From the NCBI GenBank assembly GCA_011049115.1, contig DSCM01000090.1:1-59383 (forward strand): a DNA stretch of 59,383 nt. Direction: 5' to 3'. The position numbers were made by a program, and so were the translations under genes. Below, piece after piece: positions 1-59,383 of this stretch; positions within the stretch are counted from its first letter, which is position 1, and each line of letters opens with the position of its first letter. This DNA is from Pseudomonadota bacterium. GTDB lineage: Bacteria; Desulfobacterota; Anaeroferrophillalia; Anaeroferrophillales; Tharpellaceae. Under the pieces are notes generated by a model. It made no database searches. It was given only the letters and a program-made list of their open reading frames with translations, and was not told the DNA's origin.

Positions 1-68
1 CATTACCAATAAGCAAACTTAAAATTTAACCATGAACATCAGTGCTTAACTTTATCTTGCAATCAGGG

Positions 69-116
69 TGATCAATTTTCGATAATCACAACTGGTCAAA
101 TTTCGGTTGTCATAAC
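69..116. repeat. Two 24-bp imperfect direct repeats, possible transposon end
   Basis: Two adjacent 24-bp units (69-92 and 93-116) match at 18 of 24 positions; each starts TGRTCAA and ends TCAYAAC. The surrounding 120 bp is AT-rich, unlike the GC-rich gene cluster that begins at 188. Multiple short direct repeats at a terminus are known from IS21-like elements, so this could be the end of an insertion sequence lying left of the window. No transposase is visible here, so the identity is inference. A short plus-strand frame ending at 189-191 (last residues TLPYRVGRGCD) follows and could be the tail of an interrupted gene; I cannot name it. Confidence 0.35.
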
Positions 117-187
117 TAGACGGTTCTGAAAAACGCCTCAGGCTGGAGCGAGGTCACCCTGCCCTACCGCGTCGGGCGCGGCTGCGA

Positions 188-2579
188 CTAGGAACGCGCG
201 GCCGCCAGCCTTCTTTGCAGAGCCGGCAGCACCCAGAGAACGGTCGGCAGGGCGCCGCCGACCCCGAGCAGCACGGTCAGGCCGATTGAATGCAGCGCCG
301 GATGACGGGCCAGAACCAGCACGCCGAAACCGGCCAGCGTGGTCAGGCCGGAAACCAGCACCGCCCGTTCGGTGCTGGCCCGGCGGCCGTGATAAAGCCG
401 GTAAACCATGAAAATGCCGTAATCGACCCCAAGACCGATCAGCAGAATCACGGCGACCAGGTTGAACAGATTAAAGGAAAGTCCCAGGGCCCCCATGCCG
501 CCGAACATCGTCAGCAGACCGGCCAACACCGGCAGCAGGGCAAGCAGCGCCTGGCCCAAATGACGCAGCAACAGCAGCAGGATCAGGCCGACGCTCAGCA
601 GCGCCAACCCGATAAAGCGTTTGAGATCGGCGGCGATCACCGCGCTGACCTCGGCGCTGAAAGCCTGCGGCGAAACCAGGTAAAGCGCCGAGGCCGGCCC
701 CGCTTCGGGAATCAGGGCCGGCAGGCCGGGACGATCGGGAACCAGGCTCAACAGCGTCACCTGATCCGGGCCTTCAGCCAGCAAGACCTCCAGCAGATCC
801 GAAAATCCCGCCCGCGCCCAGAACTCCCGAGTCAGGGGCGGCGGCGCTTGCGTCAGGGCGGTGAAAAAAGGCTGAAAAGCGTCGGCGGCGAAACCGAATT
901 CCGCGCCCAACCGCGCCAGCTCCCGGTGCAGCCCGGCCAAGCGCTCAGGCGACCAAAACGTCCGCCAGCGCCGTCGGTTTTCCCGCTGCGCCTCAAGTCC
1001 GGGCAGCACCGGCGCCAGACTGACGATTTCCGCCGCCGAAAATTCCCGGCGCAACCGTTCGTACAGCCGCTCATTGGCCGTCAGAGCCGCTTCAAGATCG
1101 AGCCCCCGAGCGAAAGCCAGGGCCCGACCGCGCAGATCCCCCCAGACTTCCCGCAGCTCGGCCTCCGCCCGCCGCAAATCCGCCGGCACCAGATTGACCT
1201 CGCGCAGATCCCCGACACAGTCAATCCGGCCCGCCGGTCCGGCCAGCAAACCCAGGCCGAGAACCCAGGCAAAAAGCAGCCGCCGGTCGCGGACCCGCCC
1301 CGACGCGACCGGGGCCGCGACCGGCGGCGCCGGCATTGGCGACCCGGACCCCAGAAAATGCGGCAGCACCAACAAGGCCAGCAACAGGGCCAGCAATACT
1401 CCGACTCCGGCGAACAGCGCCAGCTGCCGCTGCCCCGGCAGGCTGGAAAAAAGCTGGACCGCGAAAGCGCCGACCGTGGTCAACCCGGCTCCGAGCAAGG
1501 GACCGGCCAGCCGGGCCACGGTTTTTGCGGCGGACTGGTCCGCCGCCCGCAGGGCAAAATAAAGATGCAGGCCGTAATCCACGCCGACCCCAAGCAGCAC
1601 CGCGCCGAAACCCACGGTGATCGCGGAAAGCGACCCGCCGACCCAGCCGGTCAGAGCCAGGGCCGGACCCATGACCGCAAGCGGCAGCAAAAAAAACGAG
1701 CAGGGCCCGGCAGGAACGCAGAAAGACAAGAAAAATCAGGCTTAAAGCCGCCAGCGAAGCCCCGAGCACCACCACCATATCCCGCTGAATGGCGCCGGCA
1801 TTGGCGATCGTGTAACGATGGCCAATGCCGGCTGTCGCCGTCAGCCCCTCCGGCAGCGCGGCGCTTTGCCGTTCCAGTTCCCGATACAGCCGCAGGGAGC
1901 CGGCGTAATCGGTCAAGGGCACCGGCGTTTCCAGAAAAAGTAGGGTCTCACGGCCGTCGGCGCTGAGAAAACGTCCCTGCAGCAGCCGCCCCCGGGCAAC
2001 CGGATTAAGTCCCGACAAACGCCTAAACAACAGCTCGCGCAAAGCCAAGGGATCGCTTAGGATCATCTCTTTCTGCAGAAAGCCGGTCGGCTGCAGCAGC
2101 TCCCACCGGGCCCGGCCCAAGGCTTCACTTAGGGCCGGGCCACTCAGACGAGCCTCGATTTCAGCATAATCCGCGGCGTTAAAAAGATTGGCCCACTGAC
2201 TGCCGGCAAACGCCAGCAAGGCTGACTCGCGCCCCTCTCCGGGGCCGCCCAGCACACGGGTGAACAACGGCGGGCGCAGGCGGGCGGCCAAGGCGTCGGC
2301 GGCCTGCAAGAGCTCTGCGGGCTCGATGGCAGTGCGGCTGCGCAAACGCAGCACGATGCGCCGCGCCAGGGGAGCCTGGGACAGCAGCTTGAAATCAAGC
2401 GCCGCCCGGCCGCCCCGATCCGGCAACAGGGCGGCGGCGTCGGTGCTCAGAGGCAGACGCCAGAAAAACAACCAGCCGACGGCCAGCAACAGCAACCCCA
2501 GCCCGGCATACAGCCGCCGCCGCGCCGCCACCCCGGCATAAAGCCGCTCCAGCCGACGCGTAAAAAAAATTTTCGCCAT
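188..2579 (-). pseudogene. MMPL/RND-superfamily lipid exporter, frameshifted
   Basis: Predicted inner-membrane exporter of the MMPL family, of the kind found in aryl-polyene clusters (ApeM-like), which move lipids or lipid-linked products across the membrane. The N-terminal frame starts with ATG at 2579, has a membrane segment near residues 20-40, a large periplasmic region, and the first helices of a transmembrane block. The second frame continues with the motif GVGVDYGLHLYF, a second periplasmic domain, and a second helix block with GLGVDYGIFMVYRL. Together they give about 797 residues, the usual length. The frames join at a run of eight T on the coding strand (1689-1696); one T fewer restores a single frame reading VFLLPLAVMGPA. 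It could be a pseudogene, a consensus error, or a gene rescued by slippage. It is the last gene of the minus-strand cluster. Confidence 0.75.
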
Positions 2580-2638
2580 CGTTTCGCATGAACAGGCGTT
2601 TCTTAAAAAGGCAAGGGAGCGAAAAAAGGCGCGGTCGC

Positions 2639-2934
2639 TCAGGGTTCGGGGCGGTTGATCTCGACGGCTTGAAAATTAATGACCGTATAGTCGCCGCCGG
2701 CTTCATTGATCAACAGGCGGGTGACATGGCGACAGTCGGCGGCGAAGGTCAGCCGCAGGGAGAGAACCCGGCCGCCGCCGCTTCGAGACGCCGCTGAAAA
2801 CCTTCCAGCGTCAGCCGCTCCGACGCGCCCGGTTGTGCGAAAGCCGCCGAAGCGCCCAGGCAGGCCAGGCTCAAAAACAAAAACAAAGGCCCCCAAAACC
2901 GGCTCAGATTACCGGCCACGGCAAACTCCTTCAA
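2639..2934 (-). pseudogene. LolA-like periplasmic carrier, internally deleted
   Basis: Remnant of a LolA-like outer-membrane lipoprotein carrier, a usual partner of MMPL exporters in aryl-polyene clusters. The N-terminal frame starts at a TTG (2934) that overlaps the dehydratase stop. It has a signal peptide (about residues 14-33, ending AFAQ) and the typical beginning LTLEGFQRRL. The frame is then lost at a GCGGCGGCGGCC stretch (about 2768-2785). Another frame continues with a family-like C-terminus (VTRLLINEAGGDYTVINF) and stops at 2639. Together about 100 residues remain of the roughly 200 expected, so the middle of the beta fold is missing. The assignment rests on the signal peptide, the two ends and the context. 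Confidence 0.55.
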
Positions 2935-3391
2935 GGCAGACTCGACCCCGGCGGCGTCCAGAGCTTCAATTCGGCTGTGGCCAAGGTTTCCTCCCCCGCC
3001 GTGACCCGGGCCGCGACCACGAAAAAATCATCCACCCGGGCCTGGGTCTCGACCTCGACTCGACCTCCAGCGCCTCGCCCCCAAACGCCTTCCGCATACA
3101 GGAAAAACGGCGCACTCCGACCAGAAAGCCCAGCCCCGGGGCCCGGCCCGCCAGACGATCCCGGTAGCCTTGCAGACAGGCATAGGCCTGGGCCATCATT
3201 TCCAGCAGGACGACCTCAGCCAACCGCTCCGCTTCGGCGACAAAGACCGGAGCGACCCGGGCACCGGCCGCGACCCGGCCCCGACCGCTCTCGGGATCAC
3301 AGGCCAGCAGGCTATCGACCAGCAGCATGGTCCGGCGATGGGGAATCAGTTCCTCCGCCGGACAAGGCAACCGCATCCCGGCGGGCCGCAT
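2931..3391 (-). pseudogene. ApeP/FabZ-like 3-hydroxyacyl-ACP dehydratase, frameshifted
   Basis: Hotdog-fold dehydratase-like protein that would remove water from 3-hydroxyacyl-ACP in the lipid cluster. The family start LIPHRRTMLLVDSLL is clear, followed by LLEMMAQAYACLQGY and LGFLVGVRRF. The frame breaks inside a GGTCGAG repeat at about 3049-3068. Reading on in a shifted frame gives a normal strand-rich C-terminus (VETQARVDDFFVVAARV, then ETLATAELKLW) ending at 2931, for about 153 residues. Without the shift the protein ends at 2966 in an unlikely Arg/Pro-rich tail. The ATG start (3391) overlaps the tsaE stop (TGATG), and the stop overlaps the LolA-like start, so the genes are tightly packed. 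Confidence 0.7.
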
Positions 3392-3843
3392 CACAAAACG
3401 CCCCGCCGCACCTGGAAAAGGCGTTTTTCTGCTTCCAGAATTTCAATTTCAATGCCGATCAGATTCGTCGTCGGCAGCAAATCCAGGACCTTTTCCGGCC
3501 ATTCGATCACCAGCACTCCGGGAGCGGCGAGATAATCATTGAAACCCAGCTCAAAAAGCTCCTCGGCAGAGCTCAGCCGGTAAAGATCAAAATGATACAA
3601 GGGCAGACGCCCCTGGTACTCGTTGATCAGAGTAAAGGTCGGGCTGTTGAGATAATACCAGTCGGCGACCTCCAAGCCCCGGGCCAGGCCCTTGGTGAAC
3701 CAGGTTTTTCCGGCTCCGAGATCGCCCCGCAGGGTGACGATGTAAAGCTTTAACGCCACGAAGCCACGCGCCAGGGCTTCGGCAAAGTCCAGGGTCTCGG
3801 CCGGCGAAGAACTCAAAAAGGATGAAGCCGGCAATCGCTTCAT
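3391..3843 (-). CDS. tsaE: tRNA threonylcarbamoyladenosine biosynthesis ATPase TsaE
   Basis: TsaE is the ATPase that works with TsaB and TsaD to place threonylcarbamoyl on A37 of ANN-decoding tRNAs. The 150-residue protein has the family length, a P-loop LRGDLGAGKTWFTKGLARGL at residues 38-57, and the strand YHFDLYRL characteristic of TsaE. A conserved WPEK-type motif (VIEWPEKV) follows near residue 115. Its ATG overlaps the nnrD stop by four bases (ATGA), and its stop overlaps the next start, so it is translationally coupled. The reading frame is intact although both sides of this cluster are damaged. nnrD-tsaE pairing is common in bacteria; its location inside a lipid cluster is the odd part. 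Confidence 0.95.
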   Translation of the reverse strand: MKRLPASSFLSSSPAETLDFAEALARGFVALKLYIVTLRGDLGAGKTWFTKGLARGLEVADWYYLNSPTFTLINEYQGRLPLYHFDLYRLSSAEELFELGFNDYLAAPGVLVIEWPEKVLDLLPTTNLIGIEIEILEAEKRLFQVRRGVL

Positions 3844-5474
3844 GATGACGACCCCGGCGCTGAAAACCCCTCGGGGACGGACTTTTTCGCCTCTTTCGCC
3901 CGCTCCCGCAGGAAGCCGGACAGGGTCACGGGCAGGGCCCGGGCCAGTTCGCAGGCGGTAACGCCGCCGTGCCGACCGGCCGCCAGCAGCTCGTCGGCAA
4001 TCTTCCCGTGCAGGAAAACCCCGGCCTCGGCCGCCGCCCGCGCCGACAGCCCCTGGGCCAGAAAAGCGCCGATCATACCGGTCAACAGATCGCCCGCGCC
4101 CGCGGTCGCCAGCAGATGGTTGCCGCTGCGGTTGACGGCCAGACCGCCGCCGGCCTCGGCGATCAGGGTGCCCGCGCCCTTAAGCACGACCACCAGCCCG
4201 AATTTCGCCGCCAGTTCCCGCACGGCGGCGAGACGGTTATTCTGAACAGCACTGGCCGAGCTGCCCAGAAGGCGGGCCGCCTCGCCGGGATGCGGCGTCA
4301 GAATCGTCCGCGGCCGGGCCGGCGGCAGGATTTCCGGCGACCGGGCGAGCAGGGTCAAGGCATCGGCGTCCAGTACCGCCGGCAGCGGGCTTTGCCGCAG
4401 CAGCCCGGCGAGCAGAACCGCCGCCTCATCCCCGAGTCCCAGACCCGGACCCATCGCCAACGCGCTCTTCCCGCGCACCAGCCGTTCCAGTCGCGCCGGC
4501 GGCAGCGGGGTCGGGAAACCGGCGGCGTCTTCCGGCAGGGCCTCCAGCATCAGGGCCGGATTTAGGCCTTCCAGCCGAGCCGCGACCGTCGCCGGCAAGG
4601 CCAGGGTGCTGAGACCGCAGCCACAATGCAGTCCGGCCCCGGCGGCCAGCAGTCCGGCCCCGGATTTTCCCGGCCCCCCGGCCAGGGTCAGAAGATGACC
4701 GCGCCGGCCTTTATGCCCGTTCTCCTCCGGCTCCGGCAGTAGCTTGCCGACATAAGCGGCGGTCAGCAACGTCACCGCCTCCGGTTCGGCCGCGGCCCAG
4801 ATGCGCGGAATGCCGATATCGACAATCTCCACCCGGCCCGCGTATTCACGGCCGGGATAGATGAACAACCCGGGTTTGCCGAAACCAAAGGTCGCCGTGA
4901 CCGTGGCCCGCAGGGCCCGGCCCAAAGGACGGCCGCTGTCGGCATGCAGACCGGAAGGCATGTCGAGCGCCAGAACCGGACCGGAAAAGGCATTGCCGGC
5001 CGCGATAGCCTCGGCGTAAAGCCCGCCGACTTCACTGTTGAGACCGGTTCCGAGCAGGCCGTCGACCAACAACCGGCTGTTTTCGAACAGACCCGACCGC
5101 GCCCGCCAGGCCTGGGTGTCGGTAATCTCGTCGACCCGGCCGCCCAGCCGCCGAAAGGCCTCCAGATTAATTTTCGCATCGCCGCCGACGGCGGCGGCGG
5201 CAGCCAGCAGCAACACCCGCAGCCGGCGATAACCGGCCAGCAGCAGCACCCGAGCAACCACCAGGGCGTCGCCGCCGTTATTGCCCTTGCCGGCCAGCAG
5301 CAACACCTGATCGTCGAAACTTTGCAACCAGCCCGCCGCCTCAATCAGCCGCGCGGCGCCCCGACCGGCCTGCTCCATCAGGACCACTCCGGGAATGCCG
5401 ATTTCATGAATCGCCCGTTCATCCAGGGCGCGCATGCGGGCGGCCGGCAGAAGCTTGATCGATCCGTCCATCAT
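3840..5474 (-). CDS. nnrD: Bifunctional NAD(P)HX epimerase / ADP-dependent dehydratase
   Basis: Repairs hydrated NAD(P)H: the N-terminal YjeF domain epimerises R-NAD(P)HX and the C-terminal kinase-like domain dehydrates S-NAD(P)HX. The N-terminal domain (about residues 10-225) shows GKGNNGGDALVVARVL, the substrate loop, and LALDMPSGLHADSG. The C-terminal domain (about 245-525) shows GHLLTLAGGPGKSGA, LDADALTLL, TPHPGEAARLL and the catalytic NRSGNHLLATAGAGDLLTG region. At 544 residues it is full length. The ATG at 5474 follows CGGAGAAACA. It lies downstream of the acyltransferase with a 123-bp gap and overlaps tsaE. The combined symbol nnrE/nnrD is also used. Confidence 0.95.
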   Translation of the reverse strand: MMDGSIKLLPAARMRALDERAIHEIGIPGVVLMEQAGRGAARLIEAAGWLQSFDDQVLLLAGKGNNGGDALVVARVLLLAGYRRLRVLLLAAAAAVGGDAKINLEAFRRLGGRVDEITDTQAWRARSGLFENSRLLVDGLLGTGLNSEVGGLYAEAIAAGNAFSGPVLALDMPSGLHADSGRPLGRALRATVTATFGFGKPGLFIYPGREYAGRVEIVDIGIPRIWAAAEPEAVTLLTAAYVGKLLPEPEENGHKGRRGHLLTLAGGPGKSGAGLLAAGAGLHCGCGLSTLALPATVAARLEGLNPALMLEALPEDAAGFPTPLPPARLERLVRGKSALAMGPGLGLGDEAAVLLAGLLRQSPLPAVLDADALTLLARSPEILPPARPRTILTPHPGEAARLLGSSASAVQNNRLAAVRELAAKFGLVVVLKGAGTLIAEAGGGLAVNRSGNHLLATAGAGDLLTGMIGAFLAQGLSARAAAEAGVFLHGKIADELLAAGRHGGVTACELARALPVTLSGFLRERAKEAKKSVPEGFSAPGSSS

Positions 5475-5597
5475 TGTTTCTCCGTTGTTACGGCAAAGGC
5501 TTCTCGCCCAGGCTTGCGGTTCAGAGGGGAAAAGGCCTCTCTTTTCGCCCCGCGACCGCGCTGAAAAATGGGGCGCAAGCCTGATCCCAGCGCCCCC

Positions 5598-6344
5598 TCA
5601 CTGCGACGGGCCTGAGGGTTGTCGCAGGCGAGCCAACTCACGGGCCATGGTTTCCTTTACCTGCCGCCGCAGGCGGCGATGCCCCTCGGGCCCGGTAAAA
5701 TCGGCCGGATCAACGGCCGGCAGAGCCCGCAGGCAAATGGTGGCCGGTCGCAGCAACCAGCGGCCCGGCGGCAGCAAACAATCCGTACCCACAAGACAGA
5801 GGGGAATCACCGGCAGCCCGAGTTTCAAGGCCAGTAAAAAAGCCCCGGAATAAAAACGCTGCAGTTCACCGTCCCGGCTGCGATGCCCCTCCGGAAAAAA
5901 CAACAGCGAGCCGCCGGCGGCAACAATTTCCCGCGCCTGGACCAGGAGGTCGTCGAACGGCGCGCCTTCCACCTCCAGATAGCGACGAGCCAGGCGCACG
6001 CAAGCCGTATACCAGAAAAGCCGGCGAAAGGGCCAGCCGCGCACCGCGAAAGCAATATTGCTGTGCGGCTGCGCCGCCATGCAGTAGGTGTCAAAAAAGG
6101 AAAGATGATTGACCACGTACAGCACCGGCCCGGCCTCGGGCGCTGAGAAACCATCGACCTCAAAACGCACGAAGGGCGCGACCAGCAGCATCCAGCCGCG
6201 ACCGTAAAACCAGATAGAATGGCGCACGATGCGCGCCCGTGACCAGCCCGTGACCGCCTTCCAGAGCAGCAGCAACAAGGGCGCGACCAACAACAGACCG
6301 CACAAGGTCCAGAGCGCCAACAGCGGGTAGACCCAGAGGTTCAT
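5598..6344 (-). CDS. 1-acylglycerol-3-phosphate O-acyltransferase-like (PlsC family)
   Basis: Membrane-associated acyltransferase of the PlsC/LPLAT family. It has the catalytic HX4D motif NHLSFFDTY (His80, Asp85) and the second motif FFPEGHRSRDG near residue 150. A hydrophobic stretch at residues 7-28 would anchor it in the inner membrane. I chose the ATG at 6344 (248 residues) because GAGGG lies 8 bases upstream; an in-frame TTG at 6419 overlapping the ACP stop would add 25 residues without domain content. It sits directly downstream of the ACP, so an acyl-ACP donor is plausible. Within aryl-polyene-like clusters such enzymes attach the product to a lipid; that role is inferred. Confidence 0.9.
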   Translation of the reverse strand: MNLWVYPLLALWTLCGLLLVAPLLLLLWKAVTGWSRARIVRHSIWFYGRGWMLLVAPFVRFEVDGFSAPEAGPVLYVVNHLSFFDTYCMAAQPHSNIAFAVRGWPFRRLFWYTACVRLARRYLEVEGAPFDDLLVQAREIVAAGGSLLFFPEGHRSRDGELQRFYSGAFLLALKLGLPVIPLCLVGTDCLLPPGRWLLRPATICLRALPAVDPADFTGPEGHRRLRRQVKETMARELARLRQPSGPSQ

Positions 6345-6415
6345 TAAAACAACCCTCAGGCAGGAGGCGGGCGCGGTTTTCTCCCCGACCGCCGGCTCGA
6401 AAATACCGACGCGAC

Positions 6416-6682
6416 TCAAGGAACCAAGGTTTCACTTTTCCGCTTGCGCGCGAGCACGAAACGATGAATATCACCCAGGGTCCGAATCTCGCGCAGGCCC
6501 TCTGCATCCCGAATCTTGATGCCGAAAGCGCCTTCCAGAACCACGACCATATCGACAATATCAAGGCTGTCGAGCCCAAGATCAGCGAAGATCTCGGCTG
6601 TGGGCCGCAGCGCCGCTTCCTCCAGTTCAAACTCCTCGGCCAGGGTTTGATTGACCAGAGAGATGATTTCCGTATCCGTCAT
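6416..6682 (-). CDS. Acyl carrier protein
   Basis: Small acidic carrier of 88 residues. The 4'-phosphopantetheine site is the DSL motif with Ser39 (FADLGLDSLDIVDMV). It would carry the growing acyl or polyene chain for the neighbouring ketosynthase. The N-terminal helix and the loop before DSL match the ACP fold. The C-terminal basic tail LARKRKSE is somewhat longer than in housekeeping AcpP and suggests a cluster-specific carrier. It lies 24 bp downstream of the ketosynthase and upstream of the acyltransferase. No second ACP or ketoreductase is visible in this window. Confidence 0.95.
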   Translation of the reverse strand: MTDTEIISLVNQTLAEEFELEEAALRPTAEIFADLGLDSLDIVDMVVVLEGAFGIKIRDAEGLREIRTLGDIHRFVLARKRKSETLVP

Positions 6683-6706
6683 GTTATCCCCAAAAATCCA
6701 TTGATA

Positions 6707-7933
6707 TCAATGCCGGCCGCCGCCCAGCACCAACGAGCAGTTGACTCCGCCCAAAGCAAAATTATCTTTCAAAGCCAGAACCGCATCATGTTTTTCCACC
6801 CTCTGCAGCAGATGAAGCCCGGCAAAACGGGCATCGATCTCCTCCAGATTACGCGTCGGCCAGAATTCACCCCGATTCAGCATCGCCACCGTGGCGATGG
6901 TTTCCAGTGCGCCGCTGGCCGCCAGGGTATGGCCGAGATGGCCTTTCAGACTGCTGATCGGCACTCGCGACCCGAAAATTTCAGCCAGCGCCGCGGCCTC
7001 GGCGAGATCGCCTTTTTCAGTGGCGGTCGCGTGCGCGTTGACATAGCCAATCGCCAACGCCGGCACTCCGGCATTGGCCAGCACCGCGCGAATACATTTC
7101 TGCATGGCCGCCGCACTGGGCTCGGCAATGCTGCCGGTTTCGGTCAGCGTGGCGAAACCCCGCAATTCGGCCAGAATTTCCGCCCCGCGCGCCTGAGCCG
7201 CCTCCCAGTCTTCCAGAACCAGAATCCCGGCGCCTTCACCGCAGACCACGCCGTCGCGGCAGCGGTCAAAAGGCCGGGAGGCGGCGGCGGGATTGTCATT
7301 ATAACCAACGGAAGCGGCATTCATCAAATCAAAAGTGGCCGCCGCCAGCGAGTGAAACTCCTCGGCTCCGCCACAGACCATGACCTGCTGCAGGCCGCCG
7401 GCGATCATCTCGTATGCGTAGCCCAGGGACTGACAACCGGTGGCGCAGGCCGCCGCCGGAGCCAGCAGACGCCCGGTCAGACCGAAATATTGGGCCACGT
7501 TGGCAGCCGCCGAATGGTTCATGGTTTTAAAAAAGAGCGAGGTTTTCATGCGCGCGAAACTTTTATCGACCAGATAGTCGGCAAAAAAGCTTTCACTGGT
7601 TTCCAGACTGCTGATCGTACTCCCGATCGCGACCCCGCACTCGCCGTCGGCATAAAGACTTTCCGGCAGCCGCGCCTGGTCCAGGGCTTCCCGCGCGGCC
7701 AGCACCGCGAACAGCGACTGCCGTGACATGGAGCGCCGTTGGGCGCGAGCGATTTCCCGACCGTTAACGTCGGGCACCAGCGCCGCCAACTGCGTCCGCA
7801 GGCCGCCGTAAGCCGCCAGTCCGGGAACCGAGGTCACCGCGCTCTCGCCCGCGGCCAGGGCCTGAAGCAAGCGCGGCACACCGCGGCCAAACGGGGAAAC
7901 CGCCCCCATTCCGGTAATCGCTACCCGTCGCAT
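6707..7933 (-). CDS. Beta-ketoacyl-ACP synthase (FabF-type condensing enzyme)
   Basis: Condensing enzyme that extends acyl chains with malonyl-ACP. The 408-residue protein has a complete Cys-His-His triad: Cys163 in AAACATGCQ, His301 in NAHATATEKGD, and His335 in LKGHLGHTLAASG. The N-terminus VAITGMGAVSPFG and the motif GEGAGILVLED are typical. It overlaps the end of the upstream chimeric gene by 13 bases and precedes the ACP. Its context (ACP, acyltransferase, dehydratase, MMPL exporter) makes a specialised aryl-polyene-like or fatty-acid-like pathway more likely than housekeeping synthesis. It is the only intact ketosynthase here; its usual partner appears as the damaged gene upstream. Confidence 0.95.
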   Translation of the reverse strand: MRRVAITGMGAVSPFGRGVPRLLQALAAGESAVTSVPGLAAYGGLRTQLAALVPDVNGREIARAQRRSMSRQSLFAVLAAREALDQARLPESLYADGECGVAIGSTISSLETSESFFADYLVDKSFARMKTSLFFKTMNHSAAANVAQYFGLTGRLLAPAAACATGCQSLGYAYEMIAGGLQQVMVCGGAEEFHSLAAATFDLMNAASVGYNDNPAAASRPFDRCRDGVVCGEGAGILVLEDWEAAQARGAEILAELRGFATLTETGSIAEPSAAAMQKCIRAVLANAGVPALAIGYVNAHATATEKGDLAEAAALAEIFGSRVPISSLKGHLGHTLAASGALETIATVAMLNRGEFWPTRNLEEIDARFAGLHLLQRVEKHDAVLALKDNFALGGVNCSLVLGGGRH

Positions 7934-9494
7934 ACCATCCTCTCACGCCACTCCCGCAGCCGCGCCTGGCCGACAACCTCGCCCACCGCCGGAAAAGCGG
8001 AAATCAGGGCCCCGAGTAAACCCGGCGCGGCGGTCGCCTGACCGGCCAGCAGGAGCCCGGCAAGCCTGGTCCGGGCGGCCGGGTTATATTGCCCAACCTG
8101 ATGTCTGACGCCGTACAGCGACCCGGTGGCGGAAGCGTTGATCCGCCGCAGGGTGCGATTGGTGGCCACACAGGCAACCCTCAACCCGGAGCCCAGCTCC
8201 GGCAAAAGTTGCAGCAGACGTTCCCGCACCGCCTCTCCCAGCCGCTCCTTGCGGGCGGCGTAGGCGGTCTGACTTTCTGCCTCAGACCCGGCCGACCCGG
8301 GAAGAGTCGGCAACACCGCCGTGATGCCGCCCCGCAAGCCCGTCCCCGCAATCTCGGAGGCCATCAGATTGAGATACAGCAGGCGCCGACCGGGCGGCAG
8401 GGTAAAATCGAACAGCTTACCGCCGGACTCCGGCAAAAAAAAGTAATTCCGTCCCGGCAAACCGCTTCGGAACCCGGAAACGGTGGCGCCGGAAAGGTTT
8501 TTTTCGGCCCGCGCCGTGGCTTTTGCCGGAGACGGATGCAGAAAAACAATCTCGGCCCCGACCGATTCCCGCAGCTGCAAAAGCCGTTTGCGATAGGCCG
8601 GACGCCAGGCCGCGGCTGGCAGCAAGGGCAACAAGGCGCGCGGATGCAGGGTGGCGATCACTCCGGCGGCATCCAGCTCGACCCCGTTAGCGCAACGCAC
8701 CCCGGTCAAGGCTCCGGCCGGGCTCAATTTGATGGCGCTGACCTGATGACGGCAGAACAGCTCGACCCCGCAGCCTCGCAGGGCGGCGACAAAAGCTTGC
8801 GCCAACCGCCGCCCCCCGCCTTTAAAACTATGCGCCGCCCCGTAATAACCACCCACCACGCCGGCATGCAGGGCAAAGGGAATTTCACCCGGCAGGGCCC
8901 CGTGCAGCAGGCAATGCACCTCCAGCAGGGACCGCAGGCGACCGTTGATGCGCAGTTCATCCAGAACCTGCCCCAGACTGCCGGCGAAGGCCGCCGGCAC
9001 CGGCGGCGGGGACGGCGACGCGCATCGGGTGCGGGCAAAGTTAATGGTCGGCGCCATGAAAGCGCCCCGCGCCATCAGCACCGCGTAAACCGCGGTCGCC
9101 GCGCCGGCCATCCAGAGTTCGTGCCCGGTCATCGCCTTCAGCGCACCGACCCAAGGTCGGGTGCCGGCAAAAACCTGTCTGATATTCTCGGCCTCGGCGG
9201 CGTCGCCGGCCGGGGTTGAGGTGGCGTGCGCCAGCAGCAGATCAACCTCTTCCGCCTTGATTCCGGCCTCCGCCAGGGCCCGGCGCATGGCCCGGGCCAG
9301 ACCGTGGCCGTCCGGCACGGAAAGATGGGCCCCATCCGAGGAAAAACCATAGCCCGCAACTTCTCCCAGAATGAGCGCCCCCCGGCCCTCGGCCAGCGCC
9401 AGATCCTCAAGCACCAGGGCCGCCGCCCCGCCGAGCGGGGGCCACCTTGCCGGTCCACCACCGGCAAACTAAGACAAAGCGACGGGTTCGTCAA
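7921..9494 (-). pseudogene. Chimera: ketosynthase C-terminal part fused to CrtI-like oxidoreductase C-terminal part
   Basis: The first part, from about 9494 to 9036, matches the C-terminal third of a beta-ketoacyl synthase: GGAAALVLEDL, LLAHATSTPAGDAAEAENI and ALKAMTGHELWMAGA. The active-site Cys region is absent. After APTINF the sequence changes to the middle and C-terminal region of a phytoene-desaturase/carotenoid-isomerase-like FAD oxidoreductase (LEVHCLLHGALP, FALHAGVVGGYYGAAHSFKG, then a C-terminal GLLLAGQAT motif). The N-terminal FAD-binding GxGxxG domain is missing. A frameshift at five G (9437-9441) separates the first 18 residues from the rest; one more base joins the frames. Two genes appear to have been fused by an internal deletion. 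Neither half can have full catalytic function. Confidence 0.7.
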
Positions 9495-9766
9495 CTTAAA
9501 AAATCTCCGGGCGGCCTTTGCCGGCCCGAATTCAGCTTATAGGTGAGCGGCGCCGGTTTCTCAAGTTCTTTTATCTGTTCCCAGTCCAGCCGCCCGCGCA
9601 AGCAAGCTTCCAGATCGAGTCCGGCCAAACCGCCGCGCCCGTAAACCGAACCCAGGTGCGGCCGCCGCCAGACGGCGCAAACCTTCACGCCAGGCCGCCG
9701 CCCCAAAGCCCCGGCCGCACGCCTTGGGGCCGAAGGGTTGGAGCCCGCATAAGAAAGCGCGTTCAA
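9491..9766 (-). CDS. Short open frame of unknown function
   Basis: A 91-codon frame starts at a TTG that overlaps the stop of the NorD-like gene and runs to just before the ketosynthase remnant. It is rich in Arg, Gly and Pro, has no motif I recognise, and no clear ribosome-binding site. The stretch LEACLRGRLDWEQIKELEKPA looks coding-like, so this could be the damaged upstream part of the ketosynthase region or a separate lost gene. I cannot assign it. It may be spurious. Confidence 0.2.
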   Translation of the reverse strand: MNALSYAGSNPSAPRRAAGALGRRPGVKVCAVWRRPHLGSVYGRGGLAGLDLEACLRGRLDWEQIKELEKPAPLTYKLNSGRQRPPGDFLS

Positions 9767-12444
9767 GGCCGGGTCAGGGCCCGGTAAATCCGGGGCAGTT
9801 TATCGGGCAGCTGCCTGACATCGGCGATCACGGTATGATGCACATCACCGTACAGGTTGTCGAGATGGGGAGAATTAACGGCGTTGACCGTAATCGCGTG
9901 GACGTGAATAAAGGCGGCACGGCTCTCGCGAATGGCGCTGCGGCTGTCGGCAATCGCGTACTCATGGCTGTAATCCTGATCATTGGGCAGGCCGTCACTC
10001 AGAATAATCATCAGTTTGACCCGGGCGGGACAGCTCTTGAGAGCCTGAGCGGCATGCCGGATGGCGGGCCCCATGCGCGTGTTTTTTTCCGGGCGCACGC
10101 CACCGATGCGGCCCTTGACCTCAGGGCCGAGGGTTTCAGTAAAATCCTTGAGATAAAAAAATTCCGCCGCCAGCCGACCGGAGCCGGAAAAACCGGCCAG
10201 GGCATAACGGTCGCCGACCTTTTCCAGAGCTTCGCAAAACAGCACCAGGGCTTCCTTCTCCACCGCCAGCACCGTCTTGCCGCCGCCGTCCAGCACGGCC
10301 TTGCGGGTTGAGCTGGACAGATCAACCAGGACAAAGACCGCGACATCGCGCTCGACCTTCAGGCGTTTACGGTAGAGCCGCTCGGACGGGGTCAGGCGCC
10401 GGCGGCGATCGAGAGCATATTCGAGCAGAGCGTCGTAATCAAAAGCCTCGCCTTCCGGCCAGCGCCGCAGAATCTGCATGGTTTCCGGCCGCAAAAGTTC
10501 GAAATTGCGCCGAATGCGCCGAATCAGACCGCCGGAGTCAGCGATCGTCGCCGCGTAAAAAAACTCGTCGCCGCCGACCCGGCGATGTTCAAGCAGCTTG
10601 ACCCGATGACGCAGGTAATCGTTCAGACGATAGTCCCACTCATCATACCAGAAGGTCGGCAGCGGTTCATCGCGTCCGCCGGCGAGCGTCGCCGCGGGGT
10701 TTGGGGGCAGCAGCTCGTTCAGCCTGACCCCGGGCGGCAACTTAAGCAACCGGCCTCCCCCGTGATCATACAAAGCCCCGCTTTGTTCCAGCCGGCGACG
10801 CAAGAGCTCCGGCGTCAGAATCTGTTTTTCGTCGGCCAGGATTTCCCGGATAGTCGTCTTGTCGACGCCGACCCCCTGTTCCGCCAGCCGGCGACACCAG
10901 GCCGCAGCCTTTTTCTCGGTCGCGGCCCGAGCCAGGTAGACCAGATCAAAACGCAGTCCGCGCTGCCAGGGAAAACTGAAGGCGAGAAGCTCCGCCACGC
11001 CTTCCGGCCGGGCCGCGACCTGGTCATAGACCGCCGCCACCCAATCGGCGGAGGCCTCGACCAGGGCTTCCGGCTGATGCAGAGCGTCCGCCTGCCGCTC
11101 CAGCTCCGCACTCAGCGCGGCCGCCTGCGTCAGGGCGGCGGTTTCCTCCGCCACCGGCGTCAGCAGGGCGGCGGCCCGCCGGGCAAAGCCCGGATAAAGA
11201 CGCCGCAGAAAAGCCCGCACCCGGACAAATTCAGCCAGGTTGAAAAGCTTTTCCGCGAGTGCGGGAACCGGAAACAGGGCAAAAAAGGCGTAGTAGTCGG
11301 AACAGGCGAAGGCCGGCGGAATTTCATGTTGGGTCGGGCGCGGGCCGTGGAGCCGCTGCCAACGCCCACAATCAAAAGCAAAACTGCCGGCTTCAAGCCA
11401 GGCCAGTTCGAGACCGGCGAGCAGGCGATAGAGATTCTGATTGGCGGCCAGGTCGCGGCCGGCTTCCATTTCCGCCGGCAGATAAATGGTAACCCCATCC
11501 GTGCAGACCGCCGCCGGGCGGTCGACCGGGCTGGGCGGGATTTCACTCAGCGATCGCACCGCCAGGGCGCGGCCCCCACGGGCCCGCAGATAGCGCTGCA
11601 GTTCCGGAATCTGGGCCGTCAGCGTCGCCATTGTCTGCTGACGGCGATGCAGCTCCCGAGCCGCGCTCGCCTCCAGAGCGAGAAAACGACGGCGGCGCTC
11701 GCCCTGATTCACCCCGGCCAAGGCGGTCTCGACAAAACTCTCAAGATCGGCCTTTTGCAACAAGCGCAGCCCGCGTTCCAGCCCGAGCAGATAAGAGCGC
11801 CCCAGCTCGTAATCAAGCTCCACGACGCGCTTCAGCACCTTTGTCTGCGAAAAACGCTTGCCCGCGGCCATGCCCTTGATGCCCGCAACCAGCTGTTCCA
11901 CCAGACGAATCAGTTTTTTTTCAGCAATCCCCTGTGACAACGCGGCAGCAATCATATCCACATAAAGCCCGGCGGTTTCCGCGCCGCCGACCTCGAGCAC
12001 GCTCAGCAGACCGTTGGCCACCTGCCCCCAGGGATAAGGCCCCCAGGGACCGAGATCACGAAACAAAGCCATGGTCCGGTGATACAGCGCGGGCTTTTCG
12101 GCGGCGCAGACCGGAACCATCTTTTCCGCCACCGCCTGGGCCAGGAGCAACGTGATACGCCCGGCCTCGGTCACGGCCTCGAGATAGTCTTCCAGGCAGC
12201 GTTCCCGCCTGGCCGCCGGCGCCTCAGACAATAAACGGCAGACCCCCTCTACCAGGACCGGTCCCAGCTCGGCCCGCACGGCATGAAAAGCGGCGACCGC
12301 CCGGGCCAGCCGGTTGACCAGTGCCGGCAAAAGCGGCGTCTCCAGCCCGGCCAGCCGCAGACGCAGTTTTTCTGCGCCTTCAGGAAGACCGTGATACAGC
12401 GGATCCAGCGCGACGAACAAGGGGGCTTGATTTTCCAGGTCCAT
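9763..12444 (-). CDS. NorD/CbbO-type von Willebrand factor A protein
   Basis: Large cytoplasmic VWA-domain protein of 893 residues. The C-terminal VWA domain (about residues 700-890) has an intact metal-ion-dependent adhesion site: DLSSST, the Thr-containing loop before GPAIRHAAQ, and IILSDGLPNDQDYS. The N-terminal 650 residues are helical and Leu/Ala/Arg-rich with no other recognised domain. NorD and CbbO proteins act with a NorQ/CbbQ AAA+ ATPase as activases or metal-cofactor chaperones for a client enzyme (nitric oxide reductase, RubisCO). The ATPase lies immediately upstream (17-bp gap). Neither norBC nor cbbLS is in the window, so the client is unknown. It is longer than typical NorD (about 640 residues). 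Confidence 0.85.
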   Translation of the reverse strand: MDLENQAPLFVALDPLYHGLPEGAEKLRLRLAGLETPLLPALVNRLARAVAAFHAVRAELGPVLVEGVCRLLSEAPAARRERCLEDYLEAVTEAGRITLLLAQAVAEKMVPVCAAEKPALYHRTMALFRDLGPWGPYPWGQVANGLLSVLEVGGAETAGLYVDMIAAALSQGIAEKKLIRLVEQLVAGIKGMAAGKRFSQTKVLKRVVELDYELGRSYLLGLERGLRLLQKADLESFVETALAGVNQGERRRRFLALEASAARELHRRQQTMATLTAQIPELQRYLRARGGRALAVRSLSEIPPSPVDRPAAVCTDGVTIYLPAEMEAGRDLAANQNLYRLLAGLELAWLEAGSFAFDCGRWQRLHGPRPTQHEIPPAFACSDYYAFFALFPVPALAEKLFNLAEFVRVRAFLRRLYPGFARRAAALLTPVAEETAALTQAAALSAELERQADALHQPEALVEASADWVAAVYDQVAARPEGVAELLAFSFPWQRGLRFDLVYLARAATEKKAAAWCRRLAEQGVGVDKTTIREILADEKQILTPELLRRRLEQSGALYDHGGGRLLKLPPGVRLNELLPPNPAATLAGGRDEPLPTFWYDEWDYRLNDYLRHRVKLLEHRRVGGDEFFYAATIADSGGLIRRIRRNFELLRPETMQILRRWPEGEAFDYDALLEYALDRRRRLTPSERLYRKRLKVERDVAVFVLVDLSSSTRKAVLDGGGKTVLAVEKEALVLFCEALEKVGDRYALAGFSGSGRLAAEFFYLKDFTETLGPEVKGRIGGVRPEKNTRMGPAIRHAAQALKSCPARVKLMIILSDGLPNDQDYSHEYAIADSRSAIRESRAAFIHVHAITVNAVNSPHLDNLYGDVHHTVIADVRQLPDKLPRIYRALTRP

Positions 12445-12461
12445 TGAAGGGCGCTGCCGAC

Positions 12462-13274
12462 CTAGAGAAAGATATCGGAAATAAGTTCATCCAGGGTCGC
12501 CAGAAGACCGGGATCGTCGGTCAGGGGCTGAGCCATCGCGCTGCGGCAGGACAGGGCCGGATCGATGCCGCGACGCATCAGCTGCCCGGCATAAATCAAC
12601 AGCCGGGTACTCGCCCCTTCGGCCAGGCCCTGTTCCCGAATCTGGCGGATCTTCCCGGCTAAATGAACCAGACGGGCCGCCAGTTCCAAAGCAATCCGGC
12701 TTTCCTGGGCGACAATCGCGCTCTCGGCCGCTGGCGCGGGATAGTCAAAGGCAACGGCGACAAAACGCTGGCGGGTACTCTGCTTGAGATCCTTCAGTAC
12801 CGACTGGTAGCCGGGGTTATAAGAAATCACCAGCTGAAAATCGGGGTGCGCCTTGACCAGCTCGCCACGTTTGTCGATCGGCAGCAGGCGTCGATCGTCG
12901 GCCAGGGGATGAATGACCACGGTGGTATCCTTACGGGCCTCAACCACCTCGTCGAGATAGCAAATCGCTCCGCCGCGCACCGCCTGGGTCAGGGGGCCGT
13001 CCATCCAGACGGTCTCGTCCCCGGTCAACAAGTAGCGACCGACCAGATCGGCGGCGAAAAGGTCCTCGTGACAGGAAATCGTCACCAGTGGCCGCCGCAA
13101 ACGCCAGGCCATGTACTCGACAAAACGGGTCTTGCCGCAACCGGTCGGACCTTTGAGCATCACCGGCAGTCGCTCCCGCACCGCCGCCTCGAAAAGCCCG
13201 ATTTCATCGGCCACCGGCAAATAGTAAGGTTCTTCCCCGATCAGATAATCGCTTAACGGTTTTATTCCCTGCAT
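12462..13274 (-). CDS. NorQ/CbbQ-type AAA+ ATPase (MoxR superfamily)
   Basis: AAA+ ATPase of 270 residues that pairs with the downstream VWA protein to remodel or activate a client enzyme. Walker A is GPTGCGKT (residues 42-49), Walker B is AICYLDEV, and the sensor/arginine-finger region [14 protein letters not shown] follows. The start at 13274 gives the typical CbbQ/NorQ N-terminus [20 protein letters not shown]; the frame continues 23 codons upstream without family content. The gene opens the two-gene unit and is preceded by about 260 bp with no gene. Substrate identity cannot be read from sequence. Confidence 0.93.
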
Positions 13275-13537
13275 GACAGCACCCGCCTTCACCGCACGAC
13301 GTACAGCACCCGACAAACCCGGGCCACTTTGCGCCGGAACCAATTAATTAACCGCGGCCCCATGAGAAGACTCTTTCGGCCCCCCGCGGTCCTTTAGCGC
13401 GGCGAAGTTAGCATACCCCGAGCTGAAGATCAAGGGCTCAGGCCCGTCTCGCCGGCGCTTTTCCTGCCACAGACACCGAAAACACCTGCTGTTTGCGGCT
13501 CAGATATTTCCCTCGCGACGCTTTTCAAGCTAAGATT

Positions 13538-14127
13538 TCAGGCTTTCAGGGGGAACTCCTTGATATGGAGATCATGCTGGGAGAAAAGAATTTCAATGCC
13601 ATGTTCGTGAAAGGCTTCCCAGATAGTGACCAGAATGGCGCTCTTGACATTGACCAGGCCCTGTTCCGGATCGATGATCCAGGCTCTGAGCCCGAGGTCG
13701 ACGCTGTTTGAGCCGAAACCCTTCAGGCAGGTTTCCGGGGCCGGGCGGGCCTGCACGCGAGGGACCCCGAGAGCCACTTCTTCCATCAGCCGCATAGCCT
13801 TGGGCAGATCACTTTGATAGGCGATTCCGCCGGGATTGCGAGCCGGAAATGACGGGCGCTGTAGGTCAGGTTGGTGACTTCATCGACAATCAGTTTCTCG
13901 TTCGGAATCAGATGTTCCCGACCGTCCCGGCTCATCACCGAAACAAACCTGGCGTTCATCGAGGTAACCGTGCCGTAAATCTCGCCGATCTGCAGGGTGT
14001 CACCCAGCTTGATCGACTTGTCGAAAAGCAGAATGAGGCCCGAAATCAGATTGGAAAAGATCTTCTGCAAACCGAAACCGATGCCGACCGAGACCGCCGA
14101 GACCAGCAGGAGAAAACCTTTTTTCAT
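13538..14127 (-). pseudogene. MscS-family mechanosensitive channel fragment, truncated and frameshifted
   Basis: The first frame starts near ATG 14127 and carries the MscS pore helix and beta domain: VSVGIGFGLQKIFSNLISGL, LLFDKSIKLGDTLQIG, then VSVMSRDGREHLIPNEKLI. The frame breaks at about 13825-13832; one extra G would continue it into the second frame (GIAYQSDLPKAMRLMEEV) to a C-terminal alpha/beta domain ending at 13538. The N-terminal transmembrane helices found in all MscS proteins are absent, so this is a remnant as well as a frameshift. Upstream lies another damaged gene on the same strand. Confidence 0.75.
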
Positions 14128-14200
14128 AAAACCCCCTGAATGGCGAAGCCGGTCTCCCGCCCTCCGCGAAGTCAAGCTCCTGCCTGAGCGGATAAGACGA

Positions 14201-14784
14201 TTAACGGTTCAACCTGAACCTTTTCATGCGACTGACAACCTCCCCGGAATCGACAATCTTGTTATCGCGGTTGACCACAACCACTTTAAAGGGTTTGAAT
14301 TCCCCAAGATTGTCTTCGGAGGGAGGATAAAAGGCTATCTCCAGGCCAAAGTGCTCGTTCAGTTCGACCCCCGATTCCCCGCTCTTTTTCAGGAAAAAAA
14401 TCGGGTCGGGGTTCGCGCTGTTGACATGGTTCATGATAATGCCGCGCGAATAGCGCAGACCGTCGATCGAAAGATATTTGAAGGCGCCGCTGTCCCATGC
14501 GAAGGCGAGATAGGCCTGATAAAATGATTTACTCTGTTTTTACAGAACACGAACGTTAACGGCTTCGCGGCCGGGGCCGGGGAGACCGCCCGGTTTTCGC
14601 CGGAAACCACGGCCGCGGTGCCCGCGCCGGAGGTTGTCATCCGGGCTACGGTTTTGTCTTTTGCAGAGGTCTGCTGGGGTTGGGCTGAGTTCAGAAGACT
14701 ACCGATCAGGCAAGCCGGGGGAAAGACTTGCGCCCCAAGCCACAATTTACACCTGAAACTGAAGATGGAAGCGATGACTGTCAA
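14201..14784 (-). pseudogene. Unknown exported protein, frameshifted
   Basis: Two overlapping minus-strand frames appear to be one gene of about 195 residues. The first, from ATG 14784, has a basic start and a hydrophobic stretch (LWLGAQVFPPACLIGSLL) suggesting a signal or membrane segment, then a Ser/Thr/Ala-rich linker ending PAAKPLTFVFCK. Near 14530, in an AAAAA run, one base fewer continues the frame into SFYQAYLAFAWDSGAFKYL and a well-formed domain with GLEIAFYPPSED and FKPFKVVVVNRDNKIVDSG. I do not recognise the domain. The alternating strand pattern looks like a small secreted beta-rich protein. Confidence 0.45.
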
Positions 14785-14923
14785 GTCAAAATCATGCTCC
14801 CTAAAGGTTACTACCTGTTCGAGAACCGGATGAAACCGTCACCCTGACCTCACCGGCAGGGCGAACGCCGCTCCCCACCCGGCGGCCGGACAACACCGGC
14901 GCATAACCACGGCCTTTCGATTT

Positions 14924-15219
14924 TCAACCCAGGAAACTGCAGCAATAGTCGGTGATGCGCCTGATTTTCAAGCCGAATCTGGATCGCGCCAAAACCGAGA
15001 AACTCTCGCCGGACCGCAGCGCCCGCCAGTCCTGGCCGGGAAGCAACACCTCAAGTTCTCCGGAGAGCATCTCCATCAGCCCGGCGGCCTCGGTAGCGAA
15101 ATCGTACTCTCCGGGCGGCATGATGCCCAGGGTCTTCCTCGAGCCATCGGCAAAGAGCACCGTGCGACTGGTCACCCGGCCGTCAAAATAGACATTGGCT
15201 TCCCTGACTACCGAAACAT
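14924..15219 (-). pseudogene. ppnP: Pyrimidine/purine nucleoside phosphorylase PpnP, start frameshifted
   Basis: Small cupin-fold protein of the PpnP (DUF1255, YaiE) family, which phosphorolyses nucleosides. The body ANVYFDGRVTSRTV, LGIMPPGEYDF, GELEVLLPGQDWRALRSGES and the final SFLG match the family closely. The expected start is ATG at 15219, but three T at 15214-15216 put the ATG out of frame; a fourth T would give MFSVVREANVYFDG, the usual beginning. Without that, the first in-frame start is a GTG at 15175, which removes about 14 conserved residues. Either a consensus error or a real one-base loss. Confidence 0.75.
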
Positions 15220-15410
15220 CGTTAAATTACGACATCCTGTCTTCCCTCTCTCGCTGATGGTTGGCCACCTTGGGTTATTTTCCGCTTTTAACCAGACCAC
15301 AACCCAAGCTGAGTCCTTGGACGAACCGCAAGACGACCGCCTTGGGGTTCCGCAGGGCCCGCGCTTCCTTAGCACTGCATTTATCACGCCTGAAAACAAG
15401 GCGATGGATG

Positions 15411-16853
15411 CTATTGGCCTTCCTCCGGCGGCAGCCAGCCGCCGCCCAGGGCCTTGTAGATTCTGACCAGGTTAACGGCTACCGCGCCTTCGCTGACGGC
15501 CAGTTCATCCTGAAAAGAAAGCAGGGAGCGCTGTGCGTCGAGAACGTTGCTGAAATCCTCGAGGCCGCTTTGATAGCGATCCCGGGCCAGCAACACGGCC
15601 TGACCGGCAGCCGTGGTCGCCAGATTCAGGGCATCGCGTCGCAACTGTTCACGGGTGTAGGCCGTCAGAGCGTTTTCCACCTCTTCCAAAGCCCCGAGCA
15701 CCGCCGCTTCATAACGCAGCAAAGCCTGTTCCTGACGGGCGGTCTGCACCTCGATGTCTCGACGAATCGCGCCGGCATCGAAGATCCGCCATGAAATCGA
15801 AGGCCCCAGAAGCCAGGCCCGACTGGCCCATTCCGGCAAATCACCCAGCTGCAAGGACTCCAGACCGATACTGCCCAGCAGATGAAATTTCGGGTAACGC
15901 TCGGCGGTGGCCACGCCGATGCGGGCGGTCTGAGCCGCCAGTTCACACTCGGCCCGACGAACATCGGGCCGCCGGCGCAGGGTTTCAGCCGGAACCCCGA
16001 CCGCGACCGAGGGCGGCGGCACCGGCACCGGTCTGGGTTCGCGCAATTGCGCGGCCAGCGAGCCTGGGCTTTCCCCCAACAGGACCGCCAGGCGATTTTC
16101 CGCCGCGGTCAGATCGGCGCGCAAAGCCGGAATGCGGGAACGGGTATGTTCAAGGTTGTAGCGCGCCTGCTGCACCGCCAGTTCATCAAGCAAACCAGCC
16201 TCATAACGCGACCGGTTAAGCTCATAGGTATGCTGCTGATCAACCAGGTTGGCTTCCGCCACCAGAATTCGAGCCTGGTAGGTGCGCACGGCTATGTAAT
16301 TAAACGCGACCTCGGCCGTCAGGCTGACCAGAACATCGCGCAAGCCCTCTTCGTCGGCAGCCAGCTCGGCCTTGGCGGCCTCAATTCCGCGACGCCGGCC
16401 GCCAAAAACATCAAGCTCCCAGCTGGAGTCAAAACCGGCCGCATACAGTTCATGCTCCAGGCCGGAACCGGAGCGCTCGCTGTCGCGCCGGGTCATCACC
16501 GAGCCCGCGACCTCCAGCTCAGGCCACAGTTTTGCTTCCGCAACCCCGCGCCGCGCCCGGCCTTCCCGCACACGCTGCACGGCCTCTTTCAAACTCAGAT
16601 TACCCCGCAGCATGCGGGTTTCAAGTTCGCTCAGCAGGGGATCTTCAAGCACGGCCCACCAGGAGGCCAACGCCGATTCATCGCTTGCCTGCGCCCGTAA
16701 ACCGTCTTCACCGCCTCCCAGCCACTGCGCCGGCGCCGGCGGGCTTACCGGAACATAATCGGGGCCCACCGCGACACAGCCGGACAGCAGGAAAAACAGC
16801 CCCAACAAATTCAGCCAACAGCACTTTCTCATTTTCATCTTAAGACCGCTCAT
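15411..16853 (-). CDS. Outer-membrane efflux channel lipoprotein (TolC/OprM, NodT family)
   Basis: Outer-membrane factor of a tripartite pump, forming the trans-periplasmic channel. The ATG at 16853 is preceded by AAAGGAG and overlaps the RND gene; it gives 480 residues. The signal peptide ends in a lipobox LLSGC followed by [10 protein letters not shown], as in OprM/NodT. Two OEP repeats follow, with the helical motifs [14 protein letters not shown] and [20 protein letters not shown]. The gene is last in the operon after the adaptor and RND pump, which is the common order for RND-NodT systems. Its frame is intact, in contrast to the genes immediately to its left. Confidence 0.95.
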
Positions 16854-19800
16854 GCCGGGCGCTCCTTTGCTGCCGCCAGAGATTGCCTTTTTCACGGGCC
16901 GACTGGAAAACGTAGTAGAGCGCCGGAATCAGAAAGATGCCGAACAAGGTCGAAATCAACATTCCGAAAAACACGGTCGTCCCGATGGCCCTCCGACTGC
17001 CGGAGCCGGCGCCGGTGGCGATAACCAGCGGGACGACACCCAGAATAAAGGTGAATGCGGTCATCAGTACCGGCCGATAACGAATCTTGGCACCGTCCAC
17101 CGCCGCCTCGAGTACGCCGAGACCGTTTTCCCGGCGTTCCTGGGCGAATTCGACAATCAGGATGGCGTTCTTGGCCGCCAGCCCCACCAGCATCACCAGG
17201 CCCACCTGAGCGTAGATGCTCAGGGGAAAGCCAAACAGCCACAGACCGCCCAGGGCCCCGAAAATCGCCACCGGAATCGAGACAATAATCGACAACGGCA
17301 GATTCCAGCTTTCATACTGAGCCACCAGAAAAAGATAGGCAAACAGCAGGGCCAGAGCAAAAAGACCGACCACCTGACCGCCGGCCTTCTGTTCCTGCAG
17401 GGACATTCCGGACCACTCGTAAGCATAGCCCTGGGGCAAAGTTTCCGCGGCGATACGGGCCATCGCCGCCATGGCCTGCCCGGAGGAAAAACCCGGTGCC
17501 GCACCGCCATTGAGCTGAGTGCTGTAAAACTGATTATAACGCTCCACATTCTGCGGCCCCAGCACACTGGAAATCGTCACCAGACTCGGCATCGGCACCA
17601 TGTGGCCAGTGTCGCTGCGCACATAAAGGCGGTTAATGTCGGCCAATTCATCACGATATTCGGCCCGGGCCTGAATCTTGACCTGGTAAACCTGCCCTTT
17701 GAGCGTAAAATCATTGACATAACTCGACCCCAGATGACTCTGCAGGGTGGAGAAGATGCGGCTGACCGGCACGCGCAGATATTCGGCCCGGGTCCGGTCG
17801 ACATTGATAAACACCTGGGGCGTGCCGGCGGTATACGTGGAAAAGACCCGCAGCAAAGCCGGATCCCGGTTCGCGGCTAGCACCATCGCCATCGTCGCGC
17901 CGTAGAGTTCCTGAGGACTTTGCCCCTCCAGAGCCTGCAGACGGAAATCAAAGCCGCCGCTGGTGCCCAGGCCACTAATCGGCGGCGGCGCGAAGGCAAA
18001 ACCATTGGCTCCGGGAATTGCCGCCAGAAGCCCCTGAGTCCGACCGATGATCGCTTCAATCTTCTGCTCAGAACGCTTGCGCTCCCGCCACGGCTTCAGA
18101 ATCACCACGCCGAGCCCGACATTGTTGCCGTCACCGCTGAGCAGGCTGAAACCGCTGACCCCTATGAAATCACGCACGCCGTCAATGGCCTTGACCTGAA
18201 GCGCGACATCCTGAACGATCGCCTCGGTCCGTTCCAGCGAGGCGGCCTCGGGCAGCTGGACATTGATAAAATAGTAACCCAGATCCTCGGGGGGCAGAAA
18301 ACTCGTCGGCTGCACCTTGAAAAGGTACCAGGTGCCACCGATAATCAGGACAAAAATCAACCCGACCACCGGCAGATGCCGCAGCAGCCAGTTCGAACCG
18401 GCGACATAACCTTTACGCGAGCCTTCGAGCAGGCGGTTAAACCAGGCCAAGGGGCCGCGGCGCACGGTTTTCGGCGGCCGCAGAAAGGTCGCGCACATGG
18501 CCGGGCTCAAGGTCAGGGCGCAAATCGCCGAGATCAGCACCGAGGTACAAATGGTTACCGCAAACTGTTTGTAGAGCTCCCCGGTAATCCCCGGCATGAA
18601 GGCCACCGGCACGAAAATCGCGAACAGGACCAAAGTCGTGGCGACGATGGGCCCGGTAACCTGGGACATGGCCCGCAGCGCCGCCTCCCGGGCGCCGAGC
18701 TGCTCGTCCTCCATCACCCGGTAAACGTTTTCTACGACGATGATGGCGTCATCGACGACCAGACCAATCGCCAGAATCAAGGCGAACAGGGAAATCGTGT
18801 TGGCGTTATAACCCAGCGCCAACAGCACGGCGACGGTGCCGATCAGGGAAACGGGAATGGCCACCGCCGGAATCAGGGTGGCACGCAGATCCTGCAAGAA
18901 GATATAAACCACCAGGATAACGAGGAAGGCGGTCAGTAACAGGGTCAGGACGATTTCCTCAACCGCCGCCTCGACATATTCGGTGGTATCGAGAATGATC
19001 TGATATTCAACATCCTCGGGCATCCGTTCGGCGATGCGCCGAAGCTCCGCCTTGACCTCCTGCATCGTATTCAGGGCGTTGGCGCCCGAAGACCGATAGA
19101 TCGCGATGGTCGCCGCCGGAGTCCCGTTGAGATTGGACTGATGACCATAATCCTTGGCCGCCAGTTCGATCTCGGCGACATCCCGCAGCCGCACCAGACC
19201 GCCTGCGGGACTGGAACGAATAACGATCTCACGGAATTCATCAACCTCGGTCAGACGTCCCTTGGCCTGCAGGGTATACTGCACCTGCTGACCGGCGGCC
19301 ACCGGTTCCCGGCCGATACTGCCCACCGCCGCCTGAATGTTCTGCCGGCGAATGGCGGCAATGATATCCTCGGGAGCCAGTCCCATCGCGATCAGGCGCT
19401 TGGGGTCCATCCAGATGCGAATACTGTATTCCTTCTCCCCGAAAATGAAAGCATCGCTGACCCCGCTGATGCGAACCAGGGAGTCACGAACATTGCGGTC
19501 GACATAGTTGCTGAGATACAGCATGTCCCGACTCTTGCCGGGAGAAAAAAAACTGACGGCGGCCATCATGTCGGAGGAGCGCTTACGCACGTCGATCCCC
19601 TGGTCGACCACCTCGGCAGGCAGCTTGGGCATTGCCAGCTGCACCCGGTTCTGAAGATTGACCTGGTCGATATCGGGGTCGGTGCCCACCGCGAAGGTCA
19701 CACTCAGGGAATAGGAACCCGAGTCGGAGCAGCTGGAGCTCATATACAGCATGTTATCGACCCCGTTGACCTCTTTTTCAATCGGGGCGGCCACGGTTTC

Positions 19801-19977
19801 GGACAGCACCTGGGCGCTGGCTCCGGGATAAAAGGCCGAAACGCGAATCTCCGGCGGCATGATCTGGGGATAAGGGGCTACAGGGATATTAAAAAGGGAG
19901 ATCAGCCCGGCGATCGTCATGAGAATGGAAACCACCGCCGCCAGGCGTGGTCTGGCGATAAAGATGCGAGAAAACAT
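16840..19977 (-). CDS. RND multidrug efflux pump, HAE1 family (AcrB/MexB-like)
   Basis: Inner-membrane proton/drug antiporter of 1045 residues, full length for AcrB. It begins [19 protein letters not shown], has the Asp pair for proton relay in [14 protein letters not shown] (about residue 405) and the partner Lys in [17 protein letters not shown]. Two periplasmic docking and porter domains and twelve helices follow the family plan. It starts 2 bp after the adaptor stop and overlaps the channel gene. HAE1 pumps export hydrophobic and amphiphilic toxicants; in an aromatic degrader solvents are plausible substrates, but that is inference. No regulator gene is adjacent. Confidence 0.97.
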
Positions 19978-19979
19978 GG

Positions 19980-21137
19980 CTAGCGCACCTGGCCTTCCCG
20001 GATTTCCGGCAGCACCGTCTGGCCGGGCCGAACCTTCTGGAGACCCTGAACCACAACCAGCTCACCGGCCGCCAGCCCCGACTCGACCACCCAGAAAAAA
20101 CCGTGGGCCGGACCAACGCGCAGCGGCCGGGATTGGACCACATTGGCCTGGTCGACCACCAGGACCTTGGCCCCCGATTTATCGATCATGACCGCTTCCT
20201 GGGGCACCAGCGGCTGCAGTCTGGGCTGACTGGCGCGAATCACGGCGGTCACATACTGGCCCGGAATCAAACGACCGGCGCCGTTGGCAAAAGCCGCGCG
20301 CACGGCAATGGTACCGGTCGCCGCATCAATCTGATTATCGACGAAAGCGACCCGACCGGCACTAACCAGGACGCCGTCGGCCAGACGCAGTTCCGGAGCC
20401 AGCAAACGATTACCCCGCCCCCCGTCGACATCGCCGAGCGCCGTCATGATCGCATTGAGGTCGTTCTCGCTGACGGCGTAAACCACGCGAATAGGATCAA
20501 CCTGAACAATCCGGGCCAAGGCTCCCGAGGCGGGGCCGACCAGATTTCCCCGGGTATAGGCGGTGCGTCCGATACGCCCGGCGATCGGAGCTTTGACGGT
20601 GGTATAACTGTAATCAAGCTCGGCAATAGCAAGCTGGGCCTCGGCTTCGGCGCGTTTGGCCGCGGCCATCAGTACGGCGGCTTCGGCATTATCCAGATCT
20701 GTGGCGGGGATACTTTCCGGTTTCGCCTTGCGCAGACGCTCCAGATGCTGTCCGGTCCGCGCCTCCTCGGCCCGGGCTTCCGCTACCCGGGCCCGGGCCG
20801 CGGCCAGACGGGCCTGATAGGGCGCCTGTTCGATCACATAAAGCAGCTGCCCCTGACTGACCATATCCCCTTCGGCAAAAGCCACCTTTTCGAGAAAACC
20901 CTCGACCCGAGCCCGCAGGTCAACCGCCTGAATGGCCTCGATATGACCGACATATTCAGTAACCGGAGAGATATCCTGCTCCACGATGCGGCTGACCAAC
21001 ACCCTCGGGGGCGGGGGCATCTTCTTCTCGGCCACATCCGCCAGCACCGCTGCCGGTGAGAAAGCAAAAAACAGCAGCGCGGCAAAAACCGGAAAAACCT
21101 CCCGCAAGCAGCGAGCGACGAAAACATAAAACTTCAT
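19980..21137 (-). CDS. Periplasmic adaptor (membrane fusion protein) of RND efflux system
   Basis: AcrA-like adaptor that links the RND pump to the outer-membrane channel. From ATG 21137 (GGAG upstream) it has a signal peptide (about residues 8-35) without an evident lipobox cysteine. The N-terminal lipoyl half [19 protein letters not shown], a long coiled coil rich in Ala/Arg/Glu, the second lipoyl half [15 protein letters not shown] and the beta-barrel domain with [11 protein letters not shown] follow. About 385 residues, normal length. It is the first gene of the three-gene efflux operon. Confidence 0.96.
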
Positions 21138-21640
21138 AAGCAACAACTCCGACTAGATATTTTCCCCACATGAAAAAGCCTTTTCCCGCCAGCACAAAAC
21201 TTCTGGAAACCGGGAAACCGCAAGCCACCTGAATCCACGCGCAGCAACAAAATCCTTCTCCTACACAACTACAGCATGAAAAATCAACCTAAATTTACGG
21301 CCGGGGCTTTTGGGGCCACCGCGCGGCCGCGGAGAAACCAGGCGCGGTCGGCACCGTCCTGCCGCCTTCGGTTTGAACTGAGCTATTTGATTGACAAGCC
21401 CGCCCATAAATATTAGCAAGACGGTGACGAGCGCCCAAAAGCACCGGACCCCAAGCCTTCTGAAAACCTGATTAAAAAAGTTGCCGCGGTTCAGCCGGGG
21501 ACACGATTCCGATTCCCTCCGGAAATCAGGTCAGGACCCCGAAAGCCGAGTCCCGCAATGCTTTCAAACCTTTGGGCTGAGGGGCTACCGCAAGCTTACC
21601 CCAAACCCTTCATAAGCACGGATTTCAAAGGAGTTCCAGC
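21138..21640. other. Divergent intergenic region, 0.5 kb, no gene seen
   Basis: Separates the minus-strand efflux operon from the plus-strand peptidase gene, so it must hold both promoters. A TTGACA hexamer occurs at 21391-21396 on the plus strand, followed by AT-rich TAAATATTAG, but the spacing to any -10 like box is short (about 14), so I do not call a promoter. I see no operator palindrome, RNA gene or repeat. Confidence 0.5.
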
Positions 21641-22618
21641 ATGATGCGCACCATCGCTTTTTCCGAAATTGACGACATCAGAGTCGGGCATGCCGAAGAT
21701 CTTAGCGCCGGTACGGGCTGCACCGTAATCCTCTGTGAAAAGGGGGCCACCGCCGGCATCGACATTCGGGGCGGAGCTCCGGGAACCCGGGAAAGCGACC
21801 TCCTCGATCCCGTCAACCTGGTCGAAAAGATTCACGCGGTGCTGCTCGCCGGCGGCAGCGCCTTCGGGCTTGACGCCGCCGCCGGGGTGATGCAGTATCT
21901 CGAAGAAAGGGCCATCGGCTTTGATGTTCAGGTGACCCGGGTGCCGATCGTCTGCGGGGCGGTGCTCTTCGATCTGACGGTCGGCGATCACCGTATCCGC
22001 CCGGACAAGGCGATGGGTTATCAAGCCTGCTGTAACGCCGCCCGCGGAACCTGCCCGGAAGGCAACGTCGGCGCCGGCACCGGGGCCACGGTCGGTAAGA
22101 TTCTGGGTCCGGAACGGGCCATGAAAGGCGGTCTCGGCTGCCATGCCGTACAACTGGGAGAGCTGCAAATCGGCGCCCTGGTCGCGGTCAATTGTCTGGG
22201 TGACGTGATCGACCCCGACACCGGCAGACGGCTGGCCGGCCTGTTACATGAGGATCGCACCCAAACAGCCGACACCGAAGCCGTCATGATCGAAGCTTAC
22301 GGCCAATGTAAAAATCTCTTTGCCGGCAACACCACCATCGGCGTCATCGCCACCAACGCCAAGTTGACCAAGGCCCAGGCCGGTAAGCTGGCCACCATGG
22401 CTCAGAATGGTTACGCGCGCACCATGCGCCCGGCCCATACCATGTTCGACGGCGACACCATCTTCACCCTGGCCGGAGGCCGGGTCGAGGCGGATTTAAG
22501 CGTTCTCGGCCTGCTCGCGGCCAGAATCATGGAACAGGCCGTGCTGGCCGCCGTGCGACAAGCTCGCCCCCTTTTTGGTTTCAAATGCGCGGCCGACCTG
22601 GACGGAACCCAGCTTTAG
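21641..22618 (+). CDS. P1 family (DmpA-type, S58) aminopeptidase
   Basis: Member of the DmpA/BapA N-terminal-nucleophile hydrolase family, which self-cleaves to give alpha and beta chains and acts on N-terminal or beta-amino acids. The 325 residues contain the family start DIRVGHAEDLSAGTGCTVIL, the block LLAGGSAFGLDAAAGVMQYL, GNVGAGTGATVGK, and the cleavage-site segment NTTIGVIATNAKLTKAQA, where a Thr would be the nucleophile. The start has AAGGAG 6 bases upstream. It appears to be first in a plus-strand group with the TSUP permease; the functional link is unknown. Confidence 0.92.
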   Translation: MMRTIAFSEIDDIRVGHAEDLSAGTGCTVILCEKGATAGIDIRGGAPGTRESDLLDPVNLVEKIHAVLLAGGSAFGLDAAAGVMQYLEERAIGFDVQVTRVPIVCGAVLFDLTVGDHRIRPDKAMGYQACCNAARGTCPEGNVGAGTGATVGKILGPERAMKGGLGCHAVQLGELQIGALVAVNCLGDVIDPDTGRRLAGLLHEDRTQTADTEAVMIEAYGQCKNLFAGNTTIGVIATNAKLTKAQAGKLATMAQNGYARTMRPAHTMFDGDTIFTLAGGRVEADLSVLGLLAARIMEQAVLAAVRQARPLFGFKCAADLDGTQL

Positions 22619-22724
22619 GGTCTGTGGCCCGGCGGTGCCCGGTCGGGTAACGACTCCAAAACGAAACCCCGACCGCGGACAGCGGCCACAAGGCAAGTCA
22701 ACCCCTAAAAAACGGATATCAATC

Positions 22725-23549
22725 ATGGTGAGTTATCTCTGGCTCAGTGTCCTGAGCCTGGCCCTGGGCGCGATCGGCACCCTGATCGGCGCCGGCGGCG
22801 GCTTTGTGCTGGTCCCCGTGCTGCTGCTCCTCTACCCTCAGGAAAGCCCGCAAACCATAACCAGCATCTCGCTGGCCGTGGTTTTCTGCAACGCCCTGTC
22901 CGGCTCCCTGGCCTACGCCTGGAAAAGACGCATCGATTACAGATCCGGACTGCTGTTTGCTGCCGCGACGATCCCCGGCGCCGTTATCGGGGCCCTGACC
23001 ACCGATTTCTTCCCCCGCCGGCTGTTCAACGTCGTTTTTGGCATTATAATGATCGCGGCGGCGCTCTACCTTGCTTTTTTCCGTGAAACCGAGCCCGCCC
23101 CCGCCCGGACTGGCGGCAAACAGCTCACGTCCAGAAAGGTGGTTGAAAGTAACGGCAAGATCCATGTTTTTTCTTATAATCTGAATCTCGGACTGTGGCT
23201 GAGCCTGTTCGTCGGCTACCTTTCAAGCCTGCTCGGCATCGGCGGCGGGATTGTCCATGTTCCGATCCTGGTGCGCCTGCTGAACTTTCCCGTCCATCTG
23301 GCGACGGCAACCTCGCATTTCATTCTGGCGATCATGGCCCTGGCCGGCACCATCGTCCATATGCTTACCGGTTCATTTTCAGAAAGCGGAGTACAGCTGA
23401 CGATTTTTCTCGGGCTGGGGGTTATGGGGGGCGCACAACTCGGCGCCCGGCTTTCCGATCGCATGCGGGGCAGCTGGATCATTCGCGGCCTGGCGACCGC
23501 GCTGGCCTTTGTCGGACTTCGCATTCTGATGCTGGCCTGGTCTTCGTGA
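22725..23549 (+). CDS. TauE/SafE (TSUP) family membrane permease
   Basis: Integral membrane protein of 274 residues with about eight helices. The two TSUP repeats each carry the glycine-rich signature: GTLIGAGGGFVLVPVL near the start and SSLLGIGGGIVHVPIL in the second half. TSUP proteins move sulfite, sulfonates or other anions; the substrate cannot be assigned here. I chose ATG 22725, at the beginning of the first hydrophobic helix; the upstream in-frame extension is polar and unlike the family. It follows the peptidase by 106 bp. Confidence 0.93.
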   Translation: MVSYLWLSVLSLALGAIGTLIGAGGGFVLVPVLLLLYPQESPQTITSISLAVVFCNALSGSLAYAWKRRIDYRSGLLFAAATIPGAVIGALTTDFFPRRLFNVVFGIIMIAAALYLAFFRETEPAPARTGGKQLTSRKVVESNGKIHVFSYNLNLGLWLSLFVGYLSSLLGIGGGIVHVPILVRLLNFPVHLATATSHFILAIMALAGTIVHMLTGSFSESGVQLTIFLGLGVMGGAQLGARLSDRMRGSWIIRGLATALAFVGLRILMLAWSS

Positions 23550-23699
23550 AACAAAGTCATTTCCCTGCTTTTTTATCTTTGAAATTATTCATTAACCTGA
23601 TAGTATCGGGCTTTATCGAACCCGTAAACCACCAGTCCGGAACGCTTCGCGAAAGCATCAAAAAGAAGCGACGGGCCACGATAACCAAGGAGTTTCACC

Positions 23700-24077
23700 A
23701 TGGCCAAGTTACCAGAAATCGTCAATGAAGCCTGGAAAAATCGTGAAGAGCGCATCATATTCACAACCGTCGACAAGCAGGGCCAGCCCAATGCCGTCTA
23801 TATCACCTGCTCGGCCAGATATGGTGAAGACCTGATTGTGATTGCCGACAATTATTTTGACAAGACCAAGAAGAATATCCTGGCCGGCAGCCGGGGCTCG
23901 GTGCTGTTTATCACCAAGGAAGGCAAAGCCTATCAGGCCAAGGGGTCGATTCAGTATCTGCGCGAGGGCGAGATCTTCGATGACATGAAAACCTGGAATC
24001 CGACTAAACATCCCGGCCATGCCGCCGCCGCTTTGAAGGTGGAAGAGATCTATTGCGGAGCGGAAAAGGTCTTTTGA
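23700..24077 (+). CDS. Pyridoxamine 5'-phosphate oxidase-like FMN-binding protein
   Basis: Small flavin-binding split-barrel protein of 125 residues. Strands typical of the fold are visible: RIIFTTVDKQGQPNAVYIT, LIVIADNYFDKTKKNI and GSVLFITKEGKAYQAKGSI. The ATG is preceded by AAGGAGTTTCACC. Such proteins reduce or bind small substrates, but short members like this are rarely characterised. The thioesterase gene follows after 3 bp, so they are likely co-transcribed. Confidence 0.88.
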   Translation: MAKLPEIVNEAWKNREERIIFTTVDKQGQPNAVYITCSARYGEDLIVIADNYFDKTKKNILAGSRGSVLFITKEGKAYQAKGSIQYLREGEIFDDMKTWNPTKHPGHAAAALKVEEIYCGAEKVF

Positions 24078-24080
24078 GAA

Positions 24081-24551
24081 ATGGCAATGCCCGCTTCGAG
24101 CTTCAATCCCGACTACGCCGACGAGATCATCGAGATCGTCAACCGCAGTCCGTTTCCCCGCCACCTGGGCATGCGCCTGATCCGGCTGGAAACGGACCGG
24201 GTGACCGTCGAGCTCGACCTGGACCACTGTCATCTGCAACCCTACGGCATTGCCCACGGCGGCGTACTCTCAACCCTGATTGACACGGCCACCTTCTGGG
24301 CCGTCTTTCCGCGGATTCCAGCGGCCGACGGTCTGGTCAATATCGATCTCAAGCTCAATTATCTGCAGGCGGTTAAAAACGGGCGGCTGCGCGCCGAAGG
24401 TTATGCTCTCCGGTCGGGGAAATCAATCAGCTACGCCGAGGCCCGGGTTTTCAACGAGCAGCAGGAACTGATCACTCACGGCACCTCGACCTTAAAGGTT
24501 ATGCCCGGCAAAGGCCTGCGGACAAAAAATCCGAAATTCGTCGCAAGCTAA
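24081..24551 (+). CDS. PaaI-family hotdog thioesterase
   Basis: Acyl-CoA thioesterase-like protein of 156 residues. The catalytic motif of the PaaI/4HBT-II group is present: YGIAHGGVLSTLIDTATFWA, followed by VNIDLKLNYLQAV and the strand GKSISYAEARVFN. It would hydrolyse acyl- or aryl-CoA esters, releasing CoA, which suits an anaerobe that degrades aromatics through CoA esters; the actual substrate is unknown. It starts 3 bp after the flavoprotein stop. Confidence 0.92.
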   Translation: MAMPASSFNPDYADEIIEIVNRSPFPRHLGMRLIRLETDRVTVELDLDHCHLQPYGIAHGGVLSTLIDTATFWAVFPRIPAADGLVNIDLKLNYLQAVKNGRLRAEGYALRSGKSISYAEARVFNEQQELITHGTSTLKVMPGKGLRTKNPKFVAS

Positions 24552-24571
24552 ACCTGAAAGCACTGAAAACC

Positions 24572-25063
24572 ATGTCGCGCCCCGATGAGATGTTCGACAA
24601 AATCACGCTCGAACAAGGCTACCGAACCGGCGCCATCGGCCAAATCGCGGCCCTGCATGCCGAATATTACCATGCCCCCTGGCAATTCGGCTTGTATTTT
24701 GAAGCCCAAGTAGCCACCGGGCTCGGCAGGTTCTTGCGGCGCTACCAAGAGGACCGGGACGGCCTCTGGCTGGTTCGCGAAAACCATCGCATCAAAGGGT
24801 CGCTGGCGATTGACGCGCTCGGGGCCGACACCCGGGACGGCGCGCATTTGCGCTGGTTTATCGTCGAGGCCAGCTTGCGGGGCCGGGGGCTGGGCCAAAA
24901 ACTGCTTAACCAGGCGATAGGTTTCTGCCGGGAACGAAATTATCGAAAAATCTATCTCTGGACCTTTGCCGGTCTTGACCCGGCCCGGCATCTTTATGAA
25001 AAAGCGGGCTTTGTGCTGAGCCGGCAGCAATCCGGAGACCGCAGCGGGCCTGAAATACCGTAA
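24572..25063 (+). CDS. GNAT family N-acetyltransferase
   Basis: Acetyl-CoA-dependent N-acetyltransferase of 163 residues. The acetyl-CoA pyrophosphate loop is LRGRGLGQKLLNQAI, preceded by the strand AHLRWFIVEASL and followed by KIYLWTFAGLDPARHLYEKA, all typical of GNAT proteins found fused to or near MarR regulators. The C-terminus ends soon after GFVLSRQQSGD, slightly shorter than many relatives, which continue with a QWG-containing strand. It is last in the plus-strand group and converges on priA. Confidence 0.9.
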   Translation: MSRPDEMFDKITLEQGYRTGAIGQIAALHAEYYHAPWQFGLYFEAQVATGLGRFLRRYQEDRDGLWLVRENHRIKGSLAIDALGADTRDGAHLRWFIVEASLRGRGLGQKLLNQAIGFCRERNYRKIYLWTFAGLDPARHLYEKAGFVLSRQQSGDRSGPEIP

Positions 25064-25074
25064 CCGGCGGTGTT

Positions 25075-27588
25075 TCAGAAAAACGACAACGGATCAATAT
25101 CCAGTCGCCAGGTCAGGGTCGGCGCGGAACTCAGCCGTGATCGCCAATGACGCAGAAAGTGATGCAGCTGCGGACGTTTCTGCCCCTTAACGAGCAGGTT
25201 CCAGCGATAGCGATTCTGAATCTTGACGATCGCCGAAGGCACCGGTCCCATTAAAAAGATGCCTCTCTCTCCGGCCGCGCTCAGCATCTCCTGTCCCATA
25301 CTCTTGGCCTCCTGCAGAAATGCGCGCACCCGGTCCTGTTCGGGGCCGGAGGCTTTCAGATTGGCCAGACTGGAAAAGGGGGGGAAGGCTAGTTCCCGGC
25401 GATCCCTGAGCTCCCGTTCATAGAACGCCGAATAGTCATGCGCGGCGGCGGCGACCACGCTGTAATGTTCCGGCTGCAGGGTCTGGATGATCACCTCGCC
25501 ACTGGATTCATCCCGCCCGCGGCCGGCCCGGCCGGAAACCTGGGCCAGAAGCTGAAAGGTTCTCTCCGGGGCCGTATATTCAGGCAATTCCAGCGAGAGA
25601 TCGGCAAAAATCACTCCGACCAGATCAACCAGCGGGAAATTATGTCCCTTGGCCAGCATCTGGGTTCCCAGCAGAACCGCGGCCTGCCCCTGCCGGAATT
25701 CTTCGAGAATCCGACCCAGCTCACCCTTGCGCCGGGTCGCATCCCGATCCAGGCGCAGCACCCGCTGTTTTGGGAAATAGCGCCGCAGACTTTCTTCAAG
25801 TTTCTGAATGCCAAGGCCCAGAGGAAAAAAACGATTCCCTCCGCAGCGCGGACAGACCTCGGGCGGCGGCTGCTGGCCGCCGCAGTAGTGACAGACCAGC
25901 AGATTCAGGCTTTTATGAAAGGTTTGATGCACCGAACAAAGACGGCACTCGGGCATGTAGCCGCAGCCCAGACAGTAGAGGGTGCGCGAAAAACCACGTT
26001 TATTGAGAAAGAGCATCACCTGGCGACCCCGGGCAAAAACCGCCGCCATGCGCTCCAAAAGCCTGGGACTGAAACCATCCCAGGTAAACAGCGCGGCACG
26101 CTCCTGGTTGAGATCGACGATTTCCACCGCCGGCAGTGGCTTGTCATCAAGGCGCTGCGGCAGACTCAGGAGACGATAACGACCGGCGCGCGCGTTGTAA
26201 TAGGTACCTAGGGCCGGAGTGGCTGAGCCCAGCACCACACAGCAACCCGCCATCTGGCCCCGAAGCAGGGCCAGATCCCGACCATTATAGGCGAAACCGG
26301 ACTCCTGTTTATAGGAAGGTTCGTGTTCTTCGTCGACAACAATCAAACCCAGACGGGCCAGCGGGGCAAAGACCGCCGAGCGGGCCCCAACCACGATTCG
26401 GGCTCTTCCGGCCATGATCTGCCGCCACTGATCATAGCGCTCGCCCTCTGTCAGCCCGCTGTGCAGAATCGCCACCAGGGGGCCAAATTCATGTACGAGA
26501 CGGTCCACCAGTTCAATCGTCAAAGCGATTTCCGGCACCAGATAAAGCGCATCCTGCCCCCGACTCAGAACCTCGGCGATCAACTTGATATAGATTTCGG
26601 TCTTGCCGCTGCCGGTTACCCCGTGCAGGAGAAAGGGGGCGAAAACATTGTGCTCCCTTTCCCGGCGAATGGCTTCCAGAATCGCCGCCTGGGCCGGGGT
26701 CAGGACCACCTGGCCCGGCGGGGATCGCGGGGGCGCGCTGTCGTTGATAGCCAGGGAACGGAGCCTGGGCACCGGCGTCGCCTGCAGCCAGCCCTGCTCC
26801 TGCCAGCGCCGCAGCAGGGCCGCGCTGCCGGCAAAGGCGGCCAGAAAACGGCGACGACTGAAATAGCCCCCGGCCTCGATAAAGGCCTGAAGCTGCCGGG
26901 TTTTTTCCGAAGCCATGCGGGAGACGGCCAGCGCGTTTAACAGGGCCGACCGATCGACAATCTCATAAATCAATTCAAACTGCTCCCGAACCCGGGGTGG
27001 AAGCAACTCCTGCCGGCAGCAAAGCCAGCCCTGACGACTCCAGGCTGAAAGTCGAGCCATGAAACGGTCCGGCGGCAAGGCCAACCTGTCGGCCAGTTCC
27101 TCGACCGGCAACGGGCCGTGTTCACGCAACACCATGATCATCGCGGCCAGCACCGGGGAACGGGGAAGAACAGCACTCAGACCTTTGTCCCCCAAACCGA
27201 CCACCCGCCGGGAACGATACTGCAGCCCCCCGGGCAACAGAGCAAACAGCGCCTCCCCCAGAGGGGTCTGATAATACTCGGCCGCCCGCCGATAAAAATC
27301 GAGGTGAAAGCGCCCAAAAAGAGGCTTTTCATCAATGACGGCCTCCAGAGGCAACAGCGTGACCTCCTCCCGCAGGGGCGGACAAACCGAACTCCAGCCC
27401 AGAAGATAACCACTGGTCAGCCGTTTGCGAAAAGACGCCAGCACTCGTTTACCAACCTCCAGGCGGGCGACCAGAAACGGATCGGCAACCAGATAGGTAA
27501 ACTCCACGCTCAGGGGCAGATTGAAAACCACCTGGGCATACAGGGGCAGAGCGGAAACCGTCGCGCTGAAAGATGAGACCTGGTTCAA
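25075..27588 (-). CDS. priA: Primosomal replication restart helicase PriA
   Basis: 3'-5' DNA helicase that restarts stalled replication forks. The 837 residues show an N-terminal DNA-binding domain (about 15-110), Walker A GVTGSGKTEIY, the DEEH box LIVVDEEHEPSYKQ, and the PriA zinc-binding region with paired Cys motifs (CLGCGYMPECRLC, CHYCGG and CPRCGG), followed by QVSGRAGRG of motif VI. Length is slightly above E. coli PriA. It is single on the minus strand with the ABC ATPase 79 bp upstream and converges with the GNAT gene. Confidence 0.97.
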   Translation of the reverse strand: MNQVSSFSATVSALPLYAQVVFNLPLSVEFTYLVADPFLVARLEVGKRVLASFRKRLTSGYLLGWSSVCPPLREEVTLLPLEAVIDEKPLFGRFHLDFYRRAAEYYQTPLGEALFALLPGGLQYRSRRVVGLGDKGLSAVLPRSPVLAAMIMVLREHGPLPVEELADRLALPPDRFMARLSAWSRQGWLCCRQELLPPRVREQFELIYEIVDRSALLNALAVSRMASEKTRQLQAFIEAGGYFSRRRFLAAFAGSAALLRRWQEQGWLQATPVPRLRSLAINDSAPPRSPPGQVVLTPAQAAILEAIRREREHNVFAPFLLHGVTGSGKTEIYIKLIAEVLSRGQDALYLVPEIALTIELVDRLVHEFGPLVAILHSGLTEGERYDQWRQIMAGRARIVVGARSAVFAPLARLGLIVVDEEHEPSYKQESGFAYNGRDLALLRGQMAGCCVVLGSATPALGTYYNARAGRYRLLSLPQRLDDKPLPAVEIVDLNQERAALFTWDGFSPRLLERMAAVFARGRQVMLFLNKRGFSRTLYCLGCGYMPECRLCSVHQTFHKSLNLLVCHYCGGQQPPPEVCPRCGGNRFFPLGLGIQKLEESLRRYFPKQRVLRLDRDATRRKGELGRILEEFRQGQAAVLLGTQMLAKGHNFPLVDLVGVIFADLSLELPEYTAPERTFQLLAQVSGRAGRGRDESSGEVIIQTLQPEHYSVVAAAAHDYSAFYERELRDRRELAFPPFSSLANLKASGPEQDRVRAFLQEAKSMGQEMLSAAGERGIFLMGPVPSAIVKIQNRYRWNLLVKGQKRPQLHHFLRHWRSRLSSAPTLTWRLDIDPLSFF

Positions 27589-27667
27589 ATTAAATCCTGA
27601 TGAAGATCAGCGGGAAAGTTTCCTGGCTTGTGTAGCCGGGAAACAACCTGTAAAGCACGAGAAACCA

Positions 27668-28519
27668 TCACTCGGCATTTATTTTCTTGCCGGTCATTTG
27701 CAGAAAGGCATCCTCCAGATTGACCCGGCGAAGATTACAGGGCGTGGTCAGGGCGGCGGCCGCAGCGGTCGCCGCTTCCCGGCTGGGAAAATAAAAACTC
27801 TCCAGACGGCCTTCTCCAACCCGATCAAGAGACCATGCCCCAACCCGGTCCACCAGCCACTGCGGCCGATCCAGAGCGACCAGACGCCCCCGTTCCAGAA
27901 AAGCAACCCGATCGGCTAAAAACTCCGCTTCTTCGATATAATGCGTGGTCAGAAAAACGGTGACCCCATCTTGCCGCACCCTTTTGATCAGGGCCCAGAG
28001 CTGGCGCCGAATACCCGGATCCAGACCGACCGTGGGTTCGTCAAGAAAAAGAATCGCGGGTTCATGGAGCAGGGCCCGGGCCATCATCAGACGCCGTTTC
28101 AGCCCCCCGGAAAGCTCCCGCACCAGGGTATCACGCCGCTCGGACAAAGCGAAATAATCTAGCAGCTCGTCGATGCGCCGCCGTTTTTCCCGGCCCAGAC
28201 CGAACATGCGCCGGTGAATTTCCAGGTTTTCAAAAACCGTCAGTTCCTGGTCGAGATTGCTGCTCTGAGGTACGATGCCGACCTGCTGCCTGGCGGCCAG
28301 GCTCTCATGGACAACGGAAAAACCATTGAGCCAGGCCTCGCCGCCACTCGCCCGGCTGAGACCGGCGAGAATCCGAATCGTCGTGGTCTTGCCGGAACCG
28401 TTGGGACCCAGATAAGCAAAGATCTCCCCGCGCAACACCTCCAGGGAAACTCCGGCCACGGCCTGGAGGCGGCCAAAGTTCTTGACCAGATCCACGATTC
28501 TGATAACTACGTCCGCCAT
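27668..28519 (-). CDS. ABC transporter ATP-binding protein (DrrA/CcmA-like), orphan
   Basis: ATPase subunit of an ABC-2 type exporter, 283 residues. Walker A is LGPNGSGKTTTIRIL, the Q-loop is near VPQSSNLDQEL, the signature is LSGGLKRRLMMARAL, and Walker B is AILFLDEPTVGLDP with the switch His in TTHYIEEAEFLADR. The C-terminal extension after residue 215 resembles the DrrA regulatory tail. No ABC-2 permease is adjacent: priA lies downstream and a repeat-filled intergenic region upstream. The permease may be encoded elsewhere or lost. Confidence 0.93.
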   Translation of the reverse strand: MADVVIRIVDLVKNFGRLQAVAGVSLEVLRGEIFAYLGPNGSGKTTTIRILAGLSRASGGEAWLNGFSVVHESLAARQQVGIVPQSSNLDQELTVFENLEIHRRMFGLGREKRRRIDELLDYFALSERRDTLVRELSGGLKRRLMMARALLHEPAILFLDEPTVGLDPGIRRQLWALIKRVRQDGVTVFLTTHYIEEAEFLADRVAFLERGRLVALDRPQWLVDRVGAWSLDRVGEGRLESFYFPSREAATAAAAALTTPCNLRRVNLEDAFLQMTGKKINAE

Positions 28520-28548
28520 CTGCGCACAAATTTAAAAGGTTGAGTTCC

Positions 28549-28703
28549 GTACCTTACAGATTATTTTCTGGTTTTTTTCAACATTTTTAACGACAACAAA
28601 AACCAGAAAATGTTCTGATCAGAGCACTTATTGGTGACCAACTGAAATACCTTCAGGTACGGGCCGTGAAGGCCATTTGGGTTGCGGGATTATTCCCGCA
28701 TTA
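28549..28703 (+). repeat. Dispersed structured repeat, copy 1 (155 bp)
   Basis: First unit of a dispersed intergenic element. It opens with GTACCTTACAG, then a hairpin with arms TTTTCTGGTTTTT (28564-28576) and AAAAACCAGAAAA (28598-28610), then CTGATCAGAGCACTTATT, GGGCCGTGAAGGCC and a second hairpin GCGGGATTATTCCCGC, and ends CATTA before the next unit. The stem sequence differs from copy 2 by a compensatory change. Lies between mutS2 and the ABC gene. Confidence 0.85.
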
Positions 28704-28838
28704 GTACCTTACAGGTTATTTTCTTGTTTTTTTCAACAATTTTTTCAACCATAAAAACAAGAAAATGTTCTGATAAGAGTACTTATTTGCGGGCCGTGAA
28801 GGCCCCCATTTGGGGTTGCGGGATTATTCCCGCATCAG
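28704..28838 (+). repeat. Dispersed structured repeat, copy 2 (135 bp)
   Basis: Directly follows copy 1 as a tandem unit. Opens GTACCTTACAG; hairpin arms TTTTCTTGTTTTT (28719-28731) and AAAAACAAGAAAA (28753-28765); then TGATAAGAGTACTTATT, GGGCCGTGAAGGCC and the second hairpin GCGGGATTATTCCCGC. It lacks the GTGACC...AGGTAC segment present in copies 1 and 3, so it is shorter. Confidence 0.85.
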
Positions 28839-28944
28839 GTTTAGTTTACCGGGAAGTGACCGCTCGGGTTACTTCACAAAAGCATCAGAGGTTTCATGCC
28901 GCCGGCTTTGGCCCGCGGTTCCCGAAGTTCTGCTGCCTAAGGTT

Positions 28945-31452
28945 TCAGCCTTTGAGTTCAACCACGGTGATCGCGGCCCCACCGGCGGCGGCCTCAGGAT
29001 GAAAGCATTTTCCGACCCAGGGCAAACCGAGCAGAATTTCCCACACCCCCTGTCGTAAACGACCGGTGCCATGCCCGTGAATGATCTCAACCTGCGTTTC
29101 TCCGGCAAGTACCGCCTGATCAATGAAAGAGGGCAGCAACTCGGCCGCCTCCTCGACCCGCTTGCCGACCAGATTTAAAACCCGGCCGACCCCGGCCGCG
29201 CCCAGACGAGCTTTTCCGGGCTGATCCTCCGCCAAGTCCCCGGCGGCCCGACTGATTTTGACTGCAGTCACGGGAGCCGGTCCGGGTAGATGACGCAGAA
29301 TCCGCTCCGGACTCAAGGTTACGCGCAGATTGCCTTCCAGCAGAACGGTAATTCGTTGCCCGGACTTTTCCAGCGCCAGCACCTGCGCCGGCTTGACCTG
29401 GCCGGCGACCATCACCCGAGCACCAACACCAAGCTTTGACCAGTCAATTTCTGCCCGCTCGCGCTCGACTGCAGGCAGCAGTTGTTCCACCTCAGCGCGC
29501 GTCTGATTAAAAGCGCCGCGCCAGCGGCCGAGACTGATTTCCGGCGGCGGGGCGACGACGGCTGCGCTCGAGAGCTTTTGCCGGGCCGTTTCATAATCAA
29601 TTTTGGCGGCCTCAAGTTCGGCCAGGCGAACCTTGAATTTCTGCCGCGCTTCCCTGACCAGGGCCGCGACCTGCTCGCGGGCCTGGTTTGCGATTTTTTC
29701 CTTTTCCGCTTCAAGCTCCGCCGCCAGACGGGCCTGGCGCTGACCGGCAATCCGGGCCTGTTGTTTAAGCGCCAGCAGTTCCTTCTCATGGCGTTCGCTG
29801 TGGGCGAGACGTTTCTCCAGACGCGCGGCCAGCGTCGCGGTCCGGCTTTCACTTTCGCCGACCAGCTCCCGGGCCCGTTCAATCAACCCTGGCGAAAAAC
29901 CGAGATTGCGAGCGATCAGCAAAGCATTACTTAAACCCGGCACCCCGTACTGAAGATGATAGAGAGGCTTCATGGTCGCCGGATCAAAAGCCACGGCCAC
30001 GCTGCTTACCCCTTCTTCCTCATAGGCATATGATTTGACATCATTGTAATGAGTCGTCACCATAAAGGTCGTGCGCCGGCTTTTAAGTTCATGTAAAATC
30101 GCCTGGGCCAGAGCCGCTCCCTCCTTGGGATCGGTGCCGACCCCAAGCTCATCCAGCAGCACCAGGGAATCGGCATCGGCCTTTTCGAGAATAGCCTTGA
30201 CCGCGAGCAAATGACCGGAAAAGGTGCTGAGCGAAGCCGACAGATCCTGGCCATCGCCGATGGCGGCCAGCACCTGGGAAAACAGCGGCACGCGGCTATC
30301 TGCCGCCACCGGCAGCAGCAAACCACAGCGCGCCATCAGAATGATCAGACCGGCGGTTTTCAGGGTTACGGTCTTGCCGCCGGTATTGGCCCCGGAAATA
30401 ACCAGTCCGTAGCGGGTCGCCGGGAAATCGATGTCGACCGGCACCACCCTCGCGGCCGGCAAGGTGGCCGCGAGCAAGGGATGACGGGCCTGGCGCAGGG
30501 AAAAACCGGCACCACGCGTGGCCGTCAGCTCCGGCGCCTCCGCCCTGATTCGGGCTCCGAAAAGGGCCTTGGCCTGCAGTTGATCCAGCGCGAAAATCTT
30601 TTCCAGGGTAAGCCGAACGGCCGGCGCCGCCTGACGCAGGCGATCGGCGATTCGGCGCAGAATGTTAAGCTCCTCCTGTTTTTCATCCTGCAACAGCAAG
30701 GCCAGGTGGTTGTTCAGGGAAACACTTTCTAGAGGTTCGACAAAAAAGGTCTGCCGCGAGCGGGAATGATCGTGAATGATGCCGGGAATGGCGCCGCGAA
30801 AATTAGTCCGCAAGGGCAGGACATAACGCTGATTGCGGATCGTTACCAGGTGATCCTGAATATAAGACTGCAGCTCCGGATCGCCGAGAACCGCATGCAA
30901 GCGGGAATCGATCTGTTGCCGCGTGGAGGCGATGCGCCGGCGAATTTCCTCCAGTTCCAGACTGGCGCCGTCGAGAATCTCCTCGTCCCCCCCGATGCAA
31001 CTCTCAAGCAGACGCGATAACGGAGCAAAAGATTCAATTCCGTCGAAGGCCTCGGCTAGTGGTTGAAAGAGCCCGGCAACGCGCTCACTGACCTGCTGCC
31101 GATACGCGCCCACCCTTTCCAAACCGGCGAAGGTGGCCGCCACCACCAGCAGTTCGCGGGGCGACAACCAGCTCTCGGGAAAACGAATTTTCTCTAAAAA
31201 AGGATAAAGATCAGCTATCCCGCTCAGTGGCGCCGGTCCGCATTCGCGCACCAGAACCATGCAGGCGGCGGTTTCCTTGAGGCTTACGCGCAACCCGGCC
31301 AACGCCTCCGGTGAAGCCGGATGCAGAGCCAGCAAGGCTTGGCGCCCGGGAAGGGTCAGGGCGTGCTCGGCCACCAGGGCCAGAACCTTATCGAGTTCAA
31401 GAATCCGTGCGGCCGAATTTTCCAGGGCCGACCATGAACCAGCCCGCGACAT
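28945..31452 (-). CDS. mutS2: MutS2 family protein (DNA-binding ATPase with Smr domain)
   Basis: MutS2 proteins bind branched DNA or collided ribosomes and do not act in mismatch repair; they lack the mismatch-recognition domain. The 835 residues have the core/clamp domains, Walker A ISGANTGGKTVTLKTAG, Walker B SLVLLDELGVGTDPKEGAAL, a long charged coiled coil (about 520-620), and a C-terminal Smr nuclease-like domain with VEIIHGHGTGRLRQGVWEIL. I chose ATG 31452, which overlaps the yqeY stop (TGATG); an adjacent TTG would add one residue. The two genes are translationally coupled. Confidence 0.95.
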   Translation of the reverse strand: MSRAGSWSALENSAARILELDKVLALVAEHALTLPGRQALLALHPASPEALAGLRVSLKETAACMVLVRECGPAPLSGIADLYPFLEKIRFPESWLSPRELLVVAATFAGLERVGAYRQQVSERVAGLFQPLAEAFDGIESFAPLSRLLESCIGGDEEILDGASLELEEIRRRIASTRQQIDSRLHAVLGDPELQSYIQDHLVTIRNQRYVLPLRTNFRGAIPGIIHDHSRSRQTFFVEPLESVSLNNHLALLLQDEKQEELNILRRIADRLRQAAPAVRLTLEKIFALDQLQAKALFGARIRAEAPELTATRGAGFSLRQARHPLLAATLPAARVVPVDIDFPATRYGLVISGANTGGKTVTLKTAGLIILMARCGLLLPVAADSRVPLFSQVLAAIGDGQDLSASLSTFSGHLLAVKAILEKADADSLVLLDELGVGTDPKEGAALAQAILHELKSRRTTFMVTTHYNDVKSYAYEEEGVSSVAVAFDPATMKPLYHLQYGVPGLSNALLIARNLGFSPGLIERARELVGESESRTATLAARLEKRLAHSERHEKELLALKQQARIAGQRQARLAAELEAEKEKIANQAREQVAALVREARQKFKVRLAELEAAKIDYETARQKLSSAAVVAPPPEISLGRWRGAFNQTRAEVEQLLPAVERERAEIDWSKLGVGARVMVAGQVKPAQVLALEKSGQRITVLLEGNLRVTLSPERILRHLPGPAPVTAVKISRAAGDLAEDQPGKARLGAAGVGRVLNLVGKRVEEAAELLPSFIDQAVLAGETQVEIIHGHGTGRLRQGVWEILLGLPWVGKCFHPEAAAGGAAITVVELKG

Positions 31453-31895
31453 CAAACCAGGAAGCGCCCAACCAGCTGATTGACCGCCTTGCCGTCCGCC
31501 CGGCCCGCAATTTTCGGCATCAACAGTTTCATGACCTGGCCCATCTCCTTCTTGCTTTCGGCACCGGCCTCGGCAATGGCCTCCTTGACCATCATCTCCA
31601 ATTCGTCCGGACTCAGAGCCTGAGGCAGATAAACCTGTAGATATTCGATCTCGCTGCGCTCCTTGGCCGCCAGATCCTCCCGGCCGCCCCGGGCAAACTG
31701 CTCAGCCGAGTCCTGACGCTGTTTGACCATCCGCGTGAGCACCTGCAGCACATCCTGATCCTCCAGTTCACGCAGACATTCAATGCGCCGGTTCTTTGCC
31801 TCCGCCAGCAACATCCGCAACGCCCCAAGACGAATTTTCTCCTGCTTTTTCATAGCCTCCTTGACGTCGGCCGCAATCCGTTCCAATAAACTCAT
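31452..31895 (-). CDS. YqeY/GatB-like domain protein
   Basis: Protein of 147 residues of the GatB/YqeY family, related to the C-terminal tRNA-interacting domain of the GatB amidotransferase subunit; its free-standing function is not well defined. Family features include the N-terminal helix LLERIAADVKEAMKKQ, EIEYLQVYLPQALSPDELE and the end GRADGKAVNQLVGRFL. It starts at ATG 31895 and its stop overlaps mutS2. In many bacteria yqeY lies near rpsU, dnaG and rpoD; here it is with mutS2. Confidence 0.93.
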   Translation of the reverse strand: MSLLERIAADVKEAMKKQEKIRLGALRMLLAEAKNRRIECLRELEDQDVLQVLTRMVKQRQDSAEQFARGGREDLAAKERSEIEYLQVYLPQALSPDELEMMVKEAIAEAGAESKKEMGQVMKLLMPKIAGRADGKAVNQLVGRFLV

Positions 31896-32070
31896 AGTTT
31901 ATGATCCCCTGATAAAAATTACCCAAACCGGGCGCTTATACCCCACAGCCAAGCCAGGGCCACGCCGACTTTCAGCCCTTATACTGAAAAGCGCTCGTCT
32001 CTGTCAAACCCTGGCTTGGGGTTTTGGACCCAAGCGCACGAAAATTTTCCTTCGAAAAGCAACCCCGAAC

Positions 32071-32099
32071 TTGACAATTTTTTGCCGGCGCTTTACAAG
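32071..32099 (+). promoter_or_regulatory. Probable sigma70-type promoter of the acyl-CoA synthetase gene
   Basis: TTGACA at 32071-32076 and TACAAG at 32094-32099 are separated by 17 bases. This would start transcription near 32106, about 67 bases upstream of the synthetase ATG. Confidence 0.45.
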
Positions 32100-32111
32100 A
32101 CCAGTTAAAAC

Positions 32112-32125
32112 GTTGTTTAAACAAC
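32112..32125. promoter_or_regulatory. Perfect 14-bp palindrome, candidate operator
   Basis: GTTGTTTAAACAAC is a perfect inverted repeat placed just downstream of the predicted transcription start, a position typical of a repressor site. TetR- or GntR-type fatty-acid regulators use such sites, but the regulator is not in the window. Confidence 0.45.
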
Positions 32126-32172
32126 CCTGCCGGCTGATGATTATCAAGAGGCTGAAATCCAAGGAGGAAACC

Positions 32173-33732
32173 ATGCTCAACCTGGCCACCGTTCTCGATT
32201 ACAGCGCCAAGGAATATCCGCAGAAAAACGCGATTATTTTCGGCGCCCAGAAAATCTCCTACGCCCAACTCAATACTTTCTGTAACAAAATCGCCAACGG
32301 CCTGGTCAAAGCCGGCATCCGTCCCGGCGACAAAGTCGCCCTGAGTTGCCCCAACCTGCCCTATTTTCCGATGGCCTATTTCGCCATTCTCAAAAGCGGC
32401 GCCACCGTCGTGCCCCTGAACGTCCTGCTCAAAAGCCGGGAAATCGCCTACCATCTCGCCGACAGCGAGGCCAAGGCCTTTTTCTGTTTTCAGGGCTCGC
32501 CGGAGCTGCCGATGGCGGAAGAGGGTTTCAAGGCTTTTCAACTTACCGACAGCTGCAAGTATTTTTGGATTATGACGGCCGATCCGGCAGCCCCCTCGCC
32601 GATTCCAGGGGCCGAAACCCTGGGCATGATGATGGGTCCGCAGGCGGCCGCTTTTGAAACCGTGCAGACCCGGGCCGATGACACGGCCGTCATTCTTTAC
32701 ACCTCGGGAACCACCGGTTTCCCGAAAGGCGCCGAGCTCTCCCATTCCAACATGATCATGAACGCGACCTGCAGCCGCGACCTGCTGGGTCTGTTATATG
32801 ACGATATTCACGTCATCACCCTGCCCCTGTTTCACTCCTTTGGCCAGACCGTGCAAATGAACGCCGGTTTCATGAAAGGCAACACCATTATCCTGATTGC
32901 CCGCTTTGCTCCAGAAGCGGTTTTTAACGCGATTCAAAACGAGGGCGCCTCGGTTTTTGCCGGAGTGCCGACCATGTACTGGGCCCTGCTGCATTATCAA
33001 GACAAGGAGCGGCGCTTTGATTTCGAAAGAATCAGCCGCACCTTAAGAGTCGGAGCTTCCGGCGGCGCCTCCCTGCCCCTGGAAACCATCAAGGGCATGC
33101 AGGAAAAATATAACATTCCCATCCTCGAAGGCTACGGCCTTTCCGAAACCTGCCCGGTGGCGACCTTCAACCAGATGCACAAACCCTGCAAACCGGGATC
33201 GATCGGTTTTCCGATCTGGGGCATCGAAGTCAAGATCGTCGATCAGCAGAGCCGGGAAGTTCCGATCGGAGAAATCGGCGAGATCGCGATTCGCGGCCAT
33301 AACATCATGAAAGGCTACTACAACAAACCGGAAGCTACCGCGGCCGCCTTCAAAGGCACCTCGTGGTTTCACAGCGGCGATCTCGGGCGCATGGATGAGG
33401 ACGGTTTTTTCTATGTTGTCGACCGGGTCAAGGACATGATCATTCGCGGCGGCTTCAATATCTATCCCCGGGAAATCGAGGAGGTTCTCCTCAGCCATCC
33501 GGCCATCTCCATGGTCGCCGTCATCGGCATCCCCGACGACCATTATGGCGAAGAAATCAAGGCCCTGGTCATCCTGAAAGAAGGTCATACGGCAACCGCC
33601 GAGGAAATTATTTCGTGGTCAAAAGAACAGATGGCCTCCTATAAATATCCGCGCCTGGTCGAGATTCGCGACAGCCTGCCGATGACGGCCACCGGCAAGA
33701 TTCTGAAAAAAGAACTGAAAGCCGAAGCCTGA
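32173..33732 (+). CDS. Long-chain acyl-CoA synthetase (AMP-forming)
   Basis: ANL-superfamily ligase that activates a carboxylic acid through an acyl-adenylate to the CoA thioester. The 519 residues contain the P-loop LYTSGTTGFPKGAELSH (about residue 175), EGYGLSETCPVATFN, the hinge GDLGRMDEDGFFYVVDRVK, the A8 motif IIRGGFNIYPREIEE, and the catalytic Lys segment TATGKILKKEL. The start at 32173 has a perfect AAGGAGG 5 bases upstream; the open frame extends further left without family similarity. It stands alone on the plus strand. A straight-chain fatty acid substrate is most likely, but aromatic acids cannot be excluded. Confidence 0.93.
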   Translation: MLNLATVLDYSAKEYPQKNAIIFGAQKISYAQLNTFCNKIANGLVKAGIRPGDKVALSCPNLPYFPMAYFAILKSGATVVPLNVLLKSREIAYHLADSEAKAFFCFQGSPELPMAEEGFKAFQLTDSCKYFWIMTADPAAPSPIPGAETLGMMMGPQAAAFETVQTRADDTAVILYTSGTTGFPKGAELSHSNMIMNATCSRDLLGLLYDDIHVITLPLFHSFGQTVQMNAGFMKGNTIILIARFAPEAVFNAIQNEGASVFAGVPTMYWALLHYQDKERRFDFERISRTLRVGASGGASLPLETIKGMQEKYNIPILEGYGLSETCPVATFNQMHKPCKPGSIGFPIWGIEVKIVDQQSREVPIGEIGEIAIRGHNIMKGYYNKPEATAAAFKGTSWFHSGDLGRMDEDGFFYVVDRVKDMIIRGGFNIYPREIEEVLLSHPAISMVAVIGIPDDHYGEEIKALVILKEGHTATAEEIISWSKEQMASYKYPRLVEIRDSLPMTATGKILKKELKAEA

Positions 33733-33881
33733 AGCAAGCCTCCCGAGCCTGAGGGCCGGGAAACACCGCGCCGGTACCCGGCCTTCATTCAGACGGTCCG
33801 CGATTACGCCGCCCGACCTGAATGGAGGCCCCTTGATCGCCCGACCAACAACATTGGGCTTGACTAGGCTGGCCGCATTTA

Positions 33882-34108
33882 GTACCTTACAGGCAATTTT
33901 CTCGTTTTTTTAAACCTTTTTTTTCAACCGCAAAAACAAGAAAATGTTAAGTGCTTCACGGATTATCCCCGAGGGGGATGTCCCGATGAAGAAACTTATC
34001 CAGATCTGCTGGGCCTGATAAGAGTACTTATTTGTGACCAAAGGAAATACCTTTAGGTACGGGCCGTGAAAAATCATTTGGGTTGCGGGGTTATTCCCGC
34101 ATTAGTAG
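33882..34108 (+). repeat. Dispersed structured repeat, copy 3 (227 bp, with insertion)
   Basis: Third copy: GTACCTTACAG start, hairpin arms TTTTCTCGTTTTT (33897-33909) and AAAAACAAGAAAA (33932-33944), then about 70 bp not present in copies 1 and 2 (about 33947-34016), then CTGATAAGAGTACTTATTTG, a GTGACC...AGGTAC segment as in copy 1, GGGCCGTGAA, and the second hairpin GCGGGGTTATTCCCGC, ending CATTAGTA. It fills most of the gap between the synthetase and the NYN gene. Confidence 0.85.
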
Positions 34109-34164
34109 GTTTTCGGCTGCACGCGACCAACCATTTCCTTTAGCCTCGGTACCATGGAGAAAGA

Positions 34165-34926
34165 ATGTCGGATCAGGAACATACGCTGGCGGTTTTCATA
34201 GACTTTGAAAATCTGGCCCTGGGTTTTAAAAACCGCAAAAAAAACGAGAAGTTTGAAATCTCTACCATTCTTGCCAGGCTAGTGGAAAAGGGCAAGGTCA
34301 TCGCCAAAAAAGCCTATGCCGACTGGTCCAGCTACGCGAAATACAAGGAAGAGCTTCACAGCGCCGCCATTGAATTGGTTGAAATCCCCAGAAGACGCAT
34401 GACCGGCAAGAACTCAGCCGACATCCGTCTTTGTGTCGATGCCATGGACATGTCCTATTCCAAAGATCACATCGATACCTTTGTCATCGTCTCCGGCGAC
34501 AGCGATTTTTCCCCACTGGTTGCCAAGCTCAAAGAAAACGGCAAGCAGGTCATCGGCATCGGCATGCGCGAAAGCACCTCCAGCCTGTTAAGCGACAACT
34601 GTGACGAATTTATCTTTTATGAAGACCTGGAACAGGCCTCGCAGATGACCCCGCCCCGAATCGCCGGTGACATTCCGGAGGAAAAACGCGACGCCTTTGA
34701 GCTTCTTTTTGAATCGATCACCGCCCTGATGAGGGAAAACAAGGAAATTCTCTGGTCCTCAATGATCAAGCAGACCATGCAGCGTAAACGACCATCCTTT
34801 AACGAGTCAACCCTGGGTTACCGTTCTTTCAGCGAGATGCTGCTCGACTGCGCTAAACGTAATTATCTTCAGGTCAGCAAGGACAGCAAAAGCGGAACCT
34901 TGATTGTTGACGGTTTCGGGAAATAG
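34165..34926 (+). CDS. NYN-domain (PIN-like) ribonuclease with C-terminal OST-HTH/LOTUS domain
   Basis: The N-terminal NYN domain (about residues 8-155) has the acidic active-site residues of PIN-like nucleases: [26 protein letters not shown] and [20 protein letters not shown]. The C-terminal part (about 175-250) matches a winged-helix OST-HTH/LOTUS RNA-binding domain ([20 protein letters not shown], then [19 protein letters not shown]). Such LabA/DUF88-like proteins are predicted RNases in RNA turnover or defence. 253 residues, intact, preceded by GGAGAAAG. The glutamine amidotransferase follows 8 bp downstream. Confidence 0.92.
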
Positions 34927-34934
34927 GCGCGACC

Positions 34935-35534
34935 ATGCTGCTGATGATAGACAACTATGATTCTTTCACCTACAATATCGTTCAATATTTCGGCATGCTG
35001 GGGCAACGGGTCGAAGTCCGGCGCAATGACGAGATCAACCTGGAAGGAATCGCGGCCCTCGGGCCCCGGCAGCTGGTGATCTCTCCGGGACCCTGCACCC
35101 CGACCGAAGCCGGTATTTCGGTTGCCGCGATCAAAGAGTTTGCCGGCAGAATCCCGATTCTCGGGGTCTGTCTCGGGCACCAGAGCATCGGGGCGGCTTT
35201 CGGCGGCAAGATCGTCCGGGCCGGGCGGATCATGCATGGCAAGACTTCACAGGTCGAACACGACGGCCGGGGAATTTTCCAGGACATCGCCAATCCCTTT
35301 ACGGCAACCCGCTACCATTCTCTGGTAATCGCCCCAGAGACCCTGCCGACCTGCCTTGAAGTTACCGCCAGAGCCCTGGATGACCAGGAAATCATGGCGG
35401 TGCGCCACCGGCAGTTACCGATCTGGGGCATTCAGTTTCATCCGGAATCGATCCTCACCCAGGTCGGCATGGATATTCTGAAAAATTTTCTGGCCTTGTC
35501 TGAAGCTGCAGGCAAAAAGCAAACGAACGCTTAA
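34935..35534 (+). CDS. Glutamine amidotransferase of anthranilate/aminodeoxychorismate synthase
   Basis: Class I glutamine amidotransferase subunit (TrpG or PabA), which supplies ammonia to a chorismate-using synthase. 199 residues with [17 protein letters not shown] at the start, the oxyanion motif [12 protein letters not shown], the nucleophile Cys in [15 protein letters not shown] and the catalytic His-Glu in IQFHPESI. The partner TrpE or PabB is not in the window, so tryptophan versus folate cannot be decided. It is close behind the NYN gene and overlaps the end of the opposing DUF2284 gene by four bases. Confidence 0.93.
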
Positions 35535-36106
35535 TCCAGCAGCACCAGACCCGCAAAAATGGCCATCGCCACTTCTTTTTTGGCGACCCCTGAGTTCTGC
35601 GGCCAGCCGGCGCTCTCCAACAACCGGGCAACATCGATGCCGTATCCAGACATTGACGGTCGCGCCAGCTGAGGATGACGGCAGGTCTTGCCTTCATGCA
35701 GCACTCGGCATTCGGGATAATCGGCACAGAAAAGCTCTTTGCAGGAGCCCCCGGCGAAGGCCCGGGCTTGGGGAGCTCCATTTTTACGAGCCACCTTTTC
35801 CACCCCGGCCCCAATTTCATGAATCAGCGCCAGAACCTCATTGCGTTCAAAGGAAAAAGCCACCTCCTTGGGCACCTCGACCTTGAAAACCAGGGCCTGT
35901 CGATAATCAGGCAACAGCTTACGCAGCGACTCAGGCCCGCCGACATGCGGCGGGCAACTCAGCGAACGACCATAACCATCGCAGCACGGCTCGAAACACA
36001 TTCCCGCCAGCTCATCCCGGACCACAATCTCGGCCGCATCAATTAAAACCGCGTCAACCGCACCCAGATGCCGGGCCAGATCCAATAAAGTTTCCCGATT
36101 ATCCAT
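35531..36106 (-). CDS. DUF2284 metal-binding protein
   Basis: Cysteine-rich protein of 191 residues of the DUF2284 family, predicted to bind metal, probably an Fe-S cluster or zinc. Cysteines cluster in [19 protein letters not shown] and in [21 protein letters not shown]. The block [18 protein letters not shown] is the family signature. Common in strict anaerobes; function not established. It converges with the amidotransferase gene, with overlapping stop codons, and is separated from the NADH module by a terminator. Confidence 0.9.
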
Positions 36107-36340
36107 TACATGTCGCCCATGTTAAAGGTCACCAACCTTTAATGCCGCAGTCAGATTCCGCATTTTTTCGCCCGCAAGCAAGCAACGCTTAAATTACAGG
36201 GCAAAAACCCGCAGCTGATACTACCAGACTGATCACCCGATTTCAAACATTTTCCATCACTATACCGTCACTTTCAGTCAGAAAAACAAAGATTATCGCC
36301 CCAGGGACCGCGGGCCAAGAGGTTCTCGACTTCAGACCCA

Positions 36341-36379
36341 GAAAAGCCGGTCGGGGCAGTTCCCCGGACCGGCTTTTCT
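36341..36379 (-). terminator. Rho-independent terminator after the POR-NADH operon
   Basis: Long GC-rich hairpin with arms GAAAAGCCGGTCGGGG and CCCCGGACCGGCTTTTC around a CAGTT loop, with one bulged base. It lies just downstream of the stop of the NuoG-like gene (36417). The flanking A/T runs suit termination on either strand. Confidence 0.75.
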
Positions 36380-36416
36380 ATCTGTGAAACGCATTTTTTT
36401 TTAAATCGTGCTCATT

Positions 36417-37139
36417 CTAGCGGGAGGCGACCCGACAATCCCGGCACAAATCGAAAAAATCCTCAGGCAGATCGGCTTTTTTCTGAAAATAATCGCACTG
36501 AAAAGCCGGAGCGACTTCAACCCCGCAGGCTTTGCAGTATTTCAGTTCCAGAACCCGGGACCAGCGGTCGATGATCTTCTGGTCACCATCCTCCTGAATC
36601 TGAATCGCGCCGGTCGGGCAAACGTAAACACAGGCTCCGCAACCGATACACTGTTCCGCCTCCCCACCAAAAGGCGGCACCACCACCCGCTCAGCCCCGC
36701 GCTGGGCAAAGGTGATGGCATTGGCGCCCACCACTTCGCGGCAGACCCGCTCGCAGAGACCGCACAAAATACAATCATCGTAACGCAACTCAAAACGCGA
36801 GCCGCTCAAACCATGTTTCGCCGCCAGACGATCGAGCTCGGGCGAGGTGTTGCAGCGGGCCAGCAGCATCTCCAGCACCATCCGCCGGGCTTTGACCGCC
36901 GTTTTACTCTCGGTTTCAACCACCAGGGGCTTGGTGATCGGATAGTTACAGGAGGTGGTCACCGTCGACCGGTCTCCCTCGACGATCTCAACCAGACAGA
37001 GCCGGCAGGCTCCGTAGGGCTCAAGCAATTCATGGTTACAGAGGGTCGGAATCTTAATATTGAGCGCAGCGGCCGCTTTGAGAATCGTCGTTCCGCGCTC
37101 GACTTCACTTTTTTTCCCGTTAATCGTGACAGCAATCAT
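36417..37139 (-). CDS. NuoG/HoxU-like Fe-S subunit of NADH-dependent oxidoreductase
   Basis: Electron-transfer subunit of 240 residues. The N-terminal [2Fe-2S] ferredoxin domain has CNHELLEPYGACRLCLVEI and a later Cys, followed by the NuoG-type His/Cys region and two [4Fe-4S] motifs: DDCILCGLCERVC and EQCIGCGACVYVCPTGAI. A final Cys-rich tail (YCKACGVEV, LCRDC) adds more metal ligands. The second ATG (37139) is the better start because GGGAGG lies at the right distance. It lacks the molybdopterin-like domain of full NuoG. It is the last gene of the operon, after the NuoF- and NuoE-like genes, as in HndABC or BamGHI-like modules. Confidence 0.9.
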   Translation of the reverse strand: MIAVTINGKKSEVERGTTILKAAAALNIKIPTLCNHELLEPYGACRLCLVEIVEGDRSTVTTSCNYPITKPLVVETESKTAVKARRMVLEMLLARCNTSPELDRLAAKHGLSGSRFELRYDDCILCGLCERVCREVVGANAITFAQRGAERVVVPPFGGEAEQCIGCGACVYVCPTGAIQIQEDGDQKIIDRWSRVLELKYCKACGVEVAPAFQCDYFQKKADLPEDFFDLCRDCRVASR

Positions 37140-37151
37140 GATCATTCCTCC

Positions 37152-38849
37152 CTAAGCCTGAACATCAGCGGTCAAAGCCTTGCAAACTCCGGCCGGGCAC
37201 TGCTTGTCATTAATGTGAGCCAGATACTCATCCCGAAAATAACGTAGGGTACTCAAAACCGGATTGGGCGCGGTTTTACCGAGCCCACACATCGAAGCCT
37301 GCTGAATCACCGGCGCCATTTCCTCCAACAGTTCAAGATCGGACAGGGTTCCTTTACCGAACGTGATTTTTTCCAGAATTTCATACATGCGCTGCAGTCC
37401 CTCGCGGCAGGTCGTACACTTGCCGCAGGATTCTTCCTTGAGGAAGCCAACAAAATATTTGGCGACATCCACCATGCAGGTCTGGTCATCCATGACGATC
37501 ATGCCGCCCGAGCCCATCATTGAACCGATTTTGGTCAACTCGTCAAAATCAACCGGCATGTCGAGATGGGCCTCGGGAATGCAGCCGCCCGAAGGCCCGC
37601 CGGTCTGCACCGCTTTGAAAGAGCGGTTTTTGGGAATTCCCCCTCCGATTTCAAAGATAATCTTACGCAGGCTGGTCCCCATCGGCACCTCGACCAAGCC
37701 GGTATTCTTGACCTTGCCGACGAGGCTGAAAATCTTGGTCCCGGCACTGCCGGCCGTGCCGATGCTTTTATACCAGGCGGCACCACGGTTGATAATCAGC
37801 GGCACATTCGCCCAGGTTTCCACATTGTTGAGAACTGTAGGTTTGCCCCAGAGACCGCTCTCGGCCATATGAATATGTTTGGCCCGGGGTTCGCCGACCT
37901 CTCCTTCGATCGAGGCGATCAGAGCACTGGATTCACCACAGACAAAGGCGCCGCCGCCCTTGCTGATATGAATGTCGAAACTGAAGTCACTGCCCAAAAT
38001 GTTTTCGCCCAGCAATCCGAGGGCCCGGGCCCGGTCAATGGCACACTGCAGATTCCTGACCGCCTGCGGGTATTCGTTCCGCACGTAAACATAGCCGGCC
38101 GTGCCCCCGATGGCAAAAGCGCCGATCATCATCCCTTCGACAATGGCGTGAGGATTACCTTCGAGCAGGCTACGGTCCATGTAGGCTCCGGGATCGCCTT
38201 CGTCGGCATTACAGATCACGTACTTGACCGCGCCGACGGCTTTTTTCGCCGATTCCCATTTGCGACCGGTAGGAAAGCCACCGCCCCCCCGCCCGCGCAG
38301 ACCGGCCTCCTTGACCTCGGCCAGCACCTGATCGGCGCTCATCGTGGCCAGGACCTTCTGCAGGGCCTGGTAACCGCCGATCGCCAGATAATCCTCGATA
38401 CTGGTCGGATCAATATAGCCGTTGTCTCCGAAAACCAAACGTTCCTGCAATCTGTAAAAAGGCACATCCGCCTCAAGTTTAATCCGCTGTTTGGTCTTAG
38501 AATCGAAAAAAAGCAACTTGTCCAGCACTTCACCTTTGGCGATCGTCTGACTGACAATTTCGGCGACTTGTTTTTCCTTGACCCGCTGATACAGGATTCC
38601 TTCCGGCCGGATTACGGCCAGAGGCCCTTTTTCACAATAACCATGGCAGCCGGTGGTTTTAACCTCGACCTTTTTCCCCAAGCCGGCTTTCTCCAGCTCC
38701 GCCCGCAAGAGTTCGACCACCTTGTCACAACCATGCGCCTGGCAACCGGTACCGGTACAAACGGTGACCATGGGCCGGTCGGGATCCCGCTCGGCCCGAC
38801 ACTGATCGCGATAGGCATCCAGCCCGGATGCACTCTCTATCTTCTTCAT
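37152..38849 (-). CDS. NuoF-like NADH-binding flavoprotein subunit
   Basis: Subunit that binds NAD(H) and FMN and passes electrons to Fe-S clusters. The 565 residues begin with a thioredoxin-like [2Fe-2S] domain ([11 protein letters not shown], then [12 protein letters not shown]), continue with the NAD/FMN-binding glycine-rich motif [16 protein letters not shown] and [14 protein letters not shown], and end with the [4Fe-4S] site [17 protein letters not shown] plus [12 protein letters not shown]. The C-terminal two-cluster ferredoxin domain of HydB or HndC-type proteins is absent: the protein ends shortly after CPAGVCKAL. It lies between the NuoE- and NuoG-like genes, 12 bp upstream of the latter. 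Confidence 0.95.
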
Positions 38850-38930
38850 ATCCTTAAAATCCTCGTCATGTAAGAGTTTGCCTGCTTGGGAACGCTCCGC
38901 CGCAGAACGCAGGACGGCGAACCCGCGTTT

Positions 38931-39392
38931 TCAACGAAAACGACTGAGCAGCTCAGGAACCTTGTCGGCGTCCAATTCACCATAGTAATCTTCATCAATG
39001 ACGGCTACCGGGCCCAGGGCGCAGGCGCCGACGCAGTTAACCGTTTCAATCGAGAACTTGAAATCGCCGGTGGTTCCGCCATCGACAATACCGAGTTCAC
39101 CTTCAAAAGCCGCCAGCACTCGCGCCGCACCGCGGACATGGCAGGCCGTCCCGACACAGAGACTGACCATATGTTCACCCTTGGGCTCAAGATTGAAGGC
39201 TTTGAAAAAGGTGGCGATGCGATACACCTTGGCCACCGGCAGCACCAGATGAGCGGCCAGGGACTCGAGGGCTTCGCGGGCCAGGAAACGATTCTTATTG
39301 CGTATCTGAATCTCCTGCAACATGGCGATCAGATTGGCGGGATTATTGTCGTAGAGGGCTGCAACCTCCAAGCTTACCGTTTCTGCACTCAT
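38931..39392 (-). CDS. NuoE-like [2Fe-2S] subunit
   Basis: Thioredoxin-fold [2Fe-2S] protein of 153 residues that accompanies NuoF. The four cluster Cys are visible in SLCVGTACHVRGA and NCVGACALGPVAVI, and the N-terminal helical segment VAKVYRIATFFKAFNLEP is typical of NuoE. It starts 12 bp after the PorB stop, so the NADH module is fused at operon level to the 2-oxoacid oxidoreductase. Confidence 0.95.
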   Translation of the reverse strand: MSAETVSLEVAALYDNNPANLIAMLQEIQIRNKNRFLAREALESLAAHLVLPVAKVYRIATFFKAFNLEPKGEHMVSLCVGTACHVRGAARVLAAFEGELGIVDGGTTGDFKFSIETVNCVGACALGPVAVIDEDYYGELDADKVPELLSRFR

Positions 39393-39404
39393 AATGACCC
39401 CCTT

Positions 39405-40352
39405 TTAGTTGAGCTCCGACCGGCTCATTTGGATTTTTTTCTGCAGGCGGTCATAGGATTTATCAACCTGCGCCTGTATCTCGGCGATATTGGCGGCACT
39501 CAAGTGCCGAAAACGCCCCTGCGGTTTCAGATAATCGATCACCGGCCGATGATGCTTGTGGGTCACGGTCATACGGTACTCGCCGTTTTCAATTTCGTAC
39601 AGCGGAAAAACCTTGCTTTCGACCGCGATCCGACCAATACTGACCGCGAGATTGGGCGCCATGCGCCACCCCGTCGGACAGGGCACGAAACAGTGAATAT
39701 AAGCCGGCCCCGGCATCGCCGCCGCCTTTTTAACCTTGGCCATCAGGTCAAAGGGATAACTCGGCGAGGCGGTGGCGACATAGGGTATATTATGGGCCGC
39801 GGCAATCTCGGCGACATTCTTTTTCATCGTATGCTGACCCAGGGGCTCGACTTCACCAGCAGGCGAGGTCGTGGTCGTGGCCCCATAGGGCGTTGAGCTC
39901 GAACGCTGAATCCCCGTGTTCATATAGGCCTCGTTATCATAACAGATATAGATCATGTCATGACCGCGCTCCAGCGCTCCGGAAAGAGCCTGCAGACCGA
40001 TGTCAACAGTGCCCCCGTCTCCGGCCTGAGCGACGATGGTGATTTTGCGATCCACCGGATATCTGCCTTTTCTTTTCAGAACCTTGATGCCGGCCTCGAC
40101 CCCGGAAGCCACGGCGGCGGCATTTTCAAAGGCGACATGAATCCAGGGCACCTGCCAGGCGGAATGAGGATATGACGAAGTTACGATCTCCAGACAGCCG
40201 GTGGCATTGGCGATGATATAATCTTTTCCCAGGGTCTTGGCCACCAGGCGGGCCGCGAGCAGCTCGGTGCAGCCCTGACAGGCACGATGACCGGAAGCCA
40301 GAGATTCCTGCTGCGGCGCCAGTTTGGCGGCGTAAACGTTAAAATTCTCCAT
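39405..40352 (-). CDS. porB: 2-oxoacid (pyruvate):ferredoxin oxidoreductase, beta subunit
   Basis: Thiamine-diphosphate-binding subunit of 315 residues. Cluster ligands begin with RACQGCTELL; the TPP/Mg site is AQAGDGGTVDIGLQALSG with YICYDNEAYMNTG, typical of PorB. The block RSSSTPYGATTTTSPAG also matches pyruvate synthase. It overlaps porA by one base (TAATG). The usual reaction is pyruvate + CoA to acetyl-CoA + CO2 with reduced ferredoxin. The exact oxoacid is not proven by sequence. Confidence 0.93.
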   Translation of the reverse strand: MENFNVYAAKLAPQQESLASGHRACQGCTELLAARLVAKTLGKDYIIANATGCLEIVTSSYPHSAWQVPWIHVAFENAAAVASGVEAGIKVLKRKGRYPVDRKITIVAQAGDGGTVDIGLQALSGALERGHDMIYICYDNEAYMNTGIQRSSSTPYGATTTTSPAGEVEPLGQHTMKKNVAEIAAAHNIPYVATASPSYPFDLMAKVKKAAAMPGPAYIHCFVPCPTGWRMAPNLAVSIGRIAVESKVFPLYEIENGEYRMTVTHKHHRPVIDYLKPQGRFRHLSAANIAEIQAQVDKSYDRLQKKIQMSRSELN

Positions 40353-41530
40353 TATTCCCGCACTCCTATCATCTTGTATTGGTGGATTTCCTTGACTTTC
40401 GCCATAGCTTCAGCCTGAGTGATCATCACGGCAAAGTCGTCGATCGTGATATCACGCCCTCCGAGACCGGCGATAAAGCTGGCGACATAGGGCGCGTCCT
40501 GAACCGAGTACAGAGCGGAACGGATTTCCCCGGCCACGGGTCCGCCGGTGCCGCCGGAGGAAACGGCCCGGTCAACTACCGCCAGAGTCTTCACCCCCGG
40601 CATGGCCGCGATCAGATCCTCCACGGGAAACGGCCGCCAGAGACGCAGCCGCAACAGGCCGACCGGACGCTGTTCCTGATCTCGCAGCCGATCGATCGTT
40701 TCCATAGCGGTTTCACTGACACTGCCCATGGTCAGGAGCAAGGTTTCGGCCCCTTCGGCACGATAACTTTCGACAACCTGATAACGGCGCCCGAATCGCT
40801 TGCCAAAATCGGCGAAAACCTCTTTGATCACCGCCATCGAAGCCTTCAGAACCTCGTCCTGACATTTCTTGGCTTCGGTGTAGATCTCCGGAATCCCGAC
40901 CATGCCCATGCTGACCGGAGCATCCGGATTAAGCTGGACCGCCGGTTGGTATGCAGGCAGAAATTGATCGACCTCATCCTGATCAAGAAATTCATGGGGT
41001 TCGATCACATGACTTAAGGTAAAGCCGTCGATATTGACGCTGATCGGCAGCAACACCCGATGATCTTCGGCGATTTTGAAAGACTGCAGGGTCAGGTCGT
41101 AGGCCTCCTGACCGTTTTCGGCAAAAATCGCAATCCAGCCGGTATCACGTACGCTCATGATGTCGCTGTGATCGTTCCAGATACTGATCGGTCCGGACAA
41201 GGAACGATTGGCGATCGTCATCACCACCGGCAGACGCAGGGCCGGAATAATAAACAGAATCTCGTTCATCAGGGCCAGCCCCTGCGAGCTGGTCGCGGTA
41301 TAGGTTCTGGCGCCGGCGGCGGCGGTTCCGGCGCAGACGCTCATGGCCGAATGCTCCGATTCCACCGGAATAAAGGCGGCATCAAGTGTGCCTTCGGCCA
41401 CCAGCTCCGAAAGGTGCTCAACGATATGAGTCTGCGGCGTAATCGGATAGGCAGCTATGGCATCAACATTAGCCTGTTTAACCGCCTCACTGATCGCCAG
41501 TGAAACCTCAATCCCTACTCTTTTTCCCAT
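40352..41530 (-). CDS. porA: 2-oxoacid (pyruvate):ferredoxin oxidoreductase, alpha subunit
   Basis: Alpha subunit of 392 residues with the pyrimidine-binding domain (AIAAYPITPQTHIVEHLSEL, ESEHSAMSVCAGTAAAGART) and the transketolase C-terminal-like domain (LLTMGSVSETAMETIDRLR, RPFPVEDL). I chose ATG 41530, overlapping the porD stop (TGATG) with GGAGG upstream, over the GTG one codon earlier. It combines with the separate gamma, delta and beta subunits into the four-subunit enzyme type common in anaerobes. Confidence 0.94.
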   Translation of the reverse strand: MGKRVGIEVSLAISEAVKQANVDAIAAYPITPQTHIVEHLSELVAEGTLDAAFIPVESEHSAMSVCAGTAAAGARTYTATSSQGLALMNEILFIIPALRLPVVMTIANRSLSGPISIWNDHSDIMSVRDTGWIAIFAENGQEAYDLTLQSFKIAEDHRVLLPISVNIDGFTLSHVIEPHEFLDQDEVDQFLPAYQPAVQLNPDAPVSMGMVGIPEIYTEAKKCQDEVLKASMAVIKEVFADFGKRFGRRYQVVESYRAEGAETLLLTMGSVSETAMETIDRLRDQEQRPVGLLRLRLWRPFPVEDLIAAMPGVKTLAVVDRAVSSGGTGGPVAGEIRSALYSVQDAPYVASFIAGLGGRDITIDDFAVMITQAEAMAKVKEIHQYKMIGVRE

Positions 41531-41823
41531 CACTCGCCCTCCTCAACCATGCTGATACAGCCGGTCCAGCACTCGGTCGCGCAGATACCGCAACCCTTGC
41601 AATGCTCCAGATCAAAATCATAGCTGCCATCCGCCGCCAGCACGATCGAACCTTCCGGGCAAACCAGATAGCAGACCCCGCATTTGATACATTTGCTCTT
41701 GTCGGTTTGCGGCCGCTGCGAACGCCAGTCACCGGTCCGGTACTCAGCCGCGCAACCGGGCTGAGTCACCATGAAACCCAGATCATATTCATGCCAGGCT
41801 TTTTCATTGAATTTTTTCGTCAC
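41530..41823 (-). CDS. porD: 2-oxoacid:ferredoxin oxidoreductase, delta (ferredoxin) subunit
   Basis: Two-[4Fe-4S] ferredoxin subunit of 97 residues. The cluster motifs are SKCIKCGVCYLVCPEGSI and EHCKGCGICATECWTGCI. It carries electrons from the TPP site to the external acceptor. Coupled to porA by overlapping stop/start; the gap to porC upstream is 133 bp. Confidence 0.95.
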   Translation of the reverse strand: MTKKFNEKAWHEYDLGFMVTQPGCAAEYRTGDWRSQRPQTDKSKCIKCGVCYLVCPEGSIVLAADGSYDFDLEHCKGCGICATECWTGCISMVEEGE

Positions 41824-41956
41824 CGCTGTTCTCCTTAATTTTTCTGCTTAAGAACAAAGATCATAGGCTTTTTACATCGTGGAACACCTGCGCGACCCAA
41901 GCCGCCCCTTCTGCAGACCACACCAGGACAACCGCCGCCTTTTCCACTTCAGGTCG

Positions 41957-42508
41957 CTATCGAGACTCGACCTCGGTCTCTTCATAAGCCCGGCGCATGG
42001 CTTTGATATTACGAGCTGCGATGCGACCGAAACGCGCTTCCAAAGGACTGACTAGGGCCTCAATCGGCACGATGCGACAAGCTTTGACCGCAGCCCCCAA
42101 CATGGTTGTATTGGTAATCGGCAACCCCAGCTCCTCGATCGCGATATGGGTTGCGTCGACACGGGCCAGGGCGCTTTTAAAACCATAGACACGCCGCAAT
42201 TCGGACAAGGATTTGCCACTGTTGATAACCAGCATGCCCTCGGGCTTCAGCCCCTCTTCAACATTGACGATCGACAACACCGAAGGATCCAGGACCAGCA
42301 CGACATCCGGACTATAGACCTTGGTCCGGTTGCGGATTTTCTCATCACTGACCCGGGCGAAAGCGATTACCGGAGCCCCACGGCGCTCAGGCCCGAAACT
42401 GGGAAAAGCCTGGGCGAACTTGCCTTCGTTGATCGCGGCGATGGCTAGCATTTCGGCGGAAGTGACTCCACCCTGGCCACCTCGACCGTGCACTCTGACT
42501 TCGATCAT
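41957..42508 (-). CDS. porC: 2-oxoacid:ferredoxin oxidoreductase, gamma subunit
   Basis: Gamma subunit of 183 residues; family blocks include VRVHGRGGQGGVTSAEMLAI at the start, FAQAFPSFGPERRGAPV, and TNTTMLGAAVKACRIV. It is the first gene of the seven-gene operon porC-porD-porA-porB followed by the NuoE-, NuoF- and NuoG-like genes. Its upstream region holds a predicted promoter overlapped by a palindromic site. Confidence 0.95.
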   Translation of the reverse strand: MIEVRVHGRGGQGGVTSAEMLAIAAINEGKFAQAFPSFGPERRGAPVIAFARVSDEKIRNRTKVYSPDVVLVLDPSVLSIVNVEEGLKPEGMLVINSGKSLSELRRVYGFKSALARVDATHIAIEELGLPITNTTMLGAAVKACRIVPIEALVSPLEARFGRIAARNIKAMRRAYEETEVESR

Positions 42509-42558
42509 ATGAAGATCTCCTCTTTGCTAATTGATAACCTGCGGTAACCCTGCAACCC

Positions 42559-42571
42559 ATGTATACGATAA
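42559..42571. promoter_or_regulatory. Second GTATAC-type half-site upstream of porC
   Basis: CATGTATACGATA shares the GTATAC core with the main operator at 42580-42596, 21 bases away centre to centre or about two helical turns, between it and the porC start. Confidence 0.35.
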
Positions 42572-42579
42572 GGTTAAAC

Positions 42580-42596
42580 GGTGTACTGTATACAAT
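42580..42596. promoter_or_regulatory. Candidate operator shared with the carboxyltransferase gene
   Basis: GGTGTACTGTATACAAT matches GGTATGCAGTATACAAT upstream of the carboxyltransferase gene at 14 of 17 positions. TTGTATAC-type inverted sites are typical of GntR/FCD regulators. It overlaps the predicted -10 of porC, which would suit repression. Confidence 0.5.
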
Positions 42597-42615
42597 ACAA
42601 AAAATCAAAAGTGAA
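42587..42615 (-). promoter_or_regulatory. Predicted porC promoter
   Basis: On the minus strand, TTCACT (42610-42615) and TATACA (42587-42592) are separated by 17 bases. The -10 box lies inside the candidate operator. Confidence 0.4.
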
Positions 42616-42683
42616 GCGCTTATTGCTGCAACAGGGTAAAATTAGGTAAAATTAACCCTGGCGAATATCTTTTCTCAAAATTA

Positions 42684-43283
42684 TTAAAAGGGATTCCGCC
42701 CATCCAGAGATTTCTGAATGGTCACCGGATCCATATATTCAAGGTCGGCGCCGACCGGCAGGCCGCAGGCCGGTCGGCTCAGAAGGATTCCCAAGGGACG
42801 CAGAAAGCGGCTGAGGTAAAGAGCCGTGGCATTTCCCTCCACCGTGGGATTGGTGGCCAGCACCACTTCACTGATCTTTTCGGCGACAATATTATGGTAA
42901 AGTTTTTCGAGGCGCAACTCCTCTGGGCCGATCCCCTGTATCGGCGCCAGGGTGCCGTGCAGAACAAAATATCGGCCTTTAAAAGCCCCACTGTTTTCGA
43001 TTGAGATAAGATCTGCCGGATACTCCACCACGCAGAGCTTATTCCGGTCGCGGGCGTAATCCCGACATAGGGGGCAGGGATCCTGCTCCGTCAGGTTCTG
43101 GCAGAAGGAGCAAAGCAGCAGACGATTTTTGACATCGATAATCGCCGCGGCCAGCCTTTCAGCTTCGCCAAGGGGCAGGCGAACCATGTGAAACGCCAGG
43201 CGGGCCGCTGTCTTGCGCCCAACTCCGGGCAATTTTTTCAGTTCTTCAACCAGGCCCAACAGGGCTTCAGGATAACTAGGCAT
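42684..43283 (-). CDS. recR: Recombination mediator RecR
   Basis: RecR of 199 residues, part of the RecFOR pathway that loads RecA on gapped DNA. The helix-hairpin-helix LKKLPGVGRKTAARLAFHMV, the zinc finger CSFCQNLTEQDPCPLC, and the TOPRIM domain (LCVVEYPADLISIE, VVLATNPTVEGNATALYL) are all present, ending with GLPVGADLEYMDPVTIQKSL. The frequent neighbours dnaX and ybaB are not here; instead it lies between the POR operon and methylmalonyl-CoA genes. Confidence 0.97.
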   Translation of the reverse strand: MPSYPEALLGLVEELKKLPGVGRKTAARLAFHMVRLPLGEAERLAAAIIDVKNRLLLCSFCQNLTEQDPCPLCRDYARDRNKLCVVEYPADLISIENSGAFKGRYFVLHGTLAPIQGIGPEELRLEKLYHNIVAEKISEVVLATNPTVEGNATALYLSRFLRPLGILLSRPACGLPVGADLEYMDPVTIQKSLDGRNPF

Positions 43284-43329
43284 AGTTTTTGGGCCGAAAC
43301 CTTCCGGCCTCGGCCGCCGTCGGTTACAA

Positions 43330-43728
43330 CTATTTCTGGGAAAGTTCGGTCAGAACCCCGTTCGAGGTTTTAGGATGAACAAACGCGATTTTAGCACCGT
43401 GCGCCCCACAACGAGGTTCTTCATCCACCAGCTTGGCGCCCTTCTCCTTCAAACCCTTGAGCTCGGCGACGATATCATCGGTCGCGTAACAGATATGATG
43501 AATACCTTCGCCCTTCTTTTCCAGATGCTTGGCCACCGCCGAATCCGCACTGGTCGGACAAACCAGTTCAATATGGGTTTCGCCAATGGCAAAAAAGGCC
43601 ACCCTGACCTTTTGTTCCGGCACCTCTTCGATACCATGAAACTCCAGACCCAGCATATCCCGGTAAAACTTGGCGGTTTCCTCAAGGTCTTTGACGGCAA
43701 TACCGATATGATCAATTTTCTGCAACAT
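43330..43728 (-). CDS. mce: Methylmalonyl-CoA epimerase
   Basis: Vicinal-oxygen-chelate metalloenzyme of 132 residues that interconverts (R)- and (S)-methylmalonyl-CoA. It begins KIDHIGIAVKDLEETAKFYR with a metal-ligand His, then THIELVCP and GIHHICYATDDI, and ends GAKIAFVHPKTSNGVLTELS with the acidic ligand, all typical. Its start overlaps the meaB end by 17 bases, so the two are coupled. Confidence 0.96.
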   Translation of the reverse strand: MLQKIDHIGIAVKDLEETAKFYRDMLGLEFHGIEEVPEQKVRVAFFAIGETHIELVCPTSADSAVAKHLEKKGEGIHHICYATDDIVAELKGLKEKGAKLVDEEPRCGAHGAKIAFVHPKTSNGVLTELSQK

Positions 43729-44668
43729 CTTTATTTTCTCCTCCGGTCATTCCCAGTCCGGCAAAAAGTTCCTCAACCCCATCCATAGGGGTCAACTCCT
43801 TGGCCGCGACCCGGTTGACCACATCTGCATAGACTGGCAAAGCGGTCGAACGCTGCATGATCCCATCAAAGAGATAAGCCCGTAATTCATTTTCCGCCTT
43901 CTGGGCCTTTTTTTCAGCAAACAAGCCGCTTCGGGCGACGCGCTCACCATGAGCGAAAATGCCGGCGACCAGCTCTTCAATTCCGATATCATTGACCGCC
44001 ACGGTGCGATAAATCTCCGGTTTAAAATCCCCCTTAACCATATCCAGCATGGCCCGCAGTTCGGTAAACAGTTTATCCGCGCCTTCACGATCGGCTTTAT
44101 TGACAGCAAAAACATCGGCAATTTCCATCACCCCGGCCTTGGCAACCTGAACCGAGTCACCCAGACCCGGAACCATGACCACGACCGTGGTCTGCGCGAT
44201 TCTGACAATATCAACCTCATCCTGACCGACGCCGACGGTTTCAATAATAACCACATCCTTGCCGGAAGCATCCAGCAGATGAATAACGTCAACCGTATTT
44301 TTGGCCAGGCCCCCGAGATGACTGCGGGTTGCCATACTGCGAATGAACACCCCTTCATCAAGGGCGTGCTGCTGCATTCGAATGCGGTCACCAAGAATCG
44401 CTCCGCCGGAAAACGGACTCGAAGGATCAACCGCGATAACCCCAACGGTTTTCCCCTGTTTGCGCAAACCAGCAATAACCTTATCCGTCAGGGTACTTTT
44501 CCCGGCCCCGGGAGGGCCGGTAATTCCCAGCAGAAAAGCCTTGCCGGTTTTAGGATAAATCTCTTTTAAAATTTCCCTTTTCCCCGGTCGGTCATTTTCG
44601 ACGATGGTAATCGCCTTGGCCAGGGAACGCACTTTGCCGGCCAGCAGACCGGCGACTAAATCGTTCAA
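43712..44668 (-). CDS. meaB: MeaB/ArgK GTPase, methylmalonyl-CoA mutase chaperone
   Basis: G3E-family P-loop GTPase of 318 residues that protects and reloads the B12 cofactor of methylmalonyl-CoA mutase. Walker A is GITGPPGAGKSTLTDKVI, switch and Walker B segments include VAVDPSSPFSGGAILGDRI and VVIIETVGVGQDEVDI, and the base-specificity motif is NKAD. It lies between the mutase small subunit and the epimerase, the standard arrangement. Confidence 0.96.
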   Translation of the reverse strand: MNDLVAGLLAGKVRSLAKAITIVENDRPGKREILKEIYPKTGKAFLLGITGPPGAGKSTLTDKVIAGLRKQGKTVGVIAVDPSSPFSGGAILGDRIRMQQHALDEGVFIRSMATRSHLGGLAKNTVDVIHLLDASGKDVVIIETVGVGQDEVDIVRIAQTTVVVMVPGLGDSVQVAKAGVMEIADVFAVNKADREGADKLFTELRAMLDMVKGDFKPEIYRTVAVNDIGIEELVAGIFAHGERVARSGLFAEKKAQKAENELRAYLFDGIMQRSTALPVYADVVNRVAAKELTPMDGVEELFAGLGMTGGENKDVAEN

Positions 44669-44741
44669 AACTTAAACCCTTTCAATCACGATAGGCTCAG
44701 CTCCGCAACCAGCGCGGGCACAGATTAAACCAGAACCGCCG

Positions 44742-45131
44742 TCAAACATTATTCTTTATAAAAGCAATGGTCTCCTCGGTCGTGGCGCCGGGCAGGAAAA
44801 TTTCAGCGATGCCGGCGGCCTTTAAAGCCGGAATGTCTTCCGCCGGAATGATCCCGCCGCCGAAAACCAGAATTTCACCCGCGCCCTTTTCCCGGAGCAG
44901 ATTGACCACCTTGGGAAAAAGCTTGTTATGGGCCCCGGAAAGGCAGCTCAGACCGATGCTGTCGACATCTTCCTGAATCGCGGTGGCGACGATCTGTTCC
45001 GGGGTCTGGCGAATCCCGGTGTAGATAACCTCCATGCCGGCATCCCGCAAAGCCCGTGAAACCACTTTGGCGCCACGATCGTGGCCGTCAAGACCAGGCT
45101 TGGCGATCAAAACCTTTATCTTTTTATCCAT
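44742..45131 (-). CDS. mcmA2: Methylmalonyl-CoA mutase, cobalamin-binding subunit
   Basis: Small B12-binding subunit of 129 residues. The base-off/His-on motif DxHxxG is in [18 protein letters not shown], followed by the SxL segment [11 protein letters not shown] and the GG motif [13 protein letters not shown]. The ATG at 45131 with GGGGAG upstream is the right start; the frame remains open about 27 codons further without family content. It is encoded separately from the catalytic subunit, as in archaeal and many anaerobic bacterial enzymes. Confidence 0.95.
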
Positions 45132-45233
45132 TTCCAACTCCCCTGGCCCGGCAAACGCCGGAAATAAAACATTTTCAGACTTCGAAGACTCAGACGGCGG
45201 CCCGGAACCCAAAAACCTCTGTTCCCGGCTTCG

Positions 45234-46913
45234 CTAGCCCTCAATATATTCTCCAAAAACCTCACGCAACACCCCACAGACTTCCCCCAGGGTCGCATAG
45301 GTTTTGACTGCGGCGATAATCGCCGGCAACAGGTTGACCCCTGATTCCGCCGTCCGGCGAAGCACCTGCAAAGAATTTTCAACCGCGGCGGCATCGCGGC
45401 GGGCCTTCATCGCGGCCAGGCTTTCACGCTGCTCAATTTCCATCTCCGGCTTGATCCGCAGAAGGCTGGTGGGCGGCGCCTCTTCGATCACAAAGCGGTT
45501 AACCCCGACAATCACCTGATCCCCGGTTTCCACTGACTTCTGGTAAGCATAAGCGCTGTCGCCGATTTCCTGCTGAATATAACCTGCTTCAATCGCTTTG
45601 ACCACCCCCCCGAGGTCATCAATTTTCTTGATATAAGCCAACGCCTTTTCTTCAATCTGCGCGGTCAACGACTCCACCATATAGGAACCGGCCAGCGGAT
45701 CAATAGTATCGGCAACCCCGCTCTCATGCGCGATAATCTGCTGAGTGCGCAGGGCGATGCGCACCGAATCCTCGGTCGGCAGACAAAGGGCCTCGTCGCG
45801 TGAATTGGTATGCAGCGAATTGGTGCCGCCTAACACCGCCGCCAAAGCCTGCATGGTCACCCGAACAACATTGTTGTCCGGCTGCTGCGCCGTCAGGCTG
45901 CAACCGGCTGTCTGCGTATGAAAACGCATCATCAGCGAGGAGGCTTTCCGAGCCCCAAAACGCTCTTTCATCAGACGGGCCCAGAGACGGCGCGCGGCCC
46001 TGAACTTAGCCACTTCTTCGAGAAAATTGTTATGCACATTAAAAAAGAAGGAGAGGCGCTGCGCGAAGGCATCGACGTCAAGACCGGTTTTCACGGCCGC
46101 ATCGACGTAAGCCAGTCCATCGGCTAGGGTAAAGGCCACCTCCTGCACCGCAGAAGAGCCGGCTTCGCGGATATGATACCCACTGATACTGATGGTATTC
46201 CAGTTGGGCAGATAATCCTTACAGTAAGAAAAGATATCGGTGATGATCTTCATCGACGGCTGGGGGGGAAAGATATAGGTGCCCCGGGCGAAATACTCCT
46301 TCAGGACATCATTCTGAATCGTGCCCCGCAGCTGTTCCGAGCCGACCCCCTGCTTTTCCGCCACCGCGATATACATCGCCAACAAAGCCGCAGCTGGCGC
46401 GTTGATGGTCATCGAGGTACTGACCTTGTCCAAGGCGATCTGGTCAAAGAGAATTTCCATGTCCGCCAACGAGTCAATCGCCACCCCAACCTTGCCGACC
46501 TCGCCGTCGGCAAGCTCATGGTCGGAATCATAACCAATCTGAGTCGGCAGGTCAAAAGCCACGCTCAAACCGGTCTGGCCCTGAGCCAACAGATAACGAT
46601 AACGTTCGTTGGTCTGCCGGGCTGAACCAAAACCGGCGTACTGGCGCATGGTCCAGAAACGAGCTCGATACATGGTCGGCTGCACCCCGCGGGTAAAAGG
46701 ATACTCCCCGGGAAAACCGACATCCTCGGTATAGTCAACCCCTTCAACATCAAGCGGGGTAAACAGCCGCTTCACCTCAATACCTGAGGTTGTGGTAAAA
46801 ACCGGTTTGCGTTCGGGAAAACGACTTAAGGCCTTATCAACCATATCCTGCCACTGGGCTTGACGTTCGACCCGCCGCGCCTTGTCGTCGGCGTGAGTAC
46901 AACAGCTCATCAT
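45234..46913 (-). CDS. mcmA1: Methylmalonyl-CoA mutase, catalytic subunit
   Basis: Catalytic TIM-barrel subunit of 559 residues that interconverts methylmalonyl-CoA and succinyl-CoA. Characteristic parts are [20 protein letters not shown], the Tyr/Arg active-site region [33 protein letters not shown] and [19 protein letters not shown], with [20 protein letters not shown]. It lacks the B12 domain, which is supplied by the gene 102 bp downstream. Upstream is a repeat-bearing intergenic region. In a propionate or odd-chain pathway it links propionyl-CoA to the C4 acids. Confidence 0.96.
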
Positions 46914-46925
46914 AACACCTCACTC

Positions 46926-46959
46926 TACTATAATGCGGGCCTTGAACCCGCAACCCAAG
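46926..46959 (-). repeat. Partial copy of the dispersed repeat (34 bp)
   Basis: Reverse-strand fragment containing only the terminal module, reading GGGTTGCGGG, a short loop, CCCGCATTATAGTA. It matches the end of the full units in sequence and hairpin. It lies just upstream of mcmA1. Confidence 0.55.
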
Positions 46960-47130
46960 AATAAACGCCCCGGCAGATTGGCCAATCAGCAACTGCCGGA
47001 GTTAAGTTTTGTTACTTTGCGTCCCCCGGCTTAACCAGGGCATTGCCGCCGGCGCTCAAAACCGTCCCCGCACCGAAACGGGCCGACCTCAAATGTTCTG
47101 GTTTTTGCGACCACATTTCGACCGTGCGGC

Positions 47131-47231
47131 ACTAATGCGGGGCAACCCCAACGCCCTCCACGGCCCGCTAACAAGCACTTTCATCCATTCATTTTCTGGT
47201 GTTTTCAAACCGAAAATCAACGGTTAGGTAC
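47131..47231 (-). repeat. Dispersed structured repeat, copy 4 (diverged)
   Basis: Minus-strand copy that begins at the last base of the carboxyltransferase stop codon with GTACCTAACCG. Then come arms TTTTCGGTTT and ACACCAGAAAATG, AAGTGCTTGTT, GGGCCGTGGAGG, and a terminal hairpin GGGGTTGCCCC followed by GCATTAGT. A further AAAAACCAGAACATTTGA at 47091-47108 could be the trace of another unit. The intergenic region 46914-47230 otherwise holds no gene. Confidence 0.65.
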
Positions 47232-48784
47232 TACAGCGGAATATTTCCATGTTTGCGATAGGGCAGCTGTTCTTCCTTGTCCTGAAGCATCTCCAGGGCC
47301 CGAATGATCTTGATCCGGGTCATCTCAGGTTTGATCACTTCATCGACAAAACCATACGCCGCGGCGCGATAGGGGTTGGCAAAATTGGCCTTGTATTCAT
47401 CAACCAGCTCCTGACGTTTGGCCACCGGATCAGCCGCGCCCTTGAGCTCCTTGTTGAAAACGATATTGACCGCGCCATCCGGACCCATCACCGAATATTC
47501 AGCGGTCGGATAAGCATAATGAATGTCGGCCCCGAGCTGGCGCGAAGACATGGCGCAGTAAGCACCACCAAAGGATTTGCGGGTGGTAATCGTAATTTTC
47601 GGCACCGTAGCTTCGGCATAGGCGAAGATGATCTTGGCCCCGTGGCGAATGATACCGCCAAATTCCTGTCCGGTTCCGGGCAGATAACCGGGCACATCGA
47701 CGAAGGTCAGCAGCGGGATATTGAAACAATCACAGAAACGTATAAAACGGGCGCATTTATCGGAAGCGTTGATATCCAGACAACCGGCCATAAAATTCGG
47801 CTGATTGGCAATAATACCGACGGATTCTCCATTAAAACGCGCAAAACCAATGACTAAATTAGCCGCGTACTGAGGCTGAATCTCCATAAAGTCGCCACGG
47901 TCGGCCACCAGCTTGATAATCTTCTTGATATCATAGGGCCGCCGGGAATCAGCCGGAACCACCTCATTGAGTTCCGGAATCAGTTTCTCGACCTCGCCGT
48001 CAAAATCAAGCAGCGGCGCTTTTTCCCGATTGCTCTGAGGCAGAAAGGAAAGCAGGCGTTTGATCTGATCAATCGTGTCCCGATCATTTTCACCCGCCAT
48101 ATGAGCCACCCCGCTGGTCTTCATATGCGTATTGGCGCCGCCAAGCTTTTCCTGAGTGACATCTTCATTGGTCACGGTCTTGATGACATTAGGACCGGTA
48201 ATGAACATGTAACTGGTATTTTTCGTCATGACGATAAAATCCATGATCGCCGGTGAATACACCGCCCCCCCGGCGCAGGGTCCGAGGATCGCCGCAATCT
48301 GGGGAATCACCCCGGAATAGATGGTATTACGATAAAAGAGTTCGGCGTAACCGCCGAGGCTGGAAACCCCCTCATGGATGCGGGCGCCGCCGGAATCGTT
48401 AAGAGCAATAAAAGGTGCTCCGTTTTTAGCCGCCATGTCGAGAAGCTTACACATCTTCTGAGCGTTGGTCTCGCTCAGTGTGCCGCCGATCGCAGTAAAA
48501 TCCTGAGCACAGGCATAGGTCAGGCGACCGTTTACCCGACCGTAACCGCTGACCACTCCATCACCGACAATCTTGTTTTTCTCCATCCCGAAGTCCGTAC
48601 AGCGATGGGTAACGAACTTGTCGATCTCCTCGAAGGTCCCCTCGTCAAAAAAGTAAAGCATGCGCTCCCGGGCGGTCAGCTTACCGGCCTCATGCTGTTT
48701 GGCGATACGATCGGCACCGCCACTGAGCTCGGCGGCCTGGTTCATTTGCTCCAAACGTTCCAACTGGGCTTCTCTCAAAGACAT
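47231..48784 (-). CDS. Acyl-CoA carboxylase/decarboxylase carboxyltransferase subunit (PccB/MmdA)
   Basis: Carboxyltransferase of 517 residues of the propionyl-CoA carboxylase beta / methylmalonyl-CoA decarboxylase alpha family. CoA- and biotin-binding oxyanion motifs appear in LNDSGGARIHEGVSSLGGYA, LGPCAGGAVYSPAIMDF, and DVPGYLPGTGQEFGGIIRHG with TRKSFGGAYCAM. Next to the mutase genes it suggests a propionyl-CoA/methylmalonyl-CoA step. The biotin carrier and carboxylase or membrane decarboxylase subunits are not in the window, so direction (carboxylase, decarboxylase or transcarboxylase) cannot be read. Confidence 0.93.
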   Translation of the reverse strand: MSLREAQLERLEQMNQAAELSGGADRIAKQHEAGKLTARERMLYFFDEGTFEEIDKFVTHRCTDFGMEKNKIVGDGVVSGYGRVNGRLTYACAQDFTAIGGTLSETNAQKMCKLLDMAAKNGAPFIALNDSGGARIHEGVSSLGGYAELFYRNTIYSGVIPQIAAILGPCAGGAVYSPAIMDFIVMTKNTSYMFITGPNVIKTVTNEDVTQEKLGGANTHMKTSGVAHMAGENDRDTIDQIKRLLSFLPQSNREKAPLLDFDGEVEKLIPELNEVVPADSRRPYDIKKIIKLVADRGDFMEIQPQYAANLVIGFARFNGESVGIIANQPNFMAGCLDINASDKCARFIRFCDCFNIPLLTFVDVPGYLPGTGQEFGGIIRHGAKIIFAYAEATVPKITITTRKSFGGAYCAMSSRQLGADIHYAYPTAEYSVMGPDGAVNIVFNKELKGAADPVAKRQELVDEYKANFANPYRAAAYGFVDEVIKPEMTRIKIIRALEMLQDKEEQLPYRKHGNIPL

Positions 48785-48820
48785 CAGGTTACTCCCTTAC
48801 TAAAAATTAAAGACCTTCTC

Positions 48821-48837
48821 ATTGTATACTGCATACC
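48821..48837. promoter_or_regulatory. Candidate operator shared with porC
   Basis: On the minus strand GGTATGCAGTATACAAT, 14 of 17 identical with the site at 42580-42596. It lies between the predicted -10 and the start codon, as expected for a repressor site. Confidence 0.5.
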
Positions 48838-48858
48838 ATAACGACAGACGACTTCACT

Positions 48859-48884
48859 ATTATAGTAACCGCTTGACTGTCAAG
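48859..48884 (-). promoter_or_regulatory. Promoter region of the carboxyltransferase gene with inverted repeat
   Basis: On the minus strand a consensus TATAAT (48859-48864) lies downstream of CTTGACAGTCAAG (48872-48884), a 13-bp inverted repeat that includes TTGACA. The TTGACA-to-TATAAT distance is only 13 bases, so either an unusual spacing is used or the inverted repeat is an activator or operator site. Confidence 0.4.
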
Positions 48885-48898
48885 AATTATTTTCCGCC

Positions 48899-50206
48899 TT
48901 AGCGGCCAACCCCGACATAAGTAAAACCGAGAGCCTTCAGTTTGGCCCCATCGTAAACATTGCGCAAATCGGCAAAACGGGGCGCGGCCAGCAGCTCGCG
49001 TAAACGCTCAAGATCCAGATAGCGAAATTGGTTCCACTCAGTCATCAGAACCAGGACATCGGCGCCGGCCGCCGCGTCATAGGCATCGGCGGCATAGAAA
49101 ATCCGCTCTTTGCCGTAAAATTCCTGAAAGGACTTGATCGCTTCCGGATCATAAGCACGAATCCTGGCGCCGGCCGCCAGCATCGCCTCGACAAAAGCCA
49201 GCGCCGGAGCATCGCGGGCATCATCGGTTTCCGGCTTAAAGGAAAGCCCCAGCAAAGCGATGGTTTTTCCGGCAACCTCGCCGCCCAGCAGGGCGCTCAC
49301 CTTTTCGACCATTCTCAGGCGCTGGCGCTGATTGACGGCAACCACGGCCTCGACAATGGCCAGGGGCTCGTCGTACTGGCGGGCGGTGGCAACCAGGGCC
49401 AGGGTGTCCTTGGGAAAACAGGAGCCCCCGTAACCGGGGCCGGCATGAAGAAATTTCTTGCCGATGCGACCGTCCAGCCCGATGCCGCGAGCCACCTGCT
49501 GCACATTGGCTCCGACCTTCTCACAAAGATTGGCGATTTCGTTAATAAAGCTGATCTTGGTCGCAAGAAAGGCGTTGGCCGCATATTTGGTAAGTTCGGC
49601 GGTTTCAATATTGGTCAGAACAAAGGGGGTTTCATTGAGATACAGGACATTGTAGATATCCTTCATAATGGCCGCCGCCTGCTCGCTTTCCGTGCCGATC
49701 ACCACGCGATCGGGACGCATGAAATCGGCAATCGCCGACCCTTCCCGTAAAAATTCCGGGTTGGATACCACATCGAAATTAATTCTGGCCGGCTGATGTT
49801 CGCGGATCACCTCTTTGACCATCTGACCGGTGCCGACCGGCACCGTACTTTTATCGACCACCACCTTGTAGCCGTTCATATAACGACCGATATCGGCGGC
49901 CACCGCTCGAATCTGACTAAGATCGGCCGAACCATCCGCCGCCGGCGGGGTGCCGACCGCGATAAAAATAACCAGGGAGACGCCAATTCCCTGTCGCAGA
50001 TCGGTGCTGAAGGAAAGACGCCGCTGTTTGACATTGCGCTCCACCAGATCTTCCAGCCCGGGCTCATAAATCGGCATCACCCCGCGATTGAGGGACGCGA
50101 TCTTGGCCTCGTCAAGGTCGACGCAGGTCACGTTCATGCCGAATTCAGCCAGACAGGCGCCGGTTACCAGGCCGACATAGCCGCTGCCGATCACGGTTAT
50201 ATGCAT
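48899..50206 (-). CDS. ugd: UDP-glucose 6-dehydrogenase
   Basis: NAD-dependent oxidation of UDP-glucose to UDP-glucuronate for surface polysaccharides. The 435 residues start with the Rossmann motif MHITVIGSGYVGLVTGACLA, include VDKSTVPVGTG, the catalytic Cys in HAGPGYGGSCFPKDTLAL, and the C-terminal SFKPETDDARDAPAL. I chose ATG 50206 (GGGAGAAAATACG upstream) over an upstream in-frame ATG at 50260. Likely envelope-related with lptD 131 bp upstream. Confidence 0.95.
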   Translation of the reverse strand: MHITVIGSGYVGLVTGACLAEFGMNVTCVDLDEAKIASLNRGVMPIYEPGLEDLVERNVKQRRLSFSTDLRQGIGVSLVIFIAVGTPPAADGSADLSQIRAVAADIGRYMNGYKVVVDKSTVPVGTGQMVKEVIREHQPARINFDVVSNPEFLREGSAIADFMRPDRVVIGTESEQAAAIMKDIYNVLYLNETPFVLTNIETAELTKYAANAFLATKISFINEIANLCEKVGANVQQVARGIGLDGRIGKKFLHAGPGYGGSCFPKDTLALVATARQYDEPLAIVEAVVAVNQRQRLRMVEKVSALLGGEVAGKTIALLGLSFKPETDDARDAPALAFVEAMLAAGARIRAYDPEAIKSFQEFYGKERIFYAADAYDAAAGADVLVLMTEWNQFRYLDLERLRELLAAPRFADLRNVYDGAKLKALGFTYVGVGR

Positions 50207-50337
50207 CGTATTTTCTCCCTTCCCTGAATCTTCGTCAAACCATTTAGTAAATGCAGCCAACCCGGGAAAGCAGGGGGCATGACCTGATTTTCACATTACA
50301 GCCCAAGTCCAAATCATCTGCGCCGAAAGTTACCGTT

Positions 50338-52524
50338 TTATTTACTCCCCAGACCGCCCAGCCCATTAAAACTCACCAGCAGGCGAAAGGAAAGATCGTA
50401 AGGATCCCGCTCCTCATTGATGGAAAAATCCAGGGCCCAGCATTGTGGATGGTAGTTGAAACCATAAATGGTCTCCCAGAGATGACTGTCGGCGATCGAA
50501 TAACGGACCGCGCCGTAAACATCAAGCCAGCGCCACAGCGGCAGGTGCGCGGAAGTCGTAAGAATCTCAAGCTGGTCCTGCTCGTAACGGTATTCCAGCG
50601 CCAGAAAATCCCCTCGCCGATCTCGGGTCGACAGCAACGCGGTCATCAGCTGACAAGCATTTTCATAGGGATCAAAACGATTCTCGACCTTCAGATAAAG
50701 TCCGCCGCCTCGACTTTTAAGCTCCAGACGGCTAAAAAAAGCGGAAGCATGCTGATCGTCGCTGAAAAACCGACGACCGTCGGCAACGTCTATAAAACTG
50801 TAGGCCTGACCTAGCTGAAACTTGAGCCATTCATGATACTCGAAACGATCCGCAGCTTCGGGCTGAGGATAGCGGCCGACCAGGCGACTGACCAGCGACC
50901 AGGAAACATTACTCTCCTCCGCCAGAAAATCCAGATCATCAAAAACCGGCAGTTCCTTCTGGTCGACATCCGGAACGTAGCGATAAGCGACGGTCGGCTC
51001 CAGGGTATGCAACAGCCGATCCATGCCCCACCAGTCAAAATCATAAACCTTTTCCGCAACGGTTCTCAGTTCAGCCCCGGCGGCCAGGGTTTCCCGCGAC
51101 TCGCGGCTCTTTTTACCGGCGTCCCGTTCACTGAGTTGATACCAGGTTTCCCGCAGTTCGAGAAAAGGGCTGAGCTCAAAAGCACCCAGTTTAAACGGCA
51201 GGGTCAGTTGAGGGTGAACATCGATACGATGGCCACGTTCACCTTCCCGGCGCCAGAAATGGCTATAACTCATCCCCGCTCGCCAGAAAATCCAGTCCTG
51301 ATCGGCAAGCGCGCGATTACGGGCAAAAAAGGTGATCTCAGGTAACAGCTGCAGGGTCTGATCATCATTGGCGCGCAGTAATGACTGATAGTAACGCGCT
51401 TCGGCGGCCCCACCGTAGGCCTCCCCGTTGTGACCGGCACTGACGAGGGAACGCAGATAGGTATCGGTTTTGCTGTCAAGATTATCCAACTCATCGATAA
51501 AAGCCCCGCTAAAGGTATCGGGAAAATCCTCCAGATACTCGTTGTCGCTGACCAGGTTGACCGCGGCCTTTAAAATCGTACCATGCTTCAGGGTCTGAAG
51601 ATGATGCGCTCCCAGGGCCCAGCGTTCCTGGTCGGCATCAGGATAATCCTTTGGGCTATCCTTGACCAGCCGGTCACTGATAAAGGATGCGCTGAGATCC
51701 CCCTTGGCCCGCTCATCGATAACGTAGCGATATTCAGCCCCAAACCTGACCCCTCTTTGACTATAGATTTCGGGATAAAGGGTCAGATCCTGAGAACGGT
51801 CGATCGCCCAAAAAAAGGCATTTTTGACCACCACCCCATCCTTGTCGGAATAGCCGATCCCGGGCAGAAGAAAACCGGTCTGGCGCTTGGTATTAACCGG
51901 AAAAACCCCTTTTGGCAGATAGAGGACCGGCACATTTTTAATCGCGAAGACGGCGTTGTCGACGATGCCGTAACCATTCTCCCTGATTTCGACCCGGCGA
52001 CAGCGGATCAGCCAGGCGGCGCGCTCGGCATCACAGGTAGTCAGGGTCGCGTTTCTGACATCGTAGGCCTGGGGCCCGGTCTTTTCGATCTGTTCTCCGG
52101 TAATATAGTAATTTTTCTCTTTAATGAAAATCCGGCCCTCCCGAATCGAGCCGATCTGATCACGATAATTAAATTTAAGATAACGACAGGCGAGATAATC
52201 GCTGCGATCGCGCAACAGCACCTCTCCCCAGGCCTCAAATTCGGTTTTCGCCTGATTGAGAATCGCCTTGTCGGCCTTGAGTTCCATACCTTTCTGACGA
52301 ATCACGACCTCGCCCTGAGCATGATACAGACCGGCCTGCTTGTCATAGTAAAGATACCGGGCCTCAATCTCAACCGTTTTGTCGGCGACCACGGCCGCCG
52401 CGCCGGGCAGTTCCGGCACCGCGGCCCCGAGCGGACCAGAGGGGACCAGCAACAGGATCAGAAACAAAAAGAAAAACTGTAAAGCCTTGTTTTTTCCGAT
52501 CAGTCTCAAGATGGATGATGTCAT
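50338..52524 (-). CDS. lptD: LPS assembly protein LptD (OstA)
   Basis: Outer-membrane beta-barrel that inserts lipopolysaccharide into the outer leaflet. The 728 residues start with a signal peptide (hydrophobic FFFLFLILLLVPSG), then an OstA-like periplasmic jellyroll (about 45-200, e.g. YHAQGEVVIRQKGMELKADK) and a large C-terminal barrel rich in aromatic strands. The disulfide-type Cys pairs of E. coli LptD are not obvious. Its ATG overlaps the stop of the FMN reductase (ATGA). It implies an LPS-bearing Gram-negative cell. Confidence 0.93.
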   Translation of the reverse strand: MTSSILRLIGKNKALQFFFLFLILLLVPSGPLGAAVPELPGAAAVVADKTVEIEARYLYYDKQAGLYHAQGEVVIRQKGMELKADKAILNQAKTEFEAWGEVLLRDRSDYLACRYLKFNYRDQIGSIREGRIFIKEKNYYITGEQIEKTGPQAYDVRNATLTTCDAERAAWLIRCRRVEIRENGYGIVDNAVFAIKNVPVLYLPKGVFPVNTKRQTGFLLPGIGYSDKDGVVVKNAFFWAIDRSQDLTLYPEIYSQRGVRFGAEYRYVIDERAKGDLSASFISDRLVKDSPKDYPDADQERWALGAHHLQTLKHGTILKAAVNLVSDNEYLEDFPDTFSGAFIDELDNLDSKTDTYLRSLVSAGHNGEAYGGAAEARYYQSLLRANDDQTLQLLPEITFFARNRALADQDWIFWRAGMSYSHFWRREGERGHRIDVHPQLTLPFKLGAFELSPFLELRETWYQLSERDAGKKSRESRETLAAGAELRTVAEKVYDFDWWGMDRLLHTLEPTVAYRYVPDVDQKELPVFDDLDFLAEESNVSWSLVSRLVGRYPQPEAADRFEYHEWLKFQLGQAYSFIDVADGRRFFSDDQHASAFFSRLELKSRGGGLYLKVENRFDPYENACQLMTALLSTRDRRGDFLALEYRYEQDQLEILTTSAHLPLWRWLDVYGAVRYSIADSHLWETIYGFNYHPQCWALDFSINEERDPYDLSFRLLVSFNGLGGLGSK

Positions 52525-53114
52525 TTTTGGTTTTTCCGAACTTCGACCACCAGATCAATCCCGGCTTGCCGGGCTTCAGCCAGATATTCAGGATATTGTA
52601 AAATCTCGTCGGCTTCATCCAGGCCACGATAACCCAGGCTTCGCCATAACGAGGTACCAAAAGTATCAAAGAAATATTTAACGCTGAGTTCTGCGCCGGT
52701 AAAAAGATTCTTTCCCCGAGTGGCTCCGGCTGCCAGAAAAAGCCCGGGCCGAGGATTATCCAGCCGCCCCAGCGGTTTATGATCAAGCCAGTATTTCTTC
52801 ACCCACAGAGATTGACAACGATCCATCACGGCTTTGACATGCGCGCTGACCGCATAAAAAAAGATCGGCGAGGCCAACATGACCGCCTGAGCCTGCAGCA
52901 GACTTTCCGCTAAGGCCTGAAAATCATCCTTGAGGGCACAGCGGCCATGTTCCTTGCAGGCGTAGATTTCCAGGCAGGGCGTAATTTTAAGATCACGCAA
53001 AACGATCTCGACAACCTCGGCCCCGGCTCCGCGTGCGCCGGCCACGGCCTCGGCCAGCAGTTTCGCGGTATTGCCCCAACGCCGGGGGCTGCCGTAAAGC
53101 GCGACGATCCGCAT
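52521..53114 (-). CDS. NADPH-dependent FMN reductase/flavodoxin-fold protein
   Basis: Flavodoxin-like oxidoreductase of 197 residues. The FMN phosphate loop is VALYGSPRRWGNTAKLLAEA; a Cys-containing segment (ITPCLEIYACKEHGRCALKDD) is typical of the anaerobic iron-sulfur flavoprotein-related group, followed by LASPIFFYAVSAHVKAVMDR. The ATG at 53114 has GAGGTGAAT upstream; the frame is open 29 more codons. Substrate unknown; it is translationally coupled to lptD, an unusual pairing. Confidence 0.9.
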   Translation of the reverse strand: MRIVALYGSPRRWGNTAKLLAEAVAGARGAGAEVVEIVLRDLKITPCLEIYACKEHGRCALKDDFQALAESLLQAQAVMLASPIFFYAVSAHVKAVMDRCQSLWVKKYWLDHKPLGRLDNPRPGLFLAAGATRGKNLFTGAELSVKYFFDTFGTSLWRSLGYRGLDEADEILQYPEYLAEARQAGIDLVVEVRKNQK

Positions 53115-53145
53115 GCATTCACCTCTTCCCCAAAAGGAAATCCGC

Positions 53146-54441
53146 CTAGGCCGCCGGTCGATTAACCGGCAGATCCAGCACCTCAAAAGCCTCGCCGACA
53201 CAATACAGCGAACCGGTCAGAAAAATCAGATCCGCGGCCTGGGCCCGGTGGCGCGCCAGAGCGAAGGCTTCGCTCACGGACTCGGTTATCATGACCTGGG
53301 AACAATAGTTTTGTATCTCCAGCGCCAGGCTCCGGGGATTACAGGAGCGATCCAGCTGCGCCCGGGTGACAATCACCTCGTCCGCCAGAGGACCCAGCTG
53401 AACCGCCATTTCCCGAATCCGTTTATCCTTCATGGCCCCCAGCAAAAGAATCAGCCGACGCTCACCCTTCAAACGGCGCAATTCCGGAACCAGCGCCCGG
53501 ACACCATGCGGATTATGGGCCCCGTCAAGATAGATATCCGGGCGACTCGCAACCTGCTGCAGCCGTCCGGGCCAGGAAACCTCTCGCAAGGCCGCGGCGA
53601 CCTTGCGCGGGTCAAGCTCAAACAGCCCCTCATGGGCCAGAATCTCAAAAGCCCGCAAGGCCAAGGCGGCATTGTCATGTTGATGTCGGCCGCGCATGGC
53701 CGTTTCCAGCCCGGTAAAGCTGTGTTCGGAACCATAATAAGAAAATGAACCGTCACCCTGCCGACGCACGCGGAAATCCCGCCCCAGAAAACTGGCGGAG
53801 GCTCCCAGCTCACGTTGACGCCCGGCCAGGAGATTCCGAATCTTTTCATTCCTGACCCCGGAAACCAGGGGCACTCCGGGTTTGAGAATGCCCGCTTTTT
53901 CCGCCGCCACGGCGAGCAGGGTCGAGCCCAGGAACTCTTCGTGTTCAATCGCGACATTGGTAATCATCGTCAACAGCGGCTTAGGCACGACGTTGGTCGC
54001 ATCGAGACGCCCCCCAAGACCGGTCTCCAGCAGGACAATATCCGGACGCTGCCGGGCGAAATAAAGCAGGGCCATGCAGGTGGTAAAGTCAAAAAAGGTG
54101 ACGATCCGAGGAATCCTTTCCACCACAGGCCGCAGTTCCCGGGTCAGAGCCACAATCTCCGCCTCGCTGATCGGTGTATCATCGATGGTTATCCGTTCGG
54201 AAAAATGGCGCAGGTGCGGCGAGCTGTAGACCCCGACGGAAAGTCCGTGCCGGCGCAGCAACTCACGCAAAAAGGCAATGCTTGACCCCTTGCCGTTACT
54301 GCCGGCGACATGAACAATCCGCAAAGAGTCCTGAGGATTGGCGACGGCGGCACAAAGCTCGACGATATTTTCCAGCCCCAGGCTGATCCCGAAATGCTCG
54401 AGCCCGTAGAGATAATCGAGCGTTTCCTGAAATGAATCCAT
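53146..54441 (-). CDS. folC: Bifunctional folylpolyglutamate synthase/dihydrofolate synthase
   Basis: Mur-ligase-family enzyme of 431 residues that adds glutamate to dihydropteroate and folates. P-loop HVAGSNGKGSSIAFLRELL, the substrate segment SPHLRHFSERITIDD, LLETGLGGRLDATNVV, and YLDGAHNPHGVRAL are diagnostic. It lies 57 bp downstream of polA and 31 bp upstream of the FMN reductase. Housekeeping gene. Confidence 0.96.
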   Translation of the reverse strand: MDSFQETLDYLYGLEHFGISLGLENIVELCAAVANPQDSLRIVHVAGSNGKGSSIAFLRELLRRHGLSVGVYSSPHLRHFSERITIDDTPISEAEIVALTRELRPVVERIPRIVTFFDFTTCMALLYFARQRPDIVLLETGLGGRLDATNVVPKPLLTMITNVAIEHEEFLGSTLLAVAAEKAGILKPGVPLVSGVRNEKIRNLLAGRQRELGASASFLGRDFRVRRQGDGSFSYYGSEHSFTGLETAMRGRHQHDNAALALRAFEILAHEGLFELDPRKVAAALREVSWPGRLQQVASRPDIYLDGAHNPHGVRALVPELRRLKGERRLILLLGAMKDKRIREMAVQLGPLADEVIVTRAQLDRSCNPRSLALEIQNYCSQVMITESVSEAFALARHRAQAADLIFLTGSLYCVGEAFEVLDLPVNRPAA

Positions 54442-54498
54442 GCTCTTTCAGCCAGCCTCCACAACCTTAATCGAAAACAAGCCCGCCGCGCCATTGAT

Positions 54499-57159
54499 TC
54501 AATGGGCTTCGAACCAATTTTTCCCCACCCCGACATCAACCACCAGCGGCACCTTGAGCGGCCGGACCTCGGCCATTTCTTTCCGCACCATCAGGGTAAG
54601 TTCATCAACCTCGTCAGGCGCCACTTCAAAGACCAGTTCATCGTGAACCTGCATGATCATTTTACTGCGCCAGCCTTCCTTTCGCAGCCGGCGATCCAGC
54701 ACCACCATCGCCAGTTTAATCAGATCGGCCGCCGTCCCCTGAATCGGGGTATTGATGGCGGTGCGCCGGGCCATTTCCTGAAGATTCTTGTTCCGGCTGT
54801 TAATCTCGGGCAGATAGCGCCGCCGCTTAAACAGGGTCGTGACATATTCACGGCGCTCGGCCGTGGCCACCACCCCGGCGAAATAATCCTTGACCCCGGC
54901 ATAGGCGGCAAAATAACTTTCTATATAGGCTTTTGCCGTTTTTCTGTCAATATTAAGCTCCCGGGCCAGCTTTTGCGACCCCATCCCGTAGATCAGACCA
55001 AAATTGATGGTCTTGGCCTGACGCCGCATTTCCGGAGTCACCATCATCGGCAAGACCTGAAAGATCTCCGCGGCGGTGCGGGCGTGAATATCAGCCCCAC
55101 TGCGAAAAGCCTCAACCAAGGCTGGATCCCCGGAAAAATGGGCCAGGATACGTAATTCTATCTGCGAGTAATCCGCCGCCAGAATAAGATTTTCCCCTGC
55201 TCCGACAAAGGCCTGGCGAATCACCGCGCCATCCGTCCCGCGAATCGGAATATTCTGCAGATTGGGATCGGAGGAGGAAAGTCGGCCGGTTGCGGTTACG
55301 GCCTGATTATATGAGGTATGCACCCGACCGGTCGCGGGATGAACCAGACGAGGCAAGGCTTCGAGATAGGTTGAAACCAGTTTGGCCAGAGACCGGTATT
55401 CCAGAATTCTGGCCGGCAGGGGATGTTCGTCGGCCAGACGCTCCAGCACCTCCAGAGCCGTCGACGGCCCACTTTTGGTCTTTTTGAGCACCCGCAGGCC
55501 GAGTTCCTGAAAAAGAATTTCCGCCAACTGTTTGGGTGAGTTGATATTGAACTCACGCCCAGCCAGAGCATGAATTTCCCGACCCATTATTTCCAGGCGC
55601 TGATTATACTCAACTGCGGTTCTGGTCAGCAGTTCCGCATCGATATTGACCCCGGTCATCTCCATCCGCTGCAAGACTCCGATCAGAGGACGCTCAATCT
55701 GAACAAAAAGCCCTTCCAGGTCATCTTCCTGCAATTTGGGCCGCAACCGCTTACTCAAGATAAAAGCCAGCTGGGCATCCTCACAGGCGTAGTCGGAAAC
55801 CTTGTCCGGGGCAATCCGATCGATCGTCACCTGACTGCGTCCCGAGCCCACCACGTCTTTGTAGGTTATCGGGCTGTGGGCCAGATATTCATGCGCCAGG
55901 GTATCAAGCCCATGGCGATGCCGGGTCGGATTGATCAGATAGGAGGCCACCATCGCATCAAAATCCAGGCCCGCCACCTCGATTCCGGCTCGTTGCAGAA
56001 CAATCGCATCATATTTGAAATTCTGGCCGATCTTTTTGATCCCGGGATCACTGAGCAGGGGGCGAAGCTGGTCCAGGACCAGCTCGCGCCCAAGCTGAGC
56101 CACATCCCCCGCATGAGCAACCGGCAGATAGGCCGCGTCATAACTGTTCCAGGCCAGCGAGATGCCCACCAGTTCAGCCCGCATCGCATCAATAGAGGTG
56201 GTCTCGGTATCCAGCGCCAGTTTTTGCACCCCCTGCAGATCCCGCAGCAAGACCGCTAATTTTTCCTGGTTGTCGATCAGCCGGTAGCCCTCGCGGCTCA
56301 CGGTCTGCTGCGGACTCAGACGCCGGCTTAAAGCATGAAACTCAAGCTCGGCAAACAGGGCGCGCAGTTTATCATAGTCCGGCTTCCGGCAACCCAGATC
56401 GGCGATTTCGCAAGCCAGCTCGACATCGTCGACAAGCGTCACCAGCCGCCGGGAAAGCCGGGCCTCAGCCTGATACGCGAGCAGCTTTTCCCGCCAACCC
56501 TGACGTTCAATCGCGGCCGCATTATTTAACAGATTCTGCAAATTCCCAAACTCGCTAAGCAGGCTCAGGGCGCTTTTCGGACCGATGCCGGGCACGCCCG
56601 GAATATTATCGGCGCTGTCTCCGGCCAGAGCCAGCAAATCGAGAAGACGCTCGCCACAAACTCCGTGCCGTTCGCTGACCGCGGCCCGATCATAGCGCTT
56701 GTCCTTCATGCTGTCGTACATGACCACGCCCTCTCCGACCAGACTCATCAGATCCTTATCCCCGGAAACAATGAGCACCTCCAGCCCGGCCTCACGGCTT
56801 TTGCGGGTCAGGGTGGCGATAATATCATCGGCCTCAAAACCCCGCACCCCGATCGCCGGCAGGCCAAAAGCCTCAAGCAGTCTCGGCACATAGGGAAACT
56901 GGGCTTCAAGTTCCGGCGGCGGGGTCTGACGGTTGGCCTTGTAGGCCGGGTACAATCGATGCCGCCAGGTTTTTTCCGGCAGATCAAGAGCGGCCGCGAC
57001 ATGGCTCGGCTGCAGGTCCTCCAGCACCTTGAGCAGCATCTGACAGAAACCGAACAGGGCATTGGTCGGCAAGCCGGTCGAGGTCGTCAGCGGTCGAATC
57101 GCGTGAAAGGCGCGAAAAACCAGCGCACTGGTATCAATCAGACAAAGCAGACTGGTCAT
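54499..57159 (-). CDS. polA: DNA polymerase I
   Basis: Full-length Pol I of 886 residues with three domains. The 5'-3' exonuclease (about 1-290) has LCLIDTSALVFRAFHAIRPL and ADDIIATL; the 3'-5' proofreading domain (about 320-500) keeps the DxE motif LALDTETTSID; the polymerase has LAADYSQIELRILAHFSGD, KTINFGLIYGMG and MQVHDELVFEV. The start at 57159 has GGGAGGGTC just upstream and gives the usual beginning; the frame extends 28 codons further. Proofreading appears intact. Confidence 0.97.
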   Translation of the reverse strand: MTSLLCLIDTSALVFRAFHAIRPLTTSTGLPTNALFGFCQMLLKVLEDLQPSHVAAALDLPEKTWRHRLYPAYKANRQTPPPELEAQFPYVPRLLEAFGLPAIGVRGFEADDIIATLTRKSREAGLEVLIVSGDKDLMSLVGEGVVMYDSMKDKRYDRAAVSERHGVCGERLLDLLALAGDSADNIPGVPGIGPKSALSLLSEFGNLQNLLNNAAAIERQGWREKLLAYQAEARLSRRLVTLVDDVELACEIADLGCRKPDYDKLRALFAELEFHALSRRLSPQQTVSREGYRLIDNQEKLAVLLRDLQGVQKLALDTETTSIDAMRAELVGISLAWNSYDAAYLPVAHAGDVAQLGRELVLDQLRPLLSDPGIKKIGQNFKYDAIVLQRAGIEVAGLDFDAMVASYLINPTRHRHGLDTLAHEYLAHSPITYKDVVGSGRSQVTIDRIAPDKVSDYACEDAQLAFILSKRLRPKLQEDDLEGLFVQIERPLIGVLQRMEMTGVNIDAELLTRTAVEYNQRLEIMGREIHALAGREFNINSPKQLAEILFQELGLRVLKKTKSGPSTALEVLERLADEHPLPARILEYRSLAKLVSTYLEALPRLVHPATGRVHTSYNQAVTATGRLSSSDPNLQNIPIRGTDGAVIRQAFVGAGENLILAADYSQIELRILAHFSGDPALVEAFRSGADIHARTAAEIFQVLPMMVTPEMRRQAKTINFGLIYGMGSQKLARELNIDRKTAKAYIESYFAAYAGVKDYFAGVVATAERREYVTTLFKRRRYLPEINSRNKNLQEMARRTAINTPIQGTAADLIKLAMVVLDRRLRKEGWRSKMIMQVHDELVFEVAPDEVDELTLMVRKEMAEVRPLKVPLVVDVGVGKNWFEAH

Positions 57160-57525
57160 GACCCTCCCGATCAATTTATGGAAAAACTCCGCGGCCGAAA
57201 AACCGGCGCCGCTGAAAAGCCTGCGTCTAGGTACACAAGTCATTCAGCAATGTCAAAACAAAAAGACTCCTGCAAACGCGATCCAGCGACCGGAAAGCGG
57301 CGCTTACGGCCCGCAGGCAAGGATTCTCATCAGCTTAGTTTCTCGTTTTTTTTCATAACCACGTAAGCCCGCTCAAAGGCTGGTTACTTTCACAAACGAA
57401 CTTCCGCGAGCGGTTACGGGAAAACACTTGAGCGCCCTCAAAACTAAACCTCGGCCAAATCGCTCCTTCAAACCAACACAAACTGTGAGACGCTATAACC
57501 TGCGCCGAAGCTTGCGCTGCGACAT
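57160..57525. other. Intergenic region between polA and bamA, no gene seen
   Basis: Contains no convincing frame on either strand. The segment TTTCTCGTTTTTTTTCATAA near 57340-57358 resembles the left arm of repeat copy 3 and may be a degraded piece of that element, but the rest of the unit is not recognisable. The polA promoter should lie near the left end. Confidence 0.4.
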
Positions 57526-57559
57526 AAAAAAACGGGATGCAAAAAGCATCCCGTTTTTT
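57526..57559 (-). terminator. Strong Rho-independent terminator after bamA
   Basis: Perfect hairpin ACGGGATGC / GCATCCCGT with an AAAAA loop, flanked by A and T runs, so it can act in both directions. It lies 24 bases downstream of the bamA stop. Confidence 0.9.
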
Positions 57560-57582
57560 AGCGCGGCAGTGATAACTCAAGT

Positions 57583-58722
57583 TTACCGTTCTTGCGGCCG
57601 ACCGAAAACCTGTTCATAGAGAGCGGCGCCGATTTCCGCACCCTCACCCACCAGTTGCCGGTATTTAATAAAATCAATCGTATCCCGGCCCGTGATCTTC
57701 TTGGTATTGAAGGCGTTAAACCCCATGTAGGCCTCGTAATTCATGTTGGCGGCCAGCCAGTGCCGGTTGGGCAGCTTGGCCTGGTCCCAGAAGAATTTCT
57801 TCTTGGCGCGAATACCGTCCACGGATTTCATCAGGCAGTGAGGCATCAGATTGGCGAACTTCCAGACAAGTTCTTCCACCGCCTGGTCAAGCAGGGTGAA
57901 ATCGGTTTTAGCCGTGCGCACATATTCACGGGCGGCCTTGGCGGCGGCTCCGGTTTTGAATTCACCGTAAACAATTTCGCCGTCCTCAACCCAGTTATCG
58001 GTTTCGACCAGAGGGTTGCGCACCCATGTATCGCCATCCTTGATCACCGGCACGACTTTCGAGAGCAGCCCCAGACGTTTCATCTTATAGGCGCTCCACA
58101 TTTCACAGGAAACGCAATTCCACATCGCCTGTTCAATCCCCAGATACCAGGGAAGGAAATCGGTGGAGCCGCCGTCCGGAGCCGAACCATGCTTGGGACC
58201 GGCCTGACCGAGAATGGCGAGATCGGAGGATACCGAAATATCGGTCGCCATCCCGATTTCCTGGCCCCCGCCGACCCGCATGCCGTTGATGCGGCAGATG
58301 GTCGGTTTCTTACAGTTGATGATTGCGTCGACCATGCCATTGAAAAGATCCATGTAGTCGCCGTATTCCTGAGGCCGCTGCGAATAGTATTCCGCATATT
58401 CCTTGGTATTGCCCCCGGTACAGAAAGATTTGTCGCCGACGGCGGTAAACACGGCGGCCACGACCTGACGATCGGCCGAAGCCCGCTGAAAACCGGCAAT
58501 CACCCCCTTGACCATCTCGGTCGTATAAGAATTGTACTGAGCCGGATTATTGAGAATAATCCAACCGGTATACAGACCTTCGACCACCTTGCCGTCGGGG
58601 TCGAGCACCGGCCTTTTTTCATAAATAGTGCAGGGAGCGTCATTCTCACCACCGAAATGTTCCTCCCGGAAAAGATAATGATCTTTTAATTTATCCTCAC
58701 GTGGAATCCAGTCTAAAGCCAT
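57583..58722 (-). CDS. bamA: 6-oxocyclohex-1-ene-1-carbonyl-CoA hydrolase (BamA/Oah)
   Basis: Ring-opening hydrolase of the anaerobic benzoyl-CoA pathway, converting 6-oxocyclohex-1-ene-1-carbonyl-CoA to 3-hydroxypimelyl-CoA. A crotonase-fold protein of 379 residues, the family length. Signatures are GWIILNNPAQYNSYTTEMV, FCTGGNTKEYAEYYSQRPQE, MRVGGGQEIGMATDISVS, GQAGPKHGSAPDGGSTDFLP and VSCEMWSAYKMKRLGLLSKV, closely matching BamA used as a marker of aromatic degradation. It lies 70 bp downstream of the dehydrogenase that makes its substrate and ends the operon before a terminator. Confidence 0.95.
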   Translation of the reverse strand: MALDWIPREDKLKDHYLFREEHFGGENDAPCTIYEKRPVLDPDGKVVEGLYTGWIILNNPAQYNSYTTEMVKGVIAGFQRASADRQVVAAVFTAVGDKSFCTGGNTKEYAEYYSQRPQEYGDYMDLFNGMVDAIINCKKPTICRINGMRVGGGQEIGMATDISVSSDLAILGQAGPKHGSAPDGGSTDFLPWYLGIEQAMWNCVSCEMWSAYKMKRLGLLSKVVPVIKDGDTWVRNPLVETDNWVEDGEIVYGEFKTGAAAKAAREYVRTAKTDFTLLDQAVEELVWKFANLMPHCLMKSVDGIRAKKKFFWDQAKLPNRHWLAANMNYEAYMGFNAFNTKKITGRDTIDFIKYRQLVGEGAEIGAALYEQVFGRPQER

Positions 58723-58792
58723 CAGTTTATCTCCTTATTTTTCAGTCTGCGAAAGAGTCCGGCGAACCAGAGCGACGCGCCGGAAATTTTAT

Positions 58793-59383
58793 TTAGGCGA
58801 AATCAGGCACCAGCACGATCCGCCGGCTGATCGGTTGGGCGTGGACCTCGGCAAAAGACTCGCGAATGCTGCTCATCGGCCGGGTTTCAAGAAAGGCGTC
58901 GATCTCGATCCGCCCTTTTTCGACCATTTCCAGCACCGCCGGATAGTATTTCGGATGACAACCCCAGGTCCCGATCATTTCGGCATCAAACGCCATCAGT
59001 TTCGAGATCATGTATTCATGCTTGGCCGTCGAGTAACCGACCACCATCAGTTTGCCGACAAAGGAAAGCAGCTCCAGAGCTAAAGCCTGTCCGGGCTTAC
59101 TGCCGGAACATTCGAAAATTTTCCAGCCGTAATTATGGGGCAGCCCTTCCTGCTTACAGAAATCCTTGAGCTCGGCCTTGATATCCTTGGCGGTTTTACC
59201 CTTGGGATTGAGCGCGAGATCGGCTCCGTAGCGCCGGGCTCGCACCAGTTTCTCGTCGTCGATATCAATCGCGACCACGGCCCGGGCCCCCATCGCCTTG
59301 GCGATCTGGGTCATGTAGGTCCCCACTCCGCCCCCGGCGCCGGTGACAATGACAAGATCGCCATCCGGGAAATAGGGTTTATC
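58793..59383 (-). CDS. had: 6-hydroxycyclohex-1-ene-1-carbonyl-CoA dehydrogenase, partial (runs off window)
   Basis: C-terminal part (about 196 residues) of a zinc-type alcohol dehydrogenase family enzyme; the coding frame stays open to the last base, so the N-terminal half lies to the right. The NAD-binding motif VIVTGAGGGVGTYMTQIAKAM and the acidic residue in VVAIDIDDEKL indicate NAD specificity; the later part FECSGSKPGQALALELLSF and GRIEIDAFLETRPMSSI is typical. Upstream of bamA it fits Had (BamQ), which makes the bamA substrate in benzoyl-CoA degradation. More bam genes probably follow outside. Confidence 0.9.
   Translation of the reverse strand, partial: DKPYFPDGDLVIVTGAGGGVGTYMTQIAKAMGARAVVAIDIDDEKLVRARRYGADLALNPKGKTAKDIKAELKDFCKQEGLPHNYGWKIFECSGSKPGQALALELLSFVGKLMVVGYSTAKHEYMISKLMAFDAEMIGTWGCHPKYYPAVLEMVEKGRIEIDAFLETRPMSSIRESFAEVHAQPISRRIVLVPDFA

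Follow-up and report, generated by a model that had tools for sequence, protein, structure and literature searches.

Small interspersed repeats, among them BOX, ERIC, and REP, were recognised long ago, and in many cases it is uncertain where they insert, which strand moves, or what mobilises them. ERIC and other enterobacterial intergenic repeats are folded sequences of about 130 bp that have spread through one order. Enterobacterial intergenic repeat units have been treated in the literature (cf. PMC2759123). BOX repeats, with the organization boxA-boxBn-boxC, are small, gene-less, and intergenic with a high copy number; two constant end modules flank 0 to n tandem, separately folding middle modules, and the repeats nest with other repeats, and have been reported to carry terminal inverted repeats similar to those of ISSpn2 (PMC3049150). 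REPs are defined as palindromes of 20–40 bp tagged by GTAG or CGTC (PMC3733652), and it has been proposed that they might be mobilised in trans by TnpA-REP (PMC8266576). In IS608, imperfect hairpins lie near both ends on one strand, insertion is 3′ of a fixed tetranucleotide, and a guide sequence pairs with the target (PMC5934647).

The window considered here, meaning the whole stretch of DNA that was analysed (59,383 nucleotides of contig DSCM01000090.1), contains repeat units that are almost certainly insertions of a mobile element. The element is non-autonomous, gene-less, and previously unnamed; it is ∼110–250 bases long and inserts at TTAG in one orientation only. Copies and structure were assessed with BLAST, nhmmer profiles, and pair counts. 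A sequence-only reading had placed units at 28549–28703, 28704–28838, and 33882–34108 on the plus strand, and family profiles find all three there, with E ≤ 4e-8 for each module (module A, 5e-14, 5e-17, and 6e-14; module C, 8e-11, 4e-8, and 4e-11, respectively). Its diverged minus-strand unit (47131–47231) has a module A part at 47170–47233, and its fragment at 46926–46959 holds part of a module C at 46931–46960; both matches are weak alone (E 0.03 each) but have the right layout, and decayed copies are the most plausible reading of the two. The features of the window are:

28546..28549, plus strand: left 4-mer of element 1, TCCG (family consensus TTAG)
28550..28700, plus strand: core of element 1, TACCTTACAG...CCCGCA, with one B module (profiles; RNA fold z −5.95 for 28549–28703)
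28635..28659, plus strand: optional B module of element 1, TGACCAACTGAAATACCTTCAGGTA (comparison with other B modules)
28701..28704, plus strand: TTAG common to elements 1 and 2, the right end of 1 and left target of 2
28705..28834, plus strand: core of element 2, without B module (profiles; 98% identical copy at G000:C38:36800-36933)
28704..28782, plus strand: left-end imperfect hairpin (module A) of element 2, GTACCTTACAG...CTGATAAGAGTAC
28791..28805, plus strand: hairpin GGGCC-GTGAA-GGCCC of element 2
28818..28833, plus strand: right-end hairpin of element 2, GCGGGATTATTCCCGC, 1 nt ahead of the right 4-mer
28835..28838, plus strand: right 4-mer of element 2, TCAG (a TTAG variant)
33860..33865, plus strand: TTGACT, a −35-like box in the pre-insertion sequence upstream of the NYN-domain gene (alignment with 7 relatives)
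33879..33882, plus strand: left TTAG (target site) of element 3
33883..34101, plus strand: core of element 3, with extra hairpin insert and B module (fold z −4.35)
33949..34014, plus strand: optional 66-nt insert of element 3, AAGTGCTTCACGG...CTGCTGGGC; it forms two additional hairpins within the left-end structure
34035..34059, plus strand: optional B module of element 3, TGACCAAAGGAAATACCTTTAGGTA
34102..34105, plus strand: right TTAG of element 3
34106..34111, plus strand: TAGGTT, a −10-like box (TAGGCT in most relatives) directly behind element 3
34165..34926, plus strand: NYN-domain protein gene (PF01936, E 4.9e-38), whose presumed promoter holds element 3
46931..46960, minus strand: right-end fragment (E 0.03)
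47131..47233, minus strand: decayed element, its left end abutting the stop codon of the carboxyl-transferase gene at 47231–48784

The description of these repeats as a dispersed, intergenic family is borne out. Two refuting outcomes had been named beforehand, a lack of further copies and stems that change with loss of pairing, and both tests favoured the family. Within the window's own genome (2.64 Mb in 143 contigs), BLAST with two of the units returned 55 and 60 matching pieces, which merge by eye into at least ∼48 distinct places, from 40 scored first-look candidates, and are up to 98% identical to the query; from these copies, the units are far beyond chance. Of the 22 genomes of its order, which span two families, 20 have a match to the consensus unit; in 37 further genomes of the phylum there is none. 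Among the matches listed in a pattern scan of GTDB species genomes, S015_14 stands out above all, and the titles there include Proteobacteria, Deltaproteobacteria, Thermodesulfobacteriota, Desulfobulbaceae, Desulfobacca, and plain bacterium MAGs. Searching a plasmid collection with blastn gave no match. Nor did Rfam 15, at the gathering score or at E up to 0.1, which agrees with the earlier statement that no named family has this layout.

Across 203 distinct units, cut out by their end motifs, length varies from 112 to 251 bp on the plan A–B(0–5)–C, with constant end modules and a variable middle. Both arms of module A are constant and its tip is variable; module B (CGACCATCGGAAGTGCCCTTGGGTG and relatives) is present in 0 to 5 copies per unit; and module C comprises GGGCC-loop-GGCCC, the right-end hairpin GCGGG-loop-CCCGC, and then A and TTAG. 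About a dozen copies in the own genome have the 66-nt extra hairpin pair inside the left-end structure, and hairpin tips, B modules, and loops have been shuffled combinatorially between copies. In the 66-nt insert of element 3 (33949–34014), a GGGGGAT stretch is followed by a short frame, ATGAAGAAACTTATCCAGATCTGCTGGGCCTGA, which is probably just a hairpin arm, as some copies have no ATG or an altered arm (L042, L046). A variant left-end module in genome G006, TAAGTGCTTCACAGGTTCTTTGCC... (L133:2028-2110, L137:4295-4377), resembles the 66-nt insert of own-genome copies, which suggests that modules may recombine between element types.

The clearest evidence of mobility comes from empty sites. Orthologous and nested empty sites show the precise insertion of a mobile element at TTAG; the sequence-only reading was correct that the repeats are structured, dispersed, and unnamed, and missed the mobile insertion with its exact target. 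Upstream of the NYN-domain gene, seven relatives have the orthologous empty site of element 3, reading ...CTTGACTCnGCCGCCnGCATYTAGTAGGCTGA... with small differences among them, and in the window the sequence is ...CTTGACTAGGCTGGCCGCATTTAG-[element]-...GCATTAGTAGGTTTT... TTGACT and TAGGCT flank the insertion point at a promoter-like spacing of 17, and element 3 now separates the −35-like TTGACT from the −10-like box. These motifs would represent a promoter of the NYN-domain gene that carries element 3. The right end of element 3 also places TTGCGG (34083–34088) exactly 17 bp ahead of the −10-like TAGGTT (34106–34111), where it might stand in for the separated −35 box. General targeting of promoters was considered and rejected, as the composition of left flanks has no TTGACA enrichment.

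A second empty site concerns a two-unit array nested in a repeat of ∼240 bp with inverted ends, at CCCA-TTAG-CATTGC. The filled copy (L186) reads GGGAACCCATTAG-[two units]-CATTGC and the empty copy (L178) reads GGGAGCCCA-TTAG-CATTGC, with TCAG in sisters; one sister copy of this host repeat reads CCCATTAGCATTGC and others read CCCATCAGCATTGC. Elements 1 and 2 lie between the genes for MutS2 and an ABC ATPase, and the three relatives with matching gene order at this locus have no element at the junction. The ∼240-bp host repeats form a second family in their own right, with inverted ends GTAACTATTCAGCC...GGCTGAATAGTTAC and many copies in S015_14 (L091:1080-1330, L166:3900-4150, L112:5110-5360, L178:250-500), and they often host nested TTAG elements (L186, L063, L101, L106, L159, L197). 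TTAG elements are also interrupted or truncated by other repeats (L091:6638-7015, in minus orientation; L142:1880-1975; L183:4960-5210; L160:5270-5430), including the GTAACTATTCAGCC family, within the left-end hairpin tip, and a sequence rich in GCGCCTTTGCGTCTTTGCGGG.

The 4-mers around the cores read TCCG/TTAG, TTAG/TCAG, and TTAG/TTAG for elements 1, 2, and 3. Among 219 left ends in the loci examined, 85 are directly behind another right end and 134 are free; TTAG precedes 130 of the 134, in a single orientation. Free right ends are followed by TTAG in 110 of 145 cases and by TCAG in 13, and positions beyond the 4-mer are near random in composition. After insertion, there is one TTAG per side. 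Strand-specific joining would account for such a constant orientation on a 4-mer that is not a palindrome. In head-to-tail arrays, adjoining units have a single TTAG in common, and the tandem unit boundary proposed earlier is this TTAG target of insertion. Array neighbours are 75.8% alike compared with 74.5% for random pairs (p 0.54, 50 pairs). Growth by local duplication was therefore ruled out, and arrays are read as repeated insertion beside old copies. Together with the 85 of 219 left ends found behind a right end, in a sample dominated by the scan pattern and one copy-rich genome, this makes the right end a preferred target.

The structure of the units is conserved as well as their ends. 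The change from CTGG/CCAG to CTTG/CAAG on both arms between copies 1 and 2, reported earlier as a compensatory stem change, is real. The first stem exists and covaries as claimed; it had been stated too short, and the pairing of GTACCTTACAG with CTGATAAGAGTAC continues outside it. The ‘GATAAGAGTACTTATT box’, described as a separate module, is the 3′ arm of the same hairpin. In element 2, the left-end hairpin has a G.T/T.T/T.G internal loop and two bulged A, and in the minimum-energy fold of element 1 the B module (28635..28659) is not isolated as a hairpin of its own.

In 87 aligned A modules, 88.5% of cells in the left-end structure are paired, compared with 86.0% (sd 0.3) after shuffling and at most 58.5% for slid partners. 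Cells changed on both sides number 79 against 41.6 after shuffling, and the covariation score is 0.135 against at most 0.045 for slid partners. Neither the observed paired percentage nor the covariation score was reached in any of 500 shuffles, a control that keeps the relatedness among copies, and it is the slid control and the per-pair data that carry weight. Individual pairs alternate accordingly: in the same 87 modules, pair 6/149 is A-U in 38 and G-C in 27, and pair 25/61 is U-A in 33 and G-C in 28. Pairing is thus kept where stems change, and the suggestion of selection on structure stands. For 109 distinct arm pairs, the wobble position 17-7 exchanges TG, CG, and TA, and position 15-9 exchanges GT, AT, GC, and TA; both positions remain paired solely on the TTAG strand. 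The units fold far better than shuffled sequences as RNA (z −4.4 to −7.0) and as DNA (z −6.4). Since both folds are strong, these data do not separate RNA from single-stranded DNA, and G.T wobble is compatible with both.

The strand that carries TTAG is also biased with respect to base composition. In the first set, it is the G-rich strand at 117 of 177 sites (p 2e-5); where the flanking genes are not co-directional, the count is 31 of 45 (p 0.016). Larger stretches give 24 of 40 in the own genome and 21 of 35 in relatives, which are not significant taken alone. The G-rich strand is usually the leading strand in bacteria, and IS200/IS605 elements insert into the lagging-strand template. If the G-rich strand is the leading strand here, the TTAG strand would be identical to the lagging-strand template, the side used by IS200/IS605, a reading with moderate support.

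Precise, oriented insertion at TTAG, the lack of inverted ends, hairpins at both ends of one strand, and moderate strand bias together lead us to a model, to which we give about an even chance, in which a trans-acting enzyme would move the element by acting on folded single-stranded DNA. The substrate would be the TTAG strand, folded into the conserved left-end hairpin, 0 to 5 optional hairpins, and the right-end hairpin, and recognised by an enzyme supplied in trans. The enzyme may excise this strand, probably as a single-stranded circle whose junction would resemble an array junction, and the excised strand would be joined to the 3′ side of a single-stranded TTAG, with a preference for the lagging-strand template. 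Any effects on host genes, such as that on the presumed promoter of the NYN-domain gene, would be side effects of intergenic landing.

Several enzyme families were considered as the mobiliser. The own genome lacks Y1_Tnp (PF01797), which occurs in 12 of the order's 22 genomes, and the ten best Y1 loci, which include IS200-like and RAYT-like genes, have no clear element copy nearby. Y2 (IS91), RVT_1, and IS110 occur in 7, 9, and 3 of these 22 genomes, respectively, and none of the four families is common to all carriers. Short own-genome matches to RVT_1 and Y2_Tnp (G000:C27:774-1058 and G000:C87:21503-21604) are possibly remnants. There was no autonomous copy among the >400 module matches in the loci examined. 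Seventeen modules are unpaired; the 15 regions read are decayed, truncated, or interrupted by repeats, and in none is a transposase gene enclosed by both ends. Apparent long units were rejected as candidates and are mostly adjoining elements with a degenerate end, or nested insertions. It is conceivable, though on the unlikely side, that the repeats represent an order-specific class in which a novel enzyme joins a folded single strand of DNA or RNA to TTAG, with the right end of the element itself as a strongly preferred target, giving arrays of unlike copies.

Other routes of mobilisation fit parts of this evidence. Small size (112–251 bp) and the presence of empty sites are features tested for a MITE, and a MITE moved by a conventional DDE transposase, duplicating a 4-bp target, would turn the single TTAG of an empty site into one TTAG per side, as in many bacterial MITEs of this type. 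Such an element is very unlikely here, given that terminal inverted repeats are missing (4 of 22 end positions match), that the orientation is fixed (TTAG on the left in 130/134) in a way unexpected from a symmetric DDE synapse, and that wobble pairs specific to one strand are conserved. An RNA intermediate, in which a trans-acting reverse transcriptase copies the folded transcript and inserts the product at TTAG, with template switching shuffling modules and loops, would account for the strong fold, the U.G pairs on one strand, and the combinatorial shuffling, and RVT_1 is found in 9 of 22 genomes of the order, including the own genome as a short match. This we consider unlikely, as RVT_1 is missing from the other 13, many of them copy-rich, and nearly all copies have both ends intact (17 unpaired modules), so that 5′ truncation is not typical. 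Recombinase genes such as XerC/D are present in nearly all bacteria, and a cassette-like element moved by a tyrosine or serine recombinase using a folded strand, as for integron attC sites, agrees with head-to-tail arrays of unlike members with a common core, in which ∼40% of left ends are directly behind another copy. It is nevertheless quite unlikely, because the dispersed, unrelated sites have TTAG alone in common, which does not resemble a recombinase core site, and an integron-type array was not seen.

A role in the host, as a regulatory RNA or an element of transcription or processing kept at its sites by selection, would explain the conserved structure, the intergenic placement, and the position of element 3 between −35-like and −10-like boxes. 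Against this, orientation relative to transcription varies, as the sequence-only reading had noticed: for 133 sites with near neighbours, 55 are sense to co-directional genes, 39 antisense, 21 divergent, and 18 convergent, counts that are approximate because gene context was taken from the longest open frames. Fixed placement for regulation was ruled out on these counts. Sites also differ among relatives, with no shared site at the two loci compared, and nested insertions and decayed copies form the pattern of a mobile element, which leaves selection for a host function highly improbable. The single-strand model remains the reading that we favour. In the TTAG family, empty sites are clear, the target is exact and oriented, copies with covarying structure are numerous across the order, and arrays record successive insertions, so the mode of mobilisation is directly testable; in addition, one insertion is shown inside the presumed promoter of a conserved gene.

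Compared with known systems, the TTAG element resembles IS200/IS605 in its insertion 3′ of a fixed tetranucleotide, a fixed orientation, no inverted ends, and hairpins near both ends. It differs in that the own genome has no Y1 transposase, Y1 genes show no link to copies, and the target is TTAG, not TTAC; the two end hairpins are also unlike each other, in contrast to IS200/IS605 and REP systems. GGTT stands in front of the inner left-end hairpin and of the right-end hairpin alike, and the guide pairing rule of IS608 (PMC5934647) is not followed. The favoured view, by analogy, is that the element would work like IS200/IS605 transposition, a resemblance of mechanism from which family membership does not follow. 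REPs are set apart by the units of at least 112 bp, the three hairpins, and the TTAG ends without a GTAG or CGTC tag. Integron attC cassettes are coding and form arrays next to an integrase gene; the TTAG copies carry no gene. ERIC, compared by description, is likewise a folded intergenic repeat of ∼130 bp found across one order, whereas the present element has three separate hairpins rather than one palindrome, a TTAG target, and modular length. Pneumococcal BOX shares the plan of constant ends and a variable middle, a resemblance of plan only with a repeat of a different phylum, together with small size, the lack of genes, intergenic position, high copy number, and nesting with other repeats. 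BOX is reported to have terminal inverted repeats and the TTAG element has none; for the latter, both the target and the empty sites could be resolved, and whole units often stand in head-to-tail arrays.
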